A DNA stretch of 40,228 nt from Sphaerochaetaceae bacterium. GTDB lineage: Bacteria > Spirochaetota > Spirochaetia > Sphaerochaetales > Sphaerochaetaceae. The DNA lies in assembly GCA_024699225.1 (NCBI GenBank), contig JAILPZ010000039.1, forward strand, positions 1 to 40,228, written 5' to 3'. The notes under the pieces were generated by a model, which saw only the letters and a program-made list of their open reading frames with translations, did no database searches and was not told the DNA's origin. The position numbers were made by a program, and so were the translations under genes. This document shows, one piece after another, positions 1 through 40,228 of the stretch; the stretch's first letter is position 1, and each line of letters opens with the position of its first letter.

Positions 1-296
1 TGGGTTGTTGGAGCCTGAGTGTGGCCAATCTGGCCCCAGGAGACAACCCTGTCATTCTTGAAGGAAATCTTGTAGTCAACCTCATCCTCTGCCCAGACAG
101 AAGAGGGAACGTAGTAAACATAGAAATCAGTCTCTGTTTCGCCATCGTAACCTGTTGAGTTGGGCCTTCCGTAAAGGGAAAGAACCTCACTTCTTGTCAT
201 GCCCACATAGAGCTTGTTAAAAGAGCTTACGGACATACATGAAACAAGACAGACAACTGCAAGAACTGCAACTGCAAAAATCAGAGCTTTTTTCAT
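1..296 (-). CDS. BamE/SmpA-like outer-membrane lipoprotein (partial)
   Basis: The gene runs off the left edge, so only the first 98 codons are present. The start is ATG at 294-296 with an AGGAGG ribosome-binding site at 305-310. The protein opens with a short basic head (MKKA) and a hydrophobic stretch ending in a lipobox, LVSC, with Cys20 as the predicted lipidated residue. After it comes YVGMTRSEVLSLYGRPN, which resembles the SmpA/OmlA (BamE) fold signature (GMT...V...GxP). By inference this is a small lipoprotein exported and lipidated by the Lgt pathway, whose gene lies nearby at 3601. Membership of the Bam complex is not shown; many small spirochaete lipoproteins share this fold. It is probably co-transcribed with gpmI, which ends 20 bases upstream. 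Confidence 0.7.
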   Translation of the reverse strand, partial: MKKALIFAVAVLAVVCLVSCMSVSSFNKLYVGMTRSEVLSLYGRPNSTGYDGETETDFYVYYVPSSVWAEDEVDYKISFKNDRVVSWGQIGHTQAPTT

Positions 297-316
297 TTTA
301 CTTTCCTCCTGATGTG

Positions 317-1966
317 TCAGTTGAACTTTACAACACACGGATCGTAGTCTGCAGGCGGTACAAAGCCGAGCATGGACATACAGGTTGCAGCAATTGAGCT
401 GATTCCCAGACCCTCTGCAAGATCCTTGCTGTATTCGCCATTGTAACACGGGTCGTAAACAATGAACGGAACAAGGTTGAGAGAGTGGCTTGTCTTTGGC
501 TTTGGCTCTCCGTTTGCGTCCTTTGAAACTGATCCGTCTTTCTTGTGCTCGACCATATCATCTGCATTTCCGTGGTCTGCTGTGATAAGAAGAACGCCAC
601 CGGCCTTCTCTACTGCTTCACGGATTCTGCCAATCTGAAGGTCCATGCCTTCCATTGAACAGACAACAGCCTCAAAGACTCCTGTGTGTCCTACCATATC
701 TCCGTTGGGGAAGTTGAGCTTGATAAAGCTGTACTTTCCGTCTTCAATCTCCTTGATTACGCGGTCGGCAATCTCAGCACACTTCATCCACGGGCGCTGT
801 TCGAAAGGAACAATATCTGAAGGAATCTCAACGTATTCCTCAAGCTTGTCGTCAAACTTTCCGCTCTTGTTTCCGTTAAAGAAGTATGTAACATGACCGA
901 ACTTCTGGGTCTCTGAAATGCTGAACTGCTTTACGCCGCTTGCACACAGATATTCTGCCATGGTTCTGTCGATTGAAGGAGGATTAACGAGGAACTGATG
1001 AGGAACGTGGAGGTCTCCGTCATATTCCATCATGCCGGCGTACTCTACCTTTGGTTTTCTCTTTCTGTCAAACTCTGTAAGAGTCTCAGCGTCAAAGGCC
1101 TTGGAAATCTCAAGAGCTCTGTCGCCTCTGAAGTTAAAGAGGATAAATGAGTCTCCGTCCTCTACTGTTCCAACAGGCTTTCCGTCCTTTGCAACAACGA
1201 AAGGAGGAAGATCCTGGTCAATTGCACCGGTTTCCTTTCTCAGTGTCTCAATAGCTTCATGGGCACTTGCAAACTGCCTGCCCTCACCGAGAACGTGTGT
1301 TTCCCAGCCCTTGCGGACCATGTCCCAGTTGGCGTTGTATCTGTCCATGGTAATAACCATTCTTCCGCCGCCTGATGCAATCTGACCGTCAAATGTGCCG
1401 TCTGCTGAGAGGTCCTTCAAAAAGTCTGCAAAAGGATCAAAATAATCAAGAGCAGATGTCGGATCTACGTCTCTTCCGTCGAGAAGAGCATGAACTCTGA
1501 CCTTCTTAACTCCTTCTTTCTTGGCCTCAACAATCATGTCCTTAAGGTTCTTGATGTGACTGTGGACGTTACCGTCTGAAAGAAGACCCAGAAAGTGAAG
1601 GGTTCCGTTTGTCTTTTTTACATTATCAACAAGCTTTTTCCATGTTGCACCTTCGAACATGGCACCTGTTTCAATTGAAGTGGCTACAAGCTTGGCGCCC
1701 TGAGCAAAAACTCTTCCGCAGCCCATTGCGTTGTGTCCTACCTCGCTGTTTCCCATATCTGCATCTGTAGGAAGACCTACAGCTGTTCCATGAGCCTTAA
1801 GCTTTGTCCACGGACATGTGGCGAAAAGCTTATCAAGGTTCTTTGTCATGGCCTGCTTGACGGCGTCTCCGTCTTCATACTTGCCAAAACCAACTCCATC
1901 CATAATCAGAAGAACTACCGGGCCCTTTCTGTTAATTTTTCCACTCTGTTTGAGTTTCTCAACCAT
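317..1966 (-). CDS. gpmI: 2,3-bisphosphoglycerate-independent phosphoglycerate mutase
   Basis: This enzyme interconverts 3- and 2-phosphoglycerate in glycolysis and gluconeogenesis in the cytoplasm, using two Mn ions and a phosphoserine intermediate. The 549-residue protein has the alkaline-phosphatase-superfamily architecture: the metal-binding MDG near residue 23, the catalytic serine (Ser74) in GNSEVGHNAMG, the substrate-domain motif LLDGRDVDP, and the C-terminal metal cluster TADHGNADDM. Its length is slightly above the usual 510 residues. The ATG at 1964-1966 is preceded by AGGAGG, and the upstream protease gene stops 5 bases before it, so the two are probably co-transcribed. Nothing looks damaged. 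Confidence 0.97.
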   Translation of the reverse strand: MVEKLKQSGKINRKGPVVLLIMDGVGFGKYEDGDAVKQAMTKNLDKLFATCPWTKLKAHGTAVGLPTDADMGNSEVGHNAMGCGRVFAQGAKLVATSIETGAMFEGATWKKLVDNVKKTNGTLHFLGLLSDGNVHSHIKNLKDMIVEAKKEGVKKVRVHALLDGRDVDPTSALDYFDPFADFLKDLSADGTFDGQIASGGGRMVITMDRYNANWDMVRKGWETHVLGEGRQFASAHEAIETLRKETGAIDQDLPPFVVAKDGKPVGTVEDGDSFILFNFRGDRALEISKAFDAETLTEFDRKRKPKVEYAGMMEYDGDLHVPHQFLVNPPSIDRTMAEYLCASGVKQFSISETQKFGHVTYFFNGNKSGKFDDKLEEYVEIPSDIVPFEQRPWMKCAEIADRVIKEIEDGKYSFIKLNFPNGDMVGHTGVFEAVVCSMEGMDLQIGRIREAVEKAGGVLLITADHGNADDMVEHKKDGSVSKDANGEPKPKTSHSLNLVPFIVYDPCYNGEYSKDLAEGLGISSIAATCMSMLGFVPPADYDPCVVKFN

Positions 1967-1971
1967 ATTGA

Positions 1972-3483
1972 TTATTTATCCTCCTGAAGAAATTCGATTG
2001 CCGCCCTAAGCTGGGAATCGAACCACGTATCGCATACTGGCTGCTCATCGTATGTCATTCTACTATAATATTCTGTCTGCACAATAGCCTGAAGAATTTC
2101 TGCTGAAAGTCCCGTATTCGGGTTTTCCCTTACAAACAGATCAACATTTTCTATTGTATATTCACTGTGAAGATCAACAAAGTCCTCTGCATTGGTGCTG
2201 TTGAGCATTTCAACATAGGCATCTGCCATTTCCTCTGTGACAACCAGGGAAGGAACAAGAATATCCGGCTCAACTCCAACTTCATGAATTGCTTTTCCTG
2301 AAGGTGGAATAAAAGTTGCTATGGTAACGGATGTATCTGCCTTACCGTAGGTGGAAATGGCCTGCATAATGCCCTTTCCATAGGTCTGTGCTCCTACAAT
2401 TGTAGCCCTTCCCGTGTCTTTCAGAGTAGCTGCAAGAATTTCTGAAGAACTTGCACTGTTCTCGTTAACTACAACAGCCACCTTCATGGACGGGTCTACA
2501 AGAAGATTGCTGCTTGCCCACATCTCATAGTTGTTTGAACTGTCCTTGTACTCAACAGTAAGAAGCTTTGTTGAGGCAACAAACATGTCTGCTATTGCAA
2601 GACTTGAATCCACCACGCCTCCCGGGCAGTCACGAAGGTCTATCACAAGACTCTTCATTCCCTCAGAGAGAAGCTTCTCAATGGCAGCCTTTGTATCATC
2701 AGCAGTCTTCTGGTAGAACTGAAGAATCTTAATGTAGCCTATGTCAGTGTTCTCAATCATGGTTGAGACTACTGCAGGAACATCTACCTTGGCTCTTGTG
2801 AATGTCTGCTCAAATGTGGCGCTGCCTCTGAGGATGGTAAGGGTTACTGTTGTACCTATTTCTCCCTTGATTCTCTTTGAACACTCTGTTCCGTCCAGCT
2901 CTATAACACTCTCTCCGTCTATGTGTGTAATCATGTCTCCGGCCTTAAGTCCGCCGTAGGCTGCAGGAGAGGACGGGAAAACCTGCTGTATGTTACAGTA
3001 GATTGTGCTCGGATCTTCCGGGTCCTGATATTCAAGGTATGTCTTGGAGAGGTAAAAACCAATTCCGGCATAGGTTCCGAGATTATCTTCCTCGTAGTCT
3101 TTTGCCTCGTCAGCTGTCACATAGTAGGTATACTTGTCTCCCAGGGCGTCAAACATGGCTGTGGCCATGGCGTCATAAACAGCATCATAGTCTATATCCC
3201 ACAGATACTGGTCATCCAGGTACTTGTACAACCTGGCCAGGGAGTTCATGTCATTCTGTATTCTGGCTGCTCCGGACTGTGAAGCAGTTTTTTCAACGGT
3301 TGTGGTCGTTGTAGTTGAAGTCGATGTGCTCTTTGGAGCTTCTATATTCTCAACAACAAGAGGATACTTTTCTGTTTCCAGTTTTTCATATATTCCGTCT
3401 GAAAAAACAGGAAGGCCTGCAAGCAGAAAAACTGTCAAAACAGCAAGAAATATCTTAAGTTTTAAATTCTTTACATCTTTCAT
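1972..3483 (-). CDS. ctpA: C-terminal processing protease, S41 family
   Basis: This is a membrane-anchored or periplasmic serine protease that trims C termini of exported proteins. The N terminus has a basic head and one hydrophobic segment (about residues 9-27), then a Thr/Ser-rich linker, a DALGDKYTYY segment typical of the family, a PDZ domain (about residues 140-220) and the S41 core. The Ser-Lys dyad is visible: the serine in ENSASSSEI (about Ser345) and the lysine in TYGKG (about Lys370). I prefer ATG at 3481-3483 (503 residues), with AAGGTG about 12 bases upstream; an in-frame GTG at 3498 would add five residues. It directly precedes gpmI. The exact substrate cannot be read from sequence. 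Confidence 0.93.
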   Translation of the reverse strand: MKDVKNLKLKIFLAVLTVFLLAGLPVFSDGIYEKLETEKYPLVVENIEAPKSTSTSTTTTTTVEKTASQSGAARIQNDMNSLARLYKYLDDQYLWDIDYDAVYDAMATAMFDALGDKYTYYVTADEAKDYEEDNLGTYAGIGFYLSKTYLEYQDPEDPSTIYCNIQQVFPSSPAAYGGLKAGDMITHIDGESVIELDGTECSKRIKGEIGTTVTLTILRGSATFEQTFTRAKVDVPAVVSTMIENTDIGYIKILQFYQKTADDTKAAIEKLLSEGMKSLVIDLRDCPGGVVDSSLAIADMFVASTKLLTVEYKDSSNNYEMWASSNLLVDPSMKVAVVVNENSASSSEILAATLKDTGRATIVGAQTYGKGIMQAISTYGKADTSVTIATFIPPSGKAIHEVGVEPDILVPSLVVTEEMADAYVEMLNSTNAEDFVDLHSEYTIENVDLFVRENPNTGLSAEILQAIVQTEYYSRMTYDEQPVCDTWFDSQLRAAIEFLQEDK

Positions 3484-3564
3484 GGGTAAAATATACACCT
3501 TTTACATACAAAATATCAAAGCCATGGAAACAGTTACATAAAAATACATATACCGGTGTAATTG

Positions 3565-3593
3565 TTGCAAAGCCCCTTTTCTCTCATTAAACT
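3565..3593 (+). promoter_or_regulatory. Candidate promoter for lgt, predicting a leaderless mRNA
   Basis: TTGCAA (3565-3570), a 17-base spacer and TAAACT (3588-3593) form a modest sigma70-like promoter. The expected transcription start is about 3600, and the lgt ATG is at 3601. No Shine-Dalgarno sequence precedes that ATG. The hexamers match the consensus at only 4 of 6 positions each, so this is an inference. Confidence 0.4.
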
Positions 3594-3600
3594 TAGAGCC

Positions 3601-4590
3601 ATGCTTTATGTTGATTTTCCGTCATGGATAAGTCCGACGGTTGTTTCATTTCTTCCGGTCAGATGGTACGCAGTTATGTACCTTGTGGCCTTTGCAATTG
3701 CCTATGTTTTCTTTAGAAAAAGATGTAAGAACGGGGCTCTCGGATACATGGATGAAGATAAGGGCTCTACCCTTTTTATCTATGTAATTGTGGGCCTTAT
3801 TCTCGGAGCAAGAATCTTCTCCGTTCTTTTCTACGACGGGACAACATACTACTGGACCCACCCGTGGATGATATTCTGGCCTTTCAGAAACGGCTCCTTT
3901 GTAGGCCTTCCGGGAATGAGCTACCACGGCGGAGTTGTAGGCGGTGTTATAGGCGGCCTTATCTTTGCAAGAAAATACGGCTACAGATTCTTTGATGTTG
4001 CAGACGCCCTTATTCCCGGCATACCGCTGGGATACACATTCGGAAGACTTGGAAACTTCATAAACGGAGAACTCTGGGGCCGCTGTACAGGCACTTCCTA
4101 CGGCATGATCTTCCCCGACGCTCCGTCTTTTTCAACTTCAATTGACTGGGTAAGAAAAGCTGCAGAAGCTGCCGGCATGACATATACAGAAGGAGGTATG
4201 ATTAACCTCCCGCGTCACCCGTCACAGCTGTATGAAGCTTTCTTTGAGGGTATTTTCCTCTTTGTTGTTCTCTGGTTCTTCCTCTGCCCGCTTGCAGAAA
4301 AGAAAAAGTTCGGAAGGGGCTTTATCACAGGCTCCTACTTTGCAGGCTACGGGCTTGTCAGATTTATAATTGAGTATTTCAGGGAACCGGACTCCCAGCT
4401 GGGTTTCATTATTGCCCTCGGTAAGGAAACAGAGCCTACCGCCCTCTTTAAATCCCTTCTTAATATTTCAATGGGCCAGATTCTCTGCTTTATAATGATA
4501 GTTGGCGGAGTTCTCATAGCCCTTTGGGGTCTTAAGCAGGAGAAGACTGTTTTTAAAACACCTAAAGCACAGAAAAGGAATAAAAAATGA
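3601..4590 (+). CDS. lgt: Prolipoprotein diacylglyceryl transferase
   Basis: Lgt is an inner-membrane enzyme that transfers diacylglycerol from phosphatidylglycerol to the lipobox cysteine of prolipoproteins, the first step of lipoprotein maturation. The 329-residue protein has several hydrophobic helices, the SYHGG motif, and the family signature GRLGNFINGELWGR with its essential Arg, Asn and Glu. A second conserved region, LPRHPSQLYEAFFEG, follows. The C terminus is a basic tail rich in Lys. I chose ATG at 3601 because homologues begin close to this YVDFPSWISP segment; a TTG at 3562 would add 13 poorly conserved residues. The stop overlaps the next start as ATGA, indicating translational coupling to the peptidase gene. 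Confidence 0.96.
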   Translation: MLYVDFPSWISPTVVSFLPVRWYAVMYLVAFAIAYVFFRKRCKNGALGYMDEDKGSTLFIYVIVGLILGARIFSVLFYDGTTYYWTHPWMIFWPFRNGSFVGLPGMSYHGGVVGGVIGGLIFARKYGYRFFDVADALIPGIPLGYTFGRLGNFINGELWGRCTGTSYGMIFPDAPSFSTSIDWVRKAAEAAGMTYTEGGMINLPRHPSQLYEAFFEGIFLFVVLWFFLCPLAEKKKFGRGFITGSYFAGYGLVRFIIEYFREPDSQLGFIIALGKETEPTALFKSLLNISMGQILCFIMIVGGVLIALWGLKQEKTVFKTPKAQKRNKK

Positions 4591-6350
4591 ATATAAATGA
4601 AAGAGTTGAGGCTCTCAGAGCCCTGATGAAAAGAGACGGCCTTTCAGCCTGGATTATCAACGGAACAGATCCTCATGAAAGTGAATATGTAAGTCCCCGC
4701 TGGCAGAGCAGATGCTGGATCAGCGGTTTTTCCGGCAGCGCAGGAACAGTAATAATTACAGAAGAAAAGGCCCTTATCTGGGTTGATTCAAGATACTTTG
4801 TCCAGTGCGCAAGACAGATTCAGGGAACCTGTTTTGAAATGAAAAAATCAAACGGACCTGAAGCCTCAAGTCCCTCTGAATATCTTAAGAAAACCTTCTG
4901 TAACGGAGAGAAAATAGGAATTGCTTCCGAAACACTGATGATTCAGGCCGGGAGAAACTACAGAAAGGCAGGCCTTAACATCTGCGCATCAGATGATCTT
5001 CTGAACGAGATCTGGACAGACAGACCCCAGATGCCGACCACAGCAGTTGAAAAGCTTGGTAAAAAGCTTACAGGAGAAAGCTCAGAGAGTAAGATTGCAA
5101 GACTCAGGGAAAAGGCTGCAGAGAATAAGGAAGACTACCTTCTTATCTCCTCTCTTGATGATATAGCATGGATTCTTAACATGAGGGCTTCTGACGTAGA
5201 AGATACTCCTGTCTTCCTTTCACACCTTCTTGTAGGAAAGGATACAGTTAAGCTCTTTACTCCTCCCTGCCGTTTTGAAAACTACGATATTTCAAAGGAA
5301 GTTTTTGAACTGTATGACTATGAAGATACAGCTGAGGAGCTTTCAAAACTCTCAGACTGCACTCTGCGCCTTAACCCATCCAGGATTAACATGCAGCTTT
5401 ACAATGCCCTTTCTCCCTCTGTAAAAATCAGTGAAGGAGAAGAGTATTCAACTCTCTTTAAGGCCTGCAAGAACAAAACAGAGCTTCAGGGAATGAGAAC
5501 AGCCCACATCCTTGACGGTGTGGCACTGGTAAACTTCCTTTCAGATGTTGAGAGAAACAAAAAGAAGGACGGATACTACTCAGAAGTTTCAATTGCAAAG
5601 GCTCTTTCAGATGAAAGAGAACTTGAAGAAGACTACCTGGGCCCTTCCTTCTCTACAATAGCAGGCTTTGCTGATCACGGAGCTGTTGTACACTACAGCG
5701 CAACAGAAGAGACAGACAAGAAGATTGAAGGCAACGGCCTTCTCGTTCTCGACTCCGGCGGACAGTACAAATACGGAACCACAGATATTACAAGAACCCT
5801 GCTCTTTGGAAGAGCTACAAAGCAACAGAAGGTAGACTATACTAATGTACTTAAAGGCCATCTGGCCCTCGCTTCCCAGGTCTTCCCTGAAGGAACAGAC
5901 GGCCACCAGCTGGATATCCTGGCCCATATGTTCCTGTGGAATGAAGGCCTTTCCTTCTTCCATGGAACAGGACACGGAGTCGGACACCGCCTTGCAGTAC
6001 ATGAAGGACCCCAGAGAATCTCAGCTCATCCGGCTGCCGCAGGAATACCTCTCAGAGAAGGAATGGTTCTAAGTGATGAGCCGGGTCTTTACCGCGAGGG
6101 AAGTCACGGAATCCGTATTGAGAATCTTGTTGCAGTTGTAAAGGACAAAAAGACAGAGTTCGGACAGTTTTTAACCTTTGAACAGCTTACATGCTGTCCT
6201 TATGAAAGACGCCTCATAGTCAGGGAAATGCTCACAGAGCGTGAGATAGAAATGGTTAACAGCTACCATCAGTGGGTTTACGACATGCTTTCTCCTCTTG
6301 TAGAAAAGCGTGCCCTCTCCTACCTGAAAAAGGCAACAAAAAAACTATGA
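4587..6350 (+). CDS. pepP: Xaa-Pro aminopeptidase (aminopeptidase P family, M24B)
   Basis: This is a cytoplasmic dinuclear-metal peptidase that removes N-terminal residues preceding proline. At 587 residues it is the long, three-domain form: two creatinase-type N-terminal domains (about residues 1-300) and a C-terminal pita-bread domain. The metal ligands are recognisable: Asp in LVLDSGGQYKYGTTDITRT (two Asp), His in FHGTGHGVGH, Glu in SDEPGLY and Glu in GIRIENL. A C-terminal extension after CPYERRLI is typical of the long family. The gene overlaps lgt by 4 bases and its stop overlaps the rsmE start by 3, so lgt-pepP-rsmE reads as one coupled unit. The gene symbol is by family; the enzyme has not been distinguished from other long aminopeptidase P proteins. 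Confidence 0.92.
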   Translation: MNINERVEALRALMKRDGLSAWIINGTDPHESEYVSPRWQSRCWISGFSGSAGTVIITEEKALIWVDSRYFVQCARQIQGTCFEMKKSNGPEASSPSEYLKKTFCNGEKIGIASETLMIQAGRNYRKAGLNICASDDLLNEIWTDRPQMPTTAVEKLGKKLTGESSESKIARLREKAAENKEDYLLISSLDDIAWILNMRASDVEDTPVFLSHLLVGKDTVKLFTPPCRFENYDISKEVFELYDYEDTAEELSKLSDCTLRLNPSRINMQLYNALSPSVKISEGEEYSTLFKACKNKTELQGMRTAHILDGVALVNFLSDVERNKKKDGYYSEVSIAKALSDERELEEDYLGPSFSTIAGFADHGAVVHYSATEETDKKIEGNGLLVLDSGGQYKYGTTDITRTLLFGRATKQQKVDYTNVLKGHLALASQVFPEGTDGHQLDILAHMFLWNEGLSFFHGTGHGVGHRLAVHEGPQRISAHPAAAGIPLREGMVLSDEPGLYREGSHGIRIENLVAVVKDKKTEFGQFLTFEQLTCCPYERRLIVREMLTEREIEMVNSYHQWVYDMLSPLVEKRALSYLKKATKKL

Positions 6351-7126
6351 GACTCTTTCTCCTCCCACCGGAATTCCACGGCCAGAACTCACTGACTCTT
6401 ACAGGAAGCGACAGTAACTACATAGTAAACGTACTGCGCCTTAAGGAAGGCCGTCAGATAACCGGCAGGGACAGAGAAGGAAAAACATACCTTCTTACAG
6501 TTGAGAAGATAAAAAAGGGAAGCTGTACACTCTCTGCAGAGCCTCTTGAAGAAGCTGTAGAGACAACAGACGCCCTGCCCGATTCAAGGCCCGAGAAAAC
6601 CATTGTTTTATACCAGTGTCTGCCAAAGGGCCGCAAAATGGACGAGATAATAAAGCGGGCAACTGAAATGGGAGTTCGGGCAATAGTTCCTGTTAAGAGC
6701 AAAAACTGTGTTGCAGAAATTTCTGACTCTGCAACAAAAAGCAGCCGTTACAGCTCCCTTGTCAGGGAGGCTGTACAGCAGAGCGGAAGCCTTGTTCCCA
6801 CAGAGGTCTGTGAAAGCATAACTCTTGAGGAGATTCCTCAGCATTTCAAATCAAAATCCGGCCAAAAGCTCTGCGGTCTTTTTTTTCACCAGAATAAACT
6901 TGAAGAGAATCAGAAAAACCTTCTTTCCCTCCTTGAGGATCCTGAAAACAGGGACTGCGTCTACGCTGTAGTAGTAGGTCCTGAAGGCGGATTTGAAGAG
7001 AGCGAATGCCGTTTTCTCATGGAGAATTCTTTTCACCCGGTTCTTCTTAAAACAAACATACTTCGCTGTGAAACAGCAGCTCTATACGCAGTAGCTGCCA
7101 TTCAGACTATTTCTGAGAGTCTTTGA
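6347..7126 (+). CDS. rsmE: 16S rRNA (uracil(1498)-N3)-methyltransferase
   Basis: RsmE methylates N3 of U1498 in helix 44 of 16S rRNA using S-adenosylmethionine. The protein (259 residues) has an N-terminal PUA-like RNA-binding part (HVLR-type motif seen here as IVNVLRLKEG) and a C-terminal SPOUT/trefoil-knot domain. The knot motifs are clear: CLPKGRKMDEIIKRATEMGV, VVVGPEGGFEESE and LKTNILRCETAALYA. The start is ATG at 6347, overlapping the pepP stop; longer in-frame readings within pepP add residues that do not fit the family. It is the last gene of the coupled lgt-pepP-rsmE unit and is followed by a long AT-rich gap. Confidence 0.95.
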   Translation: MRLFLLPPEFHGQNSLTLTGSDSNYIVNVLRLKEGRQITGRDREGKTYLLTVEKIKKGSCTLSAEPLEEAVETTDALPDSRPEKTIVLYQCLPKGRKMDEIIKRATEMGVRAIVPVKSKNCVAEISDSATKSSRYSSLVREAVQQSGSLVPTEVCESITLEEIPQHFKSKSGQKLCGLFFHQNKLEENQKNLLSLLEDPENRDCVYAVVVGPEGGFEESECRFLMENSFHPVLLKTNILRCETAALYAVAAIQTISESL

Positions 7127-7136
7127 AACATTTTTT

Positions 7137-7161
7137 CAACAGCTTGTGCAATTCCTGTGCA
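7137..7161 (+). repeat. 25-bp direct repeat, copy 1
   Basis: This copy is identical to 7366-7390, 229 bp downstream. The unit holds two TGTGCA hexamers (7145-7150 and 7156-7161) separated by ATTCC, so they are 11 bp apart, about one helical turn. The last hexamer overlaps the DnaA-box-like TTATGCACA (minus strand, 7156-7164). Confidence 0.9.
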
Positions 7162-7365
7162 TAACTTTACTTAACAAACGTTTTTTATTGTTCCGTTTTT
7201 AGAACATTTTCATTAAAAAGCTATATAAGTTTTAAATAATCAGCAAATAATTATTTATTATTATTTCTTTTATATATAAAAATTTAACTATATTTGTACC
7301 AGTTTGTGTTCTTTTTGTTCCACCTTTGTTGCAAAGCTTCCGTACAAATAATTTAAAGAATCTCA

Positions 7366-7390
7366 CAACAGCTTGTGCAATTCCTGTGCA
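7366..7390 (+). repeat. 25-bp direct repeat, copy 2
   Basis: Identical to 7137-7161. Its TGTGCA hexamers are at 7374-7379 and 7385-7390. The flanking sequences of the two copies differ, so the identity ends at the unit boundaries. Confidence 0.9.
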
Positions 7391-7473
7391 ATAGTGTGTG
7401 TAAAACTTTCCATTTAATACACTTTTTTCTGTTATAACATGAAGATACAAAAATTTTACCTGATAGCTGAACA

Positions 7474-7509
7474 ACACAATTTCTAATCTTAATAATTGTG
7501 TGATAGAAT
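7474..7509 (+). promoter_or_regulatory. Extended -10 promoter with overlapping inverted repeat, upstream of PfkB kinase
   Basis: TGATAGAAT (7501-7509) is an extended -10 (TGn plus TAGAAT) with no good -35. It places the transcription start at about 7516, the A of the kinase ATG. The inverted repeat ACACAATT (7474-7481) / AATTGTGT (7494-7501) has a 12-base spacer and runs into the TG of the -10, so a bound protein could block polymerase. This is an operator candidate by inference. Confidence 0.4.
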
Positions 7510-7515
7510 ATCCTC

Positions 7516-8535
7516 ATGAAAAACGAGACTCCATTTGTCTATGGGATAGGGAATCCTCTCATAGATGTTATTGTTTCTGTATCAGATAAAGAACTGCGTG
7601 ACCTTGGTCTTTACAAGGGAACCATGAATCTTGTTGACGTTAATAAGCGTCTCGAGCTTTCTTCCTTCATAAGCAAAAACAAGAAGCCCTCCTACTCCTG
7701 CGGCGGCTCCTGCCCGAACACAATCATTACCTTAAGCGCAATGGGCGTAAAAACGGCCCTTGGCGGCAAAGTTGGAAATGATGAATACGGTGAAATATAC
7801 AGAAAGAATCTCAAGGCACTGGGCGTTCTGGACAATCTGGGGAAGTCTGACAATCCTACAGGTTCCTCCATCATCCTAATCACTCCTGATTCAGACAGGA
7901 CCATGAACACCTTCCTGGGGGCCAACAGGGACTTCTGTGTTTCTGATATAGATGAGCAGACTCTTAAAAAGGCTGACTTCTTTCACTTCACCGGCTACAT
8001 GCTGGATACAAAGAATCAGACAGAGGCAATTTACAAAGCCATAGATATAGCAAAAACTGCCGGAGCTAAAATCTCGTTTGACATAGCAGATCAGTTTGCC
8101 GTAGGCAGAAACAGAGACGCCTTCCTGGAGATTATAAAATCAAGCTGCGATGTTGTTTTTGCAAACAAGGAAGAGGCAAGAATCATGTTCGACAACTACG
8201 ACCCTGAGCTCTGCTGCAAGAGCATGGGCAAGCTCTGTGAGACAGCCATTGTCAAAAACGGAAAGAAGGGTTCGTTTATCTCCTATAGAGGCGAGATGTT
8301 TGAAATCCCGGTCAAGGGCCCGTCCGTTCCGGTAGACACCACAGGTGCCGGAGATACATACGCAGCAGGTTTCCTGTACGGACTTTGCAACGGCATGGAT
8401 GTAGTTGAAAGCGGTACAATTGCCTCCGTTCTTGCCGGCCAGATTATAAAGCAGGTAGGAGCTCAGTTCTCAGAGAAAAAGAGTGCTGAACTCAGGGAAC
8501 TGCTGGCTTCCGGAAAGTGGCGAGATATAAAATAA
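7516..8535 (+). CDS. PfkB-family carbohydrate/nucleoside kinase
   Basis: This is a ribokinase-fold ATP-dependent kinase of 339 residues. The N-terminal part has the family's substrate motif region (GNPLIDVIVSVSD, CGGSCPNTIITLSAMG, GKVGNDEYG), and the C terminus carries signature 2, VDTTGAGDTYAAGFLYG, with the catalytic Asp and the anion hole. The overall pattern (long N-terminal region, GANRDF, ISFDIAD) is closest to the adenosine-kinase-like group, but sugar kinases of this family look similar, so the substrate is left open. The ATG at 7516 has no Shine-Dalgarno sequence, and the extended -10 just upstream predicts a leaderless transcript. A bidirectional terminator follows. Confidence 0.88.
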   Translation: MKNETPFVYGIGNPLIDVIVSVSDKELRDLGLYKGTMNLVDVNKRLELSSFISKNKKPSYSCGGSCPNTIITLSAMGVKTALGGKVGNDEYGEIYRKNLKALGVLDNLGKSDNPTGSSIILITPDSDRTMNTFLGANRDFCVSDIDEQTLKKADFFHFTGYMLDTKNQTEAIYKAIDIAKTAGAKISFDIADQFAVGRNRDAFLEIIKSSCDVVFANKEEARIMFDNYDPELCCKSMGKLCETAIVKNGKKGSFISYRGEMFEIPVKGPSVPVDTTGAGDTYAAGFLYGLCNGMDVVESGTIASVLAGQIIKQVGAQFSEKKSAELRELLASGKWRDIK

Positions 8536-8540
8536 GAAGA

Positions 8541-8575
8541 AAAAACCCGTTCTGGTCTTCCAAAACGGGTTTTCT
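8541..8575. terminator. Bidirectional intrinsic terminator
   Basis: The stem AAAACCCGTT (8542-8551) / AACGGGTTTT (8564-8573) has a 12-base loop, with A-rich sequence before it and T-rich after. It sits between the convergent kinase and khpB genes and can end transcription on both strands. Confidence 0.85.
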
Positions 8576-8590
8576 TGTATTTACAGGTTA

Positions 8591-9304
8591 TTATCTGTAG
8601 TTCTTTGTTGAAAGAATTCTGACCTGCTTGTAAAGGCCTGTGCCTTCGCTCTTGGTCTCAATTCCTGTAACGTCGTTGAGAGCTGTGTGAACAAGGCGTC
8701 TCTCGTACGGATTCATGGGCTCGAGAAGGCGGCTGCGGCCAGTCTTTCTGACCTGCTGTGCAACCTTGTATGCTGAGCGGACAACCTGCTCCTCATGGCG
8801 AATCCTGTATCCTTCAGAATCAACAATAATCTTTCTCTCATTGTCGCTCTTTCCGCCGTACACGTTTGCAAGGACCTGAAGTGCATCAAGGTTCTTACCC
8901 TTTCTGCCGATAATTATGCTTGAAGAATCGCTTTCAATCTCAACATTGACCTTTCTGCCCTTTCTGGAAGTAACCTTGGCTGTGCAGTCATAACCCATAT
9001 GTTTCACAATCCCTTCCAGGAAAGCACATACTTCCTCTTCAAACTTTTCATCAGCTTCCAGAGTCTCCTCTTCTTCCTCTTCCTCGTAGGAATCTTCAGA
9101 AGTATCAGGCTCTTCATAGACCGGAGACTCTTCTTCCTGATCTGTATCAATGTGGACGCGGATTTTTACGTTTCCCCTCTTAAAGAGGCCGTGCTTACCG
9201 TTATCTATAACTTCAACATCAAAGTCTTCTCTTTCAATATGAAGCTCTTCTATTGCCATTTTAATGGCATCCTGTTCTGTTTTCCCTTCAAATTCTCTAA
9301 TCAT
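8591..9304 (-). CDS. khpB: KH/R3H domain RNA-binding protein KhpB (Jag)
   Basis: This cytoplasmic RNA-binding protein, historically SpoIIIJ-associated Jag, is nearly always encoded beside yidC. The 237 residues contain, in order, the Jag N-terminal domain (about 1-52, with GKHGLFKRG), a strongly acidic linker (about 56-92, with a run of Glu), a KH domain (about 105-160, with the nucleic-acid-binding loop IGRKG), and a C-terminal R3H domain (about 170-232, with PMNPYERRLVHTAL and ETKSEG). The ATG overlaps the yidC stop by 4 bases (ATGA), so the two are translationally coupled. The Jag/KhpB family is linked to RNA binding and cell-envelope control in Gram-positive bacteria; its role in spirochaetes is not shown by this sequence. 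Confidence 0.95.
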   Translation of the reverse strand: MIREFEGKTEQDAIKMAIEELHIEREDFDVEVIDNGKHGLFKRGNVKIRVHIDTDQEEESPVYEEPDTSEDSYEEEEEEETLEADEKFEEEVCAFLEGIVKHMGYDCTAKVTSRKGRKVNVEIESDSSSIIIGRKGKNLDALQVLANVYGGKSDNERKIIVDSEGYRIRHEEQVVRSAYKVAQQVRKTGRSRLLEPMNPYERRLVHTALNDVTGIETKSEGTGLYKQVRILSTKNYR

Positions 9305-11121
9305 TTTTTACCCTTCTTGTTGTTTTTGTTTGCAGCCTCAAGAGCCTTGAGCTTTTCCTGATACTTCAGAACAGCCTTTGATTCTTTTTTAGGCTTTGCA
9401 GATTCCTTCTGCAGTCCGTCTTTAAATACCTTGCTGTTTGTGTAAACCTGCTGAAGGATTGAAAGTGCGTTCTGTACTGTCCAGTAAAGGAGCAGTCCGG
9501 AAGGTGCAGAGTAAAGAACGAAGAAGAACATGATCGGCATTCCCCAGGTCATGAGCCATGTTGTTGACTTGTTCGGACCTGCAGAATTTGCATTTGAAGC
9601 CTGTGTGAACTTCATGGAGAAGATCATACTGACTGTGTATATAATCGGCAGCAGGTGAATCTCGTTTCCGATAAACGGAATACTGAATCCAAGTGTTGCA
9701 ATTGTCTCAGGAACAGAGAGGTCTGTAATCCATCCGGGGATGAACATGGCTCCTCTGAGCTCAAAGTGCTTGTTCAAAAGGCCGTAGAAAGCAATGAGGA
9801 TCGGGAACTGGATGAGCATGGGCAGACATCCGCCGAGGGTGCTGACTCCGTTCTCCTTGTACAGTGCCTGAATCTCCATATTCTGCTTCTGCGGGTTGTC
9901 TGCGTACTTTGTCTTAATCTCGTTAAGCTGGGGAGTAAGGGCCTGCATCTTTGCTGTAGAAGCCATACTCTTCTTTGTAAGAGGCCACAGAACAATCTTA
10001 AGAATAAGGGTTACAAGGATAATGCCCACACCGTAGTTCGGGATAATCTTGTAAAGAAGCTGAAGCAGAGCCTTGAGAATGTTCTCAAGCCAGCCAAGCA
10101 TGGATCCGCTTTCCATAGCGTCATCAAGGTTAAGTCCTCTGATTCCCCATGCGTTGTCTGTTCCGCTGTAGTAGGAACCAAGATATGTCTTAAGCTGCGG
10201 TCCGCAGTAGTAGTAGAAAGAAGATGCTTCTGTCTCATCAGAAGGAACAGAGATAAAGAATCCGTTTGTCTGTGAGATATCTCCGCTTCCCTGTGTTGCC
10301 TGATAGAGGTAGTCTGCTTCCTGGTTTACAGGTGAACCAATTACAGTAAAGTACTTACTTGTTACGCTGAACCACTTGAAATCCTGTGTTGAATAGAAGG
10401 TGTTCTTTGAAAGCTTTACTGTGCTTCTTGAGACCTTTCCGTTTGACTTGATAAGGCCGGCATAGAAGCGTCTGTAGTCGTAGTTATTGTTCTTAAGAAC
10501 GTTAAAGGCAGGTCCTACCTGTGGCTCGTAGCCGATGGTAAAGGCATACTCTGATTCTTTAAGTTCTGCACCGTTTACATCTACAGTTAACTGGAAAAGA
10601 TACTCTCCATCCTTGAAAAGGAAGGTTTTTGTGAGGGTAAATGCCTCGCCGTTATCCTTTGTGTAGTTCTTTGTAAATACTACGCTGATTCCGTCCTGAG
10701 TCTCGTTGACAGTGTAACTGAAGTTATCCAGAACCGGGTCTTCAATATCATTTCCCCAGTAAAGAAGGAAAGCGTTGTTGTCGTTCTCTCCCTTGAAAAC
10801 AACATCAGCAAGATCTCCGTTTGCATCGTTATAGTTCTTCATTTTGATTGAAGAAACAGATGCACCCTTTGTATCGAAATCTACTGAAACATAGTCTGTT
10901 TCAACTGTAAACGTTTCCCTGGTCTCCGAATAAGAGACAGGATGATATATTGATGACAGCTTTTGTGTCTCAATAACTTCTTCAACTACCGTTTCCTGAA
11001 CAGCCTCGGCAGTTGTATCTGCGCTCTGTTCATTAGACGATGTAATAAGCTGCTGTACAAAGACAAATGCAAAAACAACCACAATTGTTATTACAAATAT
11101 CCATATGGTTTTCTTTTCCAT
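9301..11121 (-). CDS. yidC: Membrane protein insertase YidC
   Basis: YidC inserts and folds inner-membrane proteins, alone or with SecYEG. At 606 residues it is the long Gram-negative type: an N-terminal signal-anchor helix (residues 5-24), a large periplasmic beta-sandwich domain (about 55-335), and a C-terminal membrane domain with the conserved NYGVGIILVTLILK helix, the cytoplasmic KMQALTPQLNEIK hairpin and GGCLPMLIQFPI. A Lys-rich tail ends the protein, which could contact ribosomes. ATG at 11119-11121 has a GGAGAAG ribosome-binding site. That site is part of a predicted hairpin (11128-11159), and a terminator after rnpA separates yidC from the rpmH-rnpA unit. No yidD gene is present between rnpA and yidC. 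Confidence 0.97.
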   Translation of the reverse strand: MEKKTIWIFVITIVVVFAFVFVQQLITSSNEQSADTTAEAVQETVVEEVIETQKLSSIYHPVSYSETRETFTVETDYVSVDFDTKGASVSSIKMKNYNDANGDLADVVFKGENDNNAFLLYWGNDIEDPVLDNFSYTVNETQDGISVVFTKNYTKDNGEAFTLTKTFLFKDGEYLFQLTVDVNGAELKESEYAFTIGYEPQVGPAFNVLKNNNYDYRRFYAGLIKSNGKVSRSTVKLSKNTFYSTQDFKWFSVTSKYFTVIGSPVNQEADYLYQATQGSGDISQTNGFFISVPSDETEASSFYYYCGPQLKTYLGSYYSGTDNAWGIRGLNLDDAMESGSMLGWLENILKALLQLLYKIIPNYGVGIILVTLILKIVLWPLTKKSMASTAKMQALTPQLNEIKTKYADNPQKQNMEIQALYKENGVSTLGGCLPMLIQFPILIAFYGLLNKHFELRGAMFIPGWITDLSVPETIATLGFSIPFIGNEIHLLPIIYTVSMIFSMKFTQASNANSAGPNKSTTWLMTWGMPIMFFFVLYSAPSGLLLYWTVQNALSILQQVYTNSKVFKDGLQKESAKPKKESKAVLKYQEKLKALEAANKNNKKGKK

Positions 11122-11127
11122 AATTAC

Positions 11128-11159
11128 TTCTCCGCAGTTTTGTATGTGAAGCCGGAGAA
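11128..11159 (-). promoter_or_regulatory. Hairpin covering the yidC ribosome-binding site
   Basis: On the minus strand TTCTCCG (11159-11153) pairs perfectly with CGGAGAA (11134-11128), leaving an 18-base loop. The second arm contains the GGAGAA Shine-Dalgarno of yidC, 7 bases before its ATG. Pairing would hide the ribosome-binding site, so this may be a translational switch. The pairing is seen directly; the function is inferred. Confidence 0.45.
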
Positions 11160-11174
11160 TTGTCCTATAAAGAC

Positions 11175-11208
11175 AAAAAAAGCGTCATCCCTTAAGGGAC
11201 CCGCTTTT
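11175..11208 (-). terminator. Intrinsic terminator overlapping the rnpA stop codon
   Basis: On the minus strand AAAAGCG (11208-11202) pairs with CGCTTTT (11184-11178), with an inner TCCC/GGGA pair, followed by a T-run. The rnpA stop codon (11185-11187) lies inside the hairpin. It would separate rpmH-rnpA from yidC-khpB, or act as an attenuator between them. Confidence 0.7.
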
Positions 11209-11532
11209 ATTGAGTAGATTTATTAAGATTTCTTCTTTCTCGCCGTAGGACAAATCTGAATCCGAATACACAATGAATGCACAATCCAGTCCCGGAAGAA
11301 TTCTATCCTGATTAAGGCGCCATATTTCTTTTAACTGGCGTCTGATTTTGTTTCTTCTGACTGAATTTCCAAAGTGTCTGACAGGTATGACAATCATTCT
11401 GCTATATGGAAGATTATTTTGTCTTACCAACAACTTAAAGCAGGAAGAAGAGTATTTCTTTCCTGCTTTAAATAAATTATCTATATCTGTCTTTGATCTG
11501 ATTATCTGTTTCTTAGTAAGGCTTTTTCTCAT
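11185..11532 (-). CDS. rnpA: Ribonuclease P protein component
   Basis: RnpA is the basic protein subunit of RNase P, which removes 5' leaders from pre-tRNAs together with the catalytic RNA. The 115-residue protein has the family hallmark RNR motif as [13 protein letters not shown] and the aromatic/basic cleft residues (FKLLVRQN). I start it at ATG 11530-11532 ([10 protein letters not shown]...), matching the usual N terminus. An in-frame TTG at 11583 would extend it further back into rpmH. There is no Shine-Dalgarno sequence, and the start lies 20 bases inside rpmH, so translation is probably coupled to rpmH. The last codons form part of a terminator hairpin. Confidence 0.93.
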
Positions 11533-11680
11533 CAGAAACTGTGAGACTGTGTCTGCCCTTTGCTCTTCTTCTTGCAAGAACAAGGCGGCCGCCCTTTGTT
11601 GCCATACGGGCTCTGAAACCGAACTTTCTGTTTCTTTTTACTTTACTTGGCTGATAGGTTCTTTTGCCTTTGTAACTCAT
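11513..11680 (-). CDS. rpmH: 50S ribosomal protein L34
   Basis: L34 is a short, very basic protein of the large ribosomal subunit. This reading frame encodes 55 residues: an N-terminal MSYKG extension, then [18 protein letters not shown] and the conserved [18 protein letters not shown], ending in VSDEKKPY. The common form has 44-50 residues, so this one is slightly extended at both ends. ATG at 11678-11680 is preceded by GGAGA at good spacing. Its last 20 bases overlap rnpA in another frame. Confidence 0.96.
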
Positions 11681-11789
11681 AACGGGTTATCTCCATTTTT
11701 ATCGCAATAATGCGGGATTTTAATGATTCATGCTTTTTTAAAGCGCGGTAAAAACTGAGTATATAGTTCAAGACAACTTTGGTCAAGAT

Positions 11790-12113
11790 TCAGCAAATTC
11801 TGACCCTGATTTTAGTTACCTTCAAATCAGGAAACACGGAATTTACCTTTTTTATAAGTTCTCTCGAGCTCATCCTCAGACTTGCTGCGTAAGATGGGTT
11901 TTTACACTTTATATAAAGAGTTCCGTTTGAAACTTTTTCACATTCACTGACAGAAGCAAAGGTCTCTCCGGCAATCAGGGACCAGGTAAGTTTTATCTGG
12001 CTTTCCGAAGAATCCAGATCTATGTGATGGCGCTTGAGAACCTGGTCAAAGTAGCTGTTGCTTTTTACCGGATCTTCCGGGGCCAGTCGATTGTAATTAT
12101 CTTTGACTTTCAA
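11790..12113 (-). CDS. DUF721/DciA-like protein
   Basis: This small protein (107 residues from the preferred start) carries the DUF721 domain: a helical and charged N terminus, then IKLTWSLIAGETFASVSECEKVSNGTLYIKCKNPSYAASL, the conserved W...G...A...V..GTL.V....S.A..L pattern (quoted here only as its fragments, for example TWSLIAGE and NGTLYIKC). The family includes DciA, proposed as the ancestral loader of the replicative helicase DnaB, and its position after dnaN-recF fits a replication role. GGAGG lies 8 bases before a TTG at 12111-12113, which I take as the start; ATGs at 12128 and 12137 are alternatives. The 5' end overlaps recF by 17 bases. Helicase loading by this protein is inference. 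Confidence 0.75.
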   Translation of the reverse strand: MKVKDNYNRLAPEDPVKSNSYFDQVLKRHHIDLDSSESQIKLTWSLIAGETFASVSECEKVSNGTLYIKCKNPSYAASLRMSSRELIKKVNSVFPDLKVTKIRVRIC

Positions 12114-13194
12114 GCTCAAAACCTCCATCTTTAACATTATAAATCTTTGTATCCGGAAGATTTAACATATCATCAAAATACTTTTCATCAGGAAGGAAAG
12201 TAAAAAATGCCTGACTGTAATTTCCCAGAGCTTCAAGATACCTTGCCCTCTTTTTTGAATCAAGTTCCAGCAGTACATCATCAATTAATAATACAGGATT
12301 CTGCCCTGTTTTTTTTCTGTAGAACTCAGCCTGGGCTGAACGGAGAATTAAAGAAGCAAGTCTCATCTGGCCGGTGGATGCTGTGTTTGCAAACATGCCC
12401 TTCTCGTCTGTAATTATAAACTTGTCTCTGTGAGGGCCGCCGGTTGTTGTGTTCATTTTTATATCTGTTTCCCTCTGGCTTATCAGGCGCTCTTCAATAT
12501 CGGAAGCACTCATGTTTTCATCCCAGGAGGGTCTGTATTCTATTTTTATCTCACTTTCAGCTCCGCTGACAGTGCTGTAGAAAGAGGGAAAGATTTCAAG
12601 AAATTCGTTGCAGACCTGTCTTCTTTTTTTGATAAGAGGAATGGCTGCATTTGCAAGAGAAGTGTCGTAGACGTCAATTAAATTAAGCCTTCTTTCCTTT
12701 ATAACTGTATTTCTCTGTCTGAGAATTCTGTTGTACTTTCTCAAATCTTCAAAAAAGACAGGGTCATACATACTCATAGTCTGGTTGAAGAACCTTCTTC
12801 TGTTTTCCGGTTCTCCGCGTACTATCTCCATATCATCATGTGAAAAAACAATGCACGGGATGTTGTATATAAGTTCTTTTCTGTCCCTTATAAGTTTTCC
12901 GTCAACAATTATTGTCTTTTCATTTCCATAGAGGTCTACTTCTGAAGATCTGGGAAGATTGTTTGAGTCGGTAAAAAATGAACGGAGGGAAAAATAACTG
13001 CTCTCTGTTTTTACTGCGTCCTTTATATTCTGTGTTCTGAATGAAGATCCGTAGCAAAGAATATAAATTGCTTCCAGCAGATTTGTTTTTCCCTGTCCGT
13101 TTTCACCTTTGAGTATAACCTGCCTTGAAGAGACATCTAGCTTTCCGTCTCTGAGGTTTCTGAATCCTGAGTATACAAGTGTCCTTATCTGCAT
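12097..13194 (-). CDS. recF: DNA replication and repair protein RecF
   Basis: RecF is an SMC/ABC-type ATPase that, with RecO and RecR, loads RecA at ssDNA gaps. The 365-residue protein has the Walker A motif GENGQGKTNLLEAI near residue 31, the ABC signature region TGQMRLASLILRSA, and the Walker B LLIDDVLLELD. The length is typical. The ATG lies 3 bases after the dnaN stop, and the C terminus overlaps the DUF721 gene start, so dnaA-dnaN-recF-DUF721 is a compact cluster on the minus strand. recR, its partner gene, is also in this window at 36495. Confidence 0.96.
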   Translation of the reverse strand: MQIRTLVYSGFRNLRDGKLDVSSRQVILKGENGQGKTNLLEAIYILCYGSSFRTQNIKDAVKTESSYFSLRSFFTDSNNLPRSSEVDLYGNEKTIIVDGKLIRDRKELIYNIPCIVFSHDDMEIVRGEPENRRRFFNQTMSMYDPVFFEDLRKYNRILRQRNTVIKERRLNLIDVYDTSLANAAIPLIKKRRQVCNEFLEIFPSFYSTVSGAESEIKIEYRPSWDENMSASDIEERLISQRETDIKMNTTTGGPHRDKFIITDEKGMFANTASTGQMRLASLILRSAQAEFYRKKTGQNPVLLIDDVLLELDSKKRARYLEALGNYSQAFFTFLPDEKYFDDMLNLPDTKIYNVKDGGFELESQR

Positions 13195-13197
13195 CTG

Positions 13198-14301
13198 TTA
13201 ATTGAGATTCATGGGCATGATAACATGCAGATAATCTCTTTCAGGTTCAGGTTTTACAACAAATGGTCTTGAAGCTTCATTGAATGAAATATTTACACTT
13301 TCAGATTCCATTACCCTGATCGGATCAAGAAGATACATGTAATTCATGGCACATACAACATTCTCGCCGCTGTAGGAACATTCAAGAACCTGCTTACCTT
13401 CTCCAAGATCATTATTCTGAGTGTAAACTGTAAGTGTATTTTCACTGAAATCAAGAATAATCTTCTTAAACTTGTTTTCAACGAGAATTGAAACTCTCTT
13501 AATTGCTTCTTCAAGTTCTTTTCTGTTTACAATACAGCTCTTTGAAAGGCTCTGTGGAATAACACGTCTGTAAGCCGGGAATTCATTCTTGATAAGATTT
13601 GAGAAAAGAACTGAATCTCCGTTTTTAATAAAGATTGAAGAGTCTGTAATACAAACATTAAAACTTCCTTCATTTACTGAACTCTTTTTAATGATTGAAA
13701 GGAACTTTGAAGGAATGGTTATAGGACTGAAATCAGGAATAACTGAGTCATTTTTTCTTTCTATGTAAGAAAGTCTTCTTCCGTCTGTTGCAACCATTGT
13801 TACAGAACCTTCATTTTTCTCAAAGAGAGCTCCGTTCATGGCAAATTTACTCTCATCATCAGATACTGCAAAACTTACCTGGTTAATCATATCTGTAAGA
13901 TCTTTCTGAGCTACAGTAAAGAACATATCTGAAGAAGGAATATCAATTACAGGGAATGCTGAAGCATCTGCTGTAACAATCTTAAAATTAACCTTTGCAT
14001 TTTCTGTACTGATTTTAAGAAGTCTGTCCTCTTCAGAAAATCTTATTACTCCTGAAGGAAGGTTTTTGATTATATCAAGGAACTTTGTTCCCATAACTGT
14101 TGTAGTTCCGTCTTCTTCACCTGAGACTTCAATACATGAAACATAACCCATCTTCTGGTCTGTTGATTTTATTGTAAGAGAATTTCCTTCAAGACAAAGA
14201 TAGATACTGCCCAATACGGTCAGACTATTTCTCTGAGCTGTGAAATCATTTGCATTTGATATTTCTTTAAGAAGTTTTTCCTGATCACATACAAATTTCA
14301 T
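13198..14301 (-). CDS. dnaN: DNA polymerase III beta subunit (sliding clamp)
   Basis: DnaN forms the ring-shaped dimer that tethers DNA polymerase III to DNA and binds many repair proteins. The 367-residue length and the three-domain pattern fit the family. Recognisable segments are the N-terminal MKFVCDQEKLLKEISNA, the central GALFEKNEGSVTMVATDGRRLSY, and the C-terminal hydrophobic-pocket and tail segments (YLLDPIRVM, FVVKPE, VIMPMNLN), the last being the usual MPMRL-type end. ATG at 14299-14301 is preceded by GGAGA. A 212-bp AT-rich gap separates it from dnaA. Confidence 0.97.
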   Translation of the reverse strand: MKFVCDQEKLLKEISNANDFTAQRNSLTVLGSIYLCLEGNSLTIKSTDQKMGYVSCIEVSGEEDGTTTVMGTKFLDIIKNLPSGVIRFSEEDRLLKISTENAKVNFKIVTADASAFPVIDIPSSDMFFTVAQKDLTDMINQVSFAVSDDESKFAMNGALFEKNEGSVTMVATDGRRLSYIERKNDSVIPDFSPITIPSKFLSIIKKSSVNEGSFNVCITDSSIFIKNGDSVLFSNLIKNEFPAYRRVIPQSLSKSCIVNRKELEEAIKRVSILVENKFKKIILDFSENTLTVYTQNNDLGEGKQVLECSYSGENVVCAMNYMYLLDPIRVMESESVNISFNEASRPFVVKPEPERDYLHVIMPMNLN

Positions 14302-14513
14302 TTTTCTATCTCCATTCTAAATTAGTGTTTTAATATTTATTTCTTAGCAGTAATAATAGTATCACAAAAATTGTGTATAACCTAGCAAGTCCTTATCTTA
14401 ATTAAGAATAAAAACCAGGTTTTTCATAAATAAAAATAACTGAATTTGACAGGTAATTTTTTATTAACAGGAAACAGCTATTTTTAAACATGAATTTCAC
14501 AGAAATTGCACAA
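14302..14513. other. AT-rich dnaA-dnaN gap with a DnaA-box-like site
   Basis: This gap contains TTATACACA on the minus strand (14372-14380), which fits the relaxed DnaA-box pattern TTWTNCACA with one change from TTATCCACA. It also contains the perfect palindrome TCTTAATTAAGA near 14396-14407 and A/T runs. It could be part of the origin or the dnaN promoter region. No cluster of boxes is visible by eye. Confidence 0.4.
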
Positions 14514-15884
14514 CTATTTTTTACTGTCTGCCTTAATCTGATTTTTAAGTTTTTCAATCACTGCAGCAGTATCATTGTCAGAAGAATGAAGCTGCGCCTC
14601 AACCTTCTCTATACTGTAAATAACTGTTGTATGGTTTTTACCTCCAAACTCTGCAGCTATCTCAGTTGTTGAAAAATCAGTCATGGTTCTGCAAAGATAC
14701 ATGGCAATCTTTCTTGGTACAACAATACTCTGGCTTTTACTCTTACCCTTTATATCAAAAGGAGATACATTATAGTAAAAAGCTACAGTCTTTATTATCA
14801 GATCAATTGAGATTCCTGAAGTATCCTTGTTTGAATTAATAATCTGCCCCAGCTGTTCCTTTGCAGTTTCAAGAGAAATATCCTTTTTGAGCAGGGTACT
14901 GTAGGCCATTAATTTTGTAATACAGGATTCAAGGGCTCTTACGTTACTAGAAATATTGTTTGCAATATATTCAAGAACATCATCATTTATAGGAAATTTC
15001 TTATCCTTGCATTTAGCCCTTAAAATAGCCATTCTGGTTTCAAAACTTGGCGGCTGAATATCAATATTCAAACCACGTGAGAAACGGCTTCTCAGCCTGT
15101 CTGTAACGTCTCTCAGTTCTTCTACCGGACGGTCGCATGTAAATACTATCTGGCGTCCCGTGTCATACAGGTCGTTGAAAGTATTAAATAATTCATTCTG
15201 GGTTTCAGCTTTTTTCTGTAAAAACTGAATATCATCTATAAGAAGAACAGAAACCTTTCTGTATTTATTCTGAAACTGTCTTGTAGTCCTGTCGTTGATG
15301 GCCTGAATAAATTCATTTGTAAAATTTTCGGCCGTAACATACATAACCTTGAGATTTGTATTCTGCTGAACGTAGTTTCCTATACTCTGCAGCAAATGTG
15401 TTTTTCCAAGACCTACTCCGCCGTAAATCAGACACGGATTGTAAACAGAGCCCGGATCCTTTGCTATTGCAAGACAGGCACTGTAGGCAAAGTTACTGTT
15501 TTCTCCCGGAATAAATGAGTCAAAGGTGTATGCACTGTTAAGAAGAACATCTTTTTTAGAAGTTCTTTTTTCCAGTGCTTTTTCTTTCGGAGCCTTGATT
15601 TCAGGTGTTTCTTTCTTTACAGATTCTTCTTTTCTGGGTTTTATCTGCACGTCTATTGTAAAATTTCCCTCTCCAAGACTGTTTAAAGCGTCCTCAGCAA
15701 GAGTTTTGTATTCTTTAATGAAATTATCCCTGAAGAACGCAGAATTAGCGTAGAGCGTGATTTTCCCGTTTTCTTCGGGACCGAGTGTTATTCTGGTAAA
15801 CCAGGTCTTGTATTCAGAGTCAGAAAGACCCTTCCTGATTATTTCATTTGCTCTGTTCCAGAGTTCTTCAGTTTTCAGTGTCAT
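14514..15884 (-). CDS. dnaA: Chromosomal replication initiator DnaA
   Basis: DnaA is the AAA+ ATPase that binds DnaA boxes and opens the replication origin. The 456-residue protein has all four domains: an N-terminal interaction domain (1-80), a variable Lys/Glu-rich linker (about 82-113), the AAA+ core with Walker A GGVGLGKT (155-162) and Walker B LLIDDIQFL, and the C-terminal DNA-binding domain with the signature region FGGKNHTTVIYSIEKVE. ATG at 15882-15884 has no Shine-Dalgarno sequence. A promoter (15895-15923) would start transcription only 4 bases before the ATG. dnaA is divergent from gyrB. Confidence 0.98.
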   Translation of the reverse strand: MTLKTEELWNRANEIIRKGLSDSEYKTWFTRITLGPEENGKITLYANSAFFRDNFIKEYKTLAEDALNSLGEGNFTIDVQIKPRKEESVKKETPEIKAPKEKALEKRTSKKDVLLNSAYTFDSFIPGENSNFAYSACLAIAKDPGSVYNPCLIYGGVGLGKTHLLQSIGNYVQQNTNLKVMYVTAENFTNEFIQAINDRTTRQFQNKYRKVSVLLIDDIQFLQKKAETQNELFNTFNDLYDTGRQIVFTCDRPVEELRDVTDRLRSRFSRGLNIDIQPPSFETRMAILRAKCKDKKFPINDDVLEYIANNISSNVRALESCITKLMAYSTLLKKDISLETAKEQLGQIINSNKDTSGISIDLIIKTVAFYYNVSPFDIKGKSKSQSIVVPRKIAMYLCRTMTDFSTTEIAAEFGGKNHTTVIYSIEKVEAQLHSSDNDTAAVIEKLKNQIKADSKK

Positions 15885-15894
15885 GGTATTTTGA

Positions 15895-15923
15895 ATGATA
15901 AATTGAAATCAGGCCATTTTCAA
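15895..15923 (-). promoter_or_regulatory. Candidate dnaA promoter with an ultra-short leader
   Basis: On the minus strand TTGAAA (15923-15918), a 17-base spacer and TATCAT (15900-15895) match the sigma70 hexamers at 5 of 6 and 4 of 6 positions. The predicted transcription start at about 15888 leaves a 3-5 base leader before the dnaA ATG. Confidence 0.5.
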
Positions 15924-15967
15924 GAAGAACGAGTGACATATCAAACAGTCTAAATTTCCCGTATATG

Positions 15968-15995
15968 TTGAATAAGAATATATAAAGATGATAAT
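15968..15995 (+). promoter_or_regulatory. Candidate gyrBA promoter
   Basis: TTGAAT (15968-15973), a 16-base spacer and GATAAT (15990-15995) resemble sigma70 hexamers (4 of 6 and 5 of 6). Transcription would begin near 16002, leaving about 75 bases of leader before gyrB. Other A/T-rich -10 choices exist nearby. Confidence 0.35.
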
Positions 15996-16076
15996 ATACA
16001 GATATCTTATATATTATATATATTATGGTATAGGAGATTTGAAAATCAGGGTTTAAATCCCGGAGGTTTTTTGTTT

Positions 16077-18104
16077 ATGGATAATGAACAGAACATCCAG
16101 CAGGACATTAACATTACCAAGGTTACTGAAGAGTACAAGGGTGATAAGATACATGTTCTGCATGGACTTGAAGCTGTCAGAAAAAGACCGGGTATGTACA
16201 TTGGTTCCACAGGATCCGAAGGACTGCATCATTTGGTCTATGAAGTTGTAGACAACAGTATAGACGAAGCTGTTGCCGGATATTGCGACACAATCAATAT
16301 CAGAATTGACAAGGGAAATATAGTGACCGTTGAGGACAACGGCCGTGGTATTCCTACCGACATGCACCCGACAGAGGGTGTCAGTGCCCTTCAGGTTGCT
16401 CTCTGCAACCTCCATGCCGGCGGAAAGTTCGGAGACGGAGGATACAAGGTATCCGGAGGTCTGCACGGTGTTGGTGTCAGTGTTGTAAACGCTCTCTCAG
16501 ATTTTCTTGAGGCAACTGTTTACAGAGACGGCAAAATCTTCAGACAGACATACCACATAGGTGTTCCTGAGGCTCCTGTAGCTGTTGTAGGAAAATCAGA
16601 TAAGGTTGGTACAACAATTAAGTTCCATCCGGATGCAAAGAAATCTGAAGGTGATTCAGAGCATGTAATGGAGTCTGACAAGTTTGACTTCAGCATTCTC
16701 TGCGAGAGATTCAGGGAACTTGCCTTCCTTAACAAGGGAATTACCATCAATGCTGTAGATGACAGGGGTGAAGAGCCGCTTGAGAAGGTCTTCCATTTTG
16801 AAGGCGGTATCAAGGACTTTGTCTCCTACATGAACAAGAACAGCAGAATAATTCCGGAAGGTTCAGAGCCGTGCTATGCAGAAGGAACAAGACAGAACGC
16901 AGGCGGAGTTGCAGAGATTGAGTTTTCTCTTCAGTATTCAGACCGCTATGACGAAAGAGTCTTCTCCTTTGCCAACAACATCAACACCCGTGAAGGCGGA
17001 AAGCACCTTGTTGGATTTACAACCGGTCTTGTTGCTGCTGTAAGAAACCAGCTTGATAAGTGTGACAAATTCAAGAAGGACAAGAAAACACTTGAATTCA
17101 TCCAGACGGATGATTTTAAGGAAGGTTTCAACTCAGACGTAAGAGAAGGTCTTTCAGCCGTTATCTCAGTAAAGCTTTCAGAGCCGCAGTTTGAGGGTCA
17201 GACAAAGATGAAGCTCGGTAGTTCCTATGTTCAGGGACTCACCTACTCTTTTGTTTACGAGAAGATGAATGACTTCTTTGATGAGAATCCGGCCTATATT
17301 GAGGCCCTTCTTGATAAGACAGTTAACTCAGCAAGAGCCAGGGTTGCAGCCAAAAAGGCACGCGAAAAAGAACGCAAGAAGAACGACGGAGGAAGTCTTC
17401 CCAGTAAACTTGCCGACTGCAGTGAAAAAGATCCTGCAAACCGCGAAATTTTCATTGTTGAGGGAGATTCTGCAGGAGGCTCTGCAAACCAGGGTCGTGA
17501 CAGAAGAACCCAGGCCATCCTTTCTCTCTGGGGAAAGATGCTCAACGTTGAGAAGACAAGAGAAGACAAGGTTGCCGGAAATGACAAGTTGCAGCCGGTC
17601 ATTGCGTCCATAGGCGCAGGTCTGGGTGCTACGTTCGACATTTCAAAAGTCAGATATCACAAGATAATTATCATGGCTGATGCTGATGTTGACGGCTCTC
17701 ATATCAGAACATTGCTTCTTACCTTCTTCTTCAGATATATGCGTCCTCTTATTGATGCAGGCTATGTATATTTTGCCATGCCGCCGTTGTATAAGATCTC
17801 AATCAAGAGCAAGGATTATTATGCATACGACGAAGATGAGAGAGTAAAGATTCTTACTGAGCATAATCTGAGTGTTGATGATGATAAGAGCTATAAGATT
17901 CAGCGCTACAAAGGTCTTGGTGAGATGAACCCGGAACAGCTCTGGGAGACCACAATGGATCCTGAGCGCAGATTTATTACAAGAGTACATCTTTCAGATG
18001 CCATAGAAGCTGACAACGTATTCAGCATGCTTATGGGTGAGGATGTAGAACCGAGGCGTGTCTACATTGAAGAGAACGCAACATACGCAAATATTGATGC
18101 CTGA
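16077..18104 (+). CDS. gyrB: DNA gyrase subunit B
   Basis: GyrB supplies ATPase and TOPRIM functions of gyrase, which introduces negative supercoils. The 675-residue protein has the GHKL ATPase motifs ([33 protein letters not shown]), the transducer region, the TOPRIM motifs [11 protein letters not shown] and [16 protein letters not shown], and the conserved C-terminal [20 protein letters not shown]. It is the short form without the insertion of enteric GyrB. I start at ATG 16077, ten bases after CGGAGG; a TTG at 16071 is less likely. gyrA follows 11 bases after the stop. Confidence 0.98.
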
Positions 18105-18115
18105 GGAGAAGGAAT

Positions 18116-20623
18116 ATGGAAAACAATACTGAAAACAGAATCCTGGTTTCCGATCTTTCCCAGGAGATGAAAAAGTCCTATCTGGACTATGCAATGTCGG
18201 TTATAGTCAGCCGCGCCCTCCCCGACGTAAGGGACGGTCTTAAGCCTGTTCACAGAAGAATTCTGTACGATATGTACGAACTCGGAATCAAGGCCAGCGG
18301 CGGAACAAAGAAGAGTGCGAGAATTGTAGGTGATGTTCTCGGTAAGTACCATCCGCACGGAGACGCTTCCGTTTACGATGCAATGGTTCGTCTTGCCCAG
18401 GACTTCTCACTGCGCTATCCGGTTGTAAAGCCGCAGGGTAACTTCGGTTCTATAGACGGCGACCCACCTGCAGCATACAGATACACAGAAGCCAAGATGA
18501 GCCGCATGGGTGAGCTCATGCTTTCCGATATTGAGAAGAATACCGTTGATTTTGTTAACAACTTTGACGATTCTCTCCAGGAGCCTTCTGTTCTTCCTTC
18601 CGGTTTCCCGTTCATGATTGTAAACGGAACCAGCGGAATTGCCGTAGGTATGGCTACAAACATGGCTCCCCACAACCTCTCAGAGGTTTGTGACGGACTT
18701 TGTGCCCTGATTGACAACCCGGATATTACAATTGCCGAGCTGATGGAATATGTCCACGGACCTGACTTCCCCACAAAGGGTCTTATCTGTGGAAAGAAGG
18801 GAATTAAGGATGCTTATGAGACCGGCCGCGGTAAGGTTGTTCTCAGAGGCGTTTACCACATAGAGGAACAGAAGACACATGATGCAATTGTCTTTACCGA
18901 ACTCCCCTATCAGGTTAACAAAAGAGCCCTTAAGGACCATATTGAGCAGCTTAAGAAAGACGATGTTCTCAGAGATGTATCTGTAGTCCGTGATGAGTCA
19001 GACCGTGACGGTATCCGTCTGGTAATAGAGCTTAAAAACGGTGCAGTACCTGAGATTGTTGTAAACCACCTGTTCAAGAACACAGCCCTTGAGTCCAACT
19101 TCAACGTTAACAACCTGGCTCTTGTTTCCGGCAGACCGAAGCTTCTTACACTTAAGGACATGCTCTACTACTATCTCGAGCACAGAAAAGAAGTTGTAAC
19201 AAGAAGAACAAAGTTTGACCTGGACAAGGCTCTTCAGAGAGAACACGTACTTCTCGGTCTGAAGATTGGTCTTGAGAATATTGATGAAGTAATTGAGATT
19301 ATCAAGACAGCCAAGGACAACGAAGAAGCCTCTCTTAAGCTTCAGAGCCGCTTTGCCCTCTCAGAGATTCAGGCTAATGCAATTATCCAGATGAGACTTG
19401 GAAGACTCAGTCACCTTGAAACACAGGAGATTATGGATGAACTTGCAGAGCTTGAGGTAAAGATTGCCTTCTACAGAAGTCTTCTTGAAGATCCTGTTAA
19501 GATGCTTGGCGAGGTCAAGAAGGAAATTATCCAGCTCAAGGCAGATTTCGGAGATGAAAGAAGATCTGAAATACAGGCAAGAGAGCTTTCCGGAATTATG
19601 GATAAGGACTTTATAAAGAAGGAAGAATGTGTTGTTGTTGCAACACACAGAGGCTTTGTAAAGCGTGTTTCCGCCGAAGAGTATAAGACTCAGAACCGCG
19701 GCGGTAAGGGCGTTAAGGGAGCAACACTGCGTGATGAGGACTTTGTTGAACACATGTTCACAGCAAACACACATGACAAGATTATGTATGTCACATCCGC
19801 AGGAAAGGCCTTTGTTCTTGAAACCTGGGAGATTCCGGAAGGAAGCAAGACAGGTAAGGGAACCAGCATAAAGGCAGTTCTTCCGAAGATGGATCCTGAC
19901 GAGGCCATAACTTCTGTAATTAACTTTACTGATTTCTCTGAAGATCTCTATCTTCTTATGTGTACAAAGAAGGGCGTTGTAAAGCAGGTTGCCCTCAACC
20001 AGTTCATAAACGGCCGCAAAAACGGAATTAAGGCAATTGTTCTTGATGAGGATGATGTAATGCTCCACTGCGAATTCGTTCACCAGGGAGATGAGGTCAT
20101 GCTCGTAACAAAGAAGGGCAAGGGCTTGAGGTTCTCTGTTGATGAGGTCAGAGTCATGGGAAGAGCAACTCACGGCGTAAGAGGAATTAAGCTCTCTGAT
20201 GATGATGAGGTTGTAGGCCTTATGAAGGTAGATAACCAGAAGAACATTCTTATGGTTACCGAACTTGGAAAGGGCAAGCAGGTTGAATTTGATAAGTTCA
20301 ACGCTCACCACAGAGCAACAGGCGGTCAGCAAATCTATAAGCTGTCAGAAAATACACTCGATATTGTTGCTGCCCTTTCAGTAGATGACAACAACGACCT
20401 TGTTTGTATTACAAAGAACGGCATAACAATCAGAACCCACGTATGTGACATATCTGTTCAGGGAAGAACCGCAACAGGAGTTAACATCTTCAAGATGAAG
20501 ACCGAAGATGACAGAATTGTTTCATTGTGCGCAACTGAATATCAGAATGAAGAGGAAAACACTGAGGATAGTGAGGGAACAGAAGGCACTGACGCACCTG
20601 TAGTGGAAGGCTCTGAAAACTGA
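18116..20623 (+). CDS. gyrA: DNA gyrase subunit A
   Basis: GyrA cleaves and rejoins DNA and wraps it through its C-terminal beta-pinwheel. The 835-residue protein has the quinolone-resistance-determining region [16 protein letters not shown], the catalytic tyrosine (Tyr123 in [10 protein letters not shown]), a long coiled-coil arm, and a GyrA box as QNRGGKG, which identifies gyrase rather than topoisomerase IV. The position equivalent to E. coli Ser83 is Ala (Ala84 here). The C terminus ends in an acidic Glu/Asp tail. GGAG precedes the ATG, and the gene is the second of the gyrBA operon, followed by a strong terminator. Confidence 0.98.
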
Positions 20624-20680
20624 CAAAAAAGCCAAAAAAATACCAAATCAATCTGTTTCTATGCAAAGAAGCATGATACA

Positions 20681-20717
20681 AAACCTGCATTTTAGACACC
20701 TAGGATGCAGGTTTTTT
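20681..20717 (+). terminator. Intrinsic terminator after gyrA
   Basis: AAACCTGCAT (20681-20690) pairs with ATGCAGGTTT (20705-20714) around a 14-base loop, followed by a T-run. It ends the gyrBA unit. Confidence 0.85.
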
Positions 20718-20776
20718 GCATTTCAGGAATATTCAAAAAAATAAAACCAATAAAATTGAATTATCAAAAACAGGTG

Positions 20777-20804
20777 AAAAAAAGACCGCTGCAAGAAGCA
20801 GCGG
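20777..20804 (-). terminator. Intrinsic terminator of the NifU-like gene
   Basis: CCGCTGC (20786-20792) and GCAGCGG (20798-20804) form a GC-rich stem with a 5-base loop. On the minus strand it is followed by seven Ts (20783-20777). It faces the gyrA terminator. Confidence 0.88.
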
Positions 20805-20810
20805 CCGCAG

Positions 20811-20826
20811 TGTTTCACGTGAAACA
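20811..20826. promoter_or_regulatory. parS centromere site 1
   Basis: TGTTTCACGTGAAACA is a perfect 16-bp parS palindrome, the loading site for chromosomal ParB. It lies directly after the NifU-like stop codon and before that gene's terminator, 330 bp from parA. Confidence 0.96.
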
Positions 20827-20827
20827 A

Positions 20828-21067
20828 TTAATGATCAAACTGTGCAAGATTAACAACTTCAAGGTTCGGATCTACCCTAACCTTAAGCATTCTTTCAATT
20901 CCACCCTTAAGTGTCATGGCTGCATAAGCGCAACCTGCACAGGAGCCGGTTAATGTAACATATACTGTGTTGCCTTCGATCTTGTTGAAAACAACATCTC
21001 CACCATCGTTCTGAAGAGAAGGCCTGACTGCTTCCAGGGCTTCCTTAACTTCTTTTTCCAAATCCAT
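20828..21067 (-). CDS. NifU-like iron-sulfur scaffold protein
   Basis: This 79-residue protein is a stand-alone NifU C-terminal domain, a family that assembles and hands on Fe-S clusters. The conserved segment is visible: VRPSLQNDGGDVVF followed by VTLTGSCAGCAYAAMTLKGGIE, with the CxxC cluster ligands. I start at ATG 21065-21067, which has AGGAG 8 bases upstream; an earlier ATG at 21082 would overlap that ribosome-binding site and adds only five residues. The gene is divergent from parA and convergent with gyrA, and its 3' untranslated region contains a parS site. A role in Fe-S biogenesis is inferred from the family. Confidence 0.9.
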   Translation of the reverse strand: MDLEKEVKEALEAVRPSLQNDGGDVVFNKIEGNTVYVTLTGSCAGCAYAAMTLKGGIERMLKVRVDPNLEVVNLAQFDH

Positions 21068-21119
21068 TTTGTTCTCCTGCATTTAATATAATAATATCTC
21101 TCTGAATTATCAACATTTG

Positions 21120-21148
21120 ATGACATTTTTAATTATCTATCTTATTAT
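21120..21148 (+). promoter_or_regulatory. parAB promoter predicting a leaderless mRNA
   Basis: ATGACA (21120-21125), a 17-base spacer and TATTAT (21143-21148) match the sigma70 hexamers at 5 of 6 positions each. The predicted start at 21155-21156 coincides with the parA ATG, and no Shine-Dalgarno sequence is present. Confidence 0.6.
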
Positions 21149-21155
21149 ATATGGT

Positions 21156-21920
21156 ATGAAAGCAAAAAAAGTGATTTTTCTTAATCAGAAAGGTGGCGTT
21201 GGAAAGACTACCACTGCTGTTAACCTTGGTTCTGCCTTAGCAAAAGAAGGTTACAAGGTTCTTCTGGTTGATTTTGATTCTCAAGGCAATCTTTCGGGTG
21301 CTGTTTCTGCTGATACTTCTAAAGACGGGATTTATGAGATTGTTTCACGTGAAACATTTGATCCTGAAGTTGTGCAATCCACTCCTGTAAATAATCTTTT
21401 CTGCCTTTCCGGTGGAATAAATATGGCTGGACTTGCCGTTGAGCTTGTAGATGTGCCTCAGAGAGAGTTTTTTCTTAAAAAAGCTTTAAAGGGTGCAGAG
21501 GATCAGTTTGATTTTATTTTTGTTGACTGTCCCCCTGCTCTGGACCTTGTTACTATGAATGCTCTCTGCTTTACAGATTATGTAATAATCCCCATGCAGT
21601 GTGAATACTTTGCTATGGAAGGCTTAAATCTGCTTATTAGAACTATATCTAGTGTTAAGAAGAAACTTAACCCTTCAATTAGCGTTTTAGGTATAGTTTT
21701 TACCATGTATTCCAAGAGAGCAAATCTTAATAACGAAGTTGTTGAGGATATTTCCTCTTATTTTAATGATCTTGTTTTTGAAACCAAGATCCCGAGAAAT
21801 GTAAGATTAAGCGAAGCACCTTCTCATGGTCTTCCTATTAATGCTTATGACAACAGCTGCAGCGGCTCAAAGGCCTATAATCAGCTTGCAAAGGAGGTTT
21901 TGGAACGTGTCTTTAGGTAA
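21156..21920 (+). CDS. parA: Chromosome partitioning ATPase ParA (Soj)
   Basis: ParA is a deviant-Walker-A ATPase that binds DNA non-specifically and works with ParB-parS to segregate replicated origins. The 254-residue protein has the P-loop KGGVGKTT (residues 12-19), the A' motif VLLVDFDSQGN, and the DCPPALDLVTMNAL segment. The length is typical of chromosomal Soj-type proteins that lack an N-terminal HTH. ATG 21156 fits the family; an upstream in-frame TTG at 21117 would add an odd hydrophobic leader. A perfect parS lies inside the frame at 21341-21356, encoding part of IVSRETFD. The 3' end overlaps parB by 14 bases. Confidence 0.97.
   Translation: MKAKKVIFLNQKGGVGKTTTAVNLGSALAKEGYKVLLVDFDSQGNLSGAVSADTSKDGIYEIVSRETFDPEVVQSTPVNNLFCLSGGINMAGLAVELVDVPQREFFLKKALKGAEDQFDFIFVDCPPALDLVTMNALCFTDYVIIPMQCEYFAMEGLNLLIRTISSVKKKLNPSISVLGIVFTMYSKRANLNNEVVEDISSYFNDLVFETKIPRNVRLSEAPSHGLPINAYDNSCSGSKAYNQLAKEVLERVFR
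21341..21356. promoter_or_regulatory. parS centromere site 2, inside parA
   Basis: A second perfect TGTTTCACGTGAAACA, 530 bp from site 1, lies wholly inside the parA coding sequence about 185 bases from its start. Both sites are identical in all 16 positions. Confidence 0.96.
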
Positions 21921-22818
21921 ACATGGCCTTGGAAAGGGAATTAGCTCCCTTATTGGCGACTATGATTCAACTGCGTTTGAAACTGAAAAATTAAAAGAAA
22001 CCGGGGCTACTGTCCAGGAAATAGATATTACAAAGATTCAGGCAAATCCCAATCAGCCTAGAAAGGTTTTTGATCCGGATGCATTAAATGAGCTTTCCCA
22101 GTCTATTTCCAATGTTGGAATAGTACAGCCTATTCTTGTAGAAGAAATTCCCGGAAACAGATACATGATTGTTGCAGGTGAAAGAAGATTCCGTGCTGCA
22201 AAGCTTGCAGGACTTAAATCTGTTCCCTGTATTGTTAAAACTTTCTCAGACATGCAGCGTCTTGAAGTCTCCCTTATTGAGAACATCCAGAGAGAGAACC
22301 TCAACCCCGTTGAAGAAGCAAAAGCATATCATTATCTTATTACAGAACAAGGAATTACGCAAGAAGAACTGGCAGTTAAGGTCGGAAAAAGCCGCCCGGC
22401 TGTTGCCAACAGTCTGAGACTTCTGGCTCTGCCTGTAAACATGCTTCAGTCTCTTGAGGAAGGCTTGTTTACCCCGGGTCATGCCAGGGCTCTTTTAAGC
22501 GTAGAAAACCCTGCAGACAGAGAGATTCTTTACTACAAGATTCTTAAGGAAAAACCCTCTGTAAGACAGGCTGAGGAACTTGCTGCTTCGCTTAATAAGG
22601 GTGGAAGACTCTTTGTTAAGGGAAAGAAGGAGAAGCTTAAGGATAAGAGCGAGGATATTCTTGCTGTTGAAGAGAAGTTTCTTTCTGCTACAGGCTGTCT
22701 TGTAGAGGTAAAGGGAAAACTTACAAAGGGTAAGATTGTTATTCCTTTTGATTCTGCAGAAGAGCTTGAGAGAATCTATACTCTCATTTCTTCAAATGAC
22801 AAGCTTTTTGAGGACTGA
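21907..22818 (+). CDS. parB: Chromosome partitioning protein ParB
   Basis: ParB is a CTP-dependent DNA clamp that loads at parS and spreads. The 303-residue protein has an N-terminal LGKGISSLIGDY segment (usual ParA-interacting motif), the ParB/Srx domain with the CTP-binding GERRFRA (91-97), the HTH region TQEELAVKVGKSRPAVANSLRLL, and a C-terminal dimerisation domain. I start at GTG 21907, nine bases after AAGGAGG; earlier in-frame starts lie inside parA and give a low-complexity N terminus unlike the family. It overlaps parA by 14 bases. Two perfect parS sites are close by. Confidence 0.96.
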   Translation: MSLGKHGLGKGISSLIGDYDSTAFETEKLKETGATVQEIDITKIQANPNQPRKVFDPDALNELSQSISNVGIVQPILVEEIPGNRYMIVAGERRFRAAKLAGLKSVPCIVKTFSDMQRLEVSLIENIQRENLNPVEEAKAYHYLITEQGITQEELAVKVGKSRPAVANSLRLLALPVNMLQSLEEGLFTPGHARALLSVENPADREILYYKILKEKPSVRQAEELAASLNKGGRLFVKGKKEKLKDKSEDILAVEEKFLSATGCLVEVKGKLTKGKIVIPFDSAEELERIYTLISSNDKLFED

Positions 22819-22875
22819 TTTGACGCTCATATAACCTTGTACTATTTTTAATTATTAAACTGATAAGGATCAGAT

Positions 22876-23823
22876 ATGAAATACAACGAAAAAGATGGCA
22901 TTTACGCCACAATTGAAACGAGCAAGGGAAATATTGTTGTTTCTCTTGAATACAAAAAGGCTCCCATGACAGTGGCCAACTTTATAGGCCTTGTTGAAGG
23001 TGAGCTTAACCTTAGCAAGCCGGGTAAAAACTTCTACGAGGGAATTAAGTTTCACAGAGTTATCCCTGATTTCATGATTCAGGCAGGCTGTCCGCTTGGA
23101 AACGGAACAGGTGGCCCGGGCTACACATTCCCGGATGAGTTTTCTCCGGATCTCAAGCATGACGGACCCGGTGTTATGAGTATGGCAAACGCAGGACCCG
23201 GAACAAACGGAAGCCAGTTCTTCATTACCCATGTAAAGACGCCGTGGCTTGACGGAAAGCATGCAGTATTTGGCCATGTAGTAGAAGGCCAGGACGTTGT
23301 TAATGCTGTAGAGCAGGGCGACGTAATTAAAACAGTAAAGATTGAAAGAGTCGGAGAAGAGGCTAAGAAGTTTATAGTAACAAAGCAGATTTTCAGCGAC
23401 ATTGTCCAGGAAGCTGCTGCCATGGAAGAGCTTAAGAAGGCTCAGGAAATGGCTAAGATAGACGAAGAGATTAAAAACCGCTTCCCCGAGGCAAAGAAAA
23501 CAGCATCTGGACTCAGATATGTTGTTGTACAGGAAGGAGATAACAAAAACCATCCAAAGATGGGCCAGAGTGTAACAGTCCACTATACCGGATCTCTTCT
23601 CGACGGCAGAGTCTTTGATTCTTCCGTTAACAGAGGTGTTCCTGCCAAGTTTAAAATCGGTGAGGTTATAGAAGGCTGGAACGAGGCTCTTCAGACCATG
23701 AGCAAGGGAGAAAAGAGAACTCTGATAATCCCGCCCGAGCTTGGATATGGTGTTCACGGTTATCCGGGAATTATCCCTCCCAATTCATTCTTGATTTTTG
23801 ACGTTGAGCTTATCAGCTTCTAA
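22876..23823 (+). CDS. Cyclophilin-FKBP fusion peptidyl-prolyl isomerase (dual-family immunophilin)
   Basis: This is two unrelated prolyl isomerases in one 315-residue chain. Residues 8-158 are a cyclophilin with intact active-site motifs ([13 protein letters not shown] including Arg61 and Gln69; [12 protein letters not shown]; Trp124, the cyclosporin-contact position). Residues 160-205 are a charged, probably helical linker. Residues 208-315 are an FKBP domain (VHYTG, GRVFDSS, EVIEGW, LGYG, with FK506-pocket residues conserved). Such CFBP fusions have been described from Treponema denticola and some Bacteroidetes. No signal peptide is seen, so it is likely a cytoplasmic folding factor. AAGGA precedes the ATG. 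Confidence 0.95.
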
Positions 23824-23831
23824 GGAAAAAT

Positions 23832-25214
23832 ATGGCTAAAACTGAAGCAGTAAGATACGTCTGTAGTATGTGCGGACACAGCAGCCCGAAATGGCTCGGC
23901 CGCTGTCCGTCATGCGGAGAATGGAATTCATTTACAGAAGAAAAGACAGCCCCTGCCTCCAGGGGAGGGAAGAATGTAAGCTCCTCATCTCAGAGCCTTT
24001 CATCCATACCCGTAGAAAATGAATTCAGATTCTCAAGCGGAATATCTGAACTGGACAGAGTTCTTGGAGGTGGGATTGTCCACGGATCTTCTGTACTTGT
24101 AGGAGGAGAACCGGGGATTGGAAAATCCACCCTCATGCTTCAGGTTTGCCACCTGTGCAGTGCCAGGGGTTTGGTACTGTATGTTTCAGGCGAGGAGAGT
24201 GCTTCTCAGGTCCGTCAGAGGGCAGAGAGACTCGGCCTTGACCTGGAGAGAATCAATATTCTGTGTGAGACACATCTTGAGGCAATCTGCCATGTAATTC
24301 GCACAGAAAAACCCCAGCTGGTTGTAATAGATTCATTACAAACCATTATGAGTGAGGAGTTTTCATCAGTCCCCGGATCTGTACCACAGATGCGCGGAAG
24401 TTGTCTGGAAATTAATACGGTTGCCAAACAGAATGGCTGTTCCGTTTTTTTCATAGGGCATGTAACTAAGGAAGGAACTATAGCAGGTCCTAAGATCATA
24501 GAGCATATGGTTGATACTGTTCTTTATTTTGAAGAATCGGAACTGGACAACCGTTTAATCCGTGCGTCTAAGAACAGGTTCGGGGCTGCTGATGAAATTG
24601 GTATTTTTGAGATGGGCCAAAATGGTCTGACTCCGATCAAGGACCCCTCCTCATTCTTTATTTCAAAACGTGAGAACAACGAACTGTCACCCGGAACAGC
24701 ATACGCTACCATCTCAGAGGGCTCCAGAACCTTTGTTGTTGAAATACAGGCTCTTGTAACAGATGCAAAAAGCTCATACACAAGGGTTTTCTCAGAAAAG
24801 ATAGACAGCCAGAGAATAATGAGAACAGCTGCTATTCTTGAGCGCCATGCAGGACTTAGGCTCAGCGACAGGGATATCTATATAAACGTAGCCGGAGGAA
24901 TCCGCGTAAACGAAGTTTCTGTTGAGCTTGCTGTTGCAGCTGCCATCTACTCCGCCTTTACGGGAAAGTCCCTCGACGGGGATGCTGTGTGGATGGGTGA
25001 GCTTTCCCTTTCCGGAGAAGTCAGACCGGTAAGTTACGGAGAAAGAAGACTTAAGGCGGCAGATGACATGGGCTTTAAGAAGGCCTATCTTGCTTCCTCC
25101 ATGGCTGTGGCTCTCGGGGACAAAACAAAGATTAACTTGTTTGGCTGTAAGAAAATATCAGACGTGCTGCGTCAGCAGGGAACACGCGGGGCCAAAATTA
25201 CATACGAGTTTTAA
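23832..25214 (+). CDS. radA: DNA repair protein RadA (Sms)
   Basis: RadA is a RecA-like, DnaB-type helicase that processes recombination intermediates. The 460-residue protein has the N-terminal C4 zinc finger (Cys11, 14, 25, 28), the Walker A GGEPGIGKST (91-100), the RadA-specific KNRFG motif, and a C-terminal Lon-protease-like domain (from about 340, with VAGGIRVNE and WMGELSLSGEVRPV). AAGGA precedes the ATG, 8 bases after the immunophilin stop, so they are likely co-transcribed. The stop overlaps the stop of the convergent ATPase gene, and no terminator is evident. Confidence 0.97.
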   Translation: MAKTEAVRYVCSMCGHSSPKWLGRCPSCGEWNSFTEEKTAPASRGGKNVSSSSQSLSSIPVENEFRFSSGISELDRVLGGGIVHGSSVLVGGEPGIGKSTLMLQVCHLCSARGLVLYVSGEESASQVRQRAERLGLDLERINILCETHLEAICHVIRTEKPQLVVIDSLQTIMSEEFSSVPGSVPQMRGSCLEINTVAKQNGCSVFFIGHVTKEGTIAGPKIIEHMVDTVLYFEESELDNRLIRASKNRFGAADEIGIFEMGQNGLTPIKDPSSFFISKRENNELSPGTAYATISEGSRTFVVEIQALVTDAKSSYTRVFSEKIDSQRIMRTAAILERHAGLRLSDRDIYINVAGGIRVNEVSVELAVAAAIYSAFTGKSLDGDAVWMGELSLSGEVRPVSYGERRLKAADDMGFKKAYLASSMAVALGDKTKINLFGCKKISDVLRQQGTRGAKITYEF

Positions 25215-26488
25215 TAGTAAAAGATCTCTTCGTTAAGCAGAAAATCCTCAAGAGAAATGAAAAGATAGCCTTTTTCATTGTAGTGCCTGACAGTCTTGTC
25301 AAAGACAACAACAATCTTTTTAAAAGAGTCTGACAGGAGGTCGTATGGCCTGGTTTCCTGATTCATTTTGTTCTGATTCTCAACAGAATAAGCGCTTTGA
25401 ATGTAGAATCTCCGGCTCCCTTTGTTTGCGATAAAATCTATTTCAAGCATTTTCTTCTTGTCTTTTTCTCTGCATTCAACATTTCCTACATCCACCATGA
25501 AACCTCTGTACTTAAGCTCATTGAAAATAACATTCTCCATAAGGTGGGTATTTTCAATCTGGCGGAATGAAAGGCGGGCGTTTCTTAGTCCGGTGTCTTC
25601 AAAGTAAATCTTAAACGGGGTAGAAATATATTTTCTTCCTTTTAAGTCGTATCGTAAGGCCTTGTCCAGAATGTAGGACTCCCTGAAATACTTTATGTAT
25701 CTGGAGATGGTGTCTGCTCCAATGTGAACCTTTTTTTCTGACAGAAAGGTGTTTTCAAGTTTTAACGGGTTTGTCAGGGATGATATTCCTGAGGCAAGAG
25801 TATCAAGGAGTTCATTCAGTTCTTCTGTGTTTTTTAGATTGTTTCTTTCAACTACGTCTTTGATATAGGTCTTATTCAGCTGATCTGTAAGATATTTCAT
25901 CTTGCTTTCTTCTCCGTCAGAGAGAACAACACGGGGCATTCCTCCATATGTCATATACTCTGCAAGAGCGGAAGAAACATCTCCTGCACGGTAAGCATAA
26001 AACTCAGAGAAAGAAAGCGGCATGACATGTATTTCATCCCCTCTGCCTCTGAATTCCGTAACTACATCCGTTGAGAGAAATTTTGAATTGCTGCCGGTAA
26101 CATATATATCAATGTTTCCTCTGGAAAGATATCCGTTCAGAACGAATTCAAAAGACTCCAGCATCTGAATCTCATCCAAAAGAAAGTAGTACTTTCCCTC
26201 ATCTGTTATTCTGGAAGAAATAAAAGACATAAACTTTTTGTAATTGGCCCCACGCCTGGCCTTCTGCATTTCAACCAGATCTTCTCCAATCAGTTGCAGA
26301 TCAAGGGCAGAATCAAAAGAAAACATTATAATTCTGTCTCTATCCACACCGGAAGAGAGAAGATAGTCGTAGAAAATGTTTTTCAGAAGAAAAGATTTTC
26401 CACATCTTCTTATACCGGTGATAATTTTAATGGAGTCATTCCACATTCTTTCTTTCAGCCGTTCAAGGTATAAAGGTCTCTGAATCAT
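25211..26488 (-). CDS. AAA_14/DUF4143 ATPase
   Basis: This 425-residue protein belongs to the widespread archaeal/bacterial AAA family often annotated as 'ATP-binding protein'. It has the Walker A GIRRCGKS near residue 25, a Walker B with LLDEIQ, the sensor segment VTGSNS, and the conserved YGGMPRVV. The C terminus is DUF4143, with an EIDFI...YIQSAY pattern resembling the PD-(D/E)xK nuclease fold remnant. Its role is unknown in general. AGGAGG precedes ATG 26486-26488. Upstream there are two 39-bp repeats, and its end converges on radA with overlapping stop codons. This patchily distributed family, with repeats beside it, is the only accessory-looking gene in this arm. Confidence 0.88.
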   Translation of the reverse strand: MIQRPLYLERLKERMWNDSIKIITGIRRCGKSFLLKNIFYDYLLSSGVDRDRIIMFSFDSALDLQLIGEDLVEMQKARRGANYKKFMSFISSRITDEGKYYFLLDEIQMLESFEFVLNGYLSRGNIDIYVTGSNSKFLSTDVVTEFRGRGDEIHVMPLSFSEFYAYRAGDVSSALAEYMTYGGMPRVVLSDGEESKMKYLTDQLNKTYIKDVVERNNLKNTEELNELLDTLASGISSLTNPLKLENTFLSEKKVHIGADTISRYIKYFRESYILDKALRYDLKGRKYISTPFKIYFEDTGLRNARLSFRQIENTHLMENVIFNELKYRGFMVDVGNVECREKDKKKMLEIDFIANKGSRRFYIQSAYSVENQNKMNQETRPYDLLSDSFKKIVVVFDKTVRHYNEKGYLFISLEDFLLNEEIFYY

Positions 26489-26525
26489 ACTTTCCTCCTG
26501 TACTTATCAAAATAACACAGAGGAT

Positions 26526-26531
26526 AGTATA
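26526..26531 (-). promoter_or_regulatory. Candidate -10 of the AAA_14 gene
   Basis: TATACT on the minus strand matches the -10 consensus at 5 of 6 positions and lies about 38 bases before the start codon. The -35 position falls within repeat 26545-26583 and shows no good match to TTGACA, which suggests activator or repressor input there. Confidence 0.35.
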
Positions 26532-26544
26532 AAACAAGAAAGCT

Positions 26545-26583
26545 ATTCGGAATTTTTTCCGTTTCTGCCCTTTTTTCCGAATG
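26545..26583. repeat. 39-bp repeat A upstream of the AAA_14 gene
   Basis: This copy matches 26618-26656 at 36 of 39 positions. Each copy begins ATTCGGAA and ends TTCCGAAT(G), giving inverted ends, and has an inner TTCCG, so CGGAA/TTCCG occurs three times per unit. It adjoins the candidate -10. Confidence 0.85.
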
Positions 26584-26617
26584 AAAAACCCTAAAAACAG
26601 CTAAAAATGGAAAATCC

Positions 26618-26656
26618 ATTCGGAATTTTTTCCGTTTCCGCCCAATTTTCCGAATG
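26618..26656. repeat. 39-bp repeat B upstream of the AAA_14 gene
   Basis: Partner of 26545-26583. Here the inverted ends extend to a perfect 10 bp (CCATTCGGAA at 26616-26625 / TTCCGAATGG at 26648-26657). It ends 8 bases from the cysE stop codon, so it may also act as a hairpin at the 3' end of the cysE transcript. Confidence 0.85.
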
Positions 26657-26664
26657 GAGAGGCT

Positions 26665-27510
26665 TCAGATTCTTTTGATTTCAGCAGGCTTTGAAACAAC
26701 TGTTGTGCCGGCATCTACTGATCTTGTAAGCCAGATGTTACCGCCGATTATGCAGTTATCCCCGATTTTTGTTTCGCCGCCGAGGATGGTGGCTCCTGCG
26801 TAAATTACAACATGAGAACCAATATCCGGATGTCTCTTAATTCCCTTGACCAGAGAACCGTCGTCGTTAACCTTAAAGCTCTTTGCTCCGAGTGTAACGT
26901 GCTGGTAGATCTTAACGTGGTCGGCTATGGTTGTAGTCTCACCAATAACAACACCTGTACCGTGGTCTATAAAGAAGTAGGGCCCGATTGTTGCACCCGG
27001 ATGGATATCAATGCCTGTAATCTCGTGTCCGTACTCAGTCATGATTCTCGGGATAAGAGGAACCTGGTCCTCATAAAGGGCATGTGCAATTCTGTAAATG
27101 CAGATGGCAGGGAAAGAAGGGTAGGCCAGAGCAACTTCACTCTTGCTCTTTGCAGCCGGATCTCCCTCATACGCTGCATCTATGTCGGTCTGGAGAATTC
27201 TTGCAATCTCAGGAGTCTTTCTGATAAGAGAAGCTGTTTTCTCAACAGCTGTCTTTTCATCCATAACGCTTAACATGGCCTGGATGAGGCTTTCAGCTGC
27301 AAGAGAGAGTGCAGCGTTACGCTGAACGTCCACATTTGTATCTCCGCAGTATGCAACTCCCTGCTGCTCGGAAAAAGCCGGGAACATGGCCTGTTTGAGA
27401 AGAAGAACAGCCTTGCGGGCTGACTTCTTTATACCGAAGTAAGTAGCTGAATCCTCTTTTGGAAGATTGTTTACAGCAAAGTTGATTGCGTTTGAAAGTG
27501 TGTCAGGCAT
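26665..27510 (-). CDS. cysE: Serine O-acetyltransferase
   Basis: This enzyme acetylates L-serine with acetyl-CoA, the first committed step to cysteine. The 281-residue protein has an all-helical N-terminal domain and a C-terminal left-handed beta-helix of hexapeptide repeats. The catalytic region is visible as IDIHPGATIGPYFFIDHGTG and VVIGETTTIADHVKIYQHVTLG, with conserved histidines. The N terminus is longer than in E. coli CysE and resembles the EpsC/SAT type of anaerobes. AGGAG precedes ATG at 27508-27510. The TraB-family gene ends 18 bases upstream, so both probably share a transcript. No O-acetylserine sulfhydrylase gene lies in this window. Confidence 0.93.
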   Translation of the reverse strand: MPDTLSNAINFAVNNLPKEDSATYFGIKKSARKAVLLLKQAMFPAFSEQQGVAYCGDTNVDVQRNAALSLAAESLIQAMLSVMDEKTAVEKTASLIRKTPEIARILQTDIDAAYEGDPAAKSKSEVALAYPSFPAICIYRIAHALYEDQVPLIPRIMTEYGHEITGIDIHPGATIGPYFFIDHGTGVVIGETTTIADHVKIYQHVTLGAKSFKVNDDGSLVKGIKRHPDIGSHVVIYAGATILGGETKIGDNCIIGGNIWLTRSVDAGTTVVSKPAEIKRI

Positions 27511-27528
27511 GTTGTCTCCTGTAATTTG

Positions 27529-28722
27529 TTAACCGAATATCTTAAGAACAATCGGAAACAGTACGAATGTTCCAAGAATACTACCAATACTTGTTGTGAT
27601 AAAGATTAAAAAGGCGTGAAGGACGCGGTTTTTAAACCAGCCCTTAACTGAAGCAATATCGTCCGAGACTGTTTCAAAGTCTTTGACTGCAGGCTTACGG
27701 AGTTCGCTTTCAGCAATACCCGTAAAAACTCCAACACCGATTAACGGATTCATAACGGCTACCGGAGCACTTACTGCAGCAACTATCCAGTTCAGAGGAT
27801 GTGCATTTGAAAGTATGGCAAAGAGCATGGAGCCTCCTGCATTTGAAGCAGCCCAGAGAAGGAAGTATTTAACGCCCTGCTCAAAGCCGTAGTTAAAGCA
27901 TGAGTAAAGAACAAAGGCAACGATTGCAAGAGGAACAAGCCAGGATACAACCTTGCCGGCCTTTGACGGGGGCGGGACGGTTTCTATCTTTGAAAGGTCT
28001 GTAGAAATCTCGTTCTTTTCAAGTTTCTCTATGGTCTTAACTATTCCGTTTGCATGACCTGCACCAATTATTGCAACCTTGTTCTTACCCTCGCAGTTGT
28101 AGATACTTGTAGCCAGGTATCTGTCGCGCTCATCAATAAGGGCAGCCTTTGCCTGGGGAAGTTCTTTGGCAAGCTCTCCCATCATGTTTTCAATAGCTTC
28201 ACCTTTCTTGAGCTCTTCAAGGTCTTCTGCCTTAATTTCTTCCTTGTCAAAAGCAGAGGAAATGAGGGCTCCGAGAAGCTTGGCCTTGTCAAAAAGACTG
28301 CTCATGGCCCAGGCCCGTTTAAGGGTTACTGTAATGTCTCTGTCGCAAAGGGTGAACGGAATGCCGCGCTCCTGAGCAATTCTTGCCCCTGAGAGAATCT
28401 CTTCTCCGGGAGAAATTCCGGTCTGTGCTCCAAGCTTTTTCTGGAAGGAGGCGAGGGCAGTGTTTGCAAGAACAAGAAAGGCTTTACCTTCCTTGAAAAT
28501 CTTTCTGAGGCTGGTTTCCGAGTATTTTTTACCCTCTGTCTTTGATGTGTAGCGGCCCTTGTCGAGCTCAATGCAAATCATGTCGGGGTTTTCCTGGTCA
28601 ATTATCCTCTCTACGTCTTCAACACTGTTTTTGGAAACATGTGCCGTACCTACGAGGGTTATGGTATTTCCGTTGTCCAGGGTAATCTTTTTAATTGTGT
28701 CGCTTACCGCCTCTGTTTTCAC
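27529..28722 (-). CDS. TraB/PrgY-family membrane protein
   Basis: The 397-residue protein has the TraB/GumN-type fold: the N-terminal LVGTAHVSKNSVEDVERII, ICIELDKGRY and the central VAIIGAGHANGI, which carry the conserved His and Glu residues proposed to bind metal. The C-terminal part (from about residue 255) has several hydrophobic helices, so it is an inner-membrane protein. PrgY of enterococci limits pheromone peptide activity, and a protease role has been proposed for the family; here the role is unknown. The start is GTG at 28720-28722, with GGAG upstream. It leads the traB-cysE unit and diverges from the glycosyltransferase gene. Confidence 0.88.
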   Translation of the reverse strand: MKTEAVSDTIKKITLDNGNTITLVGTAHVSKNSVEDVERIIDQENPDMICIELDKGRYTSKTEGKKYSETSLRKIFKEGKAFLVLANTALASFQKKLGAQTGISPGEEILSGARIAQERGIPFTLCDRDITVTLKRAWAMSSLFDKAKLLGALISSAFDKEEIKAEDLEELKKGEAIENMMGELAKELPQAKAALIDERDRYLATSIYNCEGKNKVAIIGAGHANGIVKTIEKLEKNEISTDLSKIETVPPPSKAGKVVSWLVPLAIVAFVLYSCFNYGFEQGVKYFLLWAASNAGGSMLFAILSNAHPLNWIVAAVSAPVAVMNPLIGVGVFTGIAESELRKPAVKDFETVSDDIASVKGWFKNRVLHAFLIFITTSIGSILGTFVLFPIVLKIFG

Positions 28723-28733
28723 TGATCACTCCT

Positions 28734-28761
28734 TTGCTGATTAGGATTTTATCCATATAAT
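28734..28761 (+). promoter_or_regulatory. Promoter of the glycosyltransferase gene
   Basis: A perfect -10, TATAAT (28756-28761), is preceded at 16 bases by TTGCTG (28734-28739). Transcription should begin near 28768, leaving a short leader with the strong AAAGGAGG ribosome-binding site. Confidence 0.6.
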
Positions 28762-28801
28762 AAAAGATATTCAACAAAGGTCCTGAAAGGAGGAGTAAAA
28801 G

Positions 28802-29884
28802 ATGAAGGTTTTCTTTTTTGTAAAGAAACTTGGCGACGGCGGAGCCGAAAGGGTTGTTGCAAACCTTGCCACCTCATTCTCTCTTGCAGGACATGAAACT
28901 GCAATTATAAATGCCTACCGCACAGAGTATGACTATCCTGTGGGTGAGGGCGTAAAGCGCTTCTTTCTGGAAAAAAGCAACCTTGAAAATGACAACTTTG
29001 TAAAAAGAAACATAAGGCGCCTAAGTAAGCTCAGAAAGATTTTGAAAGAAGAGAGACCGGATGTACTTATCTCCTTTATGGCCGAATCAAACTACAGGGC
29101 TGTAACTGCTGCTGCAGGACTTGGAATAAAAACCATTATCTCAGTAAGAAATGATCCGGAGCGTGAGTACCACGGAAAACTCGGACACTTTCTTGCAAAA
29201 CACCTTCTAACCAGAGCTGACGGCTGTGTCTTTCAGACTCCGGATGCACAGAGCTGGTTTCCAAAATCATTTGCAGAGAGGTCTACTGTTATAGCAAACG
29301 TTGTAAGAGAGGACTTCTTCTCTGTAGAGAGAAAGCCCGTTCCCTTTACCGTTTCTGCCTGTGGCCGTCTAACTGAACAGAAAGACTACGGAACACTTTT
29401 GGAGGCCTTTAAAACAGTGCATGAAAACCTTCCTCAGAGCCGCCTTGAAATCTACGGCATGGGAGAAGAGGAAGAAAAACTTAAAAAGAAGGCAGAGCTT
29501 CTCTCCCTTTCAGACTGTGTCTCTTTCTGCGGTCAGGTTTCAGATGTAGGAGAGGTTCTGTCAAAAACAGCTGTCTATGTCCTCTCTTCTTTGTATGAAG
29601 GTCTTCCAAACTCCCTTATGGAGGCTCTTGCTGCAGGCGTTCCGTCTGTTTCCACAGACTGCCCCTGCGGAGGGCCGAGAATGCTTATTGAGAACAACAA
29701 AAACGGTATTCTGGTTCCTGTTGGAGACAGCACTGCCCTGGCAAAAGCCATGACAGAGCTTCTTGAGAATCCTGAGACGGCAGAGAAGATGGGAAAAGAA
29801 GCGAGAAATAGAGCTCTTGAGTTTAAAACAGAGCCCATAGTAAAGAAGTGGGAAGAGTACGCAAAAAAGGTTCTTGAAGGATGA
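28802..29884 (+). CDS. Glycosyltransferase family 4 (GT-B fold)
   Basis: The 360-residue enzyme would transfer a sugar from a nucleotide-sugar donor to a lipid, protein or glycan acceptor; the specific substrate cannot be read. The N-terminal Rossmann domain starts with LGDGGAERVVANLA, which is typical of GT4 enzymes with a glycine-rich acceptor loop. The C-terminal domain has CGRLTEQKDYGTLLEAF and the EX7E-type motif YEGLPNSLMEALAAG. AAAGGAGG precedes the ATG. The stop overlaps the start of the next gene (ATGA). It is a lone glycosyltransferase, not part of a visible polysaccharide cluster. Confidence 0.92.
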   Translation: MKVFFFVKKLGDGGAERVVANLATSFSLAGHETAIINAYRTEYDYPVGEGVKRFFLEKSNLENDNFVKRNIRRLSKLRKILKEERPDVLISFMAESNYRAVTAAAGLGIKTIISVRNDPEREYHGKLGHFLAKHLLTRADGCVFQTPDAQSWFPKSFAERSTVIANVVREDFFSVERKPVPFTVSACGRLTEQKDYGTLLEAFKTVHENLPQSRLEIYGMGEEEEKLKKKAELLSLSDCVSFCGQVSDVGEVLSKTAVYVLSSLYEGLPNSLMEALAAGVPSVSTDCPCGGPRMLIENNKNGILVPVGDSTALAKAMTELLENPETAEKMGKEARNRALEFKTEPIVKKWEEYAKKVLEG

Positions 29885-30549
29885 ACATAATAATTAAAAG
29901 AGGACGCGGCAGAAAAAATTTGCGCATGCATTTTGATGATCACGGCTCTCTTATAGTTTCTGCTCCTTATTCAGCTTCCCAGTCTTTAATAGACTCCTTT
30001 ATCTCTTCAAACAAGGAATGGATAGAGCAGAACGCACAAAAGATTCCTGAGCACAGTTACGCAACAGGAGACAGCTTTCCTTTCTTCGGGAAAACCTATC
30101 CGCTTTATGTTTTTAAAGGCGAGAGGGGAGTTTTTCAGAGAGATGACGGTCTTTATGTTTTTGTTCCCAGGGTTGAGACAACTTCTACCGTAAAAAGAGA
30201 GCTGTACAGATTCTACTGCAAGAGCCTTTACTCCTATACTCAGGAGCGCCTTCCGCTCTTTTGCTCTCAGATGAAGCTGCCTGTTCCCACTCTTGAAATC
30301 TGTAATGCAAAAAGCCGCTGGGGCTGCTGCTACAGAACAAAAGGCCTTGTAAAGCTCAGCGCCATAACGGCAACCCTTCCAAAAGACCTTATAGACATGA
30401 CCATAATTCACGAGCTGTGCCACCTGGTTTACGACGGGCACGGTGAGGATTTTAAAAACCTTCTTAAAACCTATGTTCCTGATGTTAAGGAGAGGGAAAA
30501 AGAACTTAAAAAGATTGCAAAAAGTGGAGCTTCCCGCAATCTCTTTTAA
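29881..30549 (+). CDS. YgjP-type metal-dependent hydrolase (M48-like, DUF45)
   Basis: This 222-residue protein has the DUF45/YgjP architecture: N-terminal beta-rich region (RGRGRKNLRMHF), a central NAKSRWGCCYRTKGLVKLS, and the zinc-metalloprotease motif IIHELCHLVYDGHGEDF, in which HELCH and the following His are the expected ligands. Members resemble SprT/WSS1 proteases, but their substrates are unknown. The start overlaps the glycosyltransferase stop by 4 bases, so it is translated by coupling. The gap to pepD is 45 bases. Confidence 0.9.
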   Translation: MNIIIKRGRGRKNLRMHFDDHGSLIVSAPYSASQSLIDSFISSNKEWIEQNAQKIPEHSYATGDSFPFFGKTYPLYVFKGERGVFQRDDGLYVFVPRVETTSTVKRELYRFYCKSLYSYTQERLPLFCSQMKLPVPTLEICNAKSRWGCCYRTKGLVKLSAITATLPKDLIDMTIIHELCHLVYDGHGEDFKNLLKTYVPDVKEREKELKKIAKSGASRNLF

Positions 30550-30558
30550 CTGTACTTC

Positions 30559-30587
30559 TTGTCGAGAACAAGGCTCTTCAGTACTAT
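30559..30587 (+). promoter_or_regulatory. Candidate pepD promoter predicting a leaderless mRNA
   Basis: TTGTCG (30559-30564), a 17-base spacer and TACTAT (30582-30587) resemble sigma70 hexamers at 4 of 6 positions each. The predicted start at about 30594 abuts the pepD ATG at 30595, which has no Shine-Dalgarno sequence. Confidence 0.4.
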
Positions 30588-30594
30588 TTGAACT

Positions 30595-32046
30595 ATGAAA
30601 GCAACAGATATAAAAAGTAATAATCAGACATTTAAATATTTTCTGGAAATATCTTCCATTCCAAGGGAATCCGGGAATGAAGAGGGTATGAGAGAGTATC
30701 TTCTCAAGTGGGCAAAGGACTGCGGTTTTGAGGGCCTCAGAGACAGCGCCGGAAACATAATAGTCAGGAGAGCAGCCACAAAGGGATTTGAAGGGAAAAA
30801 GCCTGTTGCCCTTCAGGGTCACATGGATATGGTGTGCGTTAAGAGAGAAAACAGCACCCATGATTTTACAAAGGACCCGATAGACGTTGTTCTTGACGGG
30901 GATTTTCTCAGGGCAAGAGATACAAGCCTTGGAGGAGACAATGGGATTGCAGTTGCCATGACAATGGCATTGTTCACTGATGAGGGTGCTGAGCACGGAC
31001 CGCTTGAGGCTATCTTCACATTCGGTGAGGAGACGGGGCTTTATGGGGCGTTTGCACTGGATGCCTCTCTGATAAAAAGCAGAAGGATGATTAATCTGGA
31101 CAGCGAGGAAGAGGGTGTTATCTATATTGGCTGCGCAGGCGGTGTGGACGTAAAGGGCTCTCTTGCTGTGAAAAAGCAGAAAGGTGAGGGCGCAAAGATT
31201 GCTGTAAAGATTGCAGGTCTTAAGGGCGGTCACAGCGGTGGCGAGATTCATCTTCAGAGGGTAAATGCAATCAGTGCAGCGTCCCGCATGATTGAGGCTC
31301 TGGACGGGGAGGGCCTTGAGTTCTGCCTTGTTTCTTTTGACGGCGGTACAAGAAGAAATGTAATTCCGTCGACCTGTTCTTTTGAGGTTATTGTGGATGA
31401 GAGGGAGGCTGAGAAGGCTGTTTCCATCATTAAAAAGGCCTCTGAGGAGATAAAGAAGGAGAACCGCTACGAGGAGCCTGACTTCAGGGCTGAAGTTTCT
31501 CTTGAAAAAGGCTGTACCTGTGTTTCCCTGTCCGCTGAGGATTCAAGGAAGATTGTTAAGGCTCTTTTTGCTTCTCCGTCTGGAGTTTATGCAAACAGTC
31601 TTGCAGTTAAGGGCGTGGTTGAGACTTCAGACAACCTGGCCATAGCAAGGCTTAACGAAAAGGACTTTACAGTTGAGTTTAGCGTAAGAAGCCTTTCAGA
31701 CAGTGCCATGAACATGCTGGGAAGAAAGATAGTTTCAATTCTTGAAGCCTTTGGTTTTAAGACAAACTTTGAAGAATCCTATCCGTCATGGACTCCGGAT
31801 CCGTCTTCTTCCCTTGCTTCTTTCTGCGCCAAGGCCTGGGAAGACTGCACCGGAAAGAAGGCTGTTCTTACATCCATTCATGCAGGACTTGAATGCGGGG
31901 TTATAAACAGCAAGATTGAGGGAATGGACAGCGTCTCAATAGGACCCGATCTTTACGATGTACATACGGTAAATGAGCATTTGAGCATAAGTTCTACAGA
32001 GCGCATGTATGACTTTGTGAAGTATCTTCTCTCCATTACAGACTAG
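30595..32046 (+). CDS. pepD: Aminoacyl-histidine dipeptidase (M20C)
   Basis: PepD is a cytoplasmic zinc dipeptidase with broad activity on Xaa-His and other dipeptides. The 483-residue protein shows the M20 ligands in order: ALQGHMDMVCV (His, Asp), LGGDNGIA (bridging Asp), FGEETGL (catalytic Glu), LDSEEEG (Asp), and a C-terminal SIHAGLECG. The insert between them is the lid and dimerisation domain. The length matches E. coli PepD. There is no ribosome-binding site before ATG 30595; a promoter at 30559-30587 would give a leaderless message. Confidence 0.95.
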   Translation: MKATDIKSNNQTFKYFLEISSIPRESGNEEGMREYLLKWAKDCGFEGLRDSAGNIIVRRAATKGFEGKKPVALQGHMDMVCVKRENSTHDFTKDPIDVVLDGDFLRARDTSLGGDNGIAVAMTMALFTDEGAEHGPLEAIFTFGEETGLYGAFALDASLIKSRRMINLDSEEEGVIYIGCAGGVDVKGSLAVKKQKGEGAKIAVKIAGLKGGHSGGEIHLQRVNAISAASRMIEALDGEGLEFCLVSFDGGTRRNVIPSTCSFEVIVDEREAEKAVSIIKKASEEIKKENRYEEPDFRAEVSLEKGCTCVSLSAEDSRKIVKALFASPSGVYANSLAVKGVVETSDNLAIARLNEKDFTVEFSVRSLSDSAMNMLGRKIVSILEAFGFKTNFEESYPSWTPDPSSSLASFCAKAWEDCTGKKAVLTSIHAGLECGVINSKIEGMDSVSIGPDLYDVHTVNEHLSISSTERMYDFVKYLLSITD

Positions 32047-32094
32047 GATATAAAAGCACAATTCAGACTCTAGTTAGAAAAATAACGATTTTTT

Positions 32095-32123
32095 TTGCGG
32101 TATAGACCATTTTGTGATAGAAT
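32095..32123 (+). promoter_or_regulatory. Extended -10 promoter for the glycosidase-like gene
   Basis: TGATAGAAT (32115-32123) is an extended -10, with TTGCGG (32095-32100) 17 bases upstream. The predicted start is about 32130. The same TGTGATAGAAT string precedes the kinase gene at 7499-7509. Confidence 0.55.
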
Positions 32124-32130
32124 TCGTAAA

Positions 32131-32160
32131 ATGTCATTCTTTCGCGTTTTCAGGGGTTAG
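32131..32160 (+). CDS. Possible nine-codon leader peptide
   Basis: ATG at 32131 directly follows the predicted transcription start (32130) and opens a short frame, MSFFRVFRG, that ends with TAG two bases before the TTG start of the next gene. Its AGG GGT codons contain the Shine-Dalgarno AGGGG of that gene. Translation of the leader could control access to the downstream site. It may also be coincidence. Confidence 0.3.
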   Translation: MSFFRVFRG

Positions 32161-32162
32161 AT

Positions 32163-33596
32163 TTGAATAAAGACGAAATACCATCAATCATATTCTACGA
32201 TCAGGATTTTGTAGATTTATATGACAGATCGTGGGTATGGGTTGACGAACTTTGGAAACAGGGAACGCTTGCAGACGGCATTCCGGTTTCCCCGACATAC
32301 ATTTCCCATGACGGGCAGACAACTGTAAATCTGTTTGATACCTGTTTATCCTCTTTGTTTCTGAGTTACAGCAATCAGGTCTATTCTCCATTTGAAGCGG
32401 TTGACTACTTTTATTCAAAGCAGGAAGAAGACGGAGCTATCCGTTGTGATTACAGTCTTGAAGACGGAAGCCCTGTTTTTACTGAAGACAACCCTCAGGG
32501 TGTTTGTCTTCCGCTTCTTCCATATGTGGAGTTTGTCTTCTATCACAAGATTGGCAACAAGAAGCGCCTTAAGGAAGCAGTTCCCTTCCTCGAGAAGTAT
32601 TTTGACTGGCTTAAGGCTAACTTCCAGAAGGAAAACGGACTTTTTTCTGTCCCGGTAAGCGCCTGCGGAACAGGCGGTATTCCAAGGTCAGAGGCCGTCT
32701 ATCAGCTGGACTTCAACACCATAGTTGCTATCAACGCTCTGTTCTTCTCCATGATTGGAGACATTCTGAATGACAAGGAACTGAGTTTCAGGTACAAGAA
32801 GCTTTACTTTATCTTAAAGACAAGAATCAATTCATTAATGTGGGATCCCGAGACTTCCTTCTACTATGATCTGGATGCTCAGGAAAACAGAATCCCGCTT
32901 AAGATGATCAGTGCCTACTGGACTCTTCTTGCAGAGATTCCAAATGACGAGAAAGCAGCTCTTATGGTAGAGAAGCTCAAAGACCCCGCATGCTTTGGAA
33001 CAGAGAACCCGTTCCCGAACGTAAGTGCAGACAGCCCCTGCTTCAGGGAAGACGCATACAATCTTTGCGGAGCTGTAGTTCCGTTTAATACTTATTTTGT
33101 AGTCAAGGGCCTTGAAAAGTACGGAGAAAGGGTGTTTGCACGTGAGTGTGCCATAAGAAACATCTACTTTATCCTTGATACTCTTAATCCTGATGAGAAC
33201 ACACAGGGCGACACATGGGAGGCATATCTTCCTTCAAGAGAAGGCTTCCCCGCAGGAGCAGACAACAATCCTCTCTTCCCGAGAAAAAAATTCCTGCCTC
33301 AGCTCTGTCTCATGACCATAACTCTTATGATAGAGGATGTAGTAGGCCTTGATATTTCTCTTCCGAGGAAAACAGTTAACTGGACTGTGCCCAGCCTTGA
33401 AGTTATGGGTATAGACAAGCTTTCCTTAAAGAGAAACTTCATTTCGATAATGAGCAGCAAAAACACCAGAGGCTGGGAAATCAGGCTTGAAAGCGAGAAA
33501 CTCTATTACTTTACTATTGAGATTATAGACGAGGACAAGAAGAAGACTCTGCCCATTCCGAGCGGAAAGTGTTCAATGCTCATAGACAAGCTTTGA
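32163..33596 (+). CDS. Six-hairpin glycosidase-like protein (trehalase/MGH1-like)
   Basis: The 477-residue protein shows the (alpha/alpha)6-barrel pattern of GH37/GH63-type hydrolases: an aromatic-rich N terminus (DRSWVWVDELW), YLSWVT-like repeated helical hairpins (LKTRINSLMWDPETSFYYDLDA), and the conserved AYWTLLAEI and NVSADSP. It resembles the mannosylglycerate-hydrolase-like group by general feel, but no substrate can be assigned. No signal peptide is seen, so it is probably cytoplasmic. The start is TTG at 32163, with AGGGG six bases upstream. A possible leader peptide precedes it, and the TerB-DnaJ gene begins two bases after its stop. Confidence 0.7.
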   Translation: MNKDEIPSIIFYDQDFVDLYDRSWVWVDELWKQGTLADGIPVSPTYISHDGQTTVNLFDTCLSSLFLSYSNQVYSPFEAVDYFYSKQEEDGAIRCDYSLEDGSPVFTEDNPQGVCLPLLPYVEFVFYHKIGNKKRLKEAVPFLEKYFDWLKANFQKENGLFSVPVSACGTGGIPRSEAVYQLDFNTIVAINALFFSMIGDILNDKELSFRYKKLYFILKTRINSLMWDPETSFYYDLDAQENRIPLKMISAYWTLLAEIPNDEKAALMVEKLKDPACFGTENPFPNVSADSPCFREDAYNLCGAVVPFNTYFVVKGLEKYGERVFARECAIRNIYFILDTLNPDENTQGDTWEAYLPSREGFPAGADNNPLFPRKKFLPQLCLMTITLMIEDVVGLDISLPRKTVNWTVPSLEVMGIDKLSLKRNFISIMSSKNTRGWEIRLESEKLYYFTIEIIDEDKKKTLPIPSGKCSMLIDKL

Positions 33597-33597
33597 T

Positions 33598-34371
33598 ATG
33601 TTTTTCTATTTTCCATTCGGCGGTGGCGGTGGTTTTGGAGGTTTTCTTGTCTTCCTTATCGTCTTTCTGCTGTTAAGACGCGTTTTTAAATCTCTTTACA
33701 ATTCTTCTCAGGGAAATTCTTCCTTTAATCCGTTTTTCAGAAGCTCTGCCTACGTTCCATCAAATGAGGCCTTCTTTAACGGAGTTTTCTCCATGCTTGC
33801 AAAGTTTGCTTCTGCAGACGGAAATATTTCAGAGGCAGCGAAGGCAAGAATCAACCAGTTTATGGTCTACGATCTGAAGCTCGACAACCAGAGCTATCAG
33901 TACGCAAGACATGTTTTCAATTCAGCTCTCTCTTCTCCCGAGACTTTTGAGACCGTGGCCCAGAGATTTTACTCTGCTTTTGCAGGGAATCCGGGAATTC
34001 TTTCCGTTGTTCTTGAGATGCTTTTCAGCGTCGGTATGACTGACGGCAAGCTCTCGGACCGTGAGCAGAGGATGATAGACTATGTGGTGCGTCTTTTCAG
34101 AATATCTGCAGAGTCTGTTGAAGCTTTAAAGAGAAGATACGGGGTGTCTTCCGGCTCTTCTTCAAGAGCCTACGAGATTCTTGGTCTTCAGAAAACAGCT
34201 ACAGAAGCAGAGATTAAGAAGGCCTACAGAAAGCTTATTCTGGAGTTCCATCCTGATACGGTTGCAAACAAAGAAGGGGCCGGAGAAGAGTTCAGAGCCT
34301 ATGCTGCAAAGAGATTCCAGGAAGTGCAGAACGCCTATGAACAGATCTGCAAGGAGAGGGGCATTAAATAA
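33598..34371 (+). CDS. Membrane-anchored TerB-DnaJ (DjlA-like) co-chaperone
   Basis: The 257-residue protein has an N-terminal Gly-rich segment and a single hydrophobic helix (about residues 13-28), a TerB-type all-helical domain (about 55-175, with two DG-N/K-S motifs: SADGNISEA and MTDGKLSDREQRM), and a C-terminal J domain (about 196-257, with YEILGL and the HPD motif in EFHPDT). This is the order of DjlA, a membrane-tethered co-chaperone that stimulates DnaK. Its ATG follows the previous stop immediately and has no ribosome-binding site, so it is translated by coupling or reinitiation. The client is unknown. Confidence 0.88.
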   Translation: MFFYFPFGGGGGFGGFLVFLIVFLLLRRVFKSLYNSSQGNSSFNPFFRSSAYVPSNEAFFNGVFSMLAKFASADGNISEAAKARINQFMVYDLKLDNQSYQYARHVFNSALSSPETFETVAQRFYSAFAGNPGILSVVLEMLFSVGMTDGKLSDREQRMIDYVVRLFRISAESVEALKRRYGVSSGSSSRAYEILGLQKTATEAEIKKAYRKLILEFHPDTVANKEGAGEEFRAYAAKRFQEVQNAYEQICKERGIK

Positions 34372-34382
34372 CGGGGTGGAAG

Positions 34383-34411
34383 TTCACACCTTGCCCTTCT
34401 TGTGATATATT
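34383..34411 (+). promoter_or_regulatory. dnaX promoter predicting a leaderless mRNA
   Basis: TTCACA (34383-34388), a 17-base spacer and an extended -10, TGATATATT (34403-34411, hexamer TATATT), match the sigma70 consensus well. The predicted transcription start is 34418, exactly the A of the dnaX ATG. No Shine-Dalgarno sequence is present. Confidence 0.65.
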
Positions 34412-34417
34412 TTGAAT

Positions 34418-36199
34418 ATGTACGAAGTAACCGCAACAAGAAGACGCCCTCAGCAGTTTGAGGAACTTGTCGGACAGGAATTTGTAGTCTCAACACTCAG
34501 AAACTCAATAAAGCAGGGAAGAATAGCCCACGCCTATCTGTTCTGCGGGCCGAGAGGAGTAGGTAAGACCACGAGCGCCAGACTTCTGGCCAAGGCTCTT
34601 AACTGCGTAAACGGTCCTACGGACGAGCCCTGCGGAGAATGTGAGAACTGCCATGCTATAGCCAAAGGCAGCAGCATGGACGTAATAGAGATTGACGGAG
34701 CGAGCAACACAGGCGTCAACGATGTGCGTGTTATAAAGGAAGAGGTTCTCTTCCCGCCTTCTTCTTCAAGATACAAAATCTACATAATAGACGAAGTTCA
34801 TATGCTCAGTCAGAGCGCTTTCAATGCTCTTTTAAAGACCATTGAAGAGCCGCCTGAGTATGTTGTCTTTATCTTTGCCACAACCGAGAGCCAGAAGGTT
34901 CCGGCAACCATAAGAAGCCGCTGCCAGCAGTTTAATTTCCGCCTTCTGCCGCTTGAGACAATCAAGAAGCAGCTGCGTGATACTGTTGATGAGATGGGCA
35001 TTTGCGCTGAAGATGAGGCTCTTTTGTGGATAGCAAGAGAGGGGGCAGGATCTATGAGAGATGCCTACACCCTCTTTGACCAGGTAGTTTCCTTCTCAGA
35101 CGGCAACATTACCATGGAAGGAATCCGCGGAAAGCTCTCTCTTGCAGGTCCTGAGGGAATAGATTCAATTATCTCCAGTGTTCTTTCCTCTTCATCTTCT
35201 TCTGCTCAGGACAGGCTGCGCGATCTTCTTGAGGCGGGAATCAGCTGTGAGCAGATAATTAAAGATTTTTCAGACTATTTCTGGACCCTGTTGCTGTACA
35301 GAAACGGCGTGCAGAACGAGAATGTTCTGGGCTGCAAGATTACAGAGGTTCAGAAGAAGGCCATCTCTACATACAACACAGAGCAGCTTGAGGGCGCACT
35401 GGATCTCTTTGTGAACCTCTACAGGGACATAAGGTACACAGTAAATCCTTCCTTGGAGCTTTCTCTTGCAGTAAGCAAGCTCTGCCGTCTTAAGTACATG
35501 GCTTCAAATGCAACTGTTATAGAGAACCTTGCAAAGCTTAAGAACGACCTTCTTAGCGGCGCCATCACTCCTGCAGAAGAAGTTCAGCAGAGCCTCTCCG
35601 TTCTGGAGAAGGGTGAAGAGCCAGCTGTTGCGCCTGCTGCTGAACCTGAAGTTGTCGATATTCAGACAGAAGTTGAAGAAAATAGACAACTTTATGTCGA
35701 GAATGAGAAAAAAGTTGAAGAAAATAGACAACCTGAAGAGCCGGTTGTTGAAAGTTCACCGGAACCCGAGGCTCCTCAGGAAGAAGAATATGATGATGTT
35801 TCTGAATATGAGGACGAGTATGTGGAAGAAGAGGAGAACGAGGTACAGGAAAGTGCTCCTCAGGCACCTGTTAAGGAAGCTTCAGAAGAAGACCTGCGTG
35901 CTGTTCTTCCGGCCGGTGTTGTAAATCTGAAAAAAGATAACGGAGACTACGTTCTTGAGTTCGGAAGCAGATTCTTCTACCAGGACGCACTTAAAAACCT
36001 CGAGAAAATAACACAGAACATACAGGCTGTGGCAGGAAGCGACAGCTCTGTAAGACTGTCCTTCTCCGAAGATCTTGAGAAGGAAAAACTCAGAAGAATT
36101 GAGGAAGAAGAAAAGAAAAAACAGGAAGCTGTAAAAGAGCACAAACCAACTTATTATGACGATATAGTTACAGCTTTCAACGGACAGGAAGTAAGATGA
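34418..36199 (+). CDS. dnaX: DNA polymerase III subunits gamma/tau (clamp loader)
   Basis: DnaX is the ATPase core of the clamp loader. The 593-residue protein has the Walker A GPRGVGKT (44-51), a four-cysteine zinc module (Cys63, 72, 75, 78), Walker B IYIIDEVHML, the SRC motif of AAA+ loaders (TIRSRCQQF), then domain III and a long acidic, Glu/Pro-rich linker (about 400-485) before a C-terminal domain of the tau type. Two 21-base repeats encoding VEENRQ lie in the linker. The TTG six bases upstream would be outside the predicted transcript. It overlaps the YbaB gene by 4 bases. No clear programmed frameshift signal was found, so a separate gamma form is not supported. Confidence 0.96.
   Translation: MYEVTATRRRPQQFEELVGQEFVVSTLRNSIKQGRIAHAYLFCGPRGVGKTTSARLLAKALNCVNGPTDEPCGECENCHAIAKGSSMDVIEIDGASNTGVNDVRVIKEEVLFPPSSSRYKIYIIDEVHMLSQSAFNALLKTIEEPPEYVVFIFATTESQKVPATIRSRCQQFNFRLLPLETIKKQLRDTVDEMGICAEDEALLWIAREGAGSMRDAYTLFDQVVSFSDGNITMEGIRGKLSLAGPEGIDSIISSVLSSSSSSAQDRLRDLLEAGISCEQIIKDFSDYFWTLLLYRNGVQNENVLGCKITEVQKKAISTYNTEQLEGALDLFVNLYRDIRYTVNPSLELSLAVSKLCRLKYMASNATVIENLAKLKNDLLSGAITPAEEVQQSLSVLEKGEEPAVAPAAEPEVVDIQTEVEENRQLYVENEKKVEENRQPEEPVVESSPEPEAPQEEEYDDVSEYEDEYVEEEENEVQESAPQAPVKEASEEDLRAVLPAGVVNLKKDNGDYVLEFGSRFFYQDALKNLEKITQNIQAVAGSDSSVRLSFSEDLEKEKLRRIEEEEKKKQEAVKEHKPTYYDDIVTAFNGQEVR
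35670..35732 (+). repeat. Two 21-bp direct repeats in the dnaX linker
   Basis: 35670-35690 and 35712-35732 are identical over 21 bases and each encodes VEENRQ in frame. They lie in the acidic linker of tau, where repeat expansion would be tolerated. Confidence 0.8.
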
Positions 36200-36498
36200 T
36201 TAATCCACTTGAAATGATGAAGAACCTTGAGAACATCAAGGCTCAGGCAGAAGAATTGAAGAAAAAGACTGCTTCAATCAAGGCCACAGGCTACGCCATG
36301 GGAAACATGATTGAAGTTGTTGCAACAGGAGAATTCAAGATTGAGAGCGTAAAAATTGACCCGTCTCTCCTTGAACAGGATCCTTCCATGCTTCAGGTTC
36401 TTCTCGCTTCAGCAGTTAATAATGCTCTCGATAATGTAAAAAGCCGCCTTTCTCAGGAAGTCGGACAGATGGGGCAGGGTCTTAATCTCGGCATATGA
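36196..36498 (+). CDS. ybaB: YbaB/EbfC nucleoid-associated protein
   Basis: This 100-residue protein belongs to the YbaB/EbfC family of small dimeric DNA-binding proteins; the Borrelia member EbfC binds DNA and affects gene expression. The N terminus is an amphipathic helix (MMKNLENIKAQAEELKKK), followed by the conserved beta-sheet region with VVATGEFKIESVKIDPSLL and a helical C terminus. It sits between dnaX and recR, the classical dnaX-ybaB-recR order, with 4-base overlaps on both sides. Confidence 0.95.
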   Translation: MINPLEMMKNLENIKAQAEELKKKTASIKATGYAMGNMIEVVATGEFKIESVKIDPSLLEQDPSMLQVLLASAVNNALDNVKSRLSQEVGQMGQGLNLGI

Positions 36499-37085
36499 CA
36501 GAACTGGACAATCTTGCATCCCTTCTTTCTCAGCTCCCGGGAGTTGGCAGAAAGAGTGCTATGAGAATAGCATACAGCCTGATAAATAAGAGCGAAGAAT
36601 ACAATAAGCTGCTCGGAAGCAGCATATCAGGCATAAAAGATAAAATTCACAAGTGCTCTGTATGCGGTTCATTCACTGAATCAGACCCGTGTCCGGTCTG
36701 TTCAGACCTTAGCCGTGACAGAAGCGTTCTCTGTATAGTTGAGCAGCCGCAGGATGTAATTACCATCCAGTCTTCAGGAGTCTACAACGGACTTTTCCAT
36801 GTTCTTGGCGGAGCCATTAATCCTCTTGCCGGAAAGGGCCCAGAGGACCTGGGCTTTGACAAGCTTCTTCAGAGAATAAATGAAGGAACATTTACAGAAA
36901 TAATTATAGCTACAAACCCAACAGAGGAAGGGGATACTACTGCTTTGTACATAAGACATCTTCTGAAAGACAGAACAGATATTACCCTGACCCGCCTGGC
37001 CTCAGGTCTTCCGATCGGAGGAGATTTGGAATATGCAGATATAAGAACTCTTACCCGCTCACTTCGCGGAAGAATCAAGTTTTAA
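36495..37085 (+). CDS. recR: Recombination protein RecR
   Basis: RecR forms a clamp-like ring that, with RecO and RecF, loads RecA onto gapped DNA. The 196-residue protein has the N-terminal HhH motif (LPGVGRKSAMRIAYSL), a C4 zinc finger (CSVCGSF...CPVCSD), and the TOPRIM segment with VLCIVEQPQDV and NPTEEGDTTALYI. The length is typical. ATG overlaps the YbaB stop by 4 bases. The gene ends with LRGRIKF, close to the usual C terminus. Confidence 0.97.
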   Translation: MTELDNLASLLSQLPGVGRKSAMRIAYSLINKSEEYNKLLGSSISGIKDKIHKCSVCGSFTESDPCPVCSDLSRDRSVLCIVEQPQDVITIQSSGVYNGLFHVLGGAINPLAGKGPEDLGFDKLLQRINEGTFTEIIIATNPTEEGDTTALYIRHLLKDRTDITLTRLASGLPIGGDLEYADIRTLTRSLRGRIKF

Positions 37086-37099
37086 CAGGAGATTATCCT

Positions 37100-37777
37100 A
37101 TGAGAAAATCATCTGCCTGTTTTTACAGGGGACTTGCCTTTCTGGCATTATTCATAATTCTTACAGTACTTTTAAAATTTGTAGATATCAGAGCCATAGG
37201 ACCTATGGGTTCATCTGTCGGACTGGCCTCAGTTAATGAGGCTGGCCTGGGTCTTTTCCCGTACAGCAGAGCCTGGTACAAGGTCTCAGAACTGTGCGGC
37301 TATTTCAGTCTTCTGATTGCCGCGGGCTTTGCATTTATGGGTCTTTTGCAACTTATCAGGCGCAAAAGCCTTATGAAGGTAGATACAAGAATTCTGTATC
37401 TTGCCTGTCTCTACGCTGTTGTGATTGTTCTGTATGTTGTATTTGACAAGGTTGTCATAAACTACAGGCCTGTTCTTGAAGCAGACGGAGCTCTTGAAGC
37501 TTCTTTCCCGTCAAGTCACACACTTCTCGCTGTAACTATTTTTGGTTCTGCGGCTTTTATAGTAAAAAGCATTTTTTCAAAACTGAAAGTGAGACTGATT
37601 CTTGAAAGAAGTCTCAGCTTCTCATGTTATTTTTTAATGGTCTTGAGCGTTGTCTCAAGAATCCTCAGCGGTGTTCACTGGATTACAGATTATGCCGGAG
37701 GAATACTTTTGGGTCTTGCATGTGTTTCTATCTATGAAGGCCTTGTTTATAGAAAAAGCGAGGAGGGCGAATTGTGA
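37100..37777 (+). CDS. PAP2-family membrane phosphatase
   Basis: The 225-residue protein has about five to six hydrophobic helices and the three phosphatase motifs of the PAP2 superfamily: a C1 region with VVINYRP (Lys and Arg ligands), C2 FPSSH and C3 SRILSGVHWITD (Arg, His, Asp). Such enzymes dephosphorylate lipid phosphates, including undecaprenyl pyrophosphate, but the substrate is not defined. AGGAG precedes the ATG, 14 bases after recR. The next gene starts with a GTGA overlap, so the two are coupled. Confidence 0.92.
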   Translation: MRKSSACFYRGLAFLALFIILTVLLKFVDIRAIGPMGSSVGLASVNEAGLGLFPYSRAWYKVSELCGYFSLLIAAGFAFMGLLQLIRRKSLMKVDTRILYLACLYAVVIVLYVVFDKVVINYRPVLEADGALEASFPSSHTLLAVTIFGSAAFIVKSIFSKLKVRLILERSLSFSCYFLMVLSVVSRILSGVHWITDYAGGILLGLACVSIYEGLVYRKSEEGEL

Positions 37778-38610
37778 GAAAAGCTAAAGCTGTTATTCTT
37801 TCCGTTCTTTTATTATTTGTTTTATTCTGCGCCCCTGTTTTTGCAGAAGATGCAGAAACAGTTTCTGTGAGAACCCTGTTTCCTCAGGTTGCATCAGAGT
37901 ATCTGGACATGCTTCTTGACGGTTATACCATGAACAGTACTACGCTGGAAGGCGGGGCAATAAGCCATCTGGCTCCTGCCGGTTCTGTTGCACAGCAGAA
38001 GGCTAAGGAAGCAGAGAAGGAAGAAAATTCATTCTCCATGATAGGAACCAGCTTTATTGCCTATCCGGAAAACTGGACAAAGATGAGCTATGAGGAAAAG
38101 CGCCTTACCCTGGTAAATATTCTTACAGCCATCTCCACTCAGGAGGGAATTACCTATATTTCCAGAACCGCAGGCTACAAGCCCAAGACTCTCTTTTCTG
38201 AGTCCTTCCTTGTAAGTGATCCTAAGGACAAAAAGAGTGTAATAGAAGACCCTGTATACACAGAGGTTCCTGAAAGCATTTCTCTTTATTCTTACCAGAA
38301 GGACAACAGGTTCGGCGGAAACTTCTACAGTGTTGACTACACAATAGAAGGAGAAGAGGTTTTTCTTAGAATCAACAACATTTCAGCCATGAAATTCATG
38401 GGTGTTAAATGTGTTGAAGAGAACGGTCTTTACCTTTACATGGATGTTGTTCTCTGTGATGAAGGAATTCTTATCTGCTCCATGGCAACAGTCTACGACC
38501 AGAAGCCGACTGTCAGTCTTGTCTTCTACACAGTAGACCTTGAAAGTTCCTTTACAAGAAGGCTTAACGCCCTTAAGGACTGGTTTATTGCAGCAGTTGA
38601 GAATACTTGA
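37774..38610 (+). CDS. Secreted protein of unknown function
   Basis: I do not recognise this 278-residue protein with certainty. It has a clear signal peptide: a basic head (MRKAKA), a hydrophobic core and a likely cleavage site after PVFA (near residue 24). The mature part begins acidic and continues with mixed beta-rich sequence, including YISRTAGYKPKTLFSE and NISAMKFMGVKC; it has no obvious catalytic motif. It is probably periplasmic or surface-associated. The GTG start at 37774 lies 7 bases after AGGAGG and overlaps the PAP2 stop, so its job may relate to envelope lipid or phosphate turnover; that link is inference. A tRNA follows 38 bases later. Confidence 0.75.
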   Translation: MRKAKAVILSVLLLFVLFCAPVFAEDAETVSVRTLFPQVASEYLDMLLDGYTMNSTTLEGGAISHLAPAGSVAQQKAKEAEKEENSFSMIGTSFIAYPENWTKMSYEEKRLTLVNILTAISTQEGITYISRTAGYKPKTLFSESFLVSDPKDKKSVIEDPVYTEVPESISLYSYQKDNRFGGNFYSVDYTIEGEEVFLRINNISAMKFMGVKCVEENGLYLYMDVVLCDEGILICSMATVYDQKPTVSLVFYTVDLESSFTRRLNALKDWFIAAVENT

Positions 38611-38648
38611 AGAAAAAACAAATTTTTTGATATAGTTTGTCTGCATTT

Positions 38649-38734
38649 GGAGAGATGTCCGAGTGGTCGAAGGTGCACGATTGGAAGTCGTGTATGGTCA
38701 AAAGCCATCGGGGGTTCGAATCCCCCTCTCTCCG
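38649..38734 (+). tRNA. tRNA-Ser (anticodon GGA)
   Basis: The acceptor stem GGAGAGA/TCTCTCC, D arm, anticodon stem CACGA/TCGTG with loop TTGGAAG (anticodon GGA), a long class II variable arm and TTCGAATC T loop are all visible. CCA is not encoded. The long variable arm fits serine. Confidence 0.96.
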
Positions 38735-38741
38735 CTAGACG

Positions 38742-38767
38742 GGTCGTGAGAAATCACGGCCTTTTTT
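38742..38767 (+). terminator. Intrinsic terminator after tRNA-Ser(GGA)
   Basis: GGTCGTGA (38742-38749) pairs with TCACGGCC (38754-38761), with one T-G wobble, around a GAAA tetraloop and followed by six Ts. Confidence 0.9.
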
Positions 38768-38827
38768 ATTGTAATCTGCTTCACAAGTTAGCCAAGACTA
38801 ACTATAATTGAGTTACGGAGGCTTACC

Positions 38828-39598
38828 ATGAAAGCTGATTATAAAAACTGGGTTCCCAAAGGCATGCTCTGGTCCTTTATCGGAGCAACTGTTGCCGCAG
38901 GAGTCCTTCTTGTCTTCTCTGTTGTTCAGGGTCTGAAAACCCTTTCCATAGTTGCCCTCGTGGCTTTTCTTGTTTTAACTCTCGTTAACCTCTGGCTGTT
39001 TTCTCTTTACAAACGTTTCTCCTACGACGGCAAGAGACAGCTTTCAAGAGTGATTGTTGAAGGAATTGCCTCCTACGTGAAGGTGCCCGACGGCAGCAGG
39101 TGTCTGGACGTAGGCTGCGGCAGCGGAGCCCTTACAATTGCCTGCGCAAAGAAGAACCCCAAAGCATCCTTCCTGGGAGTGGACGTCTGGGGCCTGACAT
39201 ACGCCTCATACTCAAAAGAGCTTTGCGAGCACAACGCAGAAGCTGAAGGCGTGAAGAACACTACCTTCCAGCAGGGCAATGCCGTCAAGCTTGATTTCCC
39301 CGACGAAACCTTCGATGCCGTTGTTAGCAACTACGTCTATCACAACGTAATAGGGAAGAACAAACAGGATCTGCTTCTGGAGTCTCTCAGGGTTCTCAAG
39401 AAGGGCGGAACCTTTGCTCTTCACGATATTATGAGTTTCGGCCGTTTCGGCAACATGCAGAACTTTGTAGAGCGCCTGAAAAAAGAAGGATACAAAGACG
39501 TCCGCCTTATAGACACAACAGACGGTCTGTTTATGTCAAAAAAGGAAGCTTTCCTGATGGAACTTTCAGGCTCATCTCTTCTTGTAGGAACCAAATAA
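38828..39598 (+). CDS. SAM-dependent methyltransferase with membrane anchor
   Basis: The 256-residue protein starts with two hydrophobic segments (about residues 13-33 and 38-56), so it is membrane-associated. It then has a class I methyltransferase fold with motif I CLDVGCGSGALTIA, an acidic loop GVDVWG, motif IV FDAVVSNYVYHNV and motif V LKKGGTFALHDIM. This resembles the UbiE/methyltransferase-11 group. The substrate is unknown; lipid or quinone targets are plausible given the membrane anchor. GGAGG precedes the ATG. It is encoded between a tRNA and the SRP RNA gene. Confidence 0.85.
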   Translation: MKADYKNWVPKGMLWSFIGATVAAGVLLVFSVVQGLKTLSIVALVAFLVLTLVNLWLFSLYKRFSYDGKRQLSRVIVEGIASYVKVPDGSRCLDVGCGSGALTIACAKKNPKASFLGVDVWGLTYASYSKELCEHNAEAEGVKNTTFQQGNAVKLDFPDETFDAVVSNYVYHNVIGKNKQDLLLESLRVLKKGGTFALHDIMSFGRFGNMQNFVERLKKEGYKDVRLIDTTDGLFMSKKEAFLMELSGSSLLVGTK

Positions 39599-39641
39599 GG
39601 CAAGGGTTTTCTTTTCTTGGAAAATCTGTTATTTTAGCTGT

Positions 39642-39739
39642 GGGACAGATTCCGAGCTGCTGACAGCCGCCCAACCCCGCCAGGACAGGAATGTAGCAAC
39701 GGTAAGTGGATTGCCAGGGAGATTCGGGCGATTTGTCCC
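39642..39739 (+). ncRNA. ffs: Signal recognition particle RNA (4.5S-type)
   Basis: About 98 bases fold into one long hairpin: the ends GGGACAGAT/ATTTGTCCC pair, and the tip carries the SRP domain IV hallmark CAGGACA-GGAA-TGTAGCA, that is a GGAA tetraloop closed by ACA/TGT with the symmetric loop CAGG/AGCA that binds Ffh. A T-run (39742-39748) follows as terminator. A TATTTT -10 (39630-39635) would start transcription at 39642. It is the small bacterial type without an Alu domain. Its closeness to dnaX and tRNA-Ser is shared with several other bacteria. Confidence 0.85.
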
Positions 39740-39806
39740 TCTTTTTTTGCGCTTTAAGTTAGCTTGACAAAGCGCATTTCTTTTCATATATTGCATAAAG
39801 CAGATT

Positions 39807-39891
39807 GGATGGATGTCCGAGAGGTCGAAGGAGGCGGTCTTGAAAACCGTTGAGGTGCAAGCCTCCGGGGGTTCGAATCCCTCTCCATCCG
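39807..39891 (+). tRNA. tRNA-Ser (anticodon TGA)
   Basis: The acceptor stem GGATGGA/TCCATCC is complete, the anticodon loop CTTGAAA gives anticodon TGA, and the long variable arm marks a serine tRNA. The T loop is TTCGAAT. CCA is not encoded. It shares a short spacer (18 bases) with the next tRNA. Confidence 0.96.
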
Positions 39892-39909
39892 AAGTCCTTG
39901 ATAGGATAT

Positions 39910-39996
39910 GGAGCGATGGCCGAGTGGTCGAAGGCGCTTCCCTGCTAAGGAAGTATACTGGTAACGGTATCCGGGGTTCAAATCCCCGTCACTCCG
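39910..39996 (+). tRNA. tRNA-Ser (anticodon GCT)
   Basis: The anticodon stem CTTCC/GGAAG with loop CTGCTAA gives anticodon GCT, and the variable arm is long. The T arm is CGGGG/CCCCG with loop TTCAAAT. The acceptor stem GGAGCGA pairs with TCACTCC except for a C5-A68 mismatch. CCA is not encoded. Confidence 0.93.
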
Positions 39997-40002
39997 AGAG
40001 AT

Positions 40003-40039
40003 AATCCCTGTTGCAGAGAAGCTCAGGGATTTATTTTTC
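40003..40039 (+). terminator. Intrinsic terminator after the two serine tRNAs
   Basis: AATCCCTG (40003-40010) pairs with CAGGGATT (40024-40031) around a 13-base loop, followed by a T-rich tail. It follows tRNA-Ser(GCT) by 6 bases. Confidence 0.88.
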
Positions 40040-40089
40040 TTGCACAACATATGCTTTTTTGCATATTATTTGAGAGCCGAAAGGCAAAT

Positions 40090-40163
40090 GAGATCGTAGC
40101 TCAGCTGGATAGAGCATCAGATTGCGGATCTGAGGGTCAGAAGTTCGAATCTTCCCGGTCTCA
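40090..40163 (+). tRNA. tRNA-Arg (anticodon GCG)
   Basis: The acceptor stem GAGATCG/CGGTCTC has one T-G wobble. The D arm is GCTC...GAGC, the anticodon stem TCAGA/TCTGA with loop TTGCGGA gives anticodon GCG, and the T loop is TTCGAAT. The T stem reads AGAAG/CTTCC, so its outermost pair is an A-C mismatch. CCA is not encoded. Confidence 0.93.
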
Positions 40164-40167
40164 AGCT

Positions 40168-40203
40168 AAACCCTTGCTTGAAAAAGTGAGGGTTTTCTTT
40201 TTT
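40168..40203 (+). terminator. Intrinsic terminator after tRNA-Arg
   Basis: AAACCCT (40168-40174) pairs with AGGGTTT (40189-40195), followed by a T-run. It lies 5 bases after the tRNA end. Confidence 0.85.
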
Positions 40204-40228
40204 AAAGGGTTTCAGAATTGAACAGATA

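Follow-up and report, generated by a model that had tools for sequence, protein, structure and literature searches.

In the passages of PMC12988326 devoted to PDC-S01, this system is presented as a PADLOC single-gene candidate for phage defence, in which an ATPase is fused to a PD-(D/E)XK domain, and validation is stated to be pending for most PDCs. These passages and those on PDC-S01 in PMC13356809 place it as the fourth most common prokaryotic defence system and as the most frequent single locus in rumen genomes, and neither set mentions upstream repeats or autoregulation. A search of the open-licence PMC literature (preprints being outside its scope) found no description of such sites for PDC-S01/DUF4143. 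Autoregulation through repeated palindromes is itself of a known kind, while these sites would be new for the family. According to the passages of PMC12255303 that describe it, RptR is a DNA-binding repressor of its own phage-defence-island promoter, which recognizes repeated palindromes at the -10 element. RptR is a small, separate helical protein, and its site consists of three 9-bp repeats with a 6-bp palindrome.

Archaeal Orc1/Cdc6 proteins on origin DNA (2qby, 2v1u) and the ATPases 2qen and 2fna have in common with the protein studied here an ATPase domain followed by a winged helix. Iteron-binding plasmid Rep proteins are winged-helix proteins that bind direct repeats of about 20 bp beside their own gene and exert autoregulation.

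The locus reported here lies in a stretch of 40,228 nucleotides of a Sphaerochaetaceae bacterium (contig JAILPZ010000039.1, hereafter the window), and consists of a gene for an ATPase of 425 aa with AAA_14 and DUF4143 domains (25211-26488, minus strand) preceded by two nearly identical repeats. For this locus and its homologs, we computed the architecture of the elements, their phasing, their uniqueness in the genomes searched, their covariation with protein residues, and their co-insertion with the gene. The protein matches the PDC-S01 profile and holds the same ATPase and PD-(D/E)XK fusion as that of the PMC12988326 passages, with the difference that the catalytic lysine is missing in the clade of the window. 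By analogy with RptR in the PMC12255303 passages, the protein is proposed to control its own defence promoter through repeated palindromes. In contrast to RptR, the candidate effector ATPase is itself the apparent reader, and the sites are two of 40 bp, 6-8 helical turns apart, with a sequence specific to each locus. With respect to Orc1/Cdc6 and 2qen/2fna, the window protein has an extra PD-(D/E)XK-like domain, and its sites are promoter-proximal pairs. Rep iterons and the 22-23-bp arrays found in other DUF4143 clades are alike by description, whereas DUF4143 genes, unlike those of plasmid Rep proteins, are largely located on chromosome-size contigs, several per genome.

The inserted gene and its two repeats

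In three genomes of the same genus, the convergent genes radA and cysE leave about 12-31 bp between them. In the window, what lies between the two is exactly the ATPase gene and both repeats, a unit (25215-26664) that is absent from those three genomes. No repeat is found at the 3' end of this unit. Judged from this comparison of sequences, the gene and its sites move as one unit.

Both repeats are read on the minus strand. Repeat A, the proximal element (26544-26583), has the arms CATTCGGAA and TTCCGAATA and is centred at about 26563.5, 76 nt before the ATG. Repeat B, the distal element (26617-26656), has the arms CATTCGGAA and TTCCGAATG, is centred at about 26636.5, 73 bp from A, and ends 8 bp from the stop codon of cysE. 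On the gene strand, each copy takes the form CATTCGGAA...TTCCGAAT followed by G or A, with complementary arms of 8-9 bp around a 22-nt centre. The preliminary description of two near-identical 39-bp repeats with palindromic ends was confirmed: 36 of the 39 positions of the core are identical (three mismatches), at an offset of exactly 73 bp. These copies constitute the single direct-repeat family of the window (45 nt, 89% identity, spacing 73; 26539-26583 and 26612-26656), and a 25-nt core searched with up to three mismatches found only the two repeats in the window and no such pair in 100 dinucleotide shuffles.

The sequence of the repeats is also unique to the locus. Across the whole assembly, which measures 1.44 Mb and is 80.6% complete, exactly two matches were found for a 38-nt pattern with up to three mismatches, and likewise exactly two places for the outer arms searched without mismatch (TTCGGAA-N20-26-TTCCGAA). 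Since an assembly of this size and completeness holds two copies only, the elements are not dispersed repeats, as had been suggested as one option, and none is scattered elsewhere in it. The genome search for CGGAA-N-TTCCG units that had been put forward as a check proved unspecific (46 places versus 48 for a reversed-pattern control), and would in any case miss pairs of other sequence beside homologs. When the 151-bp region was used as a DNA query against 60 relatives, only its own locus gave a meaningful match and the others were at chance level (best E 0.0018), because the sequence of the element is locus-specific. Absence of the repeats beside the same ATPase gene in relatives had been named as a refutation; the sequence of the window is indeed absent there, while the paired architecture is present with other sequences.

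The gap between cysE and the ATPase gene measures 176 bp. Both repeats are located in it, as first described, although they do not fill it, with a leader of about 55 nt left between repeat A and the ATG. In this leader there is a -10-like hexamer, TATACT (26526-26531, minus strand), for which no acceptable -35 was found; no site passed a sigma-70 promoter scan of the region. In several respects the window is atypical of its family: 76 nt separate the proximal centre and the ATG, compared with a family median of 30.5 nt, the -10-like hexamer is found past the proximal element, on the ATG side, and not between the two elements, and the inner arm is not clearly palindromic (palindrome scores of 7 and 8 out of 12). 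Upstream of cysE, the window also encodes a protein of the TraB/PrgY/GumN family (27529-28722, minus strand).

Paired palindromes before homologous genes

The key approach was to compare the upstream regions of homologs for architecture instead of for the window sequence. The set comprised 254 unique homologs, drawn from genomes of the same family, 80 named loci on genome contigs (Bacillota, Bacteroidota, Fibrobacter, Slackia, a Thermoguttaceae bacterium, and others) and 54 IMG/VR loci, after dropping those with less than 150 nt upstream or with identical first 200 residues. A repeat pair (score of at least 13, offset 40-110, within the last 200 nt before the gene) was found before 114 of the 254 homologs; among the controls, it preceded 5 of 316 neighbouring genes and occurred in 4 of 249 regions downstream. 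Read by eye, four of the five control matches (L060, L147, L225, L226) come from genes in divergent orientation that have the same element in common. Among the 140 homologs that fail the pair criterion, inspection by eye showed one copy or two diverged copies in some and nothing recognizable in others. The palindromic character of the proximal copy was scored separately, and values of at least 10 were reached in 70 of 224 homologs, 4 of 316 controls, 2 of 221 downstream regions, and 0.6% of shuffles. By class of protein identity, repeats scoring at least 12 were present in 32/46 homologs (at least 50% identity), 34/82 (47-50), 41/59 (44-47), 12/37 (40-44), 1/2 (35-40), and 5/28 (20-35). Unusually strong direct repeats were also observed downstream of the ATPase gene at two loci, L155 and L103 (scores 92 and 82).

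Homologs in Spirochaetota, Bacillota, Bacteroidota, and other phyla thus carry a palindrome pair before the gene, with a sequence that differs by locus. The best relative of the window protein (L038, 67% identity) has two copies of another palindrome, at a distance of 82 bp and with 11 nt left between their end and the ATG; this palindrome has only two copies in its own genome and none in four other genomes searched. Up to 10 homologs are listed per genome. None of 47 within-genome pairs of elements exceeded 70% identity, compared with 3.2% of 773 between-genome pairs; as about 1.5 within-genome pairs above this value would be expected, the zero is not significant.

Across 77 loci with two copies each, and counting outward from the centre, base pairing is seen for positions 2-7 and 12-17 but is missing for 8-11, and therefore each arm holds two half-sites about one helical turn apart. 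To the left and to the right of the centre, positions 8-11 are rich in A on the gene strand. The result is a fixed architecture of outer arm, A-tract, and inner arm, mirrored, in which the two A-tracts occupy one and the same strand; a plain dyad operator does not need such an asymmetry. The distance between copies at 109 loci falls at 62-68 bp (11 loci), 72-78 (72), 79-81 (1), 82-87 (22), and 95 (3), with a best period of 10.4 and a resultant of 0.57, compared with at most 0.30 in 5000 jittered sets. Such helical phasing is a sign of double-stranded DNA read by proteins on one face.

The position of the elements with respect to the presumed promoter and start is conserved in the family, the window being the outlier. 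TATAAT-like hexamers peak 28-19 nt upstream of the proximal centre which, together with the distance of this centre from the ATG, suggests that in most homologs the promoter would lie between the elements and the proximal copy would cover the transcription start and the leader up to the Shine-Dalgarno sequence. On this reading, the pair would flank or overlap the promoter.

The ATPase and its covariation with the elements

The protein matches the PADLOC profile PDLC04787 (PDC-S01) over residues 1-420 (E 3.1e-107), and both Pfam AAA_14 and DUF4143 are above cut-off; NCBIfam gave no match, and no solved structure was found by sequence search. The AAA ATPase domain (residues 1-166; 25991-26488, minus strand, as are all features of the gene) has the Walker A motif GIRRCGKS and the Walker B motif LLDE. 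According to its secondary structure and structural hits, the AlphaFold2 model (pLDDT 93.6, pTM 0.92; model residue numbers are one lower than those of the protein) is predicted to consist of an ATPase domain, a winged helix, and a PD-(D/E)XK-like domain. The best VIA-align matches are the archaeal ATPases 2qen (Z 16.6, rmsd 3.3, 256 aligned) and 2fna (Z 16.3, rmsd 3.7, 261 aligned), over residues 1-306, and the Foldseek matches include DNA-bound Orc1/Cdc6 and also VC1899, Cdn1, and Can2. In the nuclease-like domain, the (D/E)-X-K motif is replaced by a degenerate one, Q364-S-A366 (25391-25399), identified by homolog alignment. All 220 aligned homologs share Q364 in a Q-x-A/T/S/V motif, and none of the 220 has Lys at 366, so that an intact catalytic motif is absent in the clade of the window. 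In this clade the domain may be a DNA reader instead of a cutter.

Covariation between protein columns and element positions was measured as weighted, APC-corrected mutual information at 117 of 224 homologs, excluding those with a palindrome score below 9 or shorter than 380 aa. Ranked first and second in the scan are the pairs of residue 259 with bases -14 and +15, which are symmetric about the centre of the element. This residue is close to where the predicted winged-helix recognition helix begins (residues 258-270; 25679-25717; placed from the structure model and the covariation). Both pairs, and no others, exceeded the highest value of 60 permutations restricted to clades, with either of two clade definitions (n=117). 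The code at residue 259 reads Asn-A, Lys/His-C, and Glu/Asp-G (weighted counts N-A 23.0/29, K-C 9.6/13.2, E-G 8.1/9.2). Stated for the opposite strand it becomes Lys/His-G and Glu/Asp-C, which are the usual chemical preferences.

The code was applied to 29 held-out loci, which as homologs of the training loci are not independent by descent, and 75 of 116 base calls agreed (shuffle mean 35, maximum 62); in the distal copies of the training loci, 51 of 70 agreed (shuffle mean 24.8, maximum 41). The window, which is outside the training set, encodes Asp259 (codon 25712-25714) and shows G in four of four arms when centred on its arms; its automatic centring (as L037) was misplaced, and it counts as 0/4 within the 116. 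In a test of independent pairs on the tree, Asn-A changed in the same direction at -14 in 6.7 pairs versus 0.6 in the opposite one (12 pairs, median p 0.039), and at +15 in 6.1 versus 2.1 (p 0.29), the other residue classes having too few pairs. Residues 340/345, in a hairpin of the PD-(D/E)XK-like domain (340-345; 25454-25471), pair symmetrically with the inner arm, and residues 290/296, in the wing, with the A-tract; neither beats the permutations, and both contacts are suggestive only. The covariation of residue 259 with -14 and +15 argues that each element is recognized by the product of its own gene.

Operator pair, assembly site, or other element

On these data, it is likely that the two repeats are an operator pair recognized by the ATPase that they precede, serving autoregulation and most likely autorepression. 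The idea of autoregulatory operators had been raised at the outset, and as a candidate it is now strongly supported by the paired architecture beside homologs, the phasing, and the covariation of residue 259. Each 40-bp element would be read by a symmetric dimer of the protein of the adjacent gene, whose recognition helix, with residue 259 above all, would contact the outer arm in the major groove, with the wing over the A-tract. The inner arm, set one helical turn closer to the centre, is probably contacted by the hairpin of the PD-(D/E)XK-like domain, whose catalytic motif is degenerate. The elements would be separated by 6, 7, or 8 helical turns (7 in the window), and whole turns would place both dimers on the same face of the DNA, able to bridge or loop across the promoter. 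Autorepression would be the most economical function of this arrangement, and the private sequence of each locus is proposed to insulate it from paralogs. Any link of the operator pair to phage infection is one that we infer.

A terminator of cysE was another of the options of the preliminary description. The repeats are codirectional with cysE and directly beyond it, and on the cysE strand repeat B contains one weak terminator-like stem of five pairs (shuffle mean 0.2). Nonetheless, the long stem is not followed by a U-tract, homologs have the pair in other gene contexts and keep the proximal copy between the -10 and the Shine-Dalgarno of the ATPase gene, and relatives of the same genus without the insertion have no such pair beyond cysE, which makes a terminator very unlikely. 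Equally improbable is a small mobile repeat of the REP or MITE kind, or a transposition end. The gene and repeats do form an inserted unit, with repeat B only 8 bp from the cysE stop, but the two-copy count in the assembly, the lack of a repeat at the 3' end of the unit, and the rarity of pairs downstream of homologs speak against it. A role at the RNA level, with the repeats as hairpins in a leader or small RNA, is very unlikely as well. Taken singly, the copies have a somewhat more stable fold than shuffled sequences (z -2.3 and -3.1), the sense strand would offer A-rich internal loops, and the proximal copy of the family is partly in the presumed leader. Against this, the spacing is helically phased, for the region as a whole the gain in folding over shuffles is small (z -1.2), and Rfam gave no match for the window region or for three homolog loci. 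From the position of the -10 peak, transcription would begin within the left arm, which would then be missing from the RNA, and there is no excess of G-U (flanked mismatches in the arms, G.T 43 versus A.C 42; breaks between copies, 44 versus 56), which also argues against an RNA hairpin. A mini-CRISPR with two repeats and one spacer was set aside given the helically phased spacing and the finding of no cas gene among the few neighbours inspected.

More weight has to be given to an iteron-like assembly site, in which an Orc1/Cdc6- or Rep-like ATPase would have the repeats as its main substrate (for an origin-, partition-, or anchoring-like function), with autoregulation as a by-product; even so, we consider it unlikely. 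It draws on the Orc1/Cdc6-DNA complexes among the Foldseek matches and on the wider DUF4143 family. Within this bacterial family, several of 54 divergent DUF4143 loci (60 were fetched and six dropped for having no start assigned) have upstream tandem direct repeats of 22-23 bp (for example L391, L399, L404, L405) or 32-33 bp (for example L393, L406), and the viral-contig clade has a spacing of about 40 bp; a repeat score of at least 12 is seen in only about 22 of the 54, and the remainder show none. Direct repeats beside the gene of a putative initiator are therefore present in other DUF4143 clades, the initiator role being a candidate one. It draws also on NZ_CP133466.1 (L420), a 2,630-bp circular plasmid record of Prevotella nigrescens whose only two annotated genes are this ATPase, with a paired element upstream, and a TaqI-like specificity-domain protein. 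This tiny record may be a replicon or an assembly product. Against such a site, up to 10 homologs are listed per genome, the window copy sits between two housekeeping genes, and a proximal copy on the presumed transcription start of its own gene better fits an operator.

Repeats in other plasmid homologs scored at chance level, namely a 13-nt repeat with one mismatch at 32 bp in an archaeal plasmid and a repeat at 39 bp in an Enterococcus plasmid. Among 62 labelled rows of the window clade and the divergent loci, in four classes, spacing changes class seven times on the tree, a count made without a shuffle control. Iteron-like tandem repeats of 22-23 or 32-33 bp were also noted before the gene at two further divergent loci (L396, L412). 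In the genome of the window, three tandem TTGGCAAATTTTCA-like copies precede another DUF4143 paralog (L068, contig C66). An archaeal plasmid homolog (L427, 2429-5987) has a viperin-family antiviral gene three genes away, a setting that resembles a defence locus.

Beyond the operator pair, a broader proposal can be made tentatively, as a possibility that we regard as somewhat doubtful: PDC-S01/DUF4143 proteins may be self-addressing DNA-binding ATPases. Their loci would have a private address, read through a decodable residue-base code, with a geometry specific to the clade (23, 32/33, 40, or 62-87 bp), and the gene and its address would travel as one mobile unit. The address would then be the core of the mechanism, through ATP-dependent assembly and release or activation on infection, and not a mere thermostat of expression. 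If this were true, a private address would be central to the mechanism of a very common candidate defence family.

A candidate cognate DNA site for each protein offers a direct handle for binding assays, DNA-bound structures, one-residue swaps of specificity, and reporters of release signals, and the loci constitute a natural covariation data set for the specificity of winged helices. The finding raises the question of which role this family has: defence effector, regulator, or iteron-type machine.
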